A DNA stretch of 49,960 nucleotides, from positions 1 through 49,960 of the forward strand of contig JACTMI010000038.1 in NCBI GenBank assembly GCA_014584695.1. The letters run 5' to 3'. Origin of the DNA: Acidobacteriota bacterium (GTDB lineage: Bacteria; Acidobacteriota; Thermoanaerobaculia; Multivoradales; JAGPDF01). Under the pieces are notes generated by a model that ran no database searches, had not been told where the DNA came from, and saw nothing but the letters and a program-made list of their open reading frames with translations. The position numbers and the translations under genes are program-made. Positions 1 through 49,960 of the stretch are shown here, one piece after another (within the stretch, counting starts at the first letter, position 1; each line of letters begins with the position of its first letter).

Positions 1-85
1 CCTCCCCCACCTTCACCAGCCACTTCGTGATCGTCCCCTCGGCGATCGACTCGCCCATCTGCGGCATCACGACTTCCGTCGCCAT
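1..85 (-). CDS. 2-oxoacid dehydrogenase E2 component (lipoyl domain), 5' end only
   Basis: The minus strand from the ATG at 85 reads MATEVVMPQMGESIAEGTIT and then KWLVKVGE before the window edge. This is the classic start of a biotinyl/lipoyl domain of a dihydrolipoamide acyltransferase (E2 of a pyruvate, 2-oxoglutarate or branched-chain dehydrogenase complex): the VMPQMGES and EGTI..W.VKVG pattern is diagnostic. Only 28 codons are inside the window, so the substrate class (SucB, PDH E2 or BCKDH E2) cannot be decided. A purine-rich GGGGAGAG lies about 7 nt upstream of the ATG, supporting the start. It is transcribed away from the dnaJ-clpB pair, so 86-337 is a divergent promoter region. Confidence 0.85.
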   Translation of the reverse strand, partial: MATEVVMPQMGESIAEGTITKWLVKVGE

Positions 86-279
86 CGCTCGTCTCTCCCC
101 GCCGGGCGCGCTTCCTCGCCCCGTTCGCCTCGACTCCGGCCCTCCGCCGGCCGGCTGCCAACCTTATCCCGAACTCCTCGCCCGGCCCTCCCTCGCGTCT
201 CCCGGGGAGTCCGTCTCCGCCCTCCGGCGCCGGGAATGCAAAGGCCACTTCCGAGGTTAACAGATGTGACAGACTCGCA

Positions 280-298
280 CTCAAGTTCTCAACTTGAG
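280..298. promoter_or_regulatory. Perfect inverted repeat upstream of dnaJ-clpB, HspR/HAIR-like
   Basis: CTCAAGTT-N3-AACTTGAG is an 8+8 bp perfect palindrome 39 bp before the dnaJ-like start. The half-site CTTGAG is the core of the HAIR element (CTTGAGT-N7-ACTCAAG) bound by HspR in other phyla, but here the half-sites are arranged in the opposite order with a 3 bp spacer. A heat-shock operator is an inference from the position in front of two chaperone genes. No hspR gene is visible in the window. Confidence 0.5.
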
Positions 299-337
299 AC
301 GGGCCCGTCGTGGGCGAGGCGGAGAGGAGCGGAGCGC

Positions 338-1294
338 TTGGACTACAAAGACTATTACCAGGTCCTCGGCATCGGCCGGGACGCCTCTCCCGACGAGGTC
401 CAGAAGGCCTACCGCAAGCTCGCGCGGCGATTCCATCCCGACGTCAGCAAAGAGCCTGGGGCGGAGAGCCGGTTCAAGGAGATCGCGGAGGCCTACGAGG
501 TCCTCAAGGACCCGGAAAAGCGCGAGAAATACGACCGCTTCGGCGCGGCCTGGAAGGCCCGGGCGCAGGGCGCGCCACCGCCGCCGGGTTTCGAGGAGTT
601 CCACTTCGACTTCGGCGGTCAGTCCTTCGGCACCGGAGCCTCGGGCTTCTCGCAGTTCTTCGAGATGCTGTTCGGCCAGGCCGCGCAGGCCGCGGCCGGG
701 CGGAGCGGCAAGGGGAGCTGGGCGAGCTGGGGCACCGACGGGCGCGGCGGCTGGGCCCGCTCGGGCGCCAATCAGGCGGTGAGCCTGCGCCTGTCGATCG
801 AAGAGGCGGCGCGCGGCGGGGTGCGCGAGCTCGCGTTGCAGACCGCGGACGGCGCCACGCGCAGGATCAAGGTCAATCTGCCGAAGGGGGTCCGGCCCGG
901 CCAGACGGTGCGGGTTCCCGGGCAGGGAGAGAGCGGACGCAACGGCGGCACCTCGGGTGACCTGATGTTGCGGGTCGAGCTCCTCCCCCACCCCCGCTTC
1001 CGCCTCGACGGCAAAGACCTCCTGACCACGGTCGAGGTCGCGCCCTGGGAGGCGGCGCTCGGCGGCGAGGCCGAGATCTCGACGCTCGAAGGCTCGGTGC
1101 GCGTGAAGATCCCCGCCGGGACCTCGTCCGGTCGGCGCATCCGGGTCAAGGGGAAGGGCTTCCCCGCGGGCGCGGGGGAGCCCGGAGATCTCTACGCCGA
1201 GCTCAAGATCGTGGTGCCCGAAGCGCTGTCCGATCGCGAGCGCGAGCTGTTCGGCCAGTTGCGGGAGGTGTCGGCGTTCCGGCCCCGCGGCTGA
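338..1294 (+). CDS. cbpA: DnaJ-family co-chaperone, CbpA type (no zinc finger)
   Basis: The protein is 318 aa with a J-domain at residues ~2-67 containing the HPD motif (33-35) that stimulates DnaK ATPase, a Gly/Phe-rich linker to ~150, and the two beta-rich C-terminal substrate-binding domains ([34 protein letters not shown]). There is no CxxCxGxG zinc-finger cluster, which separates it from DnaJ proper and places it with CbpA/class II Hsp40. I chose the TTG at 338 because [12 protein letters not shown] is the family N-terminus and GGAGAGGAGCGGAG (321-334) lies just before it; an upstream ATG at 236 would add an unrelated leader covering the inverted repeat at 280-298. clpB follows 58 bp downstream on the same strand. 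Confidence 0.88.
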
Positions 1295-1352
1295 GTCGCA
1301 GGAGAGAACGGAAAGTGACTGGGTCGCCTGGCGGCCCGAGAGGATGCCTGAC

Positions 1353-4016
<2,664 letters not shown>

Positions 4017-4020
4017 AAGC

Positions 4021-5064
4021 TCAGCCGCCGGCGGCGAGCGGCGGTTCGGCGGCCGAGGGAGGCGGGGCCGCCGCGGCGCGGAAGCCGACCATCGTCCGGC
4101 TCTCCTCGTCCCAGAGCTTCAGGCCGATGCAGCGCAGGCTGTCGCGCAGCGTGAGGCGCGTCACCCGGTGCAGCGCCGGGTTGTCCCGGAAGCACGCGGC
4201 GAGCCGGTAGTTCGGGATCTGGCTGGCCAAGTGGTGGATGTGGTGGTAGCCGATGTTGCCGGTCAGCCAGTGGCCGATCGGCCCCAGGTCGTAGAAGGAG
4301 CTGCCGTGCGCGCCGGCGCGGTAGAAGTCCCAGGCCTGCTCGCGCTCCCAGTAAGTGTCCTCGAACTGGTGCTGGACGTAGAAGAGCCAAACCCCGAGCG
4401 CGCCGGCGACGAGCACGATCGGCAGGTGGACGAGGACCACGGTCTGCCACCCCAGCCCCCAGGTCAGAGCCCCGAAGACCAGGGCGATCGCCAGGTTGTT
4501 GCGCAGCACGCTCTGCCACTCCCGCTTCCAGGCGAAGGGGAGGTCGAACGGGAACCGGTGCTTGAGCACGAATTGATACAGCGGCCCGACGCCGAACAAC
4601 ACCACGGGATGCCGGTAGAGCCGATAGGCGAAGCGCCCCCAGCGCGAGAGCGCGCGGTACTCGCGCACGGTCAGGGTCGAGATGTCGCCGAACTCGCGGT
4701 CGTCCAGATTGCCGGAGGTGGCGTGGTGGATGGCGTGGGTCTTCTTCCAGTAGCCGTACGGGAAGAGCGTCAGGACGCCCAGCGCGCCGCCCAGCAGGTT
4801 GTTGGCCCGCCGGGAGGGGAAGAACGAGCCGTGGCCGCAGTCGTGCTGGATGATGAACAGCCGGACGAAGAAGAAGGCGGTCGGGAGCGCGAGCGCGACC
4901 GTCAGCGGATAGGACCGCCCGCTGGTGTACGCCATCAACGCCCAGAGCGCGGCGAAAGGCAGAGCGCTGTCGAGCAGCTGGAGCAGGGCGGGGCGCCAGC
5001 TCGCCTTCTTGTAAGGCGCCAGCAAGGCGCGCCAGGTGGCGTCGTCGGTCGTCAAGTTCGTCAT
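4021..5064 (-). CDS. Acyl-lipid fatty acid desaturase
   Basis: This is a 347 aa integral membrane di-iron desaturase that introduces a double bond into membrane-lipid acyl chains using O2 and reduced ferredoxin or similar. All three histidine boxes are present: HDCGH (74-78), HAIHH (~110-114) and HHIHH near residue 270 (NIGYHHIHHLASQIPNY). Hydrophobic helices precede the first box and lie between the second and third. The form is that of omega-6/delta-12 (DesA-like) desaturases, though regioselectivity cannot be read from sequence. A TTG nine bases upstream (5073) is possible. I prefer the ATG because a -10-like CATACT sits 8 nt upstream of it (5073-5078), as in several other genes here. It is a single gene, convergent with clpB. 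Confidence 0.9.
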   Translation of the reverse strand: MTNLTTDDATWRALLAPYKKASWRPALLQLLDSALPFAALWALMAYTSGRSYPLTVALALPTAFFFVRLFIIQHDCGHGSFFPSRRANNLLGGALGVLTLFPYGYWKKTHAIHHATSGNLDDREFGDISTLTVREYRALSRWGRFAYRLYRHPVVLFGVGPLYQFVLKHRFPFDLPFAWKREWQSVLRNNLAIALVFGALTWGLGWQTVVLVHLPIVLVAGALGVWLFYVQHQFEDTYWEREQAWDFYRAGAHGSSFYDLGPIGHWLTGNIGYHHIHHLASQIPNYRLAACFRDNPALHRVTRLTLRDSLRCIGLKLWDEESRTMVGFRAAAAPPPSAAEPPLAAGG

Positions 5065-5157
5065 GGCGGGCAAGTATGTCGCCGCCGGGAGCGGCGCGCG
5101 GTCAGGATTTCGTCAGGATTCCGGCCGCCGGCCGACCCCCTCCCCCCCGGCTCGCCG

Positions 5158-5163
5158 TAACAT
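5158..5163 (+). promoter_or_regulatory. -10-like TAACAT 6 nt before the kinase start
   Basis: TAACAT ends 6 nt before the GTG at 5170, and no Shine-Dalgarno lies between them, so the message is probably leaderless. No convincing -35 hexamer is visible. Confidence 0.35.
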
Positions 5164-5169
5164 GCGCCC

Positions 5170-6114
5170 GTGCGCCACCGCCGCTCCGCCCGCCTGATCA
5201 CCATGTACGTCCTGTCGCTCGTCGCGACCGTGGCGCTGCTGGTCGTCTGGGTCGTCTTCGCCGTCCGCGCCGGCTCCCGGCTGGCCGACCTCGGCCGCGG
5301 GCTCGGCTTGGCCGGCGAAGGGATCAACTGGGCGCTGCTCACGGTCGGGTGCGTCCTGCTCTTCTTCCTGATCGTCGGCCTGACCTACCAGCTCGCCCAG
5401 GCCCTCGCCGCGCGCCACTATGCGCTCAAGCAGGAGGAGTTCCTCTCCAACATCACGCACGAGATGAAGTCGCCGCTGGCCGCGATCAAGCTGCACGCCC
5501 AGACCCTGCTCCAGGTGGGCGAGCCCTCGCTTGCGGAGCGGCGGCGCTTCCTGGAGACCATCGCGCAGCAGGCGGATCGGATGTCGGCGCTGGTCGACTC
5601 GGTGCTCGAGAGCACCCGGCTGCTGGCACGCAAGCGCCATCTCGACCTCGTCCCGGTTCGCCTCGATCTCTTCCTCGGCCGCTACGCCGCCGAGACCGCG
5701 CCCGGCTTCGAGGGCCGGGGCGTGCGGCTGCGCTTCGAGTCCGGCGGCCCGATCGAGGTCGCCGCCGACGAAGAGGCGCTGCGCCGCGTGCTCGACAATC
5801 TGATCGACAACGCCGCCCGCTATTCGCGTCCCGGCGGCGAGGTCCGCTGCCGCCTCGCCCGCCACGGCGCGCGCGCGCAGCTCGCGGTCGAGGACGACGG
5901 GCTGGGCATCCCGAAGCGTGACCTGCCGCGCATCTTCGACCGCTTCTACCAGGCCGGCGCCGAGAGCGAGCCGCACCGGCGGGGCACCGGGCTGGGCCTC
6001 TCGATCGTCGCCGGCCTGGTGCGCGCCATGCGCGGCTCGGTGGCCGCTCAATCGCAGGAGGGCCGTGGCACCAGGATCGTGGTCGAGCTGCCGGTCGCGC
6101 AGAGCGTGCCATGA
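5170..6114 (+). CDS. Two-component sensor histidine kinase
   Basis: This is a 314 aa membrane kinase. Two transmembrane helices (~12-32 and ~53-73) bracket a very short extracytoplasmic loop of about 20 residues. A HisKA dimerisation domain follows with phospho-acceptor His97 in SNITHEMKSPLAAIK. The HATPase_c domain has the N-box NLIDNAARYS, DDGLGIP and GTGLGLSIVAGLV. There is no HAMP, PAS or large sensor domain, so the signal is probably sensed within the membrane or through a partner. The GTG start has no Shine-Dalgarno, and ATG at residue 12 is an alternative. The stop overlaps the response regulator start (ATGA), so the two are translationally coupled partners. The architecture resembles small PhoR/BaeS-like kinases; the stimulus is unknown. 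Confidence 0.92.
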   Translation: MRHRRSARLITMYVLSLVATVALLVVWVVFAVRAGSRLADLGRGLGLAGEGINWALLTVGCVLLFFLIVGLTYQLAQALAARHYALKQEEFLSNITHEMKSPLAAIKLHAQTLLQVGEPSLAERRRFLETIAQQADRMSALVDSVLESTRLLARKRHLDLVPVRLDLFLGRYAAETAPGFEGRGVRLRFESGGPIEVAADEEALRRVLDNLIDNAARYSRPGGEVRCRLARHGARAQLAVEDDGLGIPKRDLPRIFDRFYQAGAESEPHRRGTGLGLSIVAGLVRAMRGSVAAQSQEGRGTRIVVELPVAQSVP

Positions 6115-6830
6115 CCTCCACGCCGGCCGCGCCCCGCTTGCTGGTGGTGGAGGACGACGAGGCGATCGCCCAGGGTCTGGTGTTCAACCTCGAGCGCAAG
6201 GGCTACCGCGTGGACCTCGCCGGCGACGGCTCGGGCGCGCTCGAGCGGGCCCGAGCCGACCGTTACGACCTCATCGTCCTCGACGTCCGCCTCCCCGGCG
6301 TCGACGGTTTCGAAGTCTGCCGGCAACTGCGCGAGGCCGGAGAGCTGACGCCGATCCTGATGCTGACCGCCCGCGCCCAGCCGCAGGACCGCGTGCACGG
6401 GCTGCGGACCGGTGCCGACGACTACGTGGTCAAGCCGTTCGATCTGGCCGAGCTGCTGGCGCGAATCGAGGGGCTGCTGCGCCGCCAGGCCTGGTCGCGG
6501 CGCGCCAGCGGCGAGGAGGCGGAGGGCGAGCGCCGCCGCGCCTTCGGCGAGTTCTGGATCGACTTCGACTCCTTCGAGGCGAAGACCCGCCGCGGCACCG
6601 TGCAGCTGTCGCAGAAGGAGATCGCCGTGATGCGGGTCTTCCTCGCCCGGCCGGGACAGGTGGTCGCCCGGCGCGAGCTGCTGGCCGAGGTCTGGCAGCT
6701 GCCACATCACCCCAACGAGCGGGTGGTCGACAACGTCATCGTCGCCCTGCGGCAGCACTTCGAGGAGAGCGCCACCAAGCCGCGGCACATCCTGAGCGTC
6801 CGCGGCGTCGGCTACCGCTTCGTCGTCTGA
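6111..6830 (+). CDS. OmpR/PhoB-family response regulator
   Basis: The protein is 239 aa. The receiver domain has the acidic pocket EDD (14-16), phospho-acceptor Asp58 (LIVLDVRLPG), Thr86 and Lys108 (VKPFDLAELLARI). The C-terminal winged-helix DNA-binding domain (~145-239) ends in the usual ILSVRGVGYRFV. It is the cognate regulator of the kinase immediately upstream, whose stop codon it overlaps. The winged helix starts unusually (FGEFWIDFDSFEAKTRRGTV), typical of a subgroup outside model PhoB. The gene 52 bp downstream has its own promoter-like hexamer, so it need not belong to this operon. Target genes are not predictable from the sequence. Confidence 0.93.
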   Translation: MTSTPAAPRLLVVEDDEAIAQGLVFNLERKGYRVDLAGDGSGALERARADRYDLIVLDVRLPGVDGFEVCRQLREAGELTPILMLTARAQPQDRVHGLRTGADDYVVKPFDLAELLARIEGLLRRQAWSRRASGEEAEGERRRAFGEFWIDFDSFEAKTRRGTVQLSQKEIAVMRVFLARPGQVVARRELLAEVWQLPHHPNERVVDNVIVALRQHFEESATKPRHILSVRGVGYRFVV

Positions 6831-6868
6831 CCCCGGGGCCGGTGGCGCTGGCATCGTCCGCGGCCCGG

Positions 6869-6874
6869 TAGACT
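6869..6874 (+). promoter_or_regulatory. -10-like TAGACT 8 nt before the DUF2298 gene
   Basis: TAGACT is followed by 8 nt and then the GTG at 6883, with no Shine-Dalgarno in between. This suggests an independent, leaderless start for the glycosylation-locus genes. Confidence 0.35.
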
Positions 6875-6882
6875 GTCCGGGC

Positions 6883-9192
6883 GTGCCCGAAGCGCTCCAG
6901 GTCTACATCGCCCTCCAGCTCGCGGCGCTCGCCGCGCTGCCGCTCGCGCTGCGCCTCGGCCGCACCTTTCCGGACCGCGGCTGGGCGCTCGCCAAGCCGC
7001 TCGGGGTCTTCGCCCTCGCCACCGCCGACCGCTGGCTCTTCGCCTCCGGACTGGTCGAGCTGTCACCGCGCGCGCGGACGCTGCTGGTGCTCGCTGCCGG
7101 GCTCGGACTGGCGGCGCTGCTCTGCTCGGGCGTCGGAGGTCGCAGGCGCCGGGCCGAGCTCACGGTCCTGCTCGCGCGCCGGCGGCCCCGGCTGCTCGCC
7201 ATCGAGGCGCTGTTCGCCCTCGCCTTCGCGCTCGGCCTGCTGTTGCGCGCCGCTTCGCCGGCGCTCGAAGCGACCGAGCAGCCGACCGACCTCATGCTGC
7301 TCGCGGCCGAGCTCGACGCGCCCGCCTGGCCGGCTGAGGATCCATGGCTCGCCGGTGTTGCCGTCGGCTACTACACGCTCGGGCACGCCGCGGCCGCCGT
7401 CCTGGCGCGCATCGCCGGCCTGCCGGCGGCGCTCGCCTACAACGTCACCTTCGCGCTCTGGATCGCCCTCGCGGCGGTCGCCTGCTCGGGCCTGGCGGGC
7501 GCGCTGCTCCCCCGCTCTGCCCGCCGTCGCCGGTTCGTCTGGCTGGGCGCCCTGCCGCTGTTCTGCGTCAATCCGGTCGCGATCTCCGATGCGCTGCGCC
7601 AGCTCGCGGGGCGCGCCGCGGCCTCCCCCGCGGGGGCCTGGTGGTGGCGGTCGAGCCGTCTGCTGGTCGACGAGCAGGCGGTTGCGGGCTCGCAAGAGGT
7701 GATCTCCGAGTTTCCGCTCTTCGCCGTCGTCGTCGGCGACCTGCACGCCCACTTCCTCGCGCTACCGCTGGCGCTTCTGGCGGCCGCCCTCGGAGTGGCC
7801 CTGGCGCGCGCCCCGCGCTTGCGCGCCTGCCATTTCGGCGCCGTCGCCGGGGTGACCGGCGCGAGCGCCGCGACCAACAGCTGGGACCTGCCGCTCGTCC
7901 TCCTGCTGCTCTGCGGCGGCGCCGCGCTCGGCGCCTCGGGGTCCACCGGCGGGCGGCGTCCGTTCGACGGCGCGTTGCACCGGTGCGGCATCACGCTCGT
8001 CGCCGCCTGCGCCGGCGGAGCGCTGGTCGCGCTTCCGCATCTGCTGGTCGCGGAGACGCCGGTGACCGCGCTGGTGGTCAACTCCCGCACGGCCAGCTCG
8101 CCGCTCGAGCTCGCCACCCTCTTCGCCGTCGTCCTCCCCGGCTTGACGCTGCTCGGGCTGCGCGCGGCGAAGGTGCTCGGTCCGCCGGCGTGGCGCGGCG
8201 TCGCGGCCGTGGCGGCCCTCGCGGCGGCGCTCGCGGTGCTCGCCCCCGCCGCCTTGCATGGCCTCGCCGGTGCTCCCGGCCAAGGCGGCCTGGAGCGCCC
8301 CGACGCCGAGCTCGGCCCTGGTCTGCTCGACGCGCTCGCGGCGCGCGGCCCGGGCGGCGCGCTCGCGGGGGCCGCCGCCTGGGCGGCCGCGGGCGGCTTC
8401 GGTGTCGCCGCGCTCGCGCTGCGCCGGCGCGGCGAAGCTCGTCTCGCCGCCGCCGCGGGCCTCGCCGCCGTCGGCGTCGTCCTGATCGGCGGCGCCGAGC
8501 TGTTCTACCTCCGCGACGGCCTCGCGACGCGGCTCAACACCGTTTTCAAGCTGCACTTCGGTGCCTGGCCGCCGCTCGCCCTCGCCGCGCTCGCGGGAGC
8601 GCTGCCTTCGGCCACCGATCCACGGGCTCCGGCTCCCGGCGTGACGGCCGCTCGCGTCGCCTCGGCGGCGGCGCTGCTCGCCATGGCCTCCGGCGCGCTC
8701 TACGGTCTGGCGCGCGCCGGCGAGCTCGCCCGCACGCCTGGCTATCGCGGCCTCGACGCCCTGGCCGCGCTCGCCCTCGCCGAGCCCGATGAAGCGGCGG
8801 CACTGCGCTGGATCTCGGACCAGGTGCCGCGAACGGCGACCGTGCTCCAGGCCCCCGGCGAGAGCTATCGCCCGGAGCAGAGCCGCGTCGCGACCTTCAC
8901 CGGCCGCGCGACGCTGCTCGGCTGGCGCGGGCACGAAGTGCAATGGCGGGGACCGCGCTATGCGGCGCTCGCGGCGGGTCGCGAACAGGTGGCCGAGGAG
9001 ATCTACCGCGCGCCCGACGCCGAGAGGCGGCGCCGGGCGCTCGAGCGCTACGACATCGAGCTCATCTGGGTCGGGCCGGTCGAGCGCGCCCGCTACGAGC
9101 TCTCCGAGGCCGAGGAGAGCGGGCTGGCGGAGGTCGCCGAGCTCGTCTTCCAGCGCGGTGAGATCTCGATCTGGCGGCGGCTCGAATCGTGA
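6883..9192 (+). CDS. DUF2298 (YYY) multispanning membrane protein
   Basis: This is a 769 aa, highly hydrophobic protein with about 15-18 predicted membrane helices. Recognisable family features are the DRWLF segment near the N-terminus, GYYTLGHAAAAVLARIAGL, the conserved VVVGDLHAHFLALPLAL, SAATNSWDLPL, and the C-terminal RLNTVFKLHFGAWPPLAL followed by a soluble tail (WRGHEVQWRG, AEEIYRAPDAERRRRALERYD). These match the TIGR03662/DUF2298 'YYY' family found in Chloroflexi, archaea and some Acidobacteria, thought to be GT-C-fold glycosyltransferase-like. Function is not established. Its stop overlaps the start of the Agl23-like gene by 4 bp, the usual partner of this family, so the two probably act together in glycan transfer or export. 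Confidence 0.82.
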   Translation: MPEALQVYIALQLAALAALPLALRLGRTFPDRGWALAKPLGVFALATADRWLFASGLVELSPRARTLLVLAAGLGLAALLCSGVGGRRRRAELTVLLARRRPRLLAIEALFALAFALGLLLRAASPALEATEQPTDLMLLAAELDAPAWPAEDPWLAGVAVGYYTLGHAAAAVLARIAGLPAALAYNVTFALWIALAAVACSGLAGALLPRSARRRRFVWLGALPLFCVNPVAISDALRQLAGRAAASPAGAWWWRSSRLLVDEQAVAGSQEVISEFPLFAVVVGDLHAHFLALPLALLAAALGVALARAPRLRACHFGAVAGVTGASAATNSWDLPLVLLLLCGGAALGASGSTGGRRPFDGALHRCGITLVAACAGGALVALPHLLVAETPVTALVVNSRTASSPLELATLFAVVLPGLTLLGLRAAKVLGPPAWRGVAAVAALAAALAVLAPAALHGLAGAPGQGGLERPDAELGPGLLDALAARGPGGALAGAAAWAAAGGFGVAALALRRRGEARLAAAAGLAAVGVVLIGGAELFYLRDGLATRLNTVFKLHFGAWPPLALAALAGALPSATDPRAPAPGVTAARVASAAALLAMASGALYGLARAGELARTPGYRGLDALAALALAEPDEAAALRWISDQVPRTATVLQAPGESYRPEQSRVATFTGRATLLGWRGHEVQWRGPRYAALAAGREQVAEEIYRAPDAERRRRALERYDIELIWVGPVERARYELSEAEESGLAEVAELVFQRGEISIWRRLES

Positions 9193-11279
9193 GCTCCGAG
9201 CACCGGTTCCGCCGCCGCGCCGAGGCCGCCGCCTGGCTCGCCCTGGCGGCGCTGGCGCTGGTCTCACGCTTCGCCGGCCTCGATCACCGGGCGATGAGCC
9301 ACGACGAGAGCTTGCACGCCTACTATTCGGCCCGCTACCTGGAGACCGGCGAATTCCGGCACGATCCGCTGCTGCACGGGCCGCTGCTGTTCCACGGTCA
9401 AGCCCTCGTCTACGCGCTGGTCGGTGTCGACGACCGGACGTCGCGGCTGCTGCCGGCGGCGACCGGGGTCCTGCTCGTGCTCGCGCCCTGGCTCTTCCGG
9501 CGCGAGCTGGGTCGCATCGGTGCCCTTGCCGCGGCGGCACTGCTGCTGCTTTCGCCGGCGGTTCTCTTCTACTCCCGCTACCTGCGCAACGACGTCTGGT
9601 GCGCGCTGTTCGCCCTGCTCTGGGCGCGCGCGCTGCTCGACTACCGGGCCCGCGGCGAGCCGGCGACGCTGCCGCGGCTGGCGGCCGCCATGGCGTTGTC
9701 GTTCGCCGCCAAGGAGATCGCTTTCCTCACCGGCGCGGGTTTCGGAGCCTGGTGCCTGCTCGCGGCCCACTCGGAGCGCCGACGCGGCGATGCGAGCGGG
9801 GCGGCTCGGTGGCTCGACCTCGCCTGGTTCCAGCTCGCCCTGGTCGCGCCCTACCTCTCGGCGCTCGGCGTCGCCGCCTCGGGTCGTGACCCGGCCGACT
9901 TCGACGCGCCCGGCGCCGCCGCCAGCGCCGCGCTCTGGGGGCTCGGACTGGGCGCCGCGGGCCTCGCGGCCGCGCTCGCCCGCACGCGCTCCCACCCCGG
10001 CCCGCGGCGCGCGATGCTGCGCGGCTTCGCCGGCTTCTGGGCGCTGCTGCTGGCGCTCTACACCAGCCTGGGTACCCGCATCCCGGGCGGTGTCGCGAGC
10101 GGGGTCGCCGGCTCCCTCGGCTACTGGCTCGCCCAACACGGCGTCGAGCGCGGCGGGCAGCCGGTCTACTTCTACGCCCTGCTGAGCGCAATCTACGAGC
10201 CGCTGCTCTGGGCGCTGTCGCTGGCCGCCGTGTGGCCGATCGTCCGCTTCGCCGGCGCGGCGACCCGTCCGGCCCGGGCCACGCTCCCGGCTCGCCGCGT
10301 CGAGGTCGCGCGCTTCCTGGCCTTCTGGTGCGCCGCCGCCTGGCTCGGGTACTCCTGGGCGGGCGAGCGGATGCCCTGGCTGCTGGTGCACATCATGGTT
10401 CCGAGCGCGCTGCTCGCCGGCACGGCGCTCGATCGCTGGCTGCCCCGGCTGCTCTCGGGCCTGCGCGCCGCCACCGTGGGAGGCGCGGCGGCCGCGCTCG
10501 CCGTGGCCGCGCTCCTGGCGGCCGACCTGGTCGCCCGCCGCCCGCTCGCGCCCGCCGGCACGCTGCGGACGATCCTGCTCGCCGGCGTGTCGATCGCCGC
10601 CGCCGCCGCCGTCGGCCGGGTGTGGCGCGACGGCGGGCACCGCCGCGCCGCGCGTTGCCTGCTCGCCGCCCTGCTCGGCGCCTGGTGCCTGCTCGGCGCG
10701 AGAACCGCGCTGCGCGCCGCCTTCCCCCACGGCGACCTCGCCGTCGAGACCCTCGTCTACGCGCACGGCACGCCCGACCTGAAGCCGGCGCTGGCGGCGC
10801 TCGAAGCGTTCAGCAGGGCACGAGCCGGCGGGCTCGACGTCGACCTCGCCTACGACCTGGAGACCAGCTGGCCGCTGGCCTGGTACCTGCGCCGCTTCCC
10901 GCGTGCGCGCGGATTCCATGGCGCGCCGGCTGATGCCGAGCTGGCGCAGCCGGCGCTCGTGGTCGCCGCCGAGCACGACGCCGCGGCGCGCGAGCACCTC
11001 GCTTGCAGCCACGACCGGCTCCCCTTCCGTTTCGTCTGGTGGCCGCTCGACGGCTATCGGCGCTGGACCACCGCGGACTTGGCCGCGCTCGGCACCGCCA
11101 GCGGCTGGCGCGCCCTCGTCGGTTTCTGGTTCTTTCGCGAGATTCCGGACCTCGTGACCGAGCCGTGGCCGCTGCGAAGGGAGGCCGTGCTCTACCTCTC
11201 CCGCGCCCCGGCCCCCTGCCCCGCGCCGACTCCCGAGCTCAGCCCGGCGCTCGCGGCCGCGCCAACGCCCCCGAGTTGA
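9189..11279 (+). CDS. Agl23-like (TIGR03663) GT-C membrane glycosyltransferase family protein
   Basis: This is a 696 aa membrane protein of the PMT/oligosaccharyltransferase superfamily. The N-terminal extracytoplasmic loop carries MSHDESLHAYYSARYL with the acidic DE expected of GT-C active sites, then HDPLLHGPLLFH and SPAVLFYSRYLRNDVW. About 12 hydrophobic segments follow and a soluble C-terminal region (~520-696). These motifs match TIGR03663, named 'flippase activity-associated protein Agl23' after an archaeal N-glycosylation gene. Start is GTG overlapping the DUF2298 stop (GTGA). The last 41 bp overlap, tail to tail, the 3' end of the minus-strand flavoprotein gene. The likely role is a lipid-linked-sugar-dependent step in surface glycan synthesis; this is inference from family and locus. 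Confidence 0.82.
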   Translation: MSSEHRFRRRAEAAAWLALAALALVSRFAGLDHRAMSHDESLHAYYSARYLETGEFRHDPLLHGPLLFHGQALVYALVGVDDRTSRLLPAATGVLLVLAPWLFRRELGRIGALAAAALLLLSPAVLFYSRYLRNDVWCALFALLWARALLDYRARGEPATLPRLAAAMALSFAAKEIAFLTGAGFGAWCLLAAHSERRRGDASGAARWLDLAWFQLALVAPYLSALGVAASGRDPADFDAPGAAASAALWGLGLGAAGLAAALARTRSHPGPRRAMLRGFAGFWALLLALYTSLGTRIPGGVASGVAGSLGYWLAQHGVERGGQPVYFYALLSAIYEPLLWALSLAAVWPIVRFAGAATRPARATLPARRVEVARFLAFWCAAAWLGYSWAGERMPWLLVHIMVPSALLAGTALDRWLPRLLSGLRAATVGGAAAALAVAALLAADLVARRPLAPAGTLRTILLAGVSIAAAAAVGRVWRDGGHRRAARCLLAALLGAWCLLGARTALRAAFPHGDLAVETLVYAHGTPDLKPALAALEAFSRARAGGLDVDLAYDLETSWPLAWYLRRFPRARGFHGAPADAELAQPALVVAAEHDAAAREHLACSHDRLPFRFVWWPLDGYRRWTTADLAALGTASGWRALVGFWFFREIPDLVTEPWPLRREAVLYLSRAPAPCPAPTPELSPALAAAPTPPS

Positions 11280-12627
11280 CCCAGTCGGGGCGCTCGAGCG
11301 TGGGCTCGTCGCCCTCTCCCAGAAGGCGCTCGACCACCTCGACGCCCTGCTGGAAGCTGTGGTCCTGGTTCGACACCTCGTATCGCCAGGCACCGAAGCG
11401 CCCGCGCGAGAAGACGCGCTGACGCTCGAGCGCCGGCTGCAGCACGGCGAGCGCCGCGTCGCGCCCGAGCGAAGGCGTCGGGTAGCCGTGCTCTTCGCGC
11501 CGGTGCCAGAGGGAGACGATGCAGGCGCCGGCCGGAATCAGCTGGTCGGCTCGCAGGGCGTCGACCACTTCGGACGGGATCCGGCCGGCGTCGACCGGCC
11601 GCGAGCCGGTTTCGCAGACCTCCGCCATCAGCGACCAGCAGTGGGGCTCGGGCACGTGCGCCGGCGAGTAGTTCGAGAACACCGTGACCCGGAAATAGGG
11701 GCTGTGGTCCTCCGGGAAGTACATCCAGCACTTGTGGGCGAGAGCGGCGGGCCGCTCGCCCGCCAGGCCGACGCCGACGACGTGAATCGCGCTCTTGACC
11801 AGCCTCGCCGCCGCCTCTCGCGCCGCCGGTTCGAGCCCGCGCGCGAGGTCGGCCAGGCGGTCGAGCGGCAGCGTCGAAATCAGCGTGTCGTAGCCGAGCC
11901 GCTCCCCGCCCGCGGTCCGGAGCGTGCGCCGGTCGAGGTCGATTTCGACCACCGCCTGTCCGAAGCGCAGCTGGTCCGCGGGCAGGCTCGCGGCGACCGC
12001 GCGCCAGATCGCGCCGGTGCCGCCGCGCGCGGGGAAGCGGAAGCGCCGATTGGGTCCCCAGGAGACGTCGTCGCGCCCGGCGGCGACCTGCTCTCGGATC
12101 CGCGCCAGGTCGGGCAGCGCCACGCGGTCGCCGAGCCAGGAGAGCCCGAGCGACTCGAGCGGATGTCCCCACACCTTGAGGTTGTAGGGACGCAGAAAGA
12201 GCCCGGCGATCCCCTCGCCGAAGGTGGCGTCGATCCAGGCCCCGAAGTGCCGCGGCGCAGCCGCCGGCGGCGCCGCGGCCGCCCGCTCGAGGCCGGCGAG
12301 CGCGCGCTCGCGCTCCGCCGGTGGCAAGCGGTGGAGGTTGTTCTGGAACGGGTAGGGCACGAAGCGGCCGCGGATCCAGATCCAGGACTCGCGCTCGTGC
12401 CAGATCCAGGCATCTCCCAGGGCGCGGTCCAGGGCATCGTCGTAGCGGGCGTAGTGGCTGAACTGGACGTGCCCACCGATGTCCCAGGTGAAACCCCGGG
12501 GATCGACGTCGCTCGCGGCCAGTCCGCCCGGGCCCTCGCGCGCCTCGAACAGGCGCCAGTCGCCGTGCCCCGCCGCGGTCAAACGGAGCGCCGCGCCGAG
12601 CCCCGTCGGCCCGGCGCCCACGATCAC
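11239..12627 (-). CDS. FAD-dependent oxidoreductase, UDP-galactopyranose-mutase/protoporphyrinogen-oxidase-like
   Basis: The 462 aa flavoprotein starts with the dinucleotide-binding motif MIVGAGPTGLGAALRL, then the amine-oxidase-fold signature EGPGGLAASDVD and TWDIGGHVQFSHY, the latter resembling the substrate region of UDP-galactopyranose mutase-like enzymes. FVPYPFQNNLHRLP and a C-terminal WRYEVSNQDHSFQQGVE complete the fold. Proteins of this type are common beside GT2 glycosyltransferases in polysaccharide loci and are usually annotated only as FAD/NAD(P)-binding proteins. The start is a GTG 13 bp after the stop of the upstream GT2 gene, so they form an operon. A sugar-nucleotide mutase or redox role is plausible but unproven. 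Confidence 0.8.
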   Translation of the reverse strand: MIVGAGPTGLGAALRLTAAGHGDWRLFEAREGPGGLAASDVDPRGFTWDIGGHVQFSHYARYDDALDRALGDAWIWHERESWIWIRGRFVPYPFQNNLHRLPPAERERALAGLERAAAAPPAAAPRHFGAWIDATFGEGIAGLFLRPYNLKVWGHPLESLGLSWLGDRVALPDLARIREQVAAGRDDVSWGPNRRFRFPARGGTGAIWRAVAASLPADQLRFGQAVVEIDLDRRTLRTAGGERLGYDTLISTLPLDRLADLARGLEPAAREAAARLVKSAIHVVGVGLAGERPAALAHKCWMYFPEDHSPYFRVTVFSNYSPAHVPEPHCWSLMAEVCETGSRPVDAGRIPSEVVDALRADQLIPAGACIVSLWHRREEHGYPTPSLGRDAALAVLQPALERQRVFSRGRFGAWRYEVSNQDHSFQQGVEVVERLLGEGDEPTLERPDWVNSGALARPRAPG

Positions 12628-12640
12628 GACCCGCCCGGGG

Positions 12641-13354
12641 TCAAGCAGCGGAACCGCTCCCGCGCACGGCTCGCACGGTCTCGAGCAGCGAACGCGCCGC
12701 CGCGCGCGCGAGCCGGCCCGCCACCAGCGACCCGGCGTCGGGGCGTCGGGAGACGAACGGCACCGGCACCTCGATTACCTCGAGCCCGGCGCGGATCGCC
12801 AGCGCGCAGAGCGCGACGTTGGGCGCGAACATCTCGTCGGGGAGCCGCTCGACGAGCGGCGCCAGCACGGATCGGCGCATCAGGCGGAAGGGGACGTTGA
12901 CGTCGCCCGGCGCGCGGCCGGCGAGCGCGCGCACGGTCGCCCGGGCCGCCAGCGAAACCAGGCGACGACCGAGGCGCCGCGGCCTGCCGACGCGTCGGCC
13001 GAGCAGGAGATCGGCGCGCTCACGCCGCCGCCAGAGCTCCGCGAAGGCGGCGGCCGGAATCTCACCGTCGCCGTCGGCCTGCGCGATCCACTCGGTATCC
13101 GCCTCGCGGTAGCCGCGCAGGATCGTCGGGCCATGGCCTCGGTTGAGATGGCTCGTCCAGCGCAGCCGCGCGAGCTCCGCGGCCAGACGCGCGAGACGAT
13201 CGGGCGTGCCGTCGCGCGAGCCGTCGTCGTAAACCCGGATTTCGGCGGCGATTTCGAGCTGGGCCAGCTCGTGGTCCCACTCCCGGACCACCGCTTCGAT
13301 CCGCTCGGCTTCGTCGAAGACCGGGATCACCACCACGAGCTGCGCCGCGGACAC
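12641..13354 (-). CDS. Family 2 glycosyltransferase
   Basis: The 237 aa GT-A-fold glycosyltransferase has VVVIPVFDEAERIEAVV at the N-terminus, the nucleotide-binding DDGSRDGT, GHGPTILRGYREA, the acidic QADGDGEIP metal/substrate motif, and DVNVPFRLMRR. This is the dolichyl-phosphate-mannose-synthase-like branch of GT2, which makes polyprenyl-linked sugars. It lacks C-terminal membrane helices. Such an enzyme would supply the lipid-linked donor used by the neighbouring GT-C proteins (inference). A TTG at 13363 is possible, but it lies inside the hexamer TAGATT (13367-13362), which sits 7 nt before the GTG at 13354 and looks like a -10 element. I therefore prefer GTG. Confidence 0.86.
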   Translation of the reverse strand: MSAAQLVVVIPVFDEAERIEAVVREWDHELAQLEIAAEIRVYDDGSRDGTPDRLARLAAELARLRWTSHLNRGHGPTILRGYREADTEWIAQADGDGEIPAAAFAELWRRRERADLLLGRRVGRPRRLGRRLVSLAARATVRALAGRAPGDVNVPFRLMRRSVLAPLVERLPDEMFAPNVALCALAIRAGLEVIEVPVPFVSRRPDAGSLVAGRLARAAARSLLETVRAVRGSGSAA

Positions 13355-13452
13355 CGGCCGCAATCTAGCAGAGGGTCCCGCCCCTCCGGGTGGCGCCGCG
13401 CGGGCCCTCTTCCTGTCAGCATGTCGGCGTTGGACGGCCCGGGAGGTGACCC

Positions 13453-14379
13453 ATGCTCGTCCGGAAGATCCTCTATCCCACCGACTTCTCCGAGGCCAGC
13501 CGCCACGCGCTGGAGGCGGCGCTGTTCTGCGCCGAGCTGTTCGACGCCGAGCTCGTCGCGCAGTACGTGCTGGTTTTCCGCAACGCCGATCTGTGGGCTC
13601 CCGAGGCCCACTTCCCCAACGCCGAGGAGCTGTTCGAGAAGCTGCACGAGCTGGCCAGCTCCGACCTGGGCGCGCTGACGCGGGGCCAGCGGGACAAGCC
13701 GCTGCGCGTGCGCGAGGTGATCGACCGCGCCCCCGAGGCGGTGCGCGGGATTCTGGATCGCGCCGAAGCCGAGCCCGCCGACCTCATCGTGCTCGGCACC
13801 CATGGCCGGACCGGCGCGGCTCACCTGCTGCTCGGCAGCGTCGCCGCAGAGGTGCTGCGGCGTTCGCCGTGCCCGGTGCTGACGGTCCCGGCCTCCGCGG
13901 GTTCGCGCTCGCTCGGCAAGCTGCGGCGGATCCTGGCCGCGGACGACTTCTCCGCGCCGGCACGGCGAGCGTTGCAGCACGCGGCCGTGTTCGCCAGGCG
14001 GGTCGGCGCGGAGCTCGACCTCGTGCACGTGCTGGGCGAGGTCGAGATGCCGCTGCCGCCCGGCGGCGCTCCCGTGGCCTGGGGCGCGAGCTTCGTCGAG
14101 GAGCTGCTCCCCCACGCGCGGCAGGCGCTCGCCGACGATCGCGACCGCTACGCCGCCGGACTCGCGGGCAGGGACCTCGTCCTCCGGGGCGGCGGCGCCG
14201 GCATCCTCGTCGACCACCTCAAGACCGCCGAGGTCGACCTCGTCGTGCAGGGCACGCAGGGCCGCCGCGGGCTCGACCGCCTGCTGCTCGGCAGCTTCGC
14301 CGAGCGGATGGCCCGCCTGTCGCCCTGCCCGGTGCTGACCATCCCCGCGGGAGAGGCAGCGCGAGCCGGCAGCGGCTGA
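13453..14379 (+). CDS. Tandem-domain universal stress protein
   Basis: The 308 aa protein has two complete UspA domains. Domain 1 (~1-148) starts RKILYPTDFSEASRHALEA and contains the ATP-binding pattern G-x2-G-x9-G-S (GTHGRTGAAHLLLGS). Domain 2 (~155-300) starts RRILAADDFSAPARRAL and has GTQGRRGLDRLLLGS. Both domains retain the ATP-binding glycines, so both are likely nucleotide-binding. The start is supported by GGGAGGTGAC ending 3 nt before the ATG. It is monocistronic, with a strong hairpin terminator 67 bp after the stop. Role: cytoplasmic stress or energy-limitation response; the specific partner is unknown. Confidence 0.94.
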   Translation: MLVRKILYPTDFSEASRHALEAALFCAELFDAELVAQYVLVFRNADLWAPEAHFPNAEELFEKLHELASSDLGALTRGQRDKPLRVREVIDRAPEAVRGILDRAEAEPADLIVLGTHGRTGAAHLLLGSVAAEVLRRSPCPVLTVPASAGSRSLGKLRRILAADDFSAPARRALQHAAVFARRVGAELDLVHVLGEVEMPLPPGGAPVAWGASFVEELLPHARQALADDRDRYAAGLAGRDLVLRGGGAGILVDHLKTAEVDLVVQGTQGRRGLDRLLLGSFAERMARLSPCPVLTIPAGEAARAGSG

Positions 14380-14446
14380 GCCGAGATTCGGAACGGTCCT
14401 CCCGTCGTGGGAGCGGCCGCCGCCCCGGTCGCCGTGGCGCCCACGC

Positions 14447-14473
14447 CCGCCCCGGCCGCCGGGGCGGTTTGTT
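14447..14473 (+). terminator. Intrinsic terminator after the universal stress protein gene
   Basis: CCGCCCCGG (14447-14455), loop CCG and CCGGGGCGG (14459-14467) form a 9 bp perfect GC stem followed by TTTGTT. This is a standard Rho-independent terminator for the plus strand. Confidence 0.75.
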
Positions 14474-14625
14474 CTCCAGCGATCCCCGGCCGAGGAGTCG
14501 AACCGGTTGGCGGCGAGGCAGTCCCGCCGCGGCGCGCCGTCGAGGCTCTCGAAGGGCAGATACCGATCCCACTCGACCGTGGCGCGCGGCTGTTGACTTG
14601 CCGAACGGCGCTTCGGGATCGGGAT

Positions 14626-15903
14626 TCAGGGCTCGCCAGCGCAGGCGCTCGCCCGGGCGAGGAGGTAGGCGCGTTCCCGCGCGTTGCGGGTCAGCGCGGC
14701 CGCGGCCTCGAACTCGGAGCGTGCCTCGGCCAGGCGGCCGGCCCGGAACAGGAAGTCGCCCCTTGCCGCCGGCAAGGGCGCATAGTGGCGGAGCGCGGCG
14801 GCGGCGGCGATTTCGTCCAGCAGTCGAAGGCCCGCATCGGGCCCCGAGGCCATGCTGTGGGCGATCGCGCGGTTGAGGTCGACCACGGGCGAGGGCGCCA
14901 CGACGCGCAGCCGGTCATAGAGCGCGGCGATGCGCGGCCAGTCGGTATCCGCGGCACGGCGCGCGCGGGCGTGGCAGGCGGCGAGCTCGGCTTGCAGCAG
15001 ATAGGGTCCCCAGTCGCTCACGGGGCCGGCCAGTGCTTCGGCGCGGACCAGCGCATCGAGGCCCCGCCGGATCAGCAACCGATCCCAGCGCGCGCGATCC
15101 TGCTCGGTGATCGGTAGGAAGTCACCGTCCGGCCCGGTGCGCGCCGCGAGGCGCGAGGCCTGGATCTCCATCAGGGCCAGGAGGCCCAGCACCTCGGCAT
15201 CCTCGGGCATCAGCGCGGCCAGCATGCGGCCGAGCCGTCGCGCCTCCAGGCACAGGCCCGGCCGCACGAGGTCATCGCCCGCCGTGGCCGCATAGCCTTC
15301 ATTGAAGACGAGGTAGATGACCTCGAGCACCGACGGCAGGCGCGCCGCCCGTTCGGCGCCCCGCGGCACCTCGAAGGTCAATCCGGCCCTGGCGATCGCC
15401 TTCTTCGCGCGGACGATCCGCTGCGCGATCGCGGTCTCGCTCGACAGGAAGGCGCGGGCGATCTCCTCGGTCGTGAGGCCGCCGACCACCCGCAGGGTGA
15501 GCGCGGCGCGGGCGTCGGGCGACAGAATCGGGTGACAGGCGGTGAAGACGAGACCCAGCAGCTCGTCGCCGAGGTCATCGTCCATGGCGGTCTCGAGCGC
15601 CTCGGCCGCGTCGTCGAAGGCTCCGTGCCGTGTCCGCGCGATTTCCTCGTGCTTGCGCTCGCGCATCTTGTCGCGCCGGAGGATGTCGATGGCGCGCCGT
15701 TTGGCGACGGCCAACAGCCAGGCGCCCGGATTGTCCGGAACGCCGCGCTGCGGCCATTCGGACAGCGCGACGACCAGCGCGTCCTGCGCCAGCTCCTCGG
15801 CAAGGTCGACATTCCGAACCAAGCGGGCCAGGCCCGCGATGAGCCTGGCCCGCTCGAGGCGAAAGGTCGCTTCGATCGCCCGGTGCGTCTCGCCTGCGGT
15901 CAC
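14626..15903 (-). CDS. ECF sigma factor, ECF42-like with C-terminal TPR-type extension
   Basis: The 425 aa protein has region 2 at the N-terminus (DLAEELAQDALVVALSEWP, DNPGAWLLAVAKRRAIDILRR) and region 4 near 140-200 (ALTLRVVGGLTTEEIARAFL, SETAIAQRIVRAKKAI). A ~220 aa helical C-terminal extension follows (EVIYLVFNEGYAA, DLNRAIAHSMASGPDAGL, LPAARGDFLFRAGRLAEARSEF). This long tail is the hallmark of the ECF42 group, which is not controlled by an anti-sigma factor but is encoded with DGPF/YCII proteins. Such a protein lies directly upstream on the same strand. I use GTG at 15903, giving the family-like start TAGETHRAIEATFRLERARL. A TTG at 15948 would add 15 residues with a Cys-rich leader and is less likely. 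Confidence 0.9.
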   Translation of the reverse strand: MTAGETHRAIEATFRLERARLIAGLARLVRNVDLAEELAQDALVVALSEWPQRGVPDNPGAWLLAVAKRRAIDILRRDKMRERKHEEIARTRHGAFDDAAEALETAMDDDLGDELLGLVFTACHPILSPDARAALTLRVVGGLTTEEIARAFLSSETAIAQRIVRAKKAIARAGLTFEVPRGAERAARLPSVLEVIYLVFNEGYAATAGDDLVRPGLCLEARRLGRMLAALMPEDAEVLGLLALMEIQASRLAARTGPDGDFLPITEQDRARWDRLLIRRGLDALVRAEALAGPVSDWGPYLLQAELAACHARARRAADTDWPRIAALYDRLRVVAPSPVVDLNRAIAHSMASGPDAGLRLLDEIAAAAALRHYAPLPAARGDFLFRAGRLAEARSEFEAAAALTRNARERAYLLARASACAGEP

Positions 15904-15969
15904 GCCGCATTTTCGGCCAAGGCCGCAGGAGAGACAAGCTGGGGTCAACCCGGGGTCTGGACGAGGCGA

Positions 15970-16407
15970 TCAGGCGACGCCGAGCTTCCCCCGCTCTCCC
16001 TTTCTCGGTTCCGCGCGCTCCTCGGGGGTCACGAACTCGCCCAGGTCCTCCGCCTCGTAGAAGGCGCGGATCTCCATCTCGCTCCGGCCCGGCATCGCGT
16101 TGGGAGCGCGCTTCGCCCAGGCCACGGCTTCGTCCATGTCCTTGACCTCCCAGATCGAGAAGCCGGCAATGAGCTCGCGGCTCTCGGCGAAGGGCCCGTC
16201 GGTCACCGTGCGGCTGGCACCCTCGGAGACGATGCGCTTCGACTCGGGGCCGTTCTTCAAGCCCGCGGCGGCGATGAAGACCCCGGCCTGCACCAGCTCC
16301 TCGGTGAACTTGTCCATCGCCGCGAACGCCTCCAGCATCTCGGGCGTCGGGTTGGCCATACCTTTCGCCATCTCCTCGTTGGACTTCGCGAACACCATGA
16401 CGCGCAT
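15970..16407 (-). CDS. YCII/DGPF-domain protein partner of the ECF sigma factor
   Basis: The 145 aa protein has a ferredoxin-like YciI fold: MRVMVFAKSNEEMAKG, PTPEMLEAFAAMDKFTEELVQAG, the signature DGPFAESRELIAGFSIWEV, and EAVAWAKRAP..PGRSEMEIR. DGPF proteins are consistently encoded next to ECF42 sigma factors and may act as small sensor or effector proteins; their chemistry is unknown. The ATG at 16407 is preceded by AAGGAGAGAGACG, a strong ribosome-binding site, so upstream extension of the open frame is not part of the gene. The sigma factor starts 66 bp downstream on the same strand, so co-transcription is likely. Confidence 0.9.
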   Translation of the reverse strand: MRVMVFAKSNEEMAKGMANPTPEMLEAFAAMDKFTEELVQAGVFIAAAGLKNGPESKRIVSEGASRTVTDGPFAESRELIAGFSIWEVKDMDEAVAWAKRAPNAMPGRSEMEIRAFYEAEDLGEFVTPEERAEPRKGERGKLGVA

Positions 16408-16831
16408 CGTCTCTCTCCTTGTCTGAGCCGGTCTGTTATGGCCTCTCATCAGGACGACGAACGAACCGGTCGAGAATCGACACCGTCCCTGTGAGAGGTC
16501 TTCTACTTCCGAGGTGCGGGGAAAGCGCGCTGGACGCGCCCGCCGGTGCCGTCGCGGTCCGAGCCCGCGTCTCGATGCTCGACGGCATGGCCAATCCGGC
16601 CGGCGGCGGGCAGGCGTACGTGGCTGCCGGCCCACGGAGCCTCCGGGCTTGCGAGAGTCGACGCGACCTTTCGAGCGGCGCCAGGTCGCGGCTGGTGCGT
16701 GAGCGGCGAGGTGGTGGCTTCGCGTCGCGCACGTGGAGGCCGGAGCGAGTCCAACTGCTGGAGGCGCTGACGGAGATCTCGTCGGACGGGCGCCTTGACG
16801 AGTGGAGCGGTTCGCGACAGGATATTGAACG
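16408..16831. other. 424 bp intergenic region between divergent YCII and tetR genes
   Basis: No open frame here has recognisable domain content on either strand. The region must hold the promoters for the YCII-ECF operon (leftward) and the tetR-hydroxylase operon (rightward). TTGACG at 16796 and GATATT at 16821-16826 lie just before the tetR ATG but are not well spaced as a -35/-10 pair. Confidence 0.4.
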
Positions 16832-17515
16832 ATGGTTCGAAACCCTCCGCCACCGCGCCCCGAGGCCTCCGGGCCGGCCGCAGACGAGCGGCGCGGCCAG
16901 ATCCTGGCGGCGGCCTCGCGGCTCTTCCGCTCCCGCGGGCTGGGTGGCACCGGCATGCGCGAGATCGCGGCGGAGGCCGGCATGACCGCTGGCAATCTCT
17001 ACTATTACTTCGGCTCGAAAGACGACCTGCTCGCCTTCTGCCAGGAGGTCTCCCTGGCGGACTTGAACGCACTGGCCAGACGCGCGGTCGCGCACGCGGC
17101 CCGCGCCGACGCGCGGCTGCACTGGCTGCTGGTCGGCCACGTGCGGGTGCTCAACGAGCTCCACCCCGGCTCGCTCGCCCACCTCGAAATCGAGGCCCTG
17201 CCGGAGGCTCGCCGCCAGCCGCTGCTCGCCCGGCGCAAGGCCTACGAGCACGCCTTCCACCAGCTGATCGATGCCGGTGTGGCGGCCGGAGTCTTCCGTC
17301 CGGTCGACGCCTCGCTGGCCACCCTGGCGCTGCTGGGGGCGGTCAACTGGACCGTCCGCTGGTTCGACGCCAGCGGCCGCATGCATGCCGACGAGGTGGG
17401 CCGTGAGTTCGCGGACCTGCTGGTGCGCGGCCTCCTGGCGCCTGGGGTCGAGCTCGAGACGCTGGCCGACGACGCCTTGTCCGCCGACGCTCCGCCAGAG
17501 GCCCTCGAGCCGTGA
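16832..17515 (+). CDS. TetR-family transcriptional regulator
   Basis: The 227 aa protein has an N-terminal TetR helix-turn-helix at ~20-70: RRGQILAAASRLFRSRGLGGTGMREIAAEAGM, then TAGNLYYYFGSKDDLL, where the LYYYF..K motif is diagnostic. The C-terminal ligand domain (~80-210) is helical and resembles the KstR2/TetR_C_33 type that often responds to CoA thioesters. It overlaps the first hydroxylase gene by 4 bp (GTGA), so it is the leading gene of that operon and probably its regulator. A CoA-thioester effector would fit the proposed 4-hydroxybenzoyl-CoA substrate but is inference. Confidence 0.92.
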   Translation: MVRNPPPPRPEASGPAADERRGQILAAASRLFRSRGLGGTGMREIAAEAGMTAGNLYYYFGSKDDLLAFCQEVSLADLNALARRAVAHAARADARLHWLLVGHVRVLNELHPGSLAHLEIEALPEARRQPLLARRKAYEHAFHQLIDAGVAAGVFRPVDASLATLALLGAVNWTVRWFDASGRMHADEVGREFADLLVRGLLAPGVELETLADDALSADAPPEALEP

Positions 17516-18057
17516 GCGCGGGGATGCGCACGGCGACGCTGCGGGTCAACGGCGAGCCGCGGACGGTCGCCTTCCCGGCGCACCACACGCTGCTCGAAGT
17601 GCTGCGCGAGGAGCTCGGCTTGCCGGGCACCAAGCACGGCTGCGAGCTCGGCGAGTGCGGGACCTGCACGGTTCTCGTCGACGGCCGGCCGGTGCTCTCG
17701 TGCCTGGTCCTGGCCGCGGAGGTCGAAGGCCAGGCGATCGCCACCGTCGAGGGCCTGGCGAGCGGCGGCGACCTCCATCCCCTGCAGGCCTGCTTCGCCG
17801 ACCTCGGTGCCGCCCAGTGCGGCTACTGCACGCCGGGCATTCTCATGGCGGCGCGGGCGCTGCTGGCGGAGAACGCCGCGCCGACCCGCGACGAGATCCG
17901 CGCCGCGCTGGCGGGCAACCTCTGCCGCTGCACGGGCTACTGGAAGATCCTGGAGGCGGTCGAGGGCGCCGCCGCGCTCCTGCGGGGCGAAGCCTGGCGG
18001 CCCCGTCCCGAGACCCTCTTCGGCGCCAGCGTGGAGCCCTCGGAGGCGGACGAGTGA
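17512..18057 (+). CDS. hcrC: Molybdenum hydroxylase small [2Fe-2S] subunit (HcrC-like)
   Basis: The 181 aa subunit binds two [2Fe-2S] clusters that carry electrons between the Mo and FAD subunits. The plant-type ferredoxin domain has Cys44, Cys49, Cys52 and Cys64 (KHGCELGECGTCTV...LSC). The helical domain has Cys103, Cys106, Cys138 and Cys140 (CGYCTPG...NLCRCTGY). All eight ligands are present. The GTG at 17512 overlaps the tetR stop, and ATG at 17524 is an alternative. Gene order small-large-FAD matches the hcrCAB order of 4-hydroxybenzoyl-CoA reductase. CO dehydrogenase or other hydroxylase small subunits look alike, so the specific name rests on the FAD subunit. Confidence 0.85.
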   Translation: MSAGMRTATLRVNGEPRTVAFPAHHTLLEVLREELGLPGTKHGCELGECGTCTVLVDGRPVLSCLVLAAEVEGQAIATVEGLASGGDLHPLQACFADLGAAQCGYCTPGILMAARALLAENAAPTRDEIRAALAGNLCRCTGYWKILEAVEGAAALLRGEAWRPRPETLFGASVEPSEADE

Positions 18058-18067
18058 GCGGCCCGGC

Positions 18068-18262
18068 CTACGTCCGGGCGCCGAGCAGCCGCGCCGGCAG
18101 CATCAGCACCGCCTTGAGAAAGGCGAACACCCCCTCGACCGCGATGCCGAGCAGCCGGAACGGCAGCAGCAGCAGCCAGACGAGCGGGTACAGGACGAGC
18201 GCGAGCAGCGCGAGCGGCCAGCAGAGGACGAACACCAGCAGCCAGAGCAGGAACGTGAGCAT
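18068..18262 (-). CDS. Small hydrophobic membrane protein, antisense within the hydroxylase operon
   Basis: This 64 aa product starts MLTFLLWLLVFVLCWPLALL and continues with two strongly hydrophobic segments (about 3-36) and an amphipathic C-terminal segment (IAVEGVFAFLKAVLMLPARL). The composition (Leu, Val, Trp, Pro) is not what the opposite strand of a coding gene yields, since the plus strand here is the 262 bp gap between hcrC and hcrA. Its ATG has GGAGGTGG about 10-13 nt upstream. I recognise the general type (short conserved membrane proteins of unknown function in Acidobacteriota-like genomes) but no domain. It is oriented against the flanking operon, and its presence explains the gap. 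Confidence 0.65.
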   Translation of the reverse strand: MLTFLLWLLVFVLCWPLALLALVLYPLVWLLLLPFRLLGIAVEGVFAFLKAVLMLPARLLGART

Positions 18263-18319
18263 CGGCGGGTTTCCACCTCCCCGTCTCCAATACGTCGGAA
18301 ACTGCGGAGAGTTCCCGCG

Positions 18320-20902
18320 GTGCAACCGGCGAGCGGCGGGGCGCCGGCCGTGACCGGCGCCGGCGACGGTGGCGCGGGCGGCTGGATCGGCCGGCCCTTC
18401 CGGCGCGTCGACGGCCACGCCAAGGTGACCGGCGAGACGCGCTTCGCCGACGACCTCGCCCTGCCGCGCCAAGCCTTCCTCAAGCTCGTCCGCTCGACCG
18501 TCCCCCACGGCCGGATCCGCTCGATCGACACCGCGCGCGCCGCGGCGCTGCCGGGCGTGCTGGGCTTCCTCACCGGCCGCGACCTGCCGACGCCGTTCGG
18601 CATCCTGCCGGTCTCCCAGGACGAGCACGCGCTGGCCCTCGAAGTCGTCCGCCACGTCGGCGATCCGGTGGCCGCCGTCGCCGCCACCAGCGAGGATGCC
18701 GCCCAAGCCGCCGCGCTCGCCGTCGAGGTCGACTACGAGCCGCTGCCGACGATCGCCACCGTCGAGGAGGCCATCGCGACCCCGGAGCCTCAGCTCCACC
18801 CCTACGCCGACCGCGGCAACCTGCACAAGGTGCTGTCGATGGAGTTCGGCGACGTCGAGGCGGGTTTCGCCGCGGCGGAGAGGATCTTCGAGGACCTCTT
18901 CTTCTACGACGGCAACACCCATCTGCCGCTCGAGCAGCACGCCACGGTGGCGGCGCCCGAGGACGGCGGGCGGCTCACGGTCTGGTCCTCGACCCAGACG
19001 CCGCACTACCTGCACCGCGCGCTGACCAAGGTCCTCGGGCTGCCGGCTGCGCGGATCCGCGTCGTCGCCAGCCCCAATGGCGGCGGCTTCGGCGGCAAGT
19101 CGGATCCGTTCGGACACGAGATCGTCTGCGCCGCGATGGCGCTGCGCCTCGGGCGGCCGGTGAAGATCTCGCTCACCCGCGAGGAGGTCTTCGCCTGTCA
19201 CCGCGGCCGCCACCCGGTCGCGATGCGGTTGAGAACCGGCGTGCGGAGCGACGGCACGCTCACCGCCCAGACGCTGCAGACCGCCCTCGACGGCGGCGCC
19301 TACGGCAGCTACGGCGTCGCCTCGACTTACTACACCGGCGCCCTGCAGACGGTCACCTACCGGCTGCCGAGCTACCGCTTCGAATCGGTCCGCGCCTTCA
19401 CCAACAAGCCGGCCTGCGGCCCCAAGCGGGGCCACGGCACGCCGCAGCCGCGCTTCGCCTGGGAGGTGCAGCTCGACAAGATCGCGGTCGAGCTCGGCCT
19501 CGACCCGGCCGAGCTGCGGCGGCGCAACCTCGAGCAGCCGGGCGCGGTGACCGCGAACTGGCTGAAGCTCGGCACCGTCGGCCTCGGCCGCTGCATCGAC
19601 GCCGTCGTCCGCGGCTCGGACTTCCAGCGCCGCTGGGGGCGCCTGCCGCCCGGCCGCGGCCTCGGGCTCGCCTGTGGCTCGTACCTGTGCGGCGCCGGCC
19701 TGCCGATCTACTGGAATCACATGCCGCAGTCCGGAGTCACCCTGCACGCCGACCGCGGCGGCGGCGTCGCGGTCTTCTGCGGCGCGGCCGAGATCGGCCA
19801 GGGCTCGGACTCGGTGCTCGCGGCGGTGGTCGCTGACTTGCTCGGCCTCGAGCTCGCGGACCTGCGCCTCTGCGTCGCCGACACCGCCTTCACCCCGGTC
19901 GACCTCGGCAGCTACTCGTCACGGGTGACCCTGATGATGGGACACGCGGCGCGCGAGGCCGCCGAGCGGCTCCGGTCGCGGATCGCCGAGGCGGTGGCCC
20001 AGCAGCTCGGAGTCCCGGCCGAGCGGCTGACCTTCGCCGAGCGCCGGGTCTTCGACGCTGCCGATCTGGCGCGCGGTCTGGGATGGGAGGAGGCGGTGAT
20101 CGCCACCGAGGCCCGCTTCGGCACGCTGTCGAGCTCGGGCAGCTATACGCCGCCGCGCTCGCCGGGCAGGTATCGCGGCGCCGGCGTCGGACCGTCGCCG
20201 ACCTATTCCTACTCGGCGGCGGTGGTCGAGGTCGAGGTCGATCGCGAAACCGGCGTCTGGCAGCCGCTCCACGTCTGGATCGCCCACGACATCGGCCGCG
20301 CCATCAACCCGGCGCTGGTGATGGGTCAGGTCGAGGGTTCGGTCTACATGGGGCTGGGCGAGGCGATGATGGAGGAGTCGGCGTTCCGCCGCCTCCCCCG
20401 CTCGCGCTCGCGGGCGCTGGTTCACAAGTTCCCCAGCCTGCTCGAGTACAAGAGCCCGACCTGCGCGGAGATGCCGCCGGTCACGACCTACCTGATCGAG
20501 GAGCCCGACCCGGCCGGTCCGTTCGGCGCCAAGGAGGTCGGCCAGGGGCCCTTGCTGCCGATCCCGCCGGCCTGCGCCAACGCGATCTTCGACGCCGTCG
20601 GCGTCCGCGTCGACCAGGTGCCGATCCACCCCCACCTGGTGCTCAAGGGCCTCGAGGCCGCCGCCAAGGGCCAGCCGGCGCGGGTCGGCCCGACGCGGTT
20701 TCCCGAGGTCGACTTCGGCTTCACGCTGAAGGTCCCGACTCCCTGGCAAGGGGGCGACGGCAAGGCCAGCAACGACGCCGAGTTCGAACGGGCGACCGGC
20801 CGCCGCGCCGAGCGGGGCACCATGGCCGAGCGCGAACAGGCCCTGCGCGCCGGCAGCGTCGAGGCGCTGACGACGAAGCTCGAAGGCACGCGAGGCGACT
20901 GA
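18320..20902 (+). CDS. hcrA: Molybdenum hydroxylase large subunit (HcrA-like, molybdopterin-binding)
   Basis: This is the 860 aa catalytic subunit of the xanthine-oxidase family. IGRPFRRVDGHAKVTGETRFADDL opens the aldehyde-oxidase a/b hammerhead domain. The molybdopterin-binding domain has NGGGFGGKSDPFGHE, GAYGSYGV, AAEIGQGSDS and a C-terminal FGAKEVGQGP, in which Glu739 corresponds to the catalytic base of the family. GTG at 18320 is preceded by GGAGAG with 8 nt spacing. The tail beyond ~785 (FPEVDFGFTLKVPTP...) is longer than in the Thauera enzyme as I recall it. One base separates it from the FAD subunit gene. The most likely reaction is reductive dehydroxylation of 4-hydroxybenzoyl-CoA, inferred mainly from the partner subunit. 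Confidence 0.85.
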   Translation: MQPASGGAPAVTGAGDGGAGGWIGRPFRRVDGHAKVTGETRFADDLALPRQAFLKLVRSTVPHGRIRSIDTARAAALPGVLGFLTGRDLPTPFGILPVSQDEHALALEVVRHVGDPVAAVAATSEDAAQAAALAVEVDYEPLPTIATVEEAIATPEPQLHPYADRGNLHKVLSMEFGDVEAGFAAAERIFEDLFFYDGNTHLPLEQHATVAAPEDGGRLTVWSSTQTPHYLHRALTKVLGLPAARIRVVASPNGGGFGGKSDPFGHEIVCAAMALRLGRPVKISLTREEVFACHRGRHPVAMRLRTGVRSDGTLTAQTLQTALDGGAYGSYGVASTYYTGALQTVTYRLPSYRFESVRAFTNKPACGPKRGHGTPQPRFAWEVQLDKIAVELGLDPAELRRRNLEQPGAVTANWLKLGTVGLGRCIDAVVRGSDFQRRWGRLPPGRGLGLACGSYLCGAGLPIYWNHMPQSGVTLHADRGGGVAVFCGAAEIGQGSDSVLAAVVADLLGLELADLRLCVADTAFTPVDLGSYSSRVTLMMGHAAREAAERLRSRIAEAVAQQLGVPAERLTFAERRVFDAADLARGLGWEEAVIATEARFGTLSSSGSYTPPRSPGRYRGAGVGPSPTYSYSAAVVEVEVDRETGVWQPLHVWIAHDIGRAINPALVMGQVEGSVYMGLGEAMMEESAFRRLPRSRSRALVHKFPSLLEYKSPTCAEMPPVTTYLIEEPDPAGPFGAKEVGQGPLLPIPPACANAIFDAVGVRVDQVPIHPHLVLKGLEAAAKGQPARVGPTRFPEVDFGFTLKVPTPWQGGDGKASNDAEFERATGRRAERGTMAEREQALRAGSVEALTTKLEGTRGD

Positions 20903-20903
20903 C

Positions 20904-21920
20904 GTGCTCCGGCTCCCGCCCTTCCGCCTGCACCAACCCGCGACGATCGAGGAGGCGGCTGCGATCCTCGCCGGCGAGGGCGACGCCGCGCGCCTGGTCG
21001 CCGGCGGCACCGACCTGTGGCCGAATCTCAAGCGTGGCCACCAGCGCGCCGAGCAGGTGATCGCGCTGCGCGGCATCGCCGGGCTCGGCGGAATTGCCGG
21101 CATGGGCGGCATGGACGGCGGCGCGGAGCTGCGCATCGGCGCCACCGCCGCGCTCACGGAGGTCGAGCGCCACGCCCTGGTGCGCGACCGCTTTCCGGCG
21201 CTGGCGAGCGCGGTCGAGTCGATCTCCTCGCCGGTGCTGCGCAACATGGGCACGCTCGGCGGCAACCTCTGCCTCGACACCCGCTGCACCTACTACAACC
21301 AGACCGAGGAATGGCGGCGCGCCATCTCCTACTGCATGAAGGCCGCGGGGTCCGTCTGCTGGGTGGCGCCGAGCTCGCCGCGCTGCTGGGCGGTGCAGTC
21401 CGCCGACTCGGCGCCGATGCTGGTGGCCCTCGGGGCGAGCGTCACGCTGGTCTCGGCCGCGGGCGAGCGCGAGCTGCCGGTCTCGGCGCTCTACCGCGAC
21501 GACGGCATGGACTATCTCGCCAAGCGGCGCGAGGAGATCGTGACCGAGATCCGCCTGCCGGCCGCAAGCGCCGCTCCGCGCTGCCGCAGCGCATTCTTCA
21601 AGCTGCGCCGCCGGGGCTCGATCGACTTCGGCGTCCTCTCGGTCGCGGTCGCGCTGTGGCTCGACGGCGAAGTGGTGAGCGACGCCCGCATCGTGCTCGG
21701 CTCGATCGCCTCGCTCCCTTCGCCCGCGACCGCGGCCGCGGCGGAGCTGGTCGGACGGCCGCTCACCGAGGAGGCGATCCGCGCCGCCGCCGAGCAGTCC
21801 CGCGCCGCCGCCACGCCGATGGACAACACCGACCTCGACCCCCGCTGGCGCGGCCAGGTCACCCCGGTCTACGTCGCCCGCACCCTGCGCGCCGCCGCCG
21901 GCCTGCCGGCGCCAAGGTGA
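20904..21920 (+). CDS. hcrB: FAD- and [4Fe-4S]-subunit of 4-hydroxybenzoyl-CoA reductase-like enzyme (HcrB-like)
   Basis: The 338 aa subunit has a PCMH-type FAD domain (LVAGGTDLWPNLKRG, MGTLGGNLCLDTRC) and a CO-dehydrogenase flavoprotein C-terminal domain. The FAD loop carries an insertion with Cys128, Cys144, Cys152 and Cys161. Their spacings (16, 8, 9) equal those of the cysteines holding the extra [4Fe-4S] cluster of Thauera HcrB (122, 138, 146, 155 as I recall). That cluster separates 4-hydroxybenzoyl-CoA reductases from other xanthine-oxidase-family enzymes, which run oxidatively. A Gly/Met-rich insertion (GIAGLGGIAGMGGMDGG, 57-73) is unusual. The start is a GTG one base after the hcrA stop. 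Confidence 0.85.
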   Translation: MLRLPPFRLHQPATIEEAAAILAGEGDAARLVAGGTDLWPNLKRGHQRAEQVIALRGIAGLGGIAGMGGMDGGAELRIGATAALTEVERHALVRDRFPALASAVESISSPVLRNMGTLGGNLCLDTRCTYYNQTEEWRRAISYCMKAAGSVCWVAPSSPRCWAVQSADSAPMLVALGASVTLVSAAGERELPVSALYRDDGMDYLAKRREEIVTEIRLPAASAAPRCRSAFFKLRRRGSIDFGVLSVAVALWLDGEVVSDARIVLGSIASLPSPATAAAAELVGRPLTEEAIRAAAEQSRAAATPMDNTDLDPRWRGQVTPVYVARTLRAAAGLPAPR

Positions 21921-22079
21921 CCGGGCCCCACAGCGAGAAAGCTCGAGCCGTCTCGAGCGCGCGACGGTGTCGACCTCGCGAGGCTGGAAGAGCCCATCGA
22001 GAGAGGAAGCCGCTGGCGAGGCATCGCCTCCGGCGAAGCCCCCGTGGGCCACGAGAAGATGCTCGACTTCGCCGACTAG
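21921..22079 (+). pseudogene. Possible 5'-deleted remnant of a small antitoxin-like gene
   Basis: The frame directly after hcrB stays open to a TAG at 22077 and reads like protein near its end: GVDLARLEEPIERGSRWRGI then ASGEAPVGHEKMLDFAD. There is no start codon before the internal GTG/ATG near the end. The tail recalls short Phd/ParD-type antitoxins, but this is resemblance only. It may also be chance reading of a GC-rich spacer. Confidence 0.2.
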
Positions 22080-22174
22080 CGCCGCGCTCACCTTCTCCCC
22101 TCGATGGCGGCTTTTCAGAACGTCTCGATCTCGCAAGCGCCTCGCCTGGAGAGCTCGTCGGATTCGTCACGCGC

Positions 22175-22180
22175 TAGAGT
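22175..22180 (+). promoter_or_regulatory. -10-like TAGAGT 8 nt before the beta-lactamase ATG
   Basis: TAGAGT is followed by 8 nt and the ATG at 22189, and no Shine-Dalgarno is seen. The arrangement matches other probable leaderless genes in the window. Confidence 0.35.
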
Positions 22181-22188
22181 TCCGTGCC

Positions 22189-23028
22189 ATGCCGCCGCGC
22201 TTCGACTCCCTCCGCTGCCTCGCCCCGCTCGGCCGATTTCTGGCCGTCACCTCGCTGCTCTTCGTAACTTCAGTTGCCCACGCCTCCGAATGGAGGGAGC
22301 GCCCGGAGTGGGGGCGCTTCTTCTCCGCGGCCGGGGTCACCGGCACGATCGCGGTCGACGACCGGCGGTCCGGGGAGCGTTCGGTCTGGAATCCGGGCCG
22401 CGCCGCGACCCGTTTCCTCCCCGCTTCGACCTTCAAGATCCCGCACGCCCTGTTCGCCCTCGAAGCGGGGATCGTGCGCGACGAGTTCCAGGTGTTCCGC
22501 TGGGACGGCAAACCCCGCGAGATCGCCTCCTGGAACCGCGACCACGACCTGCGCTCGTCGATGCGCAACTCGGTGGTCTGGGTCTACCAGGACTTCGCCC
22601 GCCAGCTCGGCGACGAGCGCGAGCGGCGAGAGATGGCCCGCATCGGCTACGGCAACGCCGACACCTCGGGGGGCGTCGAGCGCTTCTGGCTGGACGGCGG
22701 GCTGCGGATCTCGCCCTACGAGCAAATCGACTTCCTGGCGCGCCTCTATCGCAACGAGCTCCCCTACGCCCGCGAGCACCAGCGACTGGTCAAGGACATC
22801 CTGATCGTCGAGGCCGGCCGCGACTGGATCCTGCGCGCCAAGACCGGCTGGGCCGCGCGCGTGCAGGTCGCCCACGGCTGGTGGGTCGGCTGGGTCGAGC
22901 ACCCCGCGGGCCCGGTCTTCTTCGCGCTCAACATCGAGATGCCCAACGGCAGCGCCGACGCGCCGAAGCGCGAGGCCATCGCCCGCGAGGTCTTGCGCGC
23001 CGCCGGCGCGCTGCCCTCCAAGCCCTGA
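22189..23028 (+). CDS. Class D (OXA-type) beta-lactamase
   Basis: This 279 aa exported serine beta-lactamase/penicillin-binding fold protein has a signal peptide at 1-32 (hydrophobic FLAVTSLLFVTSVA, cleavage near AHA-SE). Class D motifs are all present and in order: STFK (80-83) with the nucleophile Ser80 and the carbamylatable Lys83, SVV (128-130) for SxV, YGN (154-156), WLDG (167-170) and KTG (218-220). FKIPHALFALEAG and GWWVGWVEHP are typical. Length is usual for the class. It could hydrolyse beta-lactams or be a chromosomal housekeeping homologue. Base composition matches its neighbours and no mobile element flanks it, so recent acquisition is not suggested. Confidence 0.93.
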   Translation: MPPRFDSLRCLAPLGRFLAVTSLLFVTSVAHASEWRERPEWGRFFSAAGVTGTIAVDDRRSGERSVWNPGRAATRFLPASTFKIPHALFALEAGIVRDEFQVFRWDGKPREIASWNRDHDLRSSMRNSVVWVYQDFARQLGDERERREMARIGYGNADTSGGVERFWLDGGLRISPYEQIDFLARLYRNELPYAREHQRLVKDILIVEAGRDWILRAKTGWAARVQVAHGWWVGWVEHPAGPVFFALNIEMPNGSADAPKREAIAREVLRAAGALPSKP

Positions 23029-23051
23029 TTCCGAGCGACCCGGCGAGACCG

Positions 23052-23627
23052 ATGCGACCCGAGCAGATCCGAGCCCTCGCCTACCTCCGGCGCCGCGGCA
23101 CCGAAGCGCCCGTCGAAGAGGTTCGCGCGCGGGTGGCGGCGACCTACGGCGCGGTCGAGGCGCTGATCGATGCCGTGCCGGCGGCGGTTGCCCGCGAGCA
23201 CCGGCCGACCTCCGGCTGGTGCATTCAAGAGGTGGCCGACCACCTGCTCGAGAGCGACCGGCCCGCGCTCGGGCAGCTCGCTCGCCTGCTCGCCGGCGAG
23301 AGTGTCGATGCGCCCATTCCGGCCAGCCTGCAGTCGGCGCGGCCTCACGATCGCGACTGGTCCGAGCTGCGCGCCGAGCTGCGCGCGCTCCACCGCGAGC
23401 TGCTGGCTCTGCTCGAGCGCGCGCACGACGGCATCCCGCAGAGCGCGACCGGCGCGGTCCAGATGGTGGTCCCGTGCGCGCGCGCGGACGGCTCACTCGA
23501 GCCCGTCTCGTGGGTCGAGCGGCTCGACTGGAAGGCCTTCGCGCTCGTCCTCCACGCCCACAACCGCCAGCACATCGACCAGATCGAGCGGATCCTGGCG
23601 GCACCGTCGGACGGTTCCGGAGGCTGA
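23052..23627 (+). CDS. DinB-like (DUF664/YfiT superfamily) protein
   Basis: This is a 191 aa helical-bundle protein. The DinB metal-binding histidine pattern is present: VADHLLESD early in the bundle and HAHNRQHIDQIERIL at the C-terminus, matching the H...HxxxH arrangement of the superfamily. Members are metal-dependent transferases using small thiols or uncharacterised enzymes; no specific substrate can be proposed. It begins 23 bp after the beta-lactamase stop on the same strand and probably shares its transcript. The first ~35 residues (IRALAYLRRRGTEAPVEEVR) are an extra N-terminal segment. Confidence 0.75.
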   Translation: MRPEQIRALAYLRRRGTEAPVEEVRARVAATYGAVEALIDAVPAAVAREHRPTSGWCIQEVADHLLESDRPALGQLARLLAGESVDAPIPASLQSARPHDRDWSELRAELRALHRELLALLERAHDGIPQSATGAVQMVVPCARADGSLEPVSWVERLDWKAFALVLHAHNRQHIDQIERILAAPSDGSGG

Positions 23628-23730
23628 CCACCCCGCTGGGGGGTGCGACGGCGGCGGGGCGGAAGGCAAGATCACCGGTGAGCCTCCGCGTGCAGGCCGA
23701 AGAGACGCTGGGCGGGGACGGGAGGGCGAG

Positions 23731-24726
23731 ATGGAGCTCGGGACGCGGTACCTCGGACTCGACTTGGAGAATCCGCTGGTGGTCGGTTCGTCGCCGATGG
23801 CGTGCGATCTCGATCTGGCGCGGCGTCTGGAGGATGCCGGGGCGGCCGCGATCGTGATGCCCTCGCTGTTCGAAGAGCAGCTGCTCGGGCAGCAGCTCGA
23901 GGCCGGCCTGCCGATCGACGAGCCGGCGGCGCAGTTCCTCGGCGTGCGCGAGCAGTTGCCCGTGCCGGAGAGCTACGCGCTCTCGCCGGACGACTACTAC
24001 GAGCGGATCGCACGGCTCAAGCGGACTGTCGCGATCCCCGTCATCGCCTCGCTCAACGGCCACTCCGCCGGCTACTGGCTCGAGGCCGCCGGCTATCTCG
24101 AGTCGGCCGGAGCCGACGCCCTCGAGCTCAACGTCTATCGGGTGGCGACGGATGCGACGCGCCCCGCCGAAGCGATCGAGCGCGAGACCGCCGAGGTCGT
24201 GCGCGCCGCCCACGAAGCGGTGCGACTGCCGATCGCCGTCAAGCTCTCGCCCTTCTACACCTCGCTACCCCACGTGGCCGCGCGGCTGGCCGGCGCCGGC
24301 GCCGAGGGGCTGGTGCTGTTCAATCGCTTCTACCAGCCGGATATCGATCTCGAGACGCTCGCCGTCGAGCGGCAGCTCGCGCTCTCCGACCCGGCCGAGC
24401 TGCTGCTGCGGCTGCGCTGGCTCGCCATCCTGCGCGGGCATCACGGCCTGGCGCTGGCGGCGAGCGGCGGTGTCCACTCCGCCGCCGACGCCGCCAAGGC
24501 GCTGCTCGCCGGCGCCGACGTCGTCCAGCTCGTCTCGGTGCTGCTGCGCCACGGTCCGACGGCGCTCACCCGCATCCGCTCCGAGCTCGTGAGCTGGCTG
24601 GCCGAGCGCAGCTTCCTCTCGGTCGACGAAGCGCGTGGCCGCCTCTCGCTCGCCGGCGCCACCTCGCCCGACGCCTACGAGCGCGCGAACTACCTCCATT
24701 TCCTCCAGCCCCCGAGCACCGGCTAG
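23731..24726 (+). CDS. Dihydroorotate dehydrogenase-like flavoprotein
   Basis: This is a 331 aa TIM-barrel protein related to class 1 dihydroorotate dehydrogenases. It has MELGTRYLGLDLENPLVVGS, AGYLESAGADALELNVY, the phosphate/FMN-site segment AVKLSPFYTSLPHVAARL, and the C-terminal FMN-binding AASGGVHSAADAAKALLAGA with VQLVSVLLRHGP. This variant family is annotated 'dihydroorotate dehydrogenase-like' and is usually found outside pyrimidine operons, often near pyruvate:ferredoxin oxidoreductase. No pyr genes are nearby here, so a pyrimidine role is doubtful. GGGAGGGCGAG directly precedes the ATG. It converges on the hydrolase-LuxR gene, 53 bp away. Confidence 0.86.
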   Translation: MELGTRYLGLDLENPLVVGSSPMACDLDLARRLEDAGAAAIVMPSLFEEQLLGQQLEAGLPIDEPAAQFLGVREQLPVPESYALSPDDYYERIARLKRTVAIPVIASLNGHSAGYWLEAAGYLESAGADALELNVYRVATDATRPAEAIERETAEVVRAAHEAVRLPIAVKLSPFYTSLPHVAARLAGAGAEGLVLFNRFYQPDIDLETLAVERQLALSDPAELLLRLRWLAILRGHHGLALAASGGVHSAADAAKALLAGADVVQLVSVLLRHGPTALTRIRSELVSWLAERSFLSVDEARGRLSLAGATSPDAYERANYLHFLQPPSTG

Positions 24727-24779
24727 CCCGACCGGCTCCGCGCACGTCGCGCGCGTCGGTGGCATCCGGTCTTGCTCCG

Positions 24780-25871
24780 TCAGGAGCGAAAGTGGTGGTC
24801 GCGGGCGAAGACGATGGCCTGGGCGCGGGTCCAGACGCCGAGCTTGTCGAAGAGGTTCGAGACGTGGTTGCGGACGGTCTTGTCGGCAATGCCGAGCCGT
24901 CCGGCGATGTCGGCGTTGCCGAGGCCCTCGGTGATCAGAGCCAGGACCTCGCGCTCGCGCGGGCTCAAGCTCGCGAAGGCGGCGGCCTCCTCGCCGGGGC
25001 GCGGCTCCTGCCGCGGCGTGACCCCGGTGAAATCGAGCACCGCCTCCCGGAACCGAGCCCAGGCGGGCTCCGCCTCGAGCAGGATGTGGTTCGCCGAGTC
25101 GAGCTCGACGAACTCGGCGCCGGGGATCTCGGCGGCGAGGGTCCGCCCCGACTCGAGCGGCACGACTTCGTCGGCGCGCGCGTGCAGGACGAGCGTCGGT
25201 ACGCGCAGCTCGGGCAGCAGCGCGCGGACGTCGACCTCGGCGCGCGAGCGCAGAAGGTGGACGGCGTTGCCGGGCGAGGTGGTCTTGAGGCAGAGCTCGT
25301 TGAACCAGTCGAGCTGTTCGTCGCTGCCACCCGGGATGAAACGCGAAGTGAACAGCTGCCGGAAGACCGGGTTCGGCCGCCCCCAGCCGTGGTCGATCAG
25401 CTCGATCATCGCCCCGTAGCGGCGCCGGTCGGTCTCCCGCCCCCGCTTGCCCCAGCCCTCGGCGTAGCTGCCGTAGAGGATCAGACCGCGCACGCGCTCC
25501 GGGTGCCGAACCGCGTACTGCACCGCCGGCGCTCCCCCCTGCGAGATCCCGAGCAGCACGATCGGCTCCGGGCAGCCCGCGGCGTCGACCACCGCTTCCA
25601 GGTCCCCGAACCAGCGCTCGCGCGAGAGGTCGCCGACCACCCAATCGCTCATGCCGCAGCCACGCTCGTCGTAGCGCAAGAAGCGGAAGTGGGAGGAGAA
25701 GAACTCGATCCAGTGCCGCCAGACCGGGCTCTCCCACTCGAGCTCCAGGTGGGTGAGCCAGTTCGCGGCCTTGACCAGGGTCGGACCGCGGCCGGCCTCC
25801 GCCCAGGCCAGCCGCACGCCGTCCGGGGTTCGGAGGTAGCGGATCGACTGGCGGGCGCGCGGTTCGGTCAA
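24780..25871 (-). CDS. Alpha/beta hydrolase fused to a LuxR-type DNA-binding domain
   Basis: The 363 aa protein has two domains. Residues ~10-275 form an alpha/beta hydrolase with nucleophile elbow GISQGG, the acid in HARADEVVP and the His in SANHILLE, so the catalytic triad looks intact. Residues ~295-360 are a LuxR/GerE helix-turn-helix: LSPREREVLALITEGLGNAD, then KTVRNHVSNLFDKLGV. The hydrolase domain probably senses or cleaves a small hydrophobic effector and controls DNA binding. No receiver domain is present. The start is TTG with GGAGGG about 11 nt upstream; a GTG 24 nt further up is possible. It is transcribed divergently from the osmC-monooxygenase genes, which are its obvious candidate targets. 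Confidence 0.88.
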   Translation of the reverse strand: MTEPRARQSIRYLRTPDGVRLAWAEAGRGPTLVKAANWLTHLELEWESPVWRHWIEFFSSHFRFLRYDERGCGMSDWVVGDLSRERWFGDLEAVVDAAGCPEPIVLLGISQGGAPAVQYAVRHPERVRGLILYGSYAEGWGKRGRETDRRRYGAMIELIDHGWGRPNPVFRQLFTSRFIPGGSDEQLDWFNELCLKTTSPGNAVHLLRSRAEVDVRALLPELRVPTLVLHARADEVVPLESGRTLAAEIPGAEFVELDSANHILLEAEPAWARFREAVLDFTGVTPRQEPRPGEEAAAFASLSPREREVLALITEGLGNADIAGRLGIADKTVRNHVSNLFDKLGVWTRAQAIVFARDHHFRS

Positions 25872-25909
25872 GTCGGGGTTTCCCTCCGGGGACACGCGGT
25901 CCGGGACAG

Positions 25910-25953
25910 ATGTCCGGGGGTTCGGGGGTTCGATTGTAGCCGACCCGGGACAT
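25910..25953. promoter_or_regulatory. Inverted repeat in the hydrolase-LuxR / osmC divergent promoter region
   Basis: ATGTCCGGG (25910-25918) and CCCGGGACAT (25944-25953) form an inverted repeat with one extra G. A third GGGACA half-site lies at 25903-25908. The position 39 bp upstream of the LuxR-type gene makes it a candidate autoregulatory operator. Confidence 0.4.
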
Positions 25954-26090
25954 CCGCCCGATGACGCGCGCGGTCCCGGCGGGCGATCCTCCCCTCGACG
26001 CGGCAAGGCGGGCATCGGGCCCGCCGGACCCGCGCCGAGACTCCGGGCGCAACCGCTGAGCGCGGCCGCCTTCCGACCGAGGAGGACCCC

Positions 26091-26681
26091 ATGAGCCGGA
26101 CGATCGAACAGCGAGCCGAGACCAGAACCGCCGCGCCCCTGAACGGCGTCGACACCCCGACACTCTTCGCCACCATCGACGCGGTGCGCGCCCAGCCCGA
26201 GCTCGCTCGCTTCACCTGGCGGGCGAGCAACCGCTGGCTCGAAGGGACCCACAGCCGCAGCCGCGCCGAGACCTTCAGCGGCGCCGGCGGCGACCACGCG
26301 CACGCCACCACGTTCCACTTCGACGGCGACCATCCGGCGGTGCTGGTCGGCAAGGACCAGGGGCCGACGCCGGTCGAGTTCCTGCTCTACGGCCTGGCCG
26401 CCTGCCTGACCGCCGGCATCGCCAACATCGCGGCGGCGCGCGGCGTCACCCTCACCGCGGTCGAATCGACGGTCGAAGGCGAGATGGACCTGCGCGGGAT
26501 CCTCGGCCTCTCGGACGAAGTGCGCAACGGTTACCAGGGGATCACCGTCCGCTTCCGGATCGCGGGCGACGCGCCGCCCGAGAAGCTGCGCGCGATCGTC
26601 GAGCAGTCGCGCTCCCGCTCGGCGGTCTTCGACGTGCTGACCAAGGGCACGCCGGTCGAGATCCTGGTCGAGGCCGCCTGA
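26091..26681 (+). CDS. OsmC-family protein
   Basis: This 196 aa peroxiredoxin-fold protein contains the first redox Cys in LLYGLAACLTAGIANIAAARG. The second site, normally a Cys in a CPV-type motif, is Ser here (SRSRSAVFDVLTKGTPVEI), as in the larger OsmC-like subgroup, so classical two-Cys peroxide reduction is unlikely. The N-terminus is ~60 residues longer than E. coli OsmC. GAGGAGGACCCC directly before the ATG is an excellent ribosome-binding site. It is the first of three same-strand genes (OsmC and two flavoenzymes), suggesting redox or xenobiotic chemistry; the substrate is unknown. Confidence 0.88.
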   Translation: MSRTIEQRAETRTAAPLNGVDTPTLFATIDAVRAQPELARFTWRASNRWLEGTHSRSRAETFSGAGGDHAHATTFHFDGDHPAVLVGKDQGPTPVEFLLYGLAACLTAGIANIAAARGVTLTAVESTVEGEMDLRGILGLSDEVRNGYQGITVRFRIAGDAPPEKLRAIVEQSRSRSAVFDVLTKGTPVEILVEAA

Positions 26682-26721
26682 GGCGCGCGGCGGACCGGGG
26701 CCCCGGAGGAGAGCGCGCGCG

Positions 26722-27960
26722 ATGCGCAGGATCGACACGGTCGTCGTCGGCGGCGGGCAAGCCGGGCTCGCGATGAGCCGCTGCCTCACCGCGCACGGCA
26801 TCGAGCACGTCGTGCTCGAGCGCGGCCGGATCGGCGAGCGCTGGCGCAGCGAGCGCTGGCAGAGGCTGCGCCTGCTCACTCCGCGCTGGCAGAGCCGCCT
26901 CCCCGGCTACTCCTACCGGGGTCCCGACCCGCACGGCTACATGACGAAGGACGAGCTCGTCGGCCACCTCGAGCGCTACGCCGGCAGCTTCGCGGCGCCG
27001 ATCGAGGAGGGGGTCGCCGTGCGCGGCCTCGCACCGGGGCCCGGTGGCCTCCGGGTCGAGACCGCGCGCGGCGACTGGTCGGCGCGCGCCGTGGTGGTCG
27101 CCACCGGCTGGAGCGACCGCCCGGCCGTGCCCGCGCTCGCGCAGGAGCTGCCGCGGAATCTCCTCCAGGTCGTGCCGACGCGCTACCGGGAGCCCGCCCA
27201 GCTGCCGGCGGGCGGCGTGCTGGTGGTCGGCGCGTCGGCGACCGGCGTGCAGCTCGCCGAGGAGATCCACCGCTCCGGCCGACCGGTGACCCTCGCGGTC
27301 GGACGGCACAATCGCCTCCCCCGCCGCTACCGCGGCCGCGACATCCTGGCGTGGCTCGACGCGCTCGGCATTCTCGACCGGCGGATCGAGGACGTCCGCG
27401 ACCTCGAGCGCGCGCGGCGGCAGCCCTCCTACCAGCTCGTCGGCCGGGCCGACGGCGGCACGCTCGACCTCGGGGTCCTGCGCCGCCTGGGCGTCCGCCT
27501 GGTCGGCGGCGTCGAGGGGACCCGCGAGGGACGCGTCGAGCTCGGTGGCGATCTCGCGGCCTGGATGGCGCGCGCCGACGACGAGCTCGCGGACCTGCTG
27601 GCGCGCATCGATCGCTTCGTCGAGCGGGCCGGCCTCGGGCCCGAGGTCGGGCCGCCCGAGAGCGTCGCACCGCTCGATGCGCCAGCCGCGCCGCGCTCGC
27701 TCGACCTCGCGGCCGAAGGAATCCGCACCGTGGTCTGGGCGACCGGCTTCCGGCGCGACTGGTCCTGGCTGCGTTTGCCGGTGCTCGATGTCCGGGGCGA
27801 GGTCGCTCACCGTCGTGGCACCACCGCGGTGCCCGGGCTTCACGTGCTCGGGATGCGCTTCCAGTGTCGGCGCAACTCGAGCTTTCTCGACGGCGTGGGC
27901 GCCGACGCCGCGGAGCTCGCCGGGCGGATCGCGGCCGACCTCGCGCCGGCGGCGGCGTGA
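26722..27960 (+). CDS. FAD/NAD(P)-dependent monooxygenase (flavin-containing monooxygenase-like)
   Basis: The 412 aa flavoprotein has an N-terminal FAD Rossmann motif VVVGGGQAGLAMSRCL, followed by LERGRIGERWRSERWQRLRLLTP, typical of FMO/Baeyer-Villiger-like enzymes. A second dinucleotide motif, VLVVGASATGVQLAEEI (~170), serves NADPH. VVWATGFRRDWSWL and a late FLDGVGADAAELAGRI complete the fold. The FMO fingerprint FxGxxxHxxxY is not evident, so it belongs to the shorter putative-oxidoreductase branch. GGAGGAG lies 10 nt upstream of the ATG. The stop overlaps the next flavoenzyme start by 4 bp, so they are translationally coupled. Confidence 0.85.
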   Translation: MRRIDTVVVGGGQAGLAMSRCLTAHGIEHVVLERGRIGERWRSERWQRLRLLTPRWQSRLPGYSYRGPDPHGYMTKDELVGHLERYAGSFAAPIEEGVAVRGLAPGPGGLRVETARGDWSARAVVVATGWSDRPAVPALAQELPRNLLQVVPTRYREPAQLPAGGVLVVGASATGVQLAEEIHRSGRPVTLAVGRHNRLPRRYRGRDILAWLDALGILDRRIEDVRDLERARRQPSYQLVGRADGGTLDLGVLRRLGVRLVGGVEGTREGRVELGGDLAAWMARADDELADLLARIDRFVERAGLGPEVGPPESVAPLDAPAAPRSLDLAAEGIRTVVWATGFRRDWSWLRLPVLDVRGEVAHRRGTTAVPGLHVLGMRFQCRRNSSFLDGVGADAAELAGRIAADLAPAAA

Positions 27961-29195
27961 ACGGGAGCTCGGCCGCGCTCGCTCCCGCGCTCCCCGAGCG
28001 GGTCGACGTGATCATCGTCGGCGCGCGGGCGGCGGGCGCGGCCACCGCGATGCTCGCCGCCCGTGGTGGGCTCGACGTGCTCGCGGTCGACCGCGGCGGC
28101 TACGGCACCGACACGCTCTCGACCCACGCGCTGATGCGGGGCGCGGTCGTCCAGCTCGCGCGCTGGGGCCTGCTCGACCGGCTCGAGCGCGCCGGCACGC
28201 CGCTCGTGCGGCGCACCACCTTCGCTTACGGCGCGCTCGAGATCCCGGTCGAGATCCGGCCCCGCGGCGGGATCGAGGGCCTGTGCGCGCCGCGACGAAC
28301 GCGGCTCGACGCGCTGCTGGTCGACGCCGCGCGCCAGGCGGGCGCGACGGTCGCGCATGGGCTGCGTTGCGCGGGGCTCGTACGTGGCCCCGGCGGGCGC
28401 GTCAGAGGCGTCGAGCTGGTCGACGGCGCGGGGCGCGCGCGGCGGGTGCTCGCCGACCGCGTCGTCGGAGCGGACGGATTGCGCTCGGGGATCGCGCGCG
28501 AGACCGGCGCCGCGATCCGGCGCCGGGGCGCGCACGCGAGCGGCGTCGTCTACGGCTACTGGCGCGGGCTCGGGATCGAGGGCTACGAGTGGCGCTACGC
28601 GCCCGGCGCCTCCACTGGCGCGATCCCGACCGACGACGGCGCCACCTGCGTTTTCGTGAGCTTCGCGCGCGAGCGCTTCCGGGACGAGCTCGCGCCCGAC
28701 GTCGCGGCGGGCTTCGCCCGCATCGTCGCCGAGGTCTCGCCCGGGCTGGCGGCCGCGCTCGGTCGGGCGGAGCGCCGCGGTGGGTTCCGGGGCTTTCCGG
28801 GCGTGCCCGGCTGCCTGCGCGCCGCGCACGGGCCCGGCTGGGCGCTGGTGGGCGACGCCGGCTTCTTCAGGGACCCGATCACCGCCCACGGCATCACCGA
28901 CGCGCTGCGCGACGCCGAGCTGCTGGCGCGCGCGCTCGCGACCGGCCGGGAGCGCTCGCTCGTCGACTACGAGCAGGAGCGTGACGCGCTCGCGGTCGAG
29001 CTGCTCGACCTGAGCGACGCCGTCGCGGCCTACGACTGGAGCCCCGAGCGCGTGCAGGAGCTGCATCGGCAGCTGTCGGAGGTGATGAAGCGTGAGGTGC
29101 GGGGGCTCGAGGCGATGGCGCGAGCGGCCGAGCCCGACGCCGCGGTGGCGGCCCTCGCTTCGGGCGCAGGGCCGCTTCAGGAGAAGACGAAGTAG
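27957..29195 (+). CDS. FAD-dependent oxidoreductase (PHBH/geranylgeranyl-reductase-like)
   Basis: This 412 aa group A flavin monooxygenase-type protein has the FAD motif VDVIIVGARAAGAATAMLAA, a mid-chain VVGADGLRSGIARE (the DG motif), and the second FAD motif WALVGDAGFFRDPITAHGIT near 300. These are the three fingerprints of the p-hydroxybenzoate hydroxylase/UbiH/geranylgeranyl-reductase superfamily. The GTG start overlaps the stop of the upstream monooxygenase. The final 19 bp overlap the convergent DUF445 gene. The substrate is unknown. Pairing with an FMO-like enzyme and OsmC suggests oxidation of an aromatic or isoprenoid compound. Confidence 0.86.
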   Translation: MNGSSAALAPALPERVDVIIVGARAAGAATAMLAARGGLDVLAVDRGGYGTDTLSTHALMRGAVVQLARWGLLDRLERAGTPLVRRTTFAYGALEIPVEIRPRGGIEGLCAPRRTRLDALLVDAARQAGATVAHGLRCAGLVRGPGGRVRGVELVDGAGRARRVLADRVVGADGLRSGIARETGAAIRRRGAHASGVVYGYWRGLGIEGYEWRYAPGASTGAIPTDDGATCVFVSFARERFRDELAPDVAAGFARIVAEVSPGLAAALGRAERRGGFRGFPGVPGCLRAAHGPGWALVGDAGFFRDPITAHGITDALRDAELLARALATGRERSLVDYEQERDALAVELLDLSDAVAAYDWSPERVQELHRQLSEVMKREVRGLEAMARAAEPDAAVAALASGAGPLQEKTK

Positions 29196-30394
29196 AGCTG
29201 GGCCATGCCGGCGAGGCCGCCCAGGGCCGCGCCGAGGAGGATGAGGGTCCACTCGTCCTCCTTGAAGCAGGGGCGCAGCAGGTCCTGGAACTCCTCGGGT
29301 GGCAGCTCCTCCATCCGCTCGCGCAGGATGGCCTCGATGACCTCGGCGCGCTCCTCGTTGAAGCGCTCGTCCTCGAACGGATCGGCCGAGACCTCGATCG
29401 CCTTGCGGCCGAACGTCTGCGTGATCTTCTGCAGGTCGCCCGGCTGGATCGCCATCTGGGCCAGCGGGCCGACCGCGGTCACCGCCTGGTCGACGACCGG
29501 GCGCAGGTGCTCGACGATCTTCTGGCGGGCGAGGTCGCCGTGCGGACCGTTGATCATCGAGGCCATGAAGCGGCGGATGGTCAGGATCTCGCGCGTCACG
29601 ATCCGGCACCATACCTGCGCCACCTCCTTCTGCCGGCGCAGGAAGAGCCCCTGCACGAACCAGGGGCCGATCCGGATCGGGTGAAGCGGCCGGAAGACCA
29701 GATTGAGCGCCACCCAGTTGGTCGCCCAACCGACCGCCACGCCGTAGAGCGGCAGCTGCCAGCGCCCCGGCACCAGCAGCCAGGTGGCGAGCTGGATCAG
29801 GCCGAAGAGGAAGCCGAAGTAGAGGCCGGAGAGGATCAGGAAGCGGAACTCGCGGGCGCCGCTCTCGAGGAACAGTCGGTTGAGCAGCCGGCGGTCCTGG
29901 ACCAGCCGGGTCACCACCATGTACTTGAAGTCGAGCAGCTGCTCGAGATGCTCGCCGACGTCGCGCAAGGTGTCGCGCACCAGCCTCGGCAGCTGGCCGC
30001 GCACCGCGCCGTAGACTTTCTGCTTGACCCCCTTGGGCGCCTGCTCCCACACTTCGCCCTTGCTGGCGATCATCACGTCGTCGGTGTAGTGCTCGAGGCG
30101 GGGCTCGAGCACGCGCTCGATGTGGCGCGCGATGACGTCGGGCTCCATGCCCTGGAACAGCTCGGGCACCGAGCCCAGCCGGCGCATCGAGGAGTCGACG
30201 AAGATGCGGGCCATCTTCTCGGCCTTGCGCGGGATGATCCCCTGCCAGCCGAGCCAGGGCGGGATGCCCAGGAAGCGGAGCGGATGAAAGGTCATCCAGA
30301 TCGCGATCCAGTTGGTGAGCCAGCCGACCACGGCGGCGGTCGCCGGGATGCTCGCCAGCCGCCAGAGTTCGTAGCTGTCGAGGAACTCGGTCAT
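29177..30394 (-). CDS. DUF445-family membrane protein
   Basis: The 405 aa protein has an N-terminal segment AAVVGWLTNWIAIWMTFHPL, a central repeat of the same module (LPLYGVAVGWATNWVALNLVFRPL), and a C-terminal helix (LILLGAALGGLAGMAQLYFVF). The duplicated GW.TNW.A...F.PL motif is the signature of DUF445 (YheB-like) proteins, with a soluble helical region between the membrane modules. Function is unknown; the family is associated with the cell envelope in several phyla. The start is ATG. It is transcribed divergently from the aarF gene 142 bp away and converges with the flavoenzyme by a 19 bp overlap. Confidence 0.88.
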   Translation of the reverse strand: MTEFLDSYELWRLASIPATAAVVGWLTNWIAIWMTFHPLRFLGIPPWLGWQGIIPRKAEKMARIFVDSSMRRLGSVPELFQGMEPDVIARHIERVLEPRLEHYTDDVMIASKGEVWEQAPKGVKQKVYGAVRGQLPRLVRDTLRDVGEHLEQLLDFKYMVVTRLVQDRRLLNRLFLESGAREFRFLILSGLYFGFLFGLIQLATWLLVPGRWQLPLYGVAVGWATNWVALNLVFRPLHPIRIGPWFVQGLFLRRQKEVAQVWCRIVTREILTIRRFMASMINGPHGDLARQKIVEHLRPVVDQAVTAVGPLAQMAIQPGDLQKITQTFGRKAIEVSADPFEDERFNEERAEVIEAILRERMEELPPEEFQDLLRPCFKEDEWTLILLGAALGGLAGMAQLYFVFS

Positions 30395-30536
30395 GGCCTG
30401 GGGTCGCCGGCAGCGGCGCAGCGCAACTTATCAGGAAGCCCTCGCGCCCAGGGGCGGCTTCGGGTACCATGAACCGGGTCTCCGGACGCGCGCCCGAACG
30501 ACGCCGGCCGACGCGTCCCCCGGCGGACCGCGCGCG

Positions 30537-32231
30537 ATGACGACCGACCCTGCCCCCAGGATGGACGAGCCCTCGCCTCCGCCGGAGCCGGCCCTCGCCA
30601 CGTTCGAGGTCTACGTCGAGCCGAAGCCGCAGGGCCTGCTGCGCCGGCTGATCACCACCTACCGCCACGCCCTCGGCCTGCTCGCCGGCGGTCTCGCCGC
30701 CCACCTGCGCGACCGGACGCCGCTCCAACGCCACGGCATTCGCTACCGCCTCGAACGGCTCGTCAACGGGGTGACGCGGCATTTCGTCGACCGCGACCTG
30801 GTCGGCCTGCCCTTCGCGGTTCAGCTGCGCCGCCGCATGGAAATGCTGGGCGCCACCTACGTCAAGCTCGGACAGCTGCTCGCGCTGCGCGAGGACCTGC
30901 TGCCCGAATCCGTGACCCGCGAGCTCGCCAACCTGCTCGACCGCTTGCCGGCGATTCCCTACCCGCGCTTCCACGAGCTGGTCGAAAAGGAGCTCGGCCG
31001 CGACCCGTTCGAGGTCTTCTCCTACATCGAGACCAAGCCGCTCGGCTCGGCCTCGATCGGTCAAGCCCACCGCGCGGGGACCCGCGACGGCCAGGCGGTG
31101 ATCCTCAAGCTGGTCAAGCCGGGCATCCGCGAGCAGCTCCGGCGCGACATCACCCTGCTCAAGGGCGTCGGCCGGCTGCTCAACTGGCTGCTGCCGCGCT
31201 TCCAGCCCCGGCGCGCGATCGAGGAGTTCAGCTACTACATCCTGCGCGAGGTCGACCTCGAGATCGAGGCCGACAACGCCGAGGTCTTCGCCGCCAACTT
31301 CGCCGATGACCCGAACGTCGTCTTCCCGCGCATCCTGCGCCAGTACAGCACCTCCAGCCTGCTCTGCATGGAGTTCCTGCGCGGCGTCAAGCCGTCGAGC
31401 GAGGAGGCGCGCCAGCTCGCCGACGCCGACCGGGCGCGGGTGATCGACACCGGCGCCTCGGTGGTCATCCGGATGCTCTACCGGGACGGCTTCTTCCACG
31501 CCGACCTGCACCCGGCGAACGTGCTGGTGCTGGCCGGCCCGAAGGTCGGCTTCATCGACCTCGGCCAGGTCGGCCGCTTCGACGAGCACCTGCGGCGCCA
31601 CCTGCTGCTTTACTACTACTGCCTGGTGATCGGCGACGCCGAGAACGCCGCGCGCTACCTGACCGGCATCGCCCGGCCGGGCCCCAAAGCCGACCCGCAG
31701 GGTTTCAGCCGCGACGTCGCGGACATCTCGCGGCGCTGGCGGCGCCATTCGGGCGACGACTCGAGTTCACTCGGCCACCTCATTCTCCAGTCGGTGGGAC
31801 GCGGCGTCCGCTACCGGATGTACTTCCCGGTCGAGCTGGTGCTGATGGTCAAGGCGATCGTGGCGTTCGAGAGCGTCGGGCGGATGCTGGAGCCCAATCT
31901 CGACGTCGCCGCCGCCTCCCAGCGGCACTTGAACGCCGTGCTGCTCCACCAGGTCAACCCGCTCCGCCTGGCCCGCGAGGGGCTGCAGGGCGCGCCCGAG
32001 CTGATCGACACGATGGTCAAGATTCCGATGCTGATCAGCGCCGGGCTGCGCGCGCTCGAACAGGCGACCGCGCGCCCGCCCGAGAACCCGTTCGCCGGCA
32101 TGCGGGCGACGATGTTCGCCGGCTTCTGCCTGGTCGCCGGCGCGATCGTCGCCGCCTTCGAGGGCCCGCCCGTCCTCTGGGCCTCCCTCTTCACCGCCGC
32201 GGTGCTCCTGGCCATCCGCCGCGGCAAGTAG
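30537..32231 (+). CDS. AarF/UbiB/ABC1-family atypical kinase
   Basis: The 564 aa protein has the family-specific KxGQ motif (YVKLGQLLALREDLLP, Lys110), the Ala-rich nucleotide loop GSASIGQAHRA, the ATP-anchoring Lys in VILKLVKPG, FHADLHPANVLV, and GFIDLGQVGRF for metal binding. Two C-terminal membrane helices (FCLVAGAIVAAFEG; LWASLFTAAVLLAI) anchor it. UbiB-type proteins act as ATPases or kinases that mobilise quinone precursors from membranes. The ATG at 30537 is chosen because upstream codons are low-complexity and a -10-like TACCAT lies ~65 bp before it. No ubi genes adjoin, so the exact substrate is open. Confidence 0.92.
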   Translation: MTTDPAPRMDEPSPPPEPALATFEVYVEPKPQGLLRRLITTYRHALGLLAGGLAAHLRDRTPLQRHGIRYRLERLVNGVTRHFVDRDLVGLPFAVQLRRRMEMLGATYVKLGQLLALREDLLPESVTRELANLLDRLPAIPYPRFHELVEKELGRDPFEVFSYIETKPLGSASIGQAHRAGTRDGQAVILKLVKPGIREQLRRDITLLKGVGRLLNWLLPRFQPRRAIEEFSYYILREVDLEIEADNAEVFAANFADDPNVVFPRILRQYSTSSLLCMEFLRGVKPSSEEARQLADADRARVIDTGASVVIRMLYRDGFFHADLHPANVLVLAGPKVGFIDLGQVGRFDEHLRRHLLLYYYCLVIGDAENAARYLTGIARPGPKADPQGFSRDVADISRRWRRHSGDDSSSLGHLILQSVGRGVRYRMYFPVELVLMVKAIVAFESVGRMLEPNLDVAAASQRHLNAVLLHQVNPLRLAREGLQGAPELIDTMVKIPMLISAGLRALEQATARPPENPFAGMRATMFAGFCLVAGAIVAAFEGPPVLWASLFTAAVLLAIRRGK

Positions 32232-32274
32232 CCGCGCTCCGGCTCGCTGGAGCCGCCGCTCTCCCTCCAGCCGG

Positions 32275-34506
32275 TCAGTCCTTCGAGTGGACGGGCAGGC
32301 CCATCTCTCGCAGCAGGTGGTGCGCGCGGTCGACGGCGTCCATCACCCATCGCATGTAGACGGCGTCGACGTGGATGGTCCGCGTGCGGCGGGGATCGAA
32401 ACCGTGGTCGCTCCCCACCCCCTCGAAGTTGCCGTCGAAAGCGAGGCCGACCAGCTCGCCGCGTCCATCGAGGGTCGGCGAGCCGGAGTTGCCGTTGGTG
32501 ATGTCGCAGGTCGACAGGAAGTTGACCGGCAGGTCGCCGAGGCGGGGATCGAGGTAGGCCGCCGGCACCGACGCCGACGCCTCGAGCAGCGCGCCCGGCG
32601 AGGCGAACGGCGGCTCGCCGCGGTCCTTGGCGAGCAGGCCAGCGAGCGTGGTTCGCGGCAGGTACTCGACGCCGTCTTGCGGCGAGAAGCCGTCGACCTC
32701 ACCGAAGGTCACGCGCAGGGTCGAGTTGGCGTCCGGATAGAGCCGTCCGCTGGCGAGCCGTTCCAGGCCGCGCAGGTAGCGCGGGCGCACGCGCAGCATC
32801 GCACCCAGGTGGGCGCGCTCGCGCTCGCGACGCTCGGTGAGCAGGGGCGAGAGCGCGCGCGCGAAATCGAGCAGGGTGTCGCCGCGCGCCAGCAGCTGCT
32901 CGGTCGACTCGGCGGCCATCTGCTGGCGTGTCGCGAGGTCGGCGACTCGGGTGCCGGCGTAGAGCGCGTCGAGGAGGCCTTCGAGCCGCTCGGCCTCGGT
33001 CGCGCCGCGGCTCGCCGCCAGCCGCGCGTCGATCACAGCGAGGCGCTGCTCCGGCGGCAGCGCCAGCGCCAGCTCCAGCGCCCAGCGGAGCCCGGCGCGG
33101 TCGCTCTCCGGCTCGAGGCCGCGCTGCGTGCGCGCGAGCGCCTGCCGGAAACGCGGCAGATCGCGGTCGCGGAAGCCCTCCTCCCGCTCGAGATCGGGCT
33201 TCGGCCGCTCCTCGGCCAGCCGCCAGAGCTTGATCGCCTGGGAGAGCATCGGCGAAGCGCGGTCCAGCCAGGTGAGGACGAGCTCCTGCTCTTCACTCGC
33301 CCGGCGCGCCGCTTCCAGCCGCGCCAGTTCCGTCAGTGGATCCCCCAGCTCGGCGGCGAGCTTCGGGTCGCGGGCCAGCAGGTCACGGAGGGCCGCTTCG
33401 CGCTCGCGTCGCGCCGTCGCGACGCCGCCGTCGCGCAGGCCGAGCAGGGTCCCTTCGAACTTCTTCTGGTAGTTGGCGTTGCCGCGGATGCGGCCGTAGT
33501 TGGCGAGCGCGACCGCCTTGCCCCGCTGGCTCTCGGCCGCGAGCAGCGCGTTGAGCTCGCGGGCCAGCTGGACGAACCTCGGCATGGTGAAGGTGGCGGC
33601 GGTCTCGAGCTCGTCGGCGGTCCGGTGGCGGAAGGTCCGCCCCGGGTAGCCGGGAATCCAGACCAGGTCGCCGGCGCCGACGCCACGGGTCGAGACCCGC
33701 AGCCAGTGCCGGGGCCGGTAGGGGACGTTGCCGGCGGCCGGATCGGCCGCCGCACCGTCGGGTCCGACGTAAGCGCGCAGGAAGGCGAAGTCGCCGGTGT
33801 GGCGCGGCCACATCCAGTTGTCGATCTCGCCGCCGAAGGTGCCGATGCCGTCCGCCGGCGCGTAGACGAGCCGCACGTCGCGCAGCTCGCGCTGGGTGAT
33901 CTCGAGGAAGAGCGCCCCCTCGAAGAAACTGGCGACGCGGCAGCGCACGCCCCCCGGCCGCTCACAGGCGTCGACCAGCTCGCGCTCGCGGCGCTCGACC
34001 TGGCGCAAGTAGTCGAGATCGGAGAGACGCGCCCTCGGGTCGCCGACGACTTCGGCGGTGACGTCGCGGATCGCGCTGGTGACGTAGACGTAGCTGCCGG
34101 GCGCGGCGGCGAGCTCGTCGGTTCGCGTGGCGGCGAGGAAGCCGTCGGCCAGCAGGTCCCGCTCGGGGGTCGAGTGGTACTGGATCGTGCCGGTGACGCA
34201 GTGGTGGTTGGTGACGATCAGCCCCTCGGGCGAAACGAACGAGGCGGTGCAGCCGCCCAGCGAGACGACCGCGCCCAGGGGATCCCCGGTCAGATCGGCG
34301 AGCCGCGCCGGATCGAGCTCCATGCCCATGGCGGCGAGCTCGGCGGCCAGGCCGGGGATCTGACTCGGCATCCACATCCCCTCTCCGGCCAGAGCCGGCG
34401 AGGCGCCGATCGAAGCGCCGATCGAGGCGCTGATCGAGGCGGCGAGCAGGAGACACCATCCGAACCGCCGCGACTGACGAAGTTGCAAAACAAGACTCGA
34501 GCGCAT
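32275..34506 (-). CDS. S46-family dipeptidyl peptidase, DPP7 type
   Basis: This 743 aa secreted chymotrypsin-fold exopeptidase releases dipeptides from peptide N-termini in the periplasm. The signal peptide ends near ASPALA-GEG (~40). Catalytic residues are visible: His in TNHHC (101/102), Asp in GGEIDNWMWPRHTGDF, and Ser in NGNSGSPT. The S1 specificity position, 18 residues after the Ser, is Gly in AFDGNFE, which indicates DPP7-like preference for hydrophobic P1 rather than the Arg of acidic-specific DPP11. The large helical domain (~330-590) caps the active site. TATCAT lies 8 nt before the ATG with no Shine-Dalgarno. It probably cooperates with the DPP IV at 36988 in peptide scavenging. 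Confidence 0.94.
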   Translation of the reverse strand: MRSSLVLQLRQSRRFGWCLLLAASISASIGASIGASPALAGEGMWMPSQIPGLAAELAAMGMELDPARLADLTGDPLGAVVSLGGCTASFVSPEGLIVTNHHCVTGTIQYHSTPERDLLADGFLAATRTDELAAAPGSYVYVTSAIRDVTAEVVGDPRARLSDLDYLRQVERRERELVDACERPGGVRCRVASFFEGALFLEITQRELRDVRLVYAPADGIGTFGGEIDNWMWPRHTGDFAFLRAYVGPDGAAADPAAGNVPYRPRHWLRVSTRGVGAGDLVWIPGYPGRTFRHRTADELETAATFTMPRFVQLARELNALLAAESQRGKAVALANYGRIRGNANYQKKFEGTLLGLRDGGVATARREREAALRDLLARDPKLAAELGDPLTELARLEAARRASEEQELVLTWLDRASPMLSQAIKLWRLAEERPKPDLEREEGFRDRDLPRFRQALARTQRGLEPESDRAGLRWALELALALPPEQRLAVIDARLAASRGATEAERLEGLLDALYAGTRVADLATRQQMAAESTEQLLARGDTLLDFARALSPLLTERRERERAHLGAMLRVRPRYLRGLERLASGRLYPDANSTLRVTFGEVDGFSPQDGVEYLPRTTLAGLLAKDRGEPPFASPGALLEASASVPAAYLDPRLGDLPVNFLSTCDITNGNSGSPTLDGRGELVGLAFDGNFEGVGSDHGFDPRRTRTIHVDAVYMRWVMDAVDRAHHLLREMGLPVHSKD
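34400..34447 (-). repeat. 12 bp tandem repeat within the S46 signal peptide
   Basis: Three and a half copies of a GAGGCGCCGATC-like unit encode ISASIGASIGAS in the signal peptide hydrophobic core. The repeat lengthens the core in steps of four residues and is a likely site of length variation between strains. Confidence 0.6.
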
Positions 34507-34514
34507 GGCTCACC

Positions 34515-34520
34515 ATGATA
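34515..34520 (-). promoter_or_regulatory. -10-like TATCAT 8 nt before the S46 peptidase ATG
   Basis: On the minus strand TATCAT is followed by 8 nt and the ATG at 34506. There is no Shine-Dalgarno, so the transcript is probably leaderless. Confidence 0.4.
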
Positions 34521-34567
34521 CCGACATCGCCGCCGGAGCCCACCACCGTGACACCTGTGAAGCGGTT

Positions 34568-34728
34568 GTGACCTCGAGACAAACGGAAAAGCTCCCATAG
34601 AAGGGGGTGGTGGGCGTGGCGGCGGTGGCAAAGGTCGAGCGACCTCTCCTCCGCAGCCGAGGCCACGCCGAAGGCACCTTGGGCACATCGGTGCCAAGCG
34701 CGCTTCTTCCATCTATGGGCTTCTTTTC
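34568..34728 (+). repeat. Structured intergenic element, copy A
   Basis: This is one of two adjacent similar elements, both opening GTGACCTCGAGAC. Predicted pairings: outer stem CCCATAGA (34594-34601) with TCTATGGG (34712-34719); GGCGTGGC (34613-34620) with GCCACGCC (34662-34669); inner hairpin GGTCG-AG-CGACC (34633-34644); and hairpin GGCACC (34673-34678) with GGTGCC (34690-34695). The element ends in TTCTTTTC. All four helices recur in copy B, one with a compensatory change. No protein is encoded. Strand is inferred from the trailing T-rich end and the downstream gene. It could be a structured RNA, an attenuator, or a palindromic DNA repeat. Confidence 0.6.
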
Positions 34729-34758
34729 AGTATCTCCCCTCGCGAGGTCGGGCCAGTC

Positions 34759-34907
34759 GTGACCTCGAGACGACCTGAAAAGCGTCCATAGATGGGGGTG
34801 GTGGGCGCTTCACTGGTGGCGAAGGTCGATCGACCTCTCCTCCGCGAGCGAGGCCGCGCCGAAGGCACCACGGTGCCGAGGAAGCTTTTTCCATCTATGG
34901 GCTTTTC
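34759..34907 (+). repeat. Structured intergenic element, copy B
   Basis: The second copy lies 30 bp after copy A. The outer stem is CCATAGATGG (34786-34795) with CCATCTATGG (34891-34900), a perfect 10 bp match, extended by GAAAAGC/GCTTTTC. The second stem is GGCGC (34804-34808) with GCGCC (34856-34860), a U-A to C-G compensatory difference from copy A. The inner hairpin GGTCG-AT-CGACC (34824-34835) has a changed loop base. GGCACC/GGTGCC (34864-34869, 34872-34877) is kept although the intervening loop has lost 9 nt. It runs into the pyrimidine tract. Confidence 0.6.
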
Positions 34908-35009
34908 TCTTTGCTTCTTTCTTCTTTCTTCTCTCTTCCTTTCTCTTTCTTCTTTCTCCTTTCCTCTCTGCTTTTCCTCTTACTTCTCTCCCCCCTCCTG
35001 CCTCTTGCT
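34902..35009 (+). other. Near-pure polypyrimidine tract
   Basis: About 108 nt contain only five purines on the plus strand (34913, 34970, 34982, 35000, 35007), and pyrimidine bias continues to ~35040. It is composed of irregular CTT/TTTC/CTCT runs, in a genome otherwise rich in G+C and balanced between strands. It has no coding sense. Such DNA can form triplex structures, and as RNA would be a U/C-rich single strand suited to Rho or an RNA-binding protein. Confidence 0.7.
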
Positions 35010-35180
35010 TCGGGTCTTCACTGCTGCCTCTTGCTCTCTTCGCGCGCCCGCTAGGTCAGCTCGTGCGCGTGTGGGGCGCGTGGGGCTTTTTCTACCCAGC
35101 GGGCGCGGGGGTGCGTGGTACGATTTTTCGGCCTCGGCGGGGCGATCGAGTTTCTGCCTCGAACACCTGGCCTGGCCTAG

Positions 35181-35230
35181 CTTGGTTGGACTTGGTTGGG
35201 CTTGGTTGGACTTGGTTTGGCTTGGCGGGG
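35181..35230 (+). repeat. Five direct decamer repeats upstream of ETF-QO
   Basis: The units are CTTGGTTGGA, CTTGGTTGGG, CTTGGTTGGA, CTTGGTTTGG and CTTGGCGGGG, followed by further G runs to ~35245. The last unit ends 31 bp before the ETF-QO ATG. The evenly spaced GG pairs could form two-layer G-quadruplexes in DNA or in the 5' leader. A -10-like TACGAT at 35119-35124 would place the repeats in the leader. Confidence 0.7.
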
Positions 35231-35261
35231 CCGGGCGGGGCGGGGTCGAGGGGAGCGGCGA

Positions 35262-36944
35262 ATGGCGGCGAGCGAGCGCGAAATCCTGGAGATGGACGTG
35301 TTGTTCGTCGGCGCCGGGCCGGCCAGCCTGGCTGGCGCCTGCCACTTGGCGCGTCTGCTGCGGGCCCACAACGCGAGCGCCGCGAAGAAGCTCGAGCTCT
35401 CGATCGGCGTGCTCGAGAAGGGGGCCGAGATCGGCGCCCATGCGCTCTCGGGCGCGGTGGTCGACCCGCGCGCGCTGGCCGAGCTCTTCCCCGAGCGGCA
35501 GGCCGAGATCCCCTACGAGGCGCCGGTCGGGCGCGAGCACGTCTGGTGGATGACGAAGCGGCGCGCGCTCGCGCTGCCGATCCTGCCCCCGCCGCTGCGC
35601 AATCGCGGCAAACATGTCGCCTCGCTGGGCAAGCTGGTCAAGTGGCTGGCCAAGGAAGCCGAAGGGCTCGGAGTCGACATCTTCTGCGAGTTCCCGGGCC
35701 GCGAGCTGCTTTTCGACGGCGACCGCGTCGCCGGCGTGCGCACGGGAGATCGCGGGCTGGACAAGCAGGGCGCGCGCAAGGCCAACTACGAACCCGGCGT
35801 CGACGTCCAAGCCCAGATCACGGTGCTCGGCGAGGGACCGCGCGGCACCCTCGCCAAGCAGCTCGAGCAGCGGCTGGGGCTCGACGCGGGCAGTAACCCC
35901 CAGGTCTACGCCCTCGGCATCAAGGAGGTCTGGGAGCTGCCCGCCGGACGCTTCGAGGCGGGCGAAATCTGGCACACCATGGGCTGGCCGCTGTGGCCGA
36001 ACCTGTTCGGCGGCGGCTTCGTCTACGGCATGCGCGACAACCTCCTGATCGTCGGCCTGGTGGTCGGCCTCGACGCCGAGAACCCGTGGACCGATCCCCA
36101 TCTCGAGTTCCAGCGCTTCAAGACCCACCCGGCGCTCGCCCGGCGGCTCGAGGGCGGCAAGATGGCCTACTACGGCGCCAAGGCGATCCCGGAGGGGGGC
36201 TACTGGTCGATGCCGCGCCTGGGTGGCGACGGCTTCTGCCTGATCGGCGACAGCGGCGGCTTCCTGAACGGCGAACGGCTCAAGGGGATCCATCTGGCGG
36301 TCAAGTCGGGGATGCTGGCGGCGGAGTCGATCTTCGCCGCCGCCCTGGCCGGCCGCCCGCTGGGCGAGGCCGGCCGCGATTTCCCGGTCCGCTTCGAGGC
36401 GAGCTGGGCGAAGCGCGAGATCTACTCGAGCCGAAACTTCCACCAGGGTTTCGAGCGCGGCGGCTTCGACGGGCTGGTCAACGCCGCCCTCGCTTCGGTC
36501 ACCGGCGGGCGCGGCTATGGCCTGTTCGACCGCCTGCACGCCACCGCCGGGCACGCGCGCATGATCCGGCTCGACGTCGACCGTTCGGACCTCCGGCCGG
36601 CGCCGCCGGTGGCTGCCGACGGCGTGCTGACCTTCGACCGGCTGGCCGATGTCTACAACTCCGGCACCGGGCACGAGGAGGACCAACCGGTCCACCTGCT
36701 GGTCGCCGACCCGTCGATCTGCGCCGACCGCTGCGTGCGCGAGTACGCCAACCCCTGCACGCGGCTCTGCCCGGCCGCGGTCTACGAGATGGTCGCGGAC
36801 GCCGCGACGCCCTCCGGCAAGCGGCTCCAGATCAACGCCTCGAACTGCGTCCACTGCAAGACCTGCGACATCGCCGACCCGTACCAGATCATCACCTGGG
36901 TGCCGCCCGAAGGCGGGGGCGGACCCAACTACGGCCGGATGTAG
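35262..36944 (+). CDS. Electron-transfer flavoprotein:ubiquinone oxidoreductase
   Basis: The 560 aa membrane-associated enzyme passes electrons from ETF, reduced by acyl-CoA and other dehydrogenases, to the quinone pool. The FAD motif is MDVLFVGAGPASLAGACHLA, followed by GAHALSGAVVDPRAL. The quinone-binding central part includes GGGFVYGMRDNLLIVGLVVGLD and GDSGGFLNGERLKGIHLAVKSG. The C-terminal ferredoxin-like domain has the [4Fe-4S] ligands in CADRCVREYANPC..LCP and NCVHCKTCDI, ending ITWVPPEGGGGPNY. Length matches the family. ATG at 35262 follows GAGGGGAGCGGCGA. No etfAB is adjacent. The 5' region is unusual, with decamer repeats, a pyrimidine tract and two structured elements. Confidence 0.95.
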   Translation: MAASEREILEMDVLFVGAGPASLAGACHLARLLRAHNASAAKKLELSIGVLEKGAEIGAHALSGAVVDPRALAELFPERQAEIPYEAPVGREHVWWMTKRRALALPILPPPLRNRGKHVASLGKLVKWLAKEAEGLGVDIFCEFPGRELLFDGDRVAGVRTGDRGLDKQGARKANYEPGVDVQAQITVLGEGPRGTLAKQLEQRLGLDAGSNPQVYALGIKEVWELPAGRFEAGEIWHTMGWPLWPNLFGGGFVYGMRDNLLIVGLVVGLDAENPWTDPHLEFQRFKTHPALARRLEGGKMAYYGAKAIPEGGYWSMPRLGGDGFCLIGDSGGFLNGERLKGIHLAVKSGMLAAESIFAAALAGRPLGEAGRDFPVRFEASWAKREIYSSRNFHQGFERGGFDGLVNAALASVTGGRGYGLFDRLHATAGHARMIRLDVDRSDLRPAPPVAADGVLTFDRLADVYNSGTGHEEDQPVHLLVADPSICADRCVREYANPCTRLCPAAVYEMVADAATPSGKRLQINASNCVHCKTCDIADPYQIITWVPPEGGGGPNYGRM

Positions 36945-36987
36945 CGCCCTCGCGGCGCCGCCGGCCGCGGGCACGGAGGTCTCCCTC

Positions 36988-39192
36988 ATGCGCCGATTCC
37001 AAGCTCTCGCGCTCCTCGTCTCCCTGGCCTCCGGGACCGCGGCTCTCGCCGCGGAGGCGCCGCCTTTCGAAGCGCTCTTCGCCGAGTCGCTGCAGTGGCG
37101 CAGCCGCGACGCGAGCTTCCGCCCGGACGGCGCCTGGCTGAGCTACTTCTGGCAGGAGGAGGGCGCCGAGTCGCTGCGGGCGCTCGACACCGCGACCGGG
37201 GCGGAGAGCTGGCGGCTCCCCTTCGCGGAGCTGGTGCCCGAGGGCGAGACGGCCGCGATCACGCCCAAGAGTCACCTCTGGTCACCGCGCGCGAACGCGC
37301 TGCTGCTCGACGACGGGGACGACCTGTTCTTCTACGACCTCGCGGCGCGAAAGCTGCGCCGGTTGACCAGCTCGCCGGAGCGGGAGGAGCACGCCGCTTT
37401 CTCGCCGGACGGCCAGCGGATCGCCTTCTCGCGCGCCGCGGATCTCTGGACGATCGATCTCGCGACCGGCGGCGAGTCGCGCTGGACCACGGACGGCGCC
37501 CCCGACGAGATCCTGAACGGCACCACCGACTGGGTCTACTGGGAGGAGATCTGGCACCGCCGCGCGCGGGCGCTCTGGTGGTCGCCCGACGGCAGCGCGA
37601 TCGCGTTCTACCGCTTCGACGTCCGCCACCTCGATCGCTATCCGCTGCTCGACGAGCGGGAGACCTATCCGAAGATCCGCTGGCAGCGTTACCCGAAGGC
37701 CGGCCGTCGCAACCCGGCTGTGCAGGTGGCGGTGGTCGATCTGGTCGACGGGACCATCCGGCCGCTCGAGACCGGAGACCCCGAAGCGAGCTACCTGGCG
37801 CGGGTCGACTGGCGGCCCGACGGCCGCATTCTCGCCGTCCAGCGGCTGAACCGTGAGCAGTCGCTGCTCGAGCTGCTCTTCTGCGTGCCGCGCACGGGGA
37901 GCTGCTCGGCGGTGGCAACGCAGACGTCGCCGACCTGGGTGAATCTCGCCGACGATTTTCGTTTTCTCGCCGACGACGGCTTCCTCTGGGGCTCGGAAGA
38001 GTCGGGCTGGCGGCGGCTCTACCGGCACGACGAGCTGGGGCGGCGGGTGAAGGCGGCGACGCCCGAGGAGTATGCGATCGCGAAGCTCGACGCGCTGCTG
38101 GGTGAAAGTTCGATCGCCGTCACCGCCTTCCGCCCGGGCGGGCTGGGACCGGCGCGCCGGCAGGTGCTGCGGATCGACCTCGACACGGGCGCGGTGACGC
38201 CGCTCAGCGCGGAGGGGGGCTGGCACGGCTCGGAGTTCGATCCCACCGGGCGCTTCCGGCTGCACGAGTGGAGCGACGCCAGGACGCCGCTGCGGCGGAC
38301 GCTGGTGTCGGTCGACGGTCAGATCGTCGCCCCCCTGCCGGGCGCCCCGGAGATCCCGGCCGAGCTCGCGGCGCTGCCGCCGGTCGAGCTGCTGGAGATC
38401 CCCGGCCCGGGCGGCTCCCGCCTGCCGGCGCGGCTGGTCCGCCCGGCCGGATTCGATTCGGCGAAGCGCTACCCCGTGCTGATGTACCACTACGGCGGGC
38501 CGGGCTCGCAGGTGGTCCAGGACGCTTACGACACGCGGCGCGGGCTCTGGCTCTGGCACCGCTGGCTGGCGGCGCGCGGCTACGCGGTGCTGGCGGTCGA
38601 CAACGAGGCCTCGACCTTCTTCGGCAAGCGCGGCGAGGACCGTCTCCACCGCCGCTTCGGACCGCTCGAGCTGGCGGCGCAGAAGGCCGCGGTCGATTTC
38701 CTCGGCACGCAGGCCTGGGCCGACACGTCGCGCCTGGCGCTCTGGGGTTGGTCGGGGGGCGGGTTCCACACCCTCCACGCCCTCTTCCACTCCCCCGGCA
38801 CCTGGCGCGCCGGCATCGCCGGCGCCCCGGTCACCGACTGGCGTTTCTACGACTCGATCTGGACCGAGCGCTATCTCGACCACCCCGACGCCAACGCCGA
38901 GGGCTACCGCGACTCCTCCCCCATCCACGTCGCCGACCGCTTGGCCTCCGCCCTCCTGCTCGTCCACGGCACCGGCGACGACAACGTCCACCCCCAGAAC
39001 ACCCTCGCCCTCTTGGACCGCCTCGTCGCCGCCGGCAAGCCGGTCGAATCCGCCCTCTACCCGCGCGAGAAACACACCTTCACCGACCCCGCCTGGCGCC
39101 ACTTCCTCGCCCGCATGACCGACTTCCTCGACCGCCAGCTCGAGCCTCGAGGGCAACCCGGCGTCGGCGGATTCGCGGCTGGCAGGCCCTAG
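36988..39192 (+). CDS. Dipeptidyl peptidase IV (S9B prolyl-peptidase family)
   Basis: This 734 aa exported serine exopeptidase removes X-Pro dipeptides. It has a signal peptide (1-22, LALLVSLASGTAALAA), a beta-propeller (~40-480) carrying the paired glutamates WVYWEEIWHRR that bind the substrate N-terminus, and a C-terminal alpha/beta hydrolase domain. The nucleophile is in GWSGGGF, the Asp in GTGDDNVHPQN and the His in PREKHTF. GGAGGT is 7 nt before the ATG. It lies 43 bp after ETF-QO on the same strand. The minus-strand YfhO-like frame runs on, without a stop, antisense to this gene. Function pairs with the S46 enzyme in peptide degradation. Confidence 0.94.
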   Translation: MRRFQALALLVSLASGTAALAAEAPPFEALFAESLQWRSRDASFRPDGAWLSYFWQEEGAESLRALDTATGAESWRLPFAELVPEGETAAITPKSHLWSPRANALLLDDGDDLFFYDLAARKLRRLTSSPEREEHAAFSPDGQRIAFSRAADLWTIDLATGGESRWTTDGAPDEILNGTTDWVYWEEIWHRRARALWWSPDGSAIAFYRFDVRHLDRYPLLDERETYPKIRWQRYPKAGRRNPAVQVAVVDLVDGTIRPLETGDPEASYLARVDWRPDGRILAVQRLNREQSLLELLFCVPRTGSCSAVATQTSPTWVNLADDFRFLADDGFLWGSEESGWRRLYRHDELGRRVKAATPEEYAIAKLDALLGESSIAVTAFRPGGLGPARRQVLRIDLDTGAVTPLSAEGGWHGSEFDPTGRFRLHEWSDARTPLRRTLVSVDGQIVAPLPGAPEIPAELAALPPVELLEIPGPGGSRLPARLVRPAGFDSAKRYPVLMYHYGGPGSQVVQDAYDTRRGLWLWHRWLAARGYAVLAVDNEASTFFGKRGEDRLHRRFGPLELAAQKAAVDFLGTQAWADTSRLALWGWSGGGFHTLHALFHSPGTWRAGIAGAPVTDWRFYDSIWTERYLDHPDANAEGYRDSSPIHVADRLASALLLVHGTGDDNVHPQNTLALLDRLVAAGKPVESALYPREKHTFTDPAWRHFLARMTDFLDRQLEPRGQPGVGGFAAGRP

Positions 39193-41595
39193 GGACCCGA
39201 CTGCCCCTCGAGGGTCTTCACTCCTCAGGCGCGCCCTCGAAACGAGGGAGCGCCTTCCCAGGTGGCCGAAGAGCGACTTGGACCTCGTACTGCGCCCGCC
39301 TTGCAGCAGCGCGCAGCAGCCAACTCCACATCCCGCCAGCAACAGACCGCAGATGAACAGGGGCGGCCTGTAGCGGATCGACAGCTTCGAACCCGAGCCG
39401 GCCAGGTCGACGGCAAGAAACGATCCCTCGGCGATGAGAGCCCGCTGCCGCGCTCCGTCTCGCTCCGCGGACCAGCCCGGGACCGCCACTACGGAAGACG
39501 CGAGGAGCCCCAGCGCGTCGTCCTTCACCGTCAGATCGTAGCCGTTCGGAACGGAGGAGATGGACTCGATGCCAGCCTCTGCGAGCAGAGTCGGCGGCGC
39601 GCACTCCCCGGAGTCGACGAGCGCGACGGCACGCGGGTCGGAGGCGCTACGCACCCACGGCACGAGCTCGTCGGCCGGGATGCAATCGATCGACGTCGGA
39701 GCAAAGAAGAGCGGCAGGGCGGTAGGGACCTCGACCAGTGAGAACCGCTCGGCGGAGCCGTCGGGTTCGCGCGTGAGGACGTAGCGTACCGAAAGGCGCT
39801 CGAGCGCGGCCTGATTCGCGGGGTCGAAGGGCGAGAAGTAGCGCTCGCGGGTCGTCGTGAAATCGAACGCTGCCGAGAGATAGCTGCGATACCCTTCCGC
39901 CGTCATCGGGTTGTGGGGCCGGGGATCGGGAATTCCATACATGGACATCAAGTTCGGGTAGGCACCGAAGCCAGCTGCCACGACCCGTGCCGGATCGTGA
40001 AGGCCGACCGAATCGCGCAGCTCTTTCGTGAGGGCCGTCTTGGGGTAGAAGACCTCTTTCGGTGACGCGGGCAGGAACCTCCAGAACCAGGGGAGCAGCT
40101 CCATCACAACCACGAGAAGCAGAACCGCACCCGCCGCCGATCTTCGAGCCAGACCCAGGCAAGGCAGCACGATGACCCAGAAGAGCATGGCGGATCGCGA
40201 CGGCGCGAGAGCGAGGCACACGCCCGCGAGAGAGCCAACGATGACGATGAGCCTGACGCGATTTCGTGAGCGGAGCGCCTGCTCCAGTCCCACCACGCCT
40301 GCCAAGGTGACCAGGAGCGCGGTGAGCGGCAGCAGGCGGTTCAGGGCGAGCGGCCTCAGGAGCGGCAGCGCATCCAGCAGCACGATGAGAGGCCGGAACT
40401 TCGCCGCCACCAGCAGACTCGCGAGAGCGCCGAGCGCGAGGGCCCGCGCGACACGGGATCTGCCGCCGATGGCCGCCACGAGCCATCCTGCGAGGCAGAC
40501 GATTCCCGCGTAGCCGGCAGTCGCTTCAGGCCAGCTGTAGGGGCCAGAGAAAGTGCCGGAGTACGGTTCTCCAAATACCGTGGCCCCGAGCGGGGAGAGC
40601 AGGAATCTCCAACTCCCCGGGTCGAAGACCAGCGCCAGCGGGCCTGCCTCGGGCACCCACGGAGCGATCAGAGTGTCGGCCGAAGCCTCCACGAAACGCT
40701 GGCTCGATCGCGCGACCGCCAGAAACGGCAGCAGAACCGGAGCCGAGAGAAGGAATCCGAGCGCTGACATCGCCGCCAGCCTGCGGGCGACGAAGAGAGA
40801 ACCCAGGCTCTTGCGCCTCGCGTACCAGGCGAGCGCGCCGGCGATCGCCGCGGCAAAGAGCGCGGTCTCGGGGTGCCCGCTCGCCGCCACGAAGGCGCTG
40901 ATGATGCCGGCGCCCAGGAGGGGCCTCCCTCCCGTCCGGCGACCGACGGTCAGGCACGCGAGTAGCAGCCAGGGCGCCCACGCGATCACACTCGTGAGGG
41001 GAAAGAGCGCCCAGGAGGCCATGCTGCCGCCGAAGGCCACGGAGGCCCCTGCAATCACCGACAGTCTGCGCCGAGCCCCCAATCTCGACGCGAGCAAGGT
41101 CGCGCCCGTGAAGGCGATCGTGACCTTGATCGCCAAGGCCGCCAGCAGATGATGCTCCAGCGGAAAGAACCGCGCCAGGAGCGCCACGGGAGAGAGGACC
41201 TGAGCCTGCGGGTTGGTCCACAGCGGCTCACCCGCCGCGATTCGATCGGACCAGAACGGCATCGCCCCGGCTCGGAGCAGCCTCCTGACCTCGCTCTCCC
41301 AAGGAATGAGCTGCAGGGCGACATCGCTCAGTACCTCGTACTCCCCTGGACCTCGATCGAACGTCGCCCCCGGGACGATCGATGGATCCAGGCCCGGGAA
41401 CAGAAGACGATCGGTCGTGAGGAATGGCGCGATCGACAGCATGCCGGCCAGAGCTCCGAGCGTGACCTGCGGCAGCAGCCGGCCTCGGGCCCGCAGCAGC
41501 CGACCGAGCCCGTGGAGCCCGAGACCGACGAGGGCCAAGGTGCAAGCCAGCAACAGGGCCAGGATGGGCCCGAATGCGGCGAGCTCGCGATCCAT
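39193..41595 (-). CDS. YfhO-like multispanning membrane protein, without a proper stop codon
   Basis: This GT-C-like membrane protein of about 790 aa starts at ATG 41595. After an N-terminal helix (ILALLLACTLALVGLGL) it has the family pattern ALQLIPWESEVRRLLRAGAM and PLWTNPQAQVLSPVALLARF, then many helices, AFVAASGHPETALFAAAI, and the YfhO C-terminus VVAVPGWSAERDG...LSIRYRPPLFICGLLLAGC. The natural end should be near 39290-39240, but no in-frame stop occurs there. The frame stays open antisense through the DPP IV gene to 37282. The coordinate given is where that gene begins. An indel or sequencing error near the 3' end is likely; other frames stop at 39218 and 39225. Codons are visibly less GC-rich than in neighbouring genes. 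TAGTTT lies 6 nt before the ATG. Confidence 0.75.
39228..39254. terminator. Hairpin between convergent DPP IV and YfhO-like genes
   Basis: GGCGC-G-CCCTCG, loop AAA, CGAGGG-A-GCGCC gives an 11 bp stem with one mismatch, 35 bp after the DPP IV stop. There is no T-run on either side, so intrinsic termination is uncertain, but the position between convergent genes fits a bidirectional terminator. Confidence 0.45.
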
Positions 41596-41750
41596 GGTCG
41601 AAAACTACTTCACTGCCGACGCGGCACGGGCGCGGATGCGATCTCCTGGCTCAATTGCCGCGCGACGCTCTCGACCGGGTCGGTGGACAGGTTCCCGATC
41701 CGCTCGAGGGCCAGCTCGGAGGCTTCCCTTGGCCAGCCTTCGACCGACAC

Positions 41751-41787
41751 TTGACACGCGGGCCGATTTACATAAACATTCGGTTAT
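41751..41787 (+). promoter_or_regulatory. arsR promoter and operator overlapping the start codon
   Basis: TTGACA (41751-41756), a 16 bp spacer and TAAACA (41773-41778) form a promoter whose start point would fall about at the ATG (41786), giving a leaderless message. ATAAACATTCGGTTAT (41772-41787) is an imperfect palindrome of the ATAACC-N4-GGTTAT type. It covers the -10 and the start codon, a typical ArsR autorepression site. Confidence 0.6.
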
Positions 41788-42244
41788 GGTACTGCACGGT
41801 TATCTACGGAGAACCGAGGAGACGCTGAACGCGACGTTCGGGGCGTTGGCGGATCCGACGCGGCGGGCGATCCTGGCGCGGTTGATCGAGGGGGAAGCGT
41901 CGGTGGTGGAGTTGGCGGCGCCGTTCGAGATGTCGCAGCCGGCGATCTCGAAGCACTTGCGGGTGCTCGAGCGGGCCGGGCTGATCTCGATCGGTCGCGA
42001 CGCCCAGCGGCGGCCGCGGCGGCTGGAGGCGCGGCCGCTGGGCGAAGCCGCCGAGTGGCTCGAGGGCTACCGGAAATTCTGGGAGGCCTCCTACCAGCGC
42101 CTCGATGCCCTGCTCGAGGAAACTGGGCCTCGAACCGGATCCGATGCCCCGTCCCCCTCTCAGTCCTCTTCGAAGTTCGGGCGCTCTACCGGTCGGAGTG
42201 GGCAGCGTAGTCGGAAGTTGGAGCTCGGGAAGAAGACCAAATGA
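41786..42244 (+). CDS. ArsR-family regulator (SRPBCC-associated type)
   Basis: The 152 aa winged-helix repressor has ATFGALADPTRRAILARL, SVVELAAPFEMSQPAISKHL and RVLERAGLISIGRDAQRRPRR-like sequence followed by EAAEWLEGYRKFWEASYQRL. This is the metal-independent ArsR subgroup encoded with AHSA1/SRPBCC genes. There are no metal-binding cysteines. The last ~40 residues (PRTGSDAPSPSQSSSKFGRS onward) are Ser/Lys-rich and not part of the family. In related operons the regulator usually abuts the SRPBCC gene. Here 208 bp containing a repeat element separate them, so the 3' end has probably been rearranged. Confidence 0.88.
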   Translation: MVLHGYLRRTEETLNATFGALADPTRRAILARLIEGEASVVELAAPFEMSQPAISKHLRVLERAGLISIGRDAQRRPRRLEARPLGEAAEWLEGYRKFWEASYQRLDALLEETGPRTGSDAPSPSQSSSKFGRSTGRSGQRSRKLELGKKTK

Positions 42245-42245
42245 G

Positions 42246-42378
42246 GGACAGAAGCCTTTCAGACAGGGCCTTGGAGCCCATCGTGGCGACCGGCCCAGCA
42301 CACCTGCCATGCGCGCTCACCCTCTTCTCTGGGCTTTTCTGTCCGTGGAGACCAACTCCCACTGGTGAAGACCCGAAG
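42246..42378 (-). repeat. Dispersed structured repeat, copy D (inverted relative to copy C)
   Basis: GGACAGAAGCC (42246-42256) pairs with GGCTTTTCTGTCC (42332-42344), enclosing ~75 nt. Read on the minus strand, it shows GAAAAGCCCAGAGAAGAGGG, resembling the GAAAAG..CCCATAGAAGGGGG left arm of copies A and B. Minus-strand 42374-42263 aligns without gaps to plus-strand 43719-43830 at 83 of 112 positions (hand count). It sits between arsR and the first SRPBCC gene. Confidence 0.55.
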
Positions 42379-42452
42379 TTCAAGACCTGATCGCAGTCCG
42401 AGTCCGAGACCCGAAAGACCCCCACTGCCCGCGGGCGGAAAGGAAGCCGTCG

Positions 42453-42956
42453 ATGACACGCGCTGGAGAGCTCTCGATCACCACCCCCACCGACTGCGAG
42501 ATCGTCATGACCCGCGACTTCGGCGCCTCGTGCGAGCGGGTCTTCGACGCCCATACCCGGCCCGAGCTGGTCCGGCGTTGGCTGCTCGGCCCCGGCGGCT
42601 GGACGATGCCGGTGTGCGAGATCGACCTGCGCGTCGGCGGTCGCTACCGCTACGTCTGGGAGAAATCGGCGGGCGGCGAGAGCCATTCCATGGGCATCGG
42701 CGGCACCTACGTCGAGATCGACCCGCCCGGGCGCTTGGTCTGGACCGAGCGCTTCGACGAGGCCTGGTACCCCGGCGAGGCCGTCAACACCCTGCTGCTC
42801 GAGCAGCGGCCGGGTGGCGGCACCCGGCTGACCCTCACCTCCCTGTTCGAATCGCGCGAAGCACGCGACACCGCCCTGCGCTCCGGCATGGAGACCGGCG
42901 TCGAAGCTGGCTTCGACCGTCTCGAGCAGCTGCTCGCAGAGGAGACCTTCGCATGA
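42453..42956 (+). CDS. SRPBCC/AHSA1-domain protein
   Basis: The 167 aa START-like fold protein has IVMTRDFGASCERVFDAHTR, VRRWLLGPGGWTMPVCEID, RVGGRYRYVWE, GTYVEIDPPGRLVWTERFDE and a C-terminal amphipathic helix TGVEAGFDRLEQLLAE. It belongs to the AHSA1-like (CalC/SRPBCC) family commonly controlled by the ArsR type just upstream. Such proteins bind hydrophobic ligands; function is otherwise unknown. AAGGAAG lies 8 nt before the ATG. The stop overlaps the next SRPBCC gene (ATGA). Confidence 0.9.
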   Translation: MTRAGELSITTPTDCEIVMTRDFGASCERVFDAHTRPELVRRWLLGPGGWTMPVCEIDLRVGGRYRYVWEKSAGGESHSMGIGGTYVEIDPPGRLVWTERFDEAWYPGEAVNTLLLEQRPGGGTRLTLTSLFESREARDTALRSGMETGVEAGFDRLEQLLAEETFA

Positions 42957-43648
42957 GCGCGAGCAATCACCGCGCCACCCCGCCCGCGAGCAGCCTGGCT
43001 GATACGTCCGGCCGAAGCAGGAGCTCGAACCTCGTTGCATTCGCCGCTGTCGTGCTCGCCGCCTCCTTCGCGCTGCCCATACCCGCCACGGAACCGCCGC
43101 CACCTGCCGCCCCGGGCCAGGAGACCGCCCTGGCTCAGCAGCCAGCCTCCGCAGCCGTTCCCACGGAGGAGCGCGACATCGTCCTCGCCCGCACCTTCGA
43201 CGCTCCCGTGGAAGCCGTCTGGCGTGCCTGGACCGACCCCGAGCAGGTCGTTCGCTGGTGGGGGCCCAAGGGCTACACCAGCCCGTCCGCGAAGATCGAC
43301 TTTCGAGAGGGCGGCCGCTACGTCTTCGCGATGCGCGCGCCAGAAGCGCAGGGCGGGAACGTCATGTACACGGCCGGGACGTTCGGCAAGATCGAGCCCA
43401 TGCAGCGGATCGAGCTCACCCAGCATCTCTCCGACGCCGAGGGGAACCCGATCGACCCTGCTTCGCTCGGCTTGCCGCCCGATTTCCCCGCCCTGATCCC
43501 GACCGTCGTCACCTTCAAACCGGTCGCCGGCAAGACGACGGTGACGGTGGTCGAGTCCGGCTGGACCCCCGGCCCGATGTTCGACTACTCCGAGGCCGGC
43601 ATGAGCGAGTGCCTCGACAAGCTCGCGCAGATCCTGCCACCGCGGTGA
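42953..43648 (+). CDS. SRPBCC/AHSA1-domain protein with N-terminal signal or membrane anchor
   Basis: The 231 aa protein has a C-terminal SRPBCC domain (~75-231: IVLARTFDAPVEAVWRAWTD, QVVRWWGPKGYTSPSAKIDF, GGRYVFAMRAPE, VTVVESGWTPGPMFDYSEAG). Unlike most family members, it is preceded by a hydrophobic segment (NLVAFAAVVLAASFALPIPA, ~26-45) and a Pro/Ala-rich linker. The domain is therefore predicted outside the cytoplasm or tethered to the membrane. ATG overlaps the preceding SRPBCC stop. A shorter cytoplasmic form could only start downstream at a codon without obvious support. It is followed at once by repeat copy C. Confidence 0.85.
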   Translation: MSASNHRATPPASSLADTSGRSRSSNLVAFAAVVLAASFALPIPATEPPPPAAPGQETALAQQPASAAVPTEERDIVLARTFDAPVEAVWRAWTDPEQVVRWWGPKGYTSPSAKIDFREGGRYVFAMRAPEAQGGNVMYTAGTFGKIEPMQRIELTQHLSDAEGNPIDPASLGLPPDFPALIPTVVTFKPVAGKTTVTVVESGWTPGPMFDYSEAGMSECLDKLAQILPPR

Positions 43649-43680
43649 GCGGGCTCTCGCGCCGGGAAAAGCCAGAGTCC

Positions 43681-43830
43681 CGAGGTCACACACCGAGAAG
43701 AGACCACTCATAGAAGGAGGGTCTTCATCCGTGGGTGTGGGTCACCAGGGAAAGAAAGGACCATAGAAGGGACTGTGCGCACCTGGCGCCTGCGCTCCAA
43801 GGACCGTCACGCTGGGCTCCAAGGCCCTGT
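43681..43830 (+). repeat. Dispersed structured repeat, copy C
   Basis: The 3' part (43719-43830) is the inverted counterpart of copy D. It contains CCATAGAAGGG (43761-43771) like copy A, and the 5' part contains CTCATAGAAGGAGGG (43708-43722), as if two left arms were in tandem. The matching right arm TCTATGG is absent, so this copy is partial or degraded. It fills most of the gap between the SRPBCC gene and the phospholipase-D gene. Confidence 0.5.
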
Positions 43831-43847
43831 GCCGCAGTCTCCGCCGG

Positions 43848-45422
43848 TCAGAGCTGGCCGGAGATCGGGAGCAGGCCGAGGAGCTTGGACTTGAGCTTGC
43901 GCCAGGGGCCGGCGCGGGGCTCGGAGCGGCGCAGGCGGGTGCCCGCCGGGGACTCTTCGATCCAGACCAGCTGCCGGGCGAGGTTCGCCGGGGCCCGCGG
44001 GTCGACGTCGCCGCGGAGGCGGACGCGCCAGGCGATGCCCGGGCGGCGCCCCTCGGCCAGGAACGCGGCGACGCGCGCGCCCAGCTCGGGGCTCTCGACC
44101 ACCAGGCCGATCTCCGTGTTGATCACCACCGAGCGCGGGTCGAGGTTCATCGAGCCGATGTAGACGACCCGGCCGTCGATCAGGATCGTCTTGGAGTGGA
44201 GGCTGGCGCCGGAACCGCTGGGCGGCGCGAAGCGCCGGGCCGGCCCTCCCGCGGGGCCGTCGGGGCGCAGCTCCCAGAGCTCGACGCCGGCTTCGAGCAG
44301 CGCCCGGCGCGTCGGCACGTAGCCGGCGTGCGCCGCGACCACGTCGTTGGTGGCGAGCGAGTTCGTCAGCACGCGGACGGCGACGCCGCGGGCGACCAGC
44401 TCGCGCACGATCTCGATCCCCTCGCGCGGCAGGATCAGATACGAGACCTCGAGCTCCACCTCGCGCTCGGCACCCCGCACCAGCTCGAGCAGGCGCAGCG
44501 CCGGAGGCGGCACCCGCGGCGCGAGATCGAGCTTCTCCGGCCGATCCACCAGCACCTCGCCGCGCGCCGGGACCAACTCGGAGCCGCCGAGCGACGCCGC
44601 GAGATCGGCCTGGCGCGCAGCCGCCCGGGCCAGGTCACCGCCCCGCGCGACCGAGCGCCCGATCCGGGCGCGCAGCCGCTCGAGCGCGGCGGCCTCGCGC
44701 GCGGCCGAGGCCAGGTGCCGGAGCGGCACCGCCCAGCCGCTGTTCCAATAGAGATCGAAGGCCGCGCTCGTCTCCGTCGCCACCGGCCCGACGGCGAGCA
44801 GGTCCAGATCGCGGAAGTTCGAGACCTCGTCGAGCAGGAAGTAGTCGGCGGCGACATTGCGCCCGCCGACGATCGCGAAACCGCCGTCGCCCACCATCAG
44901 CTTGTTGTGCATCCGGTGGTTCAGGCGGCCGAAGTCCGTCAGGTAGTCGATCAGCTGCTCGACGTAGGAGGGTTGGCGGACCCGGAACGGATTGAACGCC
45001 CGCACCTCGATCGCCGGGTGCGCGTCGACCGCCAGCCACTCGGCCTCGTGGGAGTGCACCGTCGTGTCGTCGAGCAGCAGCCGGACCCGCACGCCGCGGT
45101 CGCCGGCGGCGAGCAACCGGCCGAGCACGAGCAGGCCGGCGGCGTCGAAGTCGTAGATGTAGGTCTGGAGGTCGAGCGAGCGGCCCGCGAGGTCGGCGAG
45201 CGCCAGCCGAGCGATCAGCGCCTCGTCGCTGTGATCGAGCAAGTGGAAACCGGAGAGCCCGTCGGCGGCGCCGAAACCGGCGCGAACGAGCTCGCGGTCG
45301 AGCTCCGTCTCGGCGCTCACCGGCCGCGGCGGCGCCAGCTCGACCGGCCCGCGATGCGGCTCGAACGTCGCGCAGCCGGCCGCGAGCAGGAGCGCCGCGA
45401 GCCACGGAGCCGGCCGGCGCAC
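43848..45422 (-). CDS. Phospholipase D-family lipoprotein (cardiolipin synthase-like)
   Basis: The 524 aa protein has a lipoprotein signal peptide with lipobox LAAGC (Cys17), so it is anchored on the outer side of a membrane. Both HKD catalytic motifs are present: HNKLMVGD with GGRNVAADYF downstream, and HSKTILID followed by GSMNLDPRSVVINTEIG. This two-motif layout is that of cardiolipin synthase C-like phosphatidyltransferases and related phospholipase D enzymes. GTG at 45422 is chosen because the lipoprotein signal starts there, 20 bp after the fabF stop and preceded by GGGGGCG. As the last gene of the fab operon it ties phospholipid remodelling to fatty-acid synthesis. Confidence 0.88.
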   Translation of the reverse strand: MRRPAPWLAALLLAAGCATFEPHRGPVELAPPRPVSAETELDRELVRAGFGAADGLSGFHLLDHSDEALIARLALADLAGRSLDLQTYIYDFDAAGLLVLGRLLAAGDRGVRVRLLLDDTTVHSHEAEWLAVDAHPAIEVRAFNPFRVRQPSYVEQLIDYLTDFGRLNHRMHNKLMVGDGGFAIVGGRNVAADYFLLDEVSNFRDLDLLAVGPVATETSAAFDLYWNSGWAVPLRHLASAAREAAALERLRARIGRSVARGGDLARAAARQADLAASLGGSELVPARGEVLVDRPEKLDLAPRVPPPALRLLELVRGAEREVELEVSYLILPREGIEIVRELVARGVAVRVLTNSLATNDVVAAHAGYVPTRRALLEAGVELWELRPDGPAGGPARRFAPPSGSGASLHSKTILIDGRVVYIGSMNLDPRSVVINTEIGLVVESPELGARVAAFLAEGRRPGIAWRVRLRGDVDPRAPANLARQLVWIEESPAGTRLRRSEPRAGPWRKLKSKLLGLLPISGQL

Positions 45423-45442
45423 GCGCGCCCCCGGTTCGCGAG

Positions 45443-46693
<1,251 letters not shown>

Positions 46694-46736
46694 GATCGTG
46701 ATCTCGGCGCGGCGCCCAAGGGCGCCGCCGGCAGGG

Positions 46737-46982
46737 TCAGTTCTTGGCGCCCGCGTGCTGCTCGATGTAGGAGACGGCCTCCTGCACGCGGCTGATCTTC
46801 TCGGCGTCCTCGTCCGGGATCTCGATACCGAACTCCTCCTCGAACGCCATCACCAGCTCCACGATGTCGAGCGAATCCGCGCCGAGATCGTCGGTGAAGC
46901 TGGCCTGCGGGGTGACCTCGTCGGCCTCGACACCGAGCTGCTCGACGATGATGCTCTTGACCTTCTCAGCAACCGAAGACAT
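46737..46982 (-). CDS. acpP: Acyl carrier protein
   Basis: The 81 aa acidic four-helix carrier has the phosphopantetheine attachment Ser in [35 protein letters not shown] is the conserved helix III region. The start ATG follows AGGAGGG at the right distance. It lies between fabG and fabF in a canonical fab operon, with a possible additional promoter in the 115 bp upstream gap, as is common for acpP. Confidence 0.98.
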
Positions 46983-47025
46983 GGTTCGGTACCCTCCTAG
47001 GGGGAGCGCCTCGCGGCGCCCGAGT

Positions 47026-47055
47026 TTCTAACACAATTCTCCGAAGCGAGTCCAA
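47026..47055 (-). promoter_or_regulatory. Possible internal promoter for acpP-fabF
   Basis: On the minus strand TTGGAC (47055-47050), an 18 bp spacer and TTAGAA (47031-47026) lie in the unusually long fabG-acpP gap, with the acpP ribosome-binding site downstream. A separate acpP promoter would raise ACP levels over the enzymes. Confidence 0.4.
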
Positions 47056-47097
47056 CCGCTACGCGCGGCCGGACCCCCGAACGATCGGATCCTGGAT

Positions 47098-47841
47098 TCA
47101 GACGTAGAGCCCCCCGCTGACGTTGACGACCTGGCCGGTGACGTAGCCCGCCTCGGGGCTCGCGAGGTAGGCCACCGCCGCCGCGACGTCGTCCGGCGTG
47201 CCCAGCCGGCCGGCCGGGATCTCCCCGAACATCTTGCGGCGCACCTCCTCCGACAGGACGGCGGTCATCGCCGTCTCGACGAAGCCGGGGGCGACGACGT
47301 TGGCGGTGACGCCGCGACTCGCCAGCTCCTTGGCGACCGACTTGGTGAAGCCGACGAGGCCGGCCTTGGCGGCGGCGTAGTTGGCCTGGCCGGCGTTGCC
47401 CATCAGGCCGACGACCGAGGAGATGGTGACGATTCGCCCCCAGCGCCGCTTGAGCATTCCGCGCGCGATCACCTTGGTCACCGCGAAGGTGCCGGTCAGG
47501 TTGGTGTCGAGCACGGCGCGCCACTGCTCGAGGCTCATGCGCAGCATCAGGTTGTCGGCGGTGATGCCGGCGTTGTTGACCAGCACGTCGATCTCCGCGA
47601 AGCCCTCGGGCAGCTGCTCGAGCCGCGCCGGGATCTCCTCGGCGCGCGCCAGATCGAGCCGGTGCGCCACGGCGCGCGCGCCGGCGTCCGTGAGCTCCGC
47701 CGCCAGCGCCGCCAGCTTCTCCTCGTTGCGCGCGCAGAGCACGACCGCCGCCCCCTGGGCGGCGAGCCGGCGGGCGATCGCCTCGCCGATCCCCTGCGAG
47801 GCGCCGGTCACCAGCGCGGTCCTGCCGGTCAGCTCGAACAT
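47098..47841 (-). CDS. fabG: 3-oxoacyl-[acyl-carrier-protein] reductase
   Basis: The 247 aa short-chain dehydrogenase uses NADPH to reduce 3-oxoacyl-ACP. Cofactor motif TGASQGIGEAIARRLA, structural NNAG (VLVNNAGITADNLMLRM), catalytic Ser in TISSVVGLMGNAGQ and YxxxK in NYAAAKAGLVGFTKS are all present, and it ends GQVVNVSGGLYV. The ATG at 47841 follows AGGGAGAG. Between fabD (73 bp upstream) and acpP. Confidence 0.97.
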   Translation of the reverse strand: MFELTGRTALVTGASQGIGEAIARRLAAQGAAVVLCARNEEKLAALAAELTDAGARAVAHRLDLARAEEIPARLEQLPEGFAEIDVLVNNAGITADNLMLRMSLEQWRAVLDTNLTGTFAVTKVIARGMLKRRWGRIVTISSVVGLMGNAGQANYAAAKAGLVGFTKSVAKELASRGVTANVVAPGFVETAMTAVLSEEVRRKMFGEIPAGRLGTPDDVAAAVAYLASPEAGYVTGQVVNVSGGLYV

Positions 47842-47914
47842 CGTCGGGTCTCTCCCTGAGCTCTCGGGGCGGTGGCTCGGGTCGGAACGGGATCGCGGCG
47901 CGGCATCGTCGGTC

Positions 47915-48844
47915 TCATCCCAGCAACCGGGCGAGCCCGTCGGGCTCGGCGAGCGAGAAGGCCTCCGCCTCCGGAGCGATCCGGCGCACCAGGCCCGAGA
48001 GCACGGCTCCCGGGCCGACCTCCACGAAACGGGCGACGCCGAGCTCGCCGGCCAGCACCCGCACCGACTCCACCCAGCGGACCGGCCCGTCGATCTGGCG
48101 GACCAAGGCGTCGCGCGCCGCGGCGCCGTCCCCGACCGGCCGGGCGTCGACATTGACCACCACCGGCACCCGCGGCGCCGCGAACGTCGTGGCCGCGAGG
48201 TCGGGCGCGAGACCAGCGCGGGCCGGCGCCATCAGCGCGCAGTGGAAGGGCGCCGAGACCGGCAGCGGCAGCGCCCGCTTGGCGCCGCGCTCCTTGGCCA
48301 GCGCGGCGGCCCGTGCCACGGCGCCGGCGTGGCCCGAGATCACCGACTGTTCGGGCGAATTGTAGTTGGCGACCGAGCAGATCTCCCCGCACTCGGCGGC
48401 GGCGGCGGCGGCGACTTGGGCGACCATCTCCGGGGCGAGGCCGAGCACGGCCGCCATGGCGCCGACGCCGACCGGCACCGCCTCCTGCATGAGCCGGCCG
48501 CGGCGGCGCACCAGCCGCGCGGCATCGGCGAGCGTCAGCGTGCCGGCGACGACGTGCGCCGAGTACTCCCCCAGGCTGTGGCCCGCGACGGCGTCGGGGG
48601 CGAGCCCGCGGGCGGCGAGCGCGCGGGCGATCGCCACCGAGACGGTGAGGATCGCCGGCTGGGTGTTCTCGGTCAGCTGCAGGTCGCTCTCGGGGCCCTC
48701 GAAGCAGAGGCGCGCGAGGTCGAGGCCGAGCGCCGCCGAAGCCTCCTCGAACGCCGCGCGCGTCTGCGGGGAGCTCTCCGCCCAGGCGCGGCCCATGCCG
48801 ACTTTCTGCGAGCCCTGCCCGGGGAACACCCACGCCGTCTTCAT
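47915..48844 (-). CDS. fabD: Malonyl-CoA:ACP transacylase
   Basis: The 309 aa acyltransferase loads malonyl groups onto ACP. It has WVFPGQGSQKVGMG, the nucleophile in AGHSLGEYSA, the Arg region LVRRRGRLMQEAVP, His in VSAPFHCALM and the C-terminal FVEVGPGAVLSGLVRR. It is the first gene of the operon within the window. plsX and fabH, which often precede it, are absent, and the gene upstream (imuA-like) is divergent, so the promoter lies in 48845-49066. No Shine-Dalgarno of good quality is visible before the ATG. Confidence 0.96.
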   Translation of the reverse strand: MKTAWVFPGQGSQKVGMGRAWAESSPQTRAAFEEASAALGLDLARLCFEGPESDLQLTENTQPAILTVSVAIARALAARGLAPDAVAGHSLGEYSAHVVAGTLTLADAARLVRRRGRLMQEAVPVGVGAMAAVLGLAPEMVAQVAAAAAAECGEICSVANYNSPEQSVISGHAGAVARAAALAKERGAKRALPLPVSAPFHCALMAPARAGLAPDLAATTFAAPRVPVVVNVDARPVGDGAAARDALVRQIDGPVRWVESVRVLAGELGVARFVEVGPGAVLSGLVRRIAPEAEAFSLAEPDGLARLLG

Positions 48845-48991
48845 GCCCGCTCTCGCCTCCCCGCGCGCGGCCGCTCGCCGGCTGACGCGCTGTCGATCTC
48901 GAGATCTCGGTGGATCGGGGCGCGGCCGGGGGTGGCGGCGCCGAGGGGACGGATCTTACTCCCACCCCCCGCCAGGCGTCTCCCCCGGGAC

Positions 48992-49020
48992 TTGACTTTG
49001 ATCGTTTTTACGCTCTATTT
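48992..49020 (+). promoter_or_regulatory. Promoter for the imuA-imuB genes
   Basis: TTGACT (48992-48997), 17 bp and CTATTT (49015-49020) lie in an AT-rich island in an otherwise GC-rich gap. A short palindrome CGT-TTTT-ACG (49003-49012) sits between the hexamers, and GCCTCG-AAAC-CGAGGC (49035-49050) lies downstream. Either may be an operator. No standard LexA box (CTGT-N8-ACAG or GAAC-N4-GTTC) is seen. Confidence 0.5.
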
Positions 49021-49066
49021 TCGCCTTTGGGCGGGCCTCGAAACCGAGGCGGGGGAGGCGCGGGAG

Positions 49067-49786
49067 ATGGAACCCTCGAGAGCGGACGCGGCGGTGCGAG
49101 CGCTGCTCGGCCGGATCGACTCGCCGCTCGGCGGCCGGTTGCGGACCGCGAGCGAGATGGCGGCGCTGCGCGGCCACGCCGTGGCGACGGCGGCCTGGAG
49201 CCGGGCGCTGCCGGCGCTCGCTCCCCTGCTGCCCGGCGGCCTGCCGCGCGGCGAGATGACCGAGCTGGTCGGCCGGGCCGGCAGCGGCCGGGCCGGGCTC
49301 GGCCTTTCCCTGCTCGCCGCCGCCACCGGCGCGGGCGAGTGTGCCGCGCTGATCGATCTCGGCGACGGCCTCGAGCCGGGCGGGGCGGCCGCCGCCGGGG
49401 TCGCGCTCGAGCGGCTGCTGTGGGCCCGCCCGCGCCGGCTCAAGGAGGCGCTGCTCGCCACGGAGGCGGCGCTCACCGGCGGTTTTCCGCTCGTGCTGCT
49501 GGAGCTCGGGCTGCCGCCGGTGCCCGGCGGGCGGGGCGCCGAGGCGCAGTGGCTGCGGCTCGCGCGCGCGGCCGTCGAGCCGGCGAGCGCGCTGGTCGTT
49601 TCGGCTCCCTACCGCGCCACCGGCGTCGCCGCCGCGGTGGTGATCGAGCTGACACGCCCCCGCGTCCGCTGGCTCGGCGGCGGCGCCGAGCCGCGCCTGC
49701 TCGACGGCGTCGAGCCCCGGCTCGAGCTCGCGCGCGCGCGGGGTCTCCCCTCGTCGCTCCCCGCCCGGCGCGCGGTCGCCGTCTGA
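49067..49786 (+). CDS. imuA: ImuA-like RecA-fold protein of a mutagenic translesion operon
   Basis: The 239 aa protein resembles the RecA/SulA-like ImuA family: a short N-terminal region, LPGGLPRGEMTELVGRAGSG, ALIDLGDGLEPGGAAAAGV, LLWARPRRLKEALLATEAAL, and a C-terminal strand region. The Walker A position reads GRAGSGRAG with Arg instead of Lys, so ATP hydrolysis is doubtful, as in other ImuA proteins. GGGGGAGGCGCGGGAG precedes the ATG. The next gene starts 15 bp downstream and encodes an ImuB-type polymerase-like protein, which supports the assignment. These proteins act with DnaE2 in SOS-induced error-prone synthesis. Confidence 0.75.
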   Translation: MEPSRADAAVRALLGRIDSPLGGRLRTASEMAALRGHAVATAAWSRALPALAPLLPGGLPRGEMTELVGRAGSGRAGLGLSLLAAATGAGECAALIDLGDGLEPGGAAAAGVALERLLWARPRRLKEALLATEAALTGGFPLVLLELGLPPVPGGRGAEAQWLRLARAAVEPASALVVSAPYRATGVAAAVVIELTRPRVRWLGGGAEPRLLDGVEPRLELARARGLPSSLPARRAVAV

Positions 49787-49801
49787 GACGGAAACGCCGC
49801 C

Positions 49802-49960
49802 GTGCCCCGCATCGCCTGCCTGCACGTCCCCCTCTTCCCGCTCGCCGCTCGCCTGCGCGCCGAGCCGGAGCTCGCGGCGGAGGCGGTCGCCGTCGTCGAC
49901 GGCAGCGGACCGGCCGCGCGCGTGGTCGCCGCCACCCGCGCCGCGCGGCGCGCCGGCGTG
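49802..49960 (+). CDS. imuB: ImuB-like Y-family DNA polymerase homologue, 5' end only
   Basis: Fifty-three codons are in the window, from a GTG at 49802 to the edge. MPRIACLHVPLFPLAARLRA is the start of ImuB/DinP-like proteins (xxRIxClxxPxFPLxxxxR), and VAVVDGSGPAARVVAATRAA matches the palm/fingers segment that follows. ImuB proteins lack the catalytic acidic residues of true Y-family polymerases and link DnaE2 to the beta clamp; the relevant C-terminal parts are outside the window. Confidence 0.8.
   Translation, partial: MPRIACLHVPLFPLAARLRAEPELAAEAVAVVDGSGPAARVVAATRAARRAGV

Follow-up and report, generated by a model that had tools for sequence, protein, structure and literature searches.

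An inverted pair of repeats around two SRPBCC genes in an Acidobacteriota genome very probably represents two separate insertions of an ISL3-type MITE

In the window, by which is meant the whole stretch of 49,960 nucleotides that was analysed, an arsR-family gene adjoins two SRPBCC (AHSA1) genes that are enclosed by a pair of repeats in inverted orientation (Table 1). The two repeats, at 42263-42374 on the minus strand and at 43719-43830 on the plus strand, align without gaps at 83 of 112 positions (74% identity; BLAST E value of ca. 3e-15 within the window) and form the longest inverted repeat of the 40.5-46 kb region. The hand count reported in a first-pass annotation of this DNA was therefore exact, and its statement that the repeats bracket the two SRPBCC genes is borne out, both genes being assigned to AHSA1 by Pfam. 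The repeated unit exceeds this 112-nt stretch: the copy next to arsR, hereafter copy A, measures 195 bp, and the copy located after the second SRPBCC gene, copy B, is devoid of its right third.

Table 1. Position of the MITE copies and of their neighbouring genes in the window
Feature	Position	Strand	Evidence
arsR-family regulator gene	41786..42244	+	Pfam HTH_5/HTH_20
Copy A target-site duplication, arsR side, GAAGTTCG	42172..42179		7/8 identical to 42375-42382
Copy A, complete 195-bp ISL3-type MITE (very probable)	42180..42374	-	family profile 153 bits, model positions 5-207 of 211
Copy A target-site duplication, SRPBCC side, GAAGTTCA	42375..42382		7/8 identical to 42172-42179
First SRPBCC (AHSA1) gene	42453..42956	+	Pfam AHSA1; synteny
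Second SRPBCC (AHSA1) gene	42953..43648	+	Pfam AHSA1
Copy B, MITE of another subfamily, right end missing	43719..43836	+	profile 95.5 bits, model positions 5-130 of 211

These repeats belong to a dispersed family. When copy B was used as a query against its own genome (4.35 Mb in 48 contigs, 97.8% complete), about a dozen clear relatives were found, and a profile of 211 positions built from ten full copies detected 33 to 42 matches on many contigs (E <0.001, the range reflecting filter settings), which provides the genome-wide count suggested in the first-pass annotation. The full element is an imperfect palindrome of 191-197 bp, typically ca. 195 bp, and is bounded by terminal inverted repeats of the ISL3 type (GGGTCTTCACC..GTGGGT / GGCGCTTCACCGG..GTGGGTAGC); in full, one end reads GGGTCTTCACC(G)GTTGGTGTGGGTC and the other, read inward, GGCGCTTCACCGGTCGGAGTGGGTAGC, the two being mutually inverted. 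No transposase is encoded by the element, which is too short for one, and such ORFs as overlap with copy A or copy B are either host frames or chance frames. No match to the profile occurred in any of 71 further genomes from the order, three of which are congeners, and a scan of named genomes with the terminal motif returned one lone match in Streptomyces that is probably due to chance. Short, multicopy and dispersed, with terminal inverted repeats like those of an IS and a target-site duplication of 8 bp, each repeat is in our estimation a copy of a non-autonomous, ISL3-family MITE of 195-bp type, with a probability of about 93%. This MITE would represent a new and apparently genome-specific family of a known kind of element.

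The relationship to ISL3 is supported by the ends of IS elements from related genomes. ISL3 transposase matches were found in 33 of 148 genomes, the genome under study being among the 33, and the elements of the relatives end in GGNNCTTC...GTGTGGGT or similar sequences, several of them with exact 8-bp duplications. With a matrix derived from 20 such IS ends and from no MITE sequence, position 43719 on the plus strand ranked first (score 15.7) and position 42374 on the minus strand second (13.3) of about 99,900 window positions, the next score being 8.3; the outer end of copy A scored weakly and ranked only 18th of these. Both the type of terminal repeat and the length of the duplication are thus those of ISL3. 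As expected of a MITE, a DDE transposase gene is absent from the element, which is therefore an ISL3-related MITE and not an ISL3 insertion sequence. An ISL3 element with matching ends would carry GGGTCTTCACC / GGCGCTTCACC, and no intact ISL3 transposase with such ends was found in this draft genome, from which an intact element may have been lost at a contig break. Two C-terminal fragments of ISL3 transposase were detected, both on contig C9 (L033:3988-4350 and L033:9149-9268), and these are the only ones in the genome; the ISL3 transposase that would have moved the MITE in trans is thus inferred. The C9 remnants were considered as the parent and rejected because they have ends like those of a different ISL3 subgroup, despite a MITE-like end (GCGCTTCACGGCTCCGAGTGGGTAGCGCC) ca. 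200 bp upstream of the first remnant.

Evidence of transposition comes from the flanks of the copies and from nesting. Among the ten full copies, the 8-bp flanks match at 8/8 positions in three cases and at 7/8 in another three; when flanks were re-paired at random, none of 100,000 shuffles was as good as six of ten copies at 7 or 8 of 8. Eight further and more divergent copies include one with 8/8 and one with 7/8 at their nominal ends and a third that reaches 7/8 with a shift of one base, and no convincing duplication was seen at the flanks of the remaining five. Copies nested in older copies occur at four places, on contigs C18, C22, C41 and C43, with two inner copies in tandem on C43. When the inner element or elements are deleted in silico together with one copy of the 8 bp, the outer element is restored: its alignment to the family consensus runs through the junction and scores far better than shuffled sequences. 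At a fifth site (C41:44041), outer fragments are found on both sides together with an 8/8 duplication and the alignment does not cross the junction. Nested copies thus serve as natural empty sites that document the 8-bp duplication without need of relatives. Purines or pyrimidines predominate at the nest sites and in many of the duplications (AGGGAAAG, CCTCTTCC, AGAAGAAG), as they do in the stem of the element itself, and this may reflect a true target preference; nesting would then occur because targets tend to such tracts, the stem of the element among them.

Copy A has its left end (GGGTCTTCACC) at 42374 and its right end (GGCGCTC) at 42180 and reaches into arsR, since the complete element spans 42180-42374 with the 8-bp duplications lying outside. 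A comparison of the reading frame with and without the element indicates that the last 21 codons of arsR are almost wholly MITE sequence: with copy A the product ends in ...SSKFGRSTGRSGQRSRKLELGKKTK, and without it in ...SSKFET or SSKFKT, depending on the duplicate kept. Removal of copy A leaves a predicted single 8-bp site, GAAGTTC(G/A), followed by AGACCTGA. The first-pass annotation had proposed that the left copy stands between arsR and its usual neighbours and that relatives should be compared for contiguity. Nine relatives indeed have arsR and the SRPBCC gene contiguous, at a distance of -4 to 49 bp and with no repeat between them; this distance is 208 bp here and would be 62 bp without the insertion. 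None of the congeners carries the SRPBCC gene at an E value of 1e-10, so that no exact empty site is available for copy A. To judge from its sequence, copy A inserted in full at the 3' end of arsR and thereby opened a gap between the genes of an operon-like pair, and it may have affected expression of the SRPBCC genes.

Copy B has an intact left end (GGGTCTTCATCC) and lacks the right one; it stops at ca. 43836, about 12 bp short of the stop codon of a convergent PLD-like gene. It is 86-92% identical to copies L002-L004 and 71% identical to copy A, the longest exact run common to A and B being 18 nt. Copy B is an independent, right-truncated copy of a subfamily other than that of copy A.

Three other readings of the pair were weighed, all of them improbable. 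The least so, although we give it very little credence, is that of a regulatory RNA pair or structured RNA family whose transcripts fold or pair with each other, the first-pass annotation having evoked a long duplex. What speaks for it is that the element is imperfectly palindromic and that copy A, lying between arsR and the first SRPBCC gene, would be inside any joint transcript. However, neither copy folds better than shuffles (z-scores of 0.68 and -0.73), the covariation term is unfavourable (+1.69), there is no Rfam match, the 112-nt duplex would have 29 mismatches, and transposon ends account for the palindromy. A base-paired structure with covariation was not detected and neither was a terminator-like or promoter-like consensus site in the repeats, leaving the proposal of a riboregulator unsupported. 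Still less probable is a composite (compound) transposon in which the repeats would be the ends of one unit that brought in the SRPBCC genes. The inverted copies do bracket exactly two genes, but relatives keep these genes beside arsR without any repeat, and neither a duplication around the whole unit nor a pair of outer ends was found: copy A is flanked on either side by an 8-bp duplication of its own, the outer end of copy B is missing, and the two copies belong to different subfamilies, B being closer to other copies than to A. The bracket therefore results from two independent insertions; a mobile non-autonomous unit, as first proposed, holds for each repeat taken alone, given its dispersion, terminal repeats, duplications and nesting, and fails for the pair as one unit. 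Equally improbable is a recombination-prone pair that flips the SRPBCC genes, also evoked in the first-pass annotation, for the copies are in inverted orientation ca. 1.3 kb apart but share only 74% identity and no exact run longer than 18 nt, and the gene order is the native order of the relatives.

Under the preferred reading of two MITE insertions, both ends of the 195-bp element would be recognised by an ISL3 transposase provided in trans, which would move the element and duplicate 8 bp of the target. Copy A would have entered arsR at its 3' end, so that the native arsR-SRPBCC pair was split and the C-terminus of ArsR replaced, and copy B, downstream of the second SRPBCC gene, would be an independent insertion that became damaged. 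The locus is thereby settled as an ordinary product of transposition, neither a cargo transposon nor a riboregulator; it offers one example of a MITE that rewrites a regulator C-terminus and moves the genes of an operon-like pair apart, and changes no broader question.

The stem of the MITE contains a short purine-rich motif, CCATAGAAGGG, of wider occurrence. This 11-mer has 50 exact matches in the genome, 10, 16 and 3 in three congeners and 0-3 in the other genomes looked at, and many of its copies form part of further repeats, palindromic or tandem (189-197 bp), that have no ISL3 ends. The pair of elements at 34.6 kb (34595 and 34786 in the window) belongs with the latter: the arm said in the first-pass annotation to be common to these elements and the inverted pair is real as far as the CCATAGAAGGG stem is concerned and does not extend to membership of one family, the family model matching only the copies at 42.2 and 43.7 kb in the window. 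A long pyrimidine tract (CTTTCTTCTTTCTTC...) directly follows the 34.6-kb pair at 34900-35010. Across the genus, the CCATAGAAGGG core occurs in several palindromic types (L125, L129, L130, L131, L132, L133, L135 and L136), the arms of which resemble AAAAGCnnCCATAGAAGGGG and AAAAGCGTTCTGTTGAAGGGGGTGG, and in tandem arrays with a period of 189-197 bp and 2.6-3.2 copies (L135:285-921, L136:260-744 and L125:210-731). Tandem 16-bp units (AAAGGACCAGAGAAGG) were also seen beside arrays with a CCATTGAAGGG-type core (L120:650-750, L121:105-225 and L122:1-60), one of which runs off the contig end. Four RAYT/Y1 transposase genes are present in the genome, and such transposases were rejected as drivers of the CCATAGAAGGG repeats, the motif being absent from the fetched flanks of 17/17 genes in the genus. 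Since the MITE has a CCATAGAAGGG stem, some of these repeats may derive from it, or it may itself have captured one of them. A fuller scenario, which we consider speculative and rather unlikely, is that an ISL3 transposon captured the genus-wide CCATAGAAGGG hairpin as its body and became a self-nesting MITE with its stem as a favoured target, the arsR insertion having altered the regulator C-terminus or SRPBCC expression.

Among known systems, the closest are the ISL3 insertion sequences (Pfam DDE_Tnp_ISL3, PF01610), such as a 1533-bp element of the same order (L072) that shares with the MITE its terminal repeats (GGGTCTTCAC..GTGTGGGC / GGCGCTTCAC..GTGTGGGTAGC), the 8-bp duplication and the same left/right GGGTC/GGCGC asymmetry. 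One family copy (L008) matches the ends of this element at 18/24 and 24/30 positions; unlike ISL3 elements, the MITE is only ca. 195 bp long and encodes no transposase. ISPpu12a, another ISL3 member, has terminal repeats of 24/21 and an 8-bp duplication (PMC4133298) and, by its description, is similar to the MITE in both lengths, but is autonomous and 3.4 kb long. A MITE attributed to ISL3 has previously been reported from Methanosarcina acetivorans, where it measures 179 bp, occurs in 6 copies and has ISMac21 as partner (PMC3852290). As described, it is likewise short, multicopy and non-autonomous; it differs in its host organism and in having a known autonomous partner, none having been found here. 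Finally, bacterial MITEs fused to reading frames have been described, RPE and Correia/NEMIS among them (PMC2229807). TA termini are found in most of the MITEs listed there, whereas the present MITE has G-rich ends and 8-bp duplications; like copy A, which supplies the C-terminus of ArsR, they are small, palindromic, non-autonomous elements that provide coding sequence.
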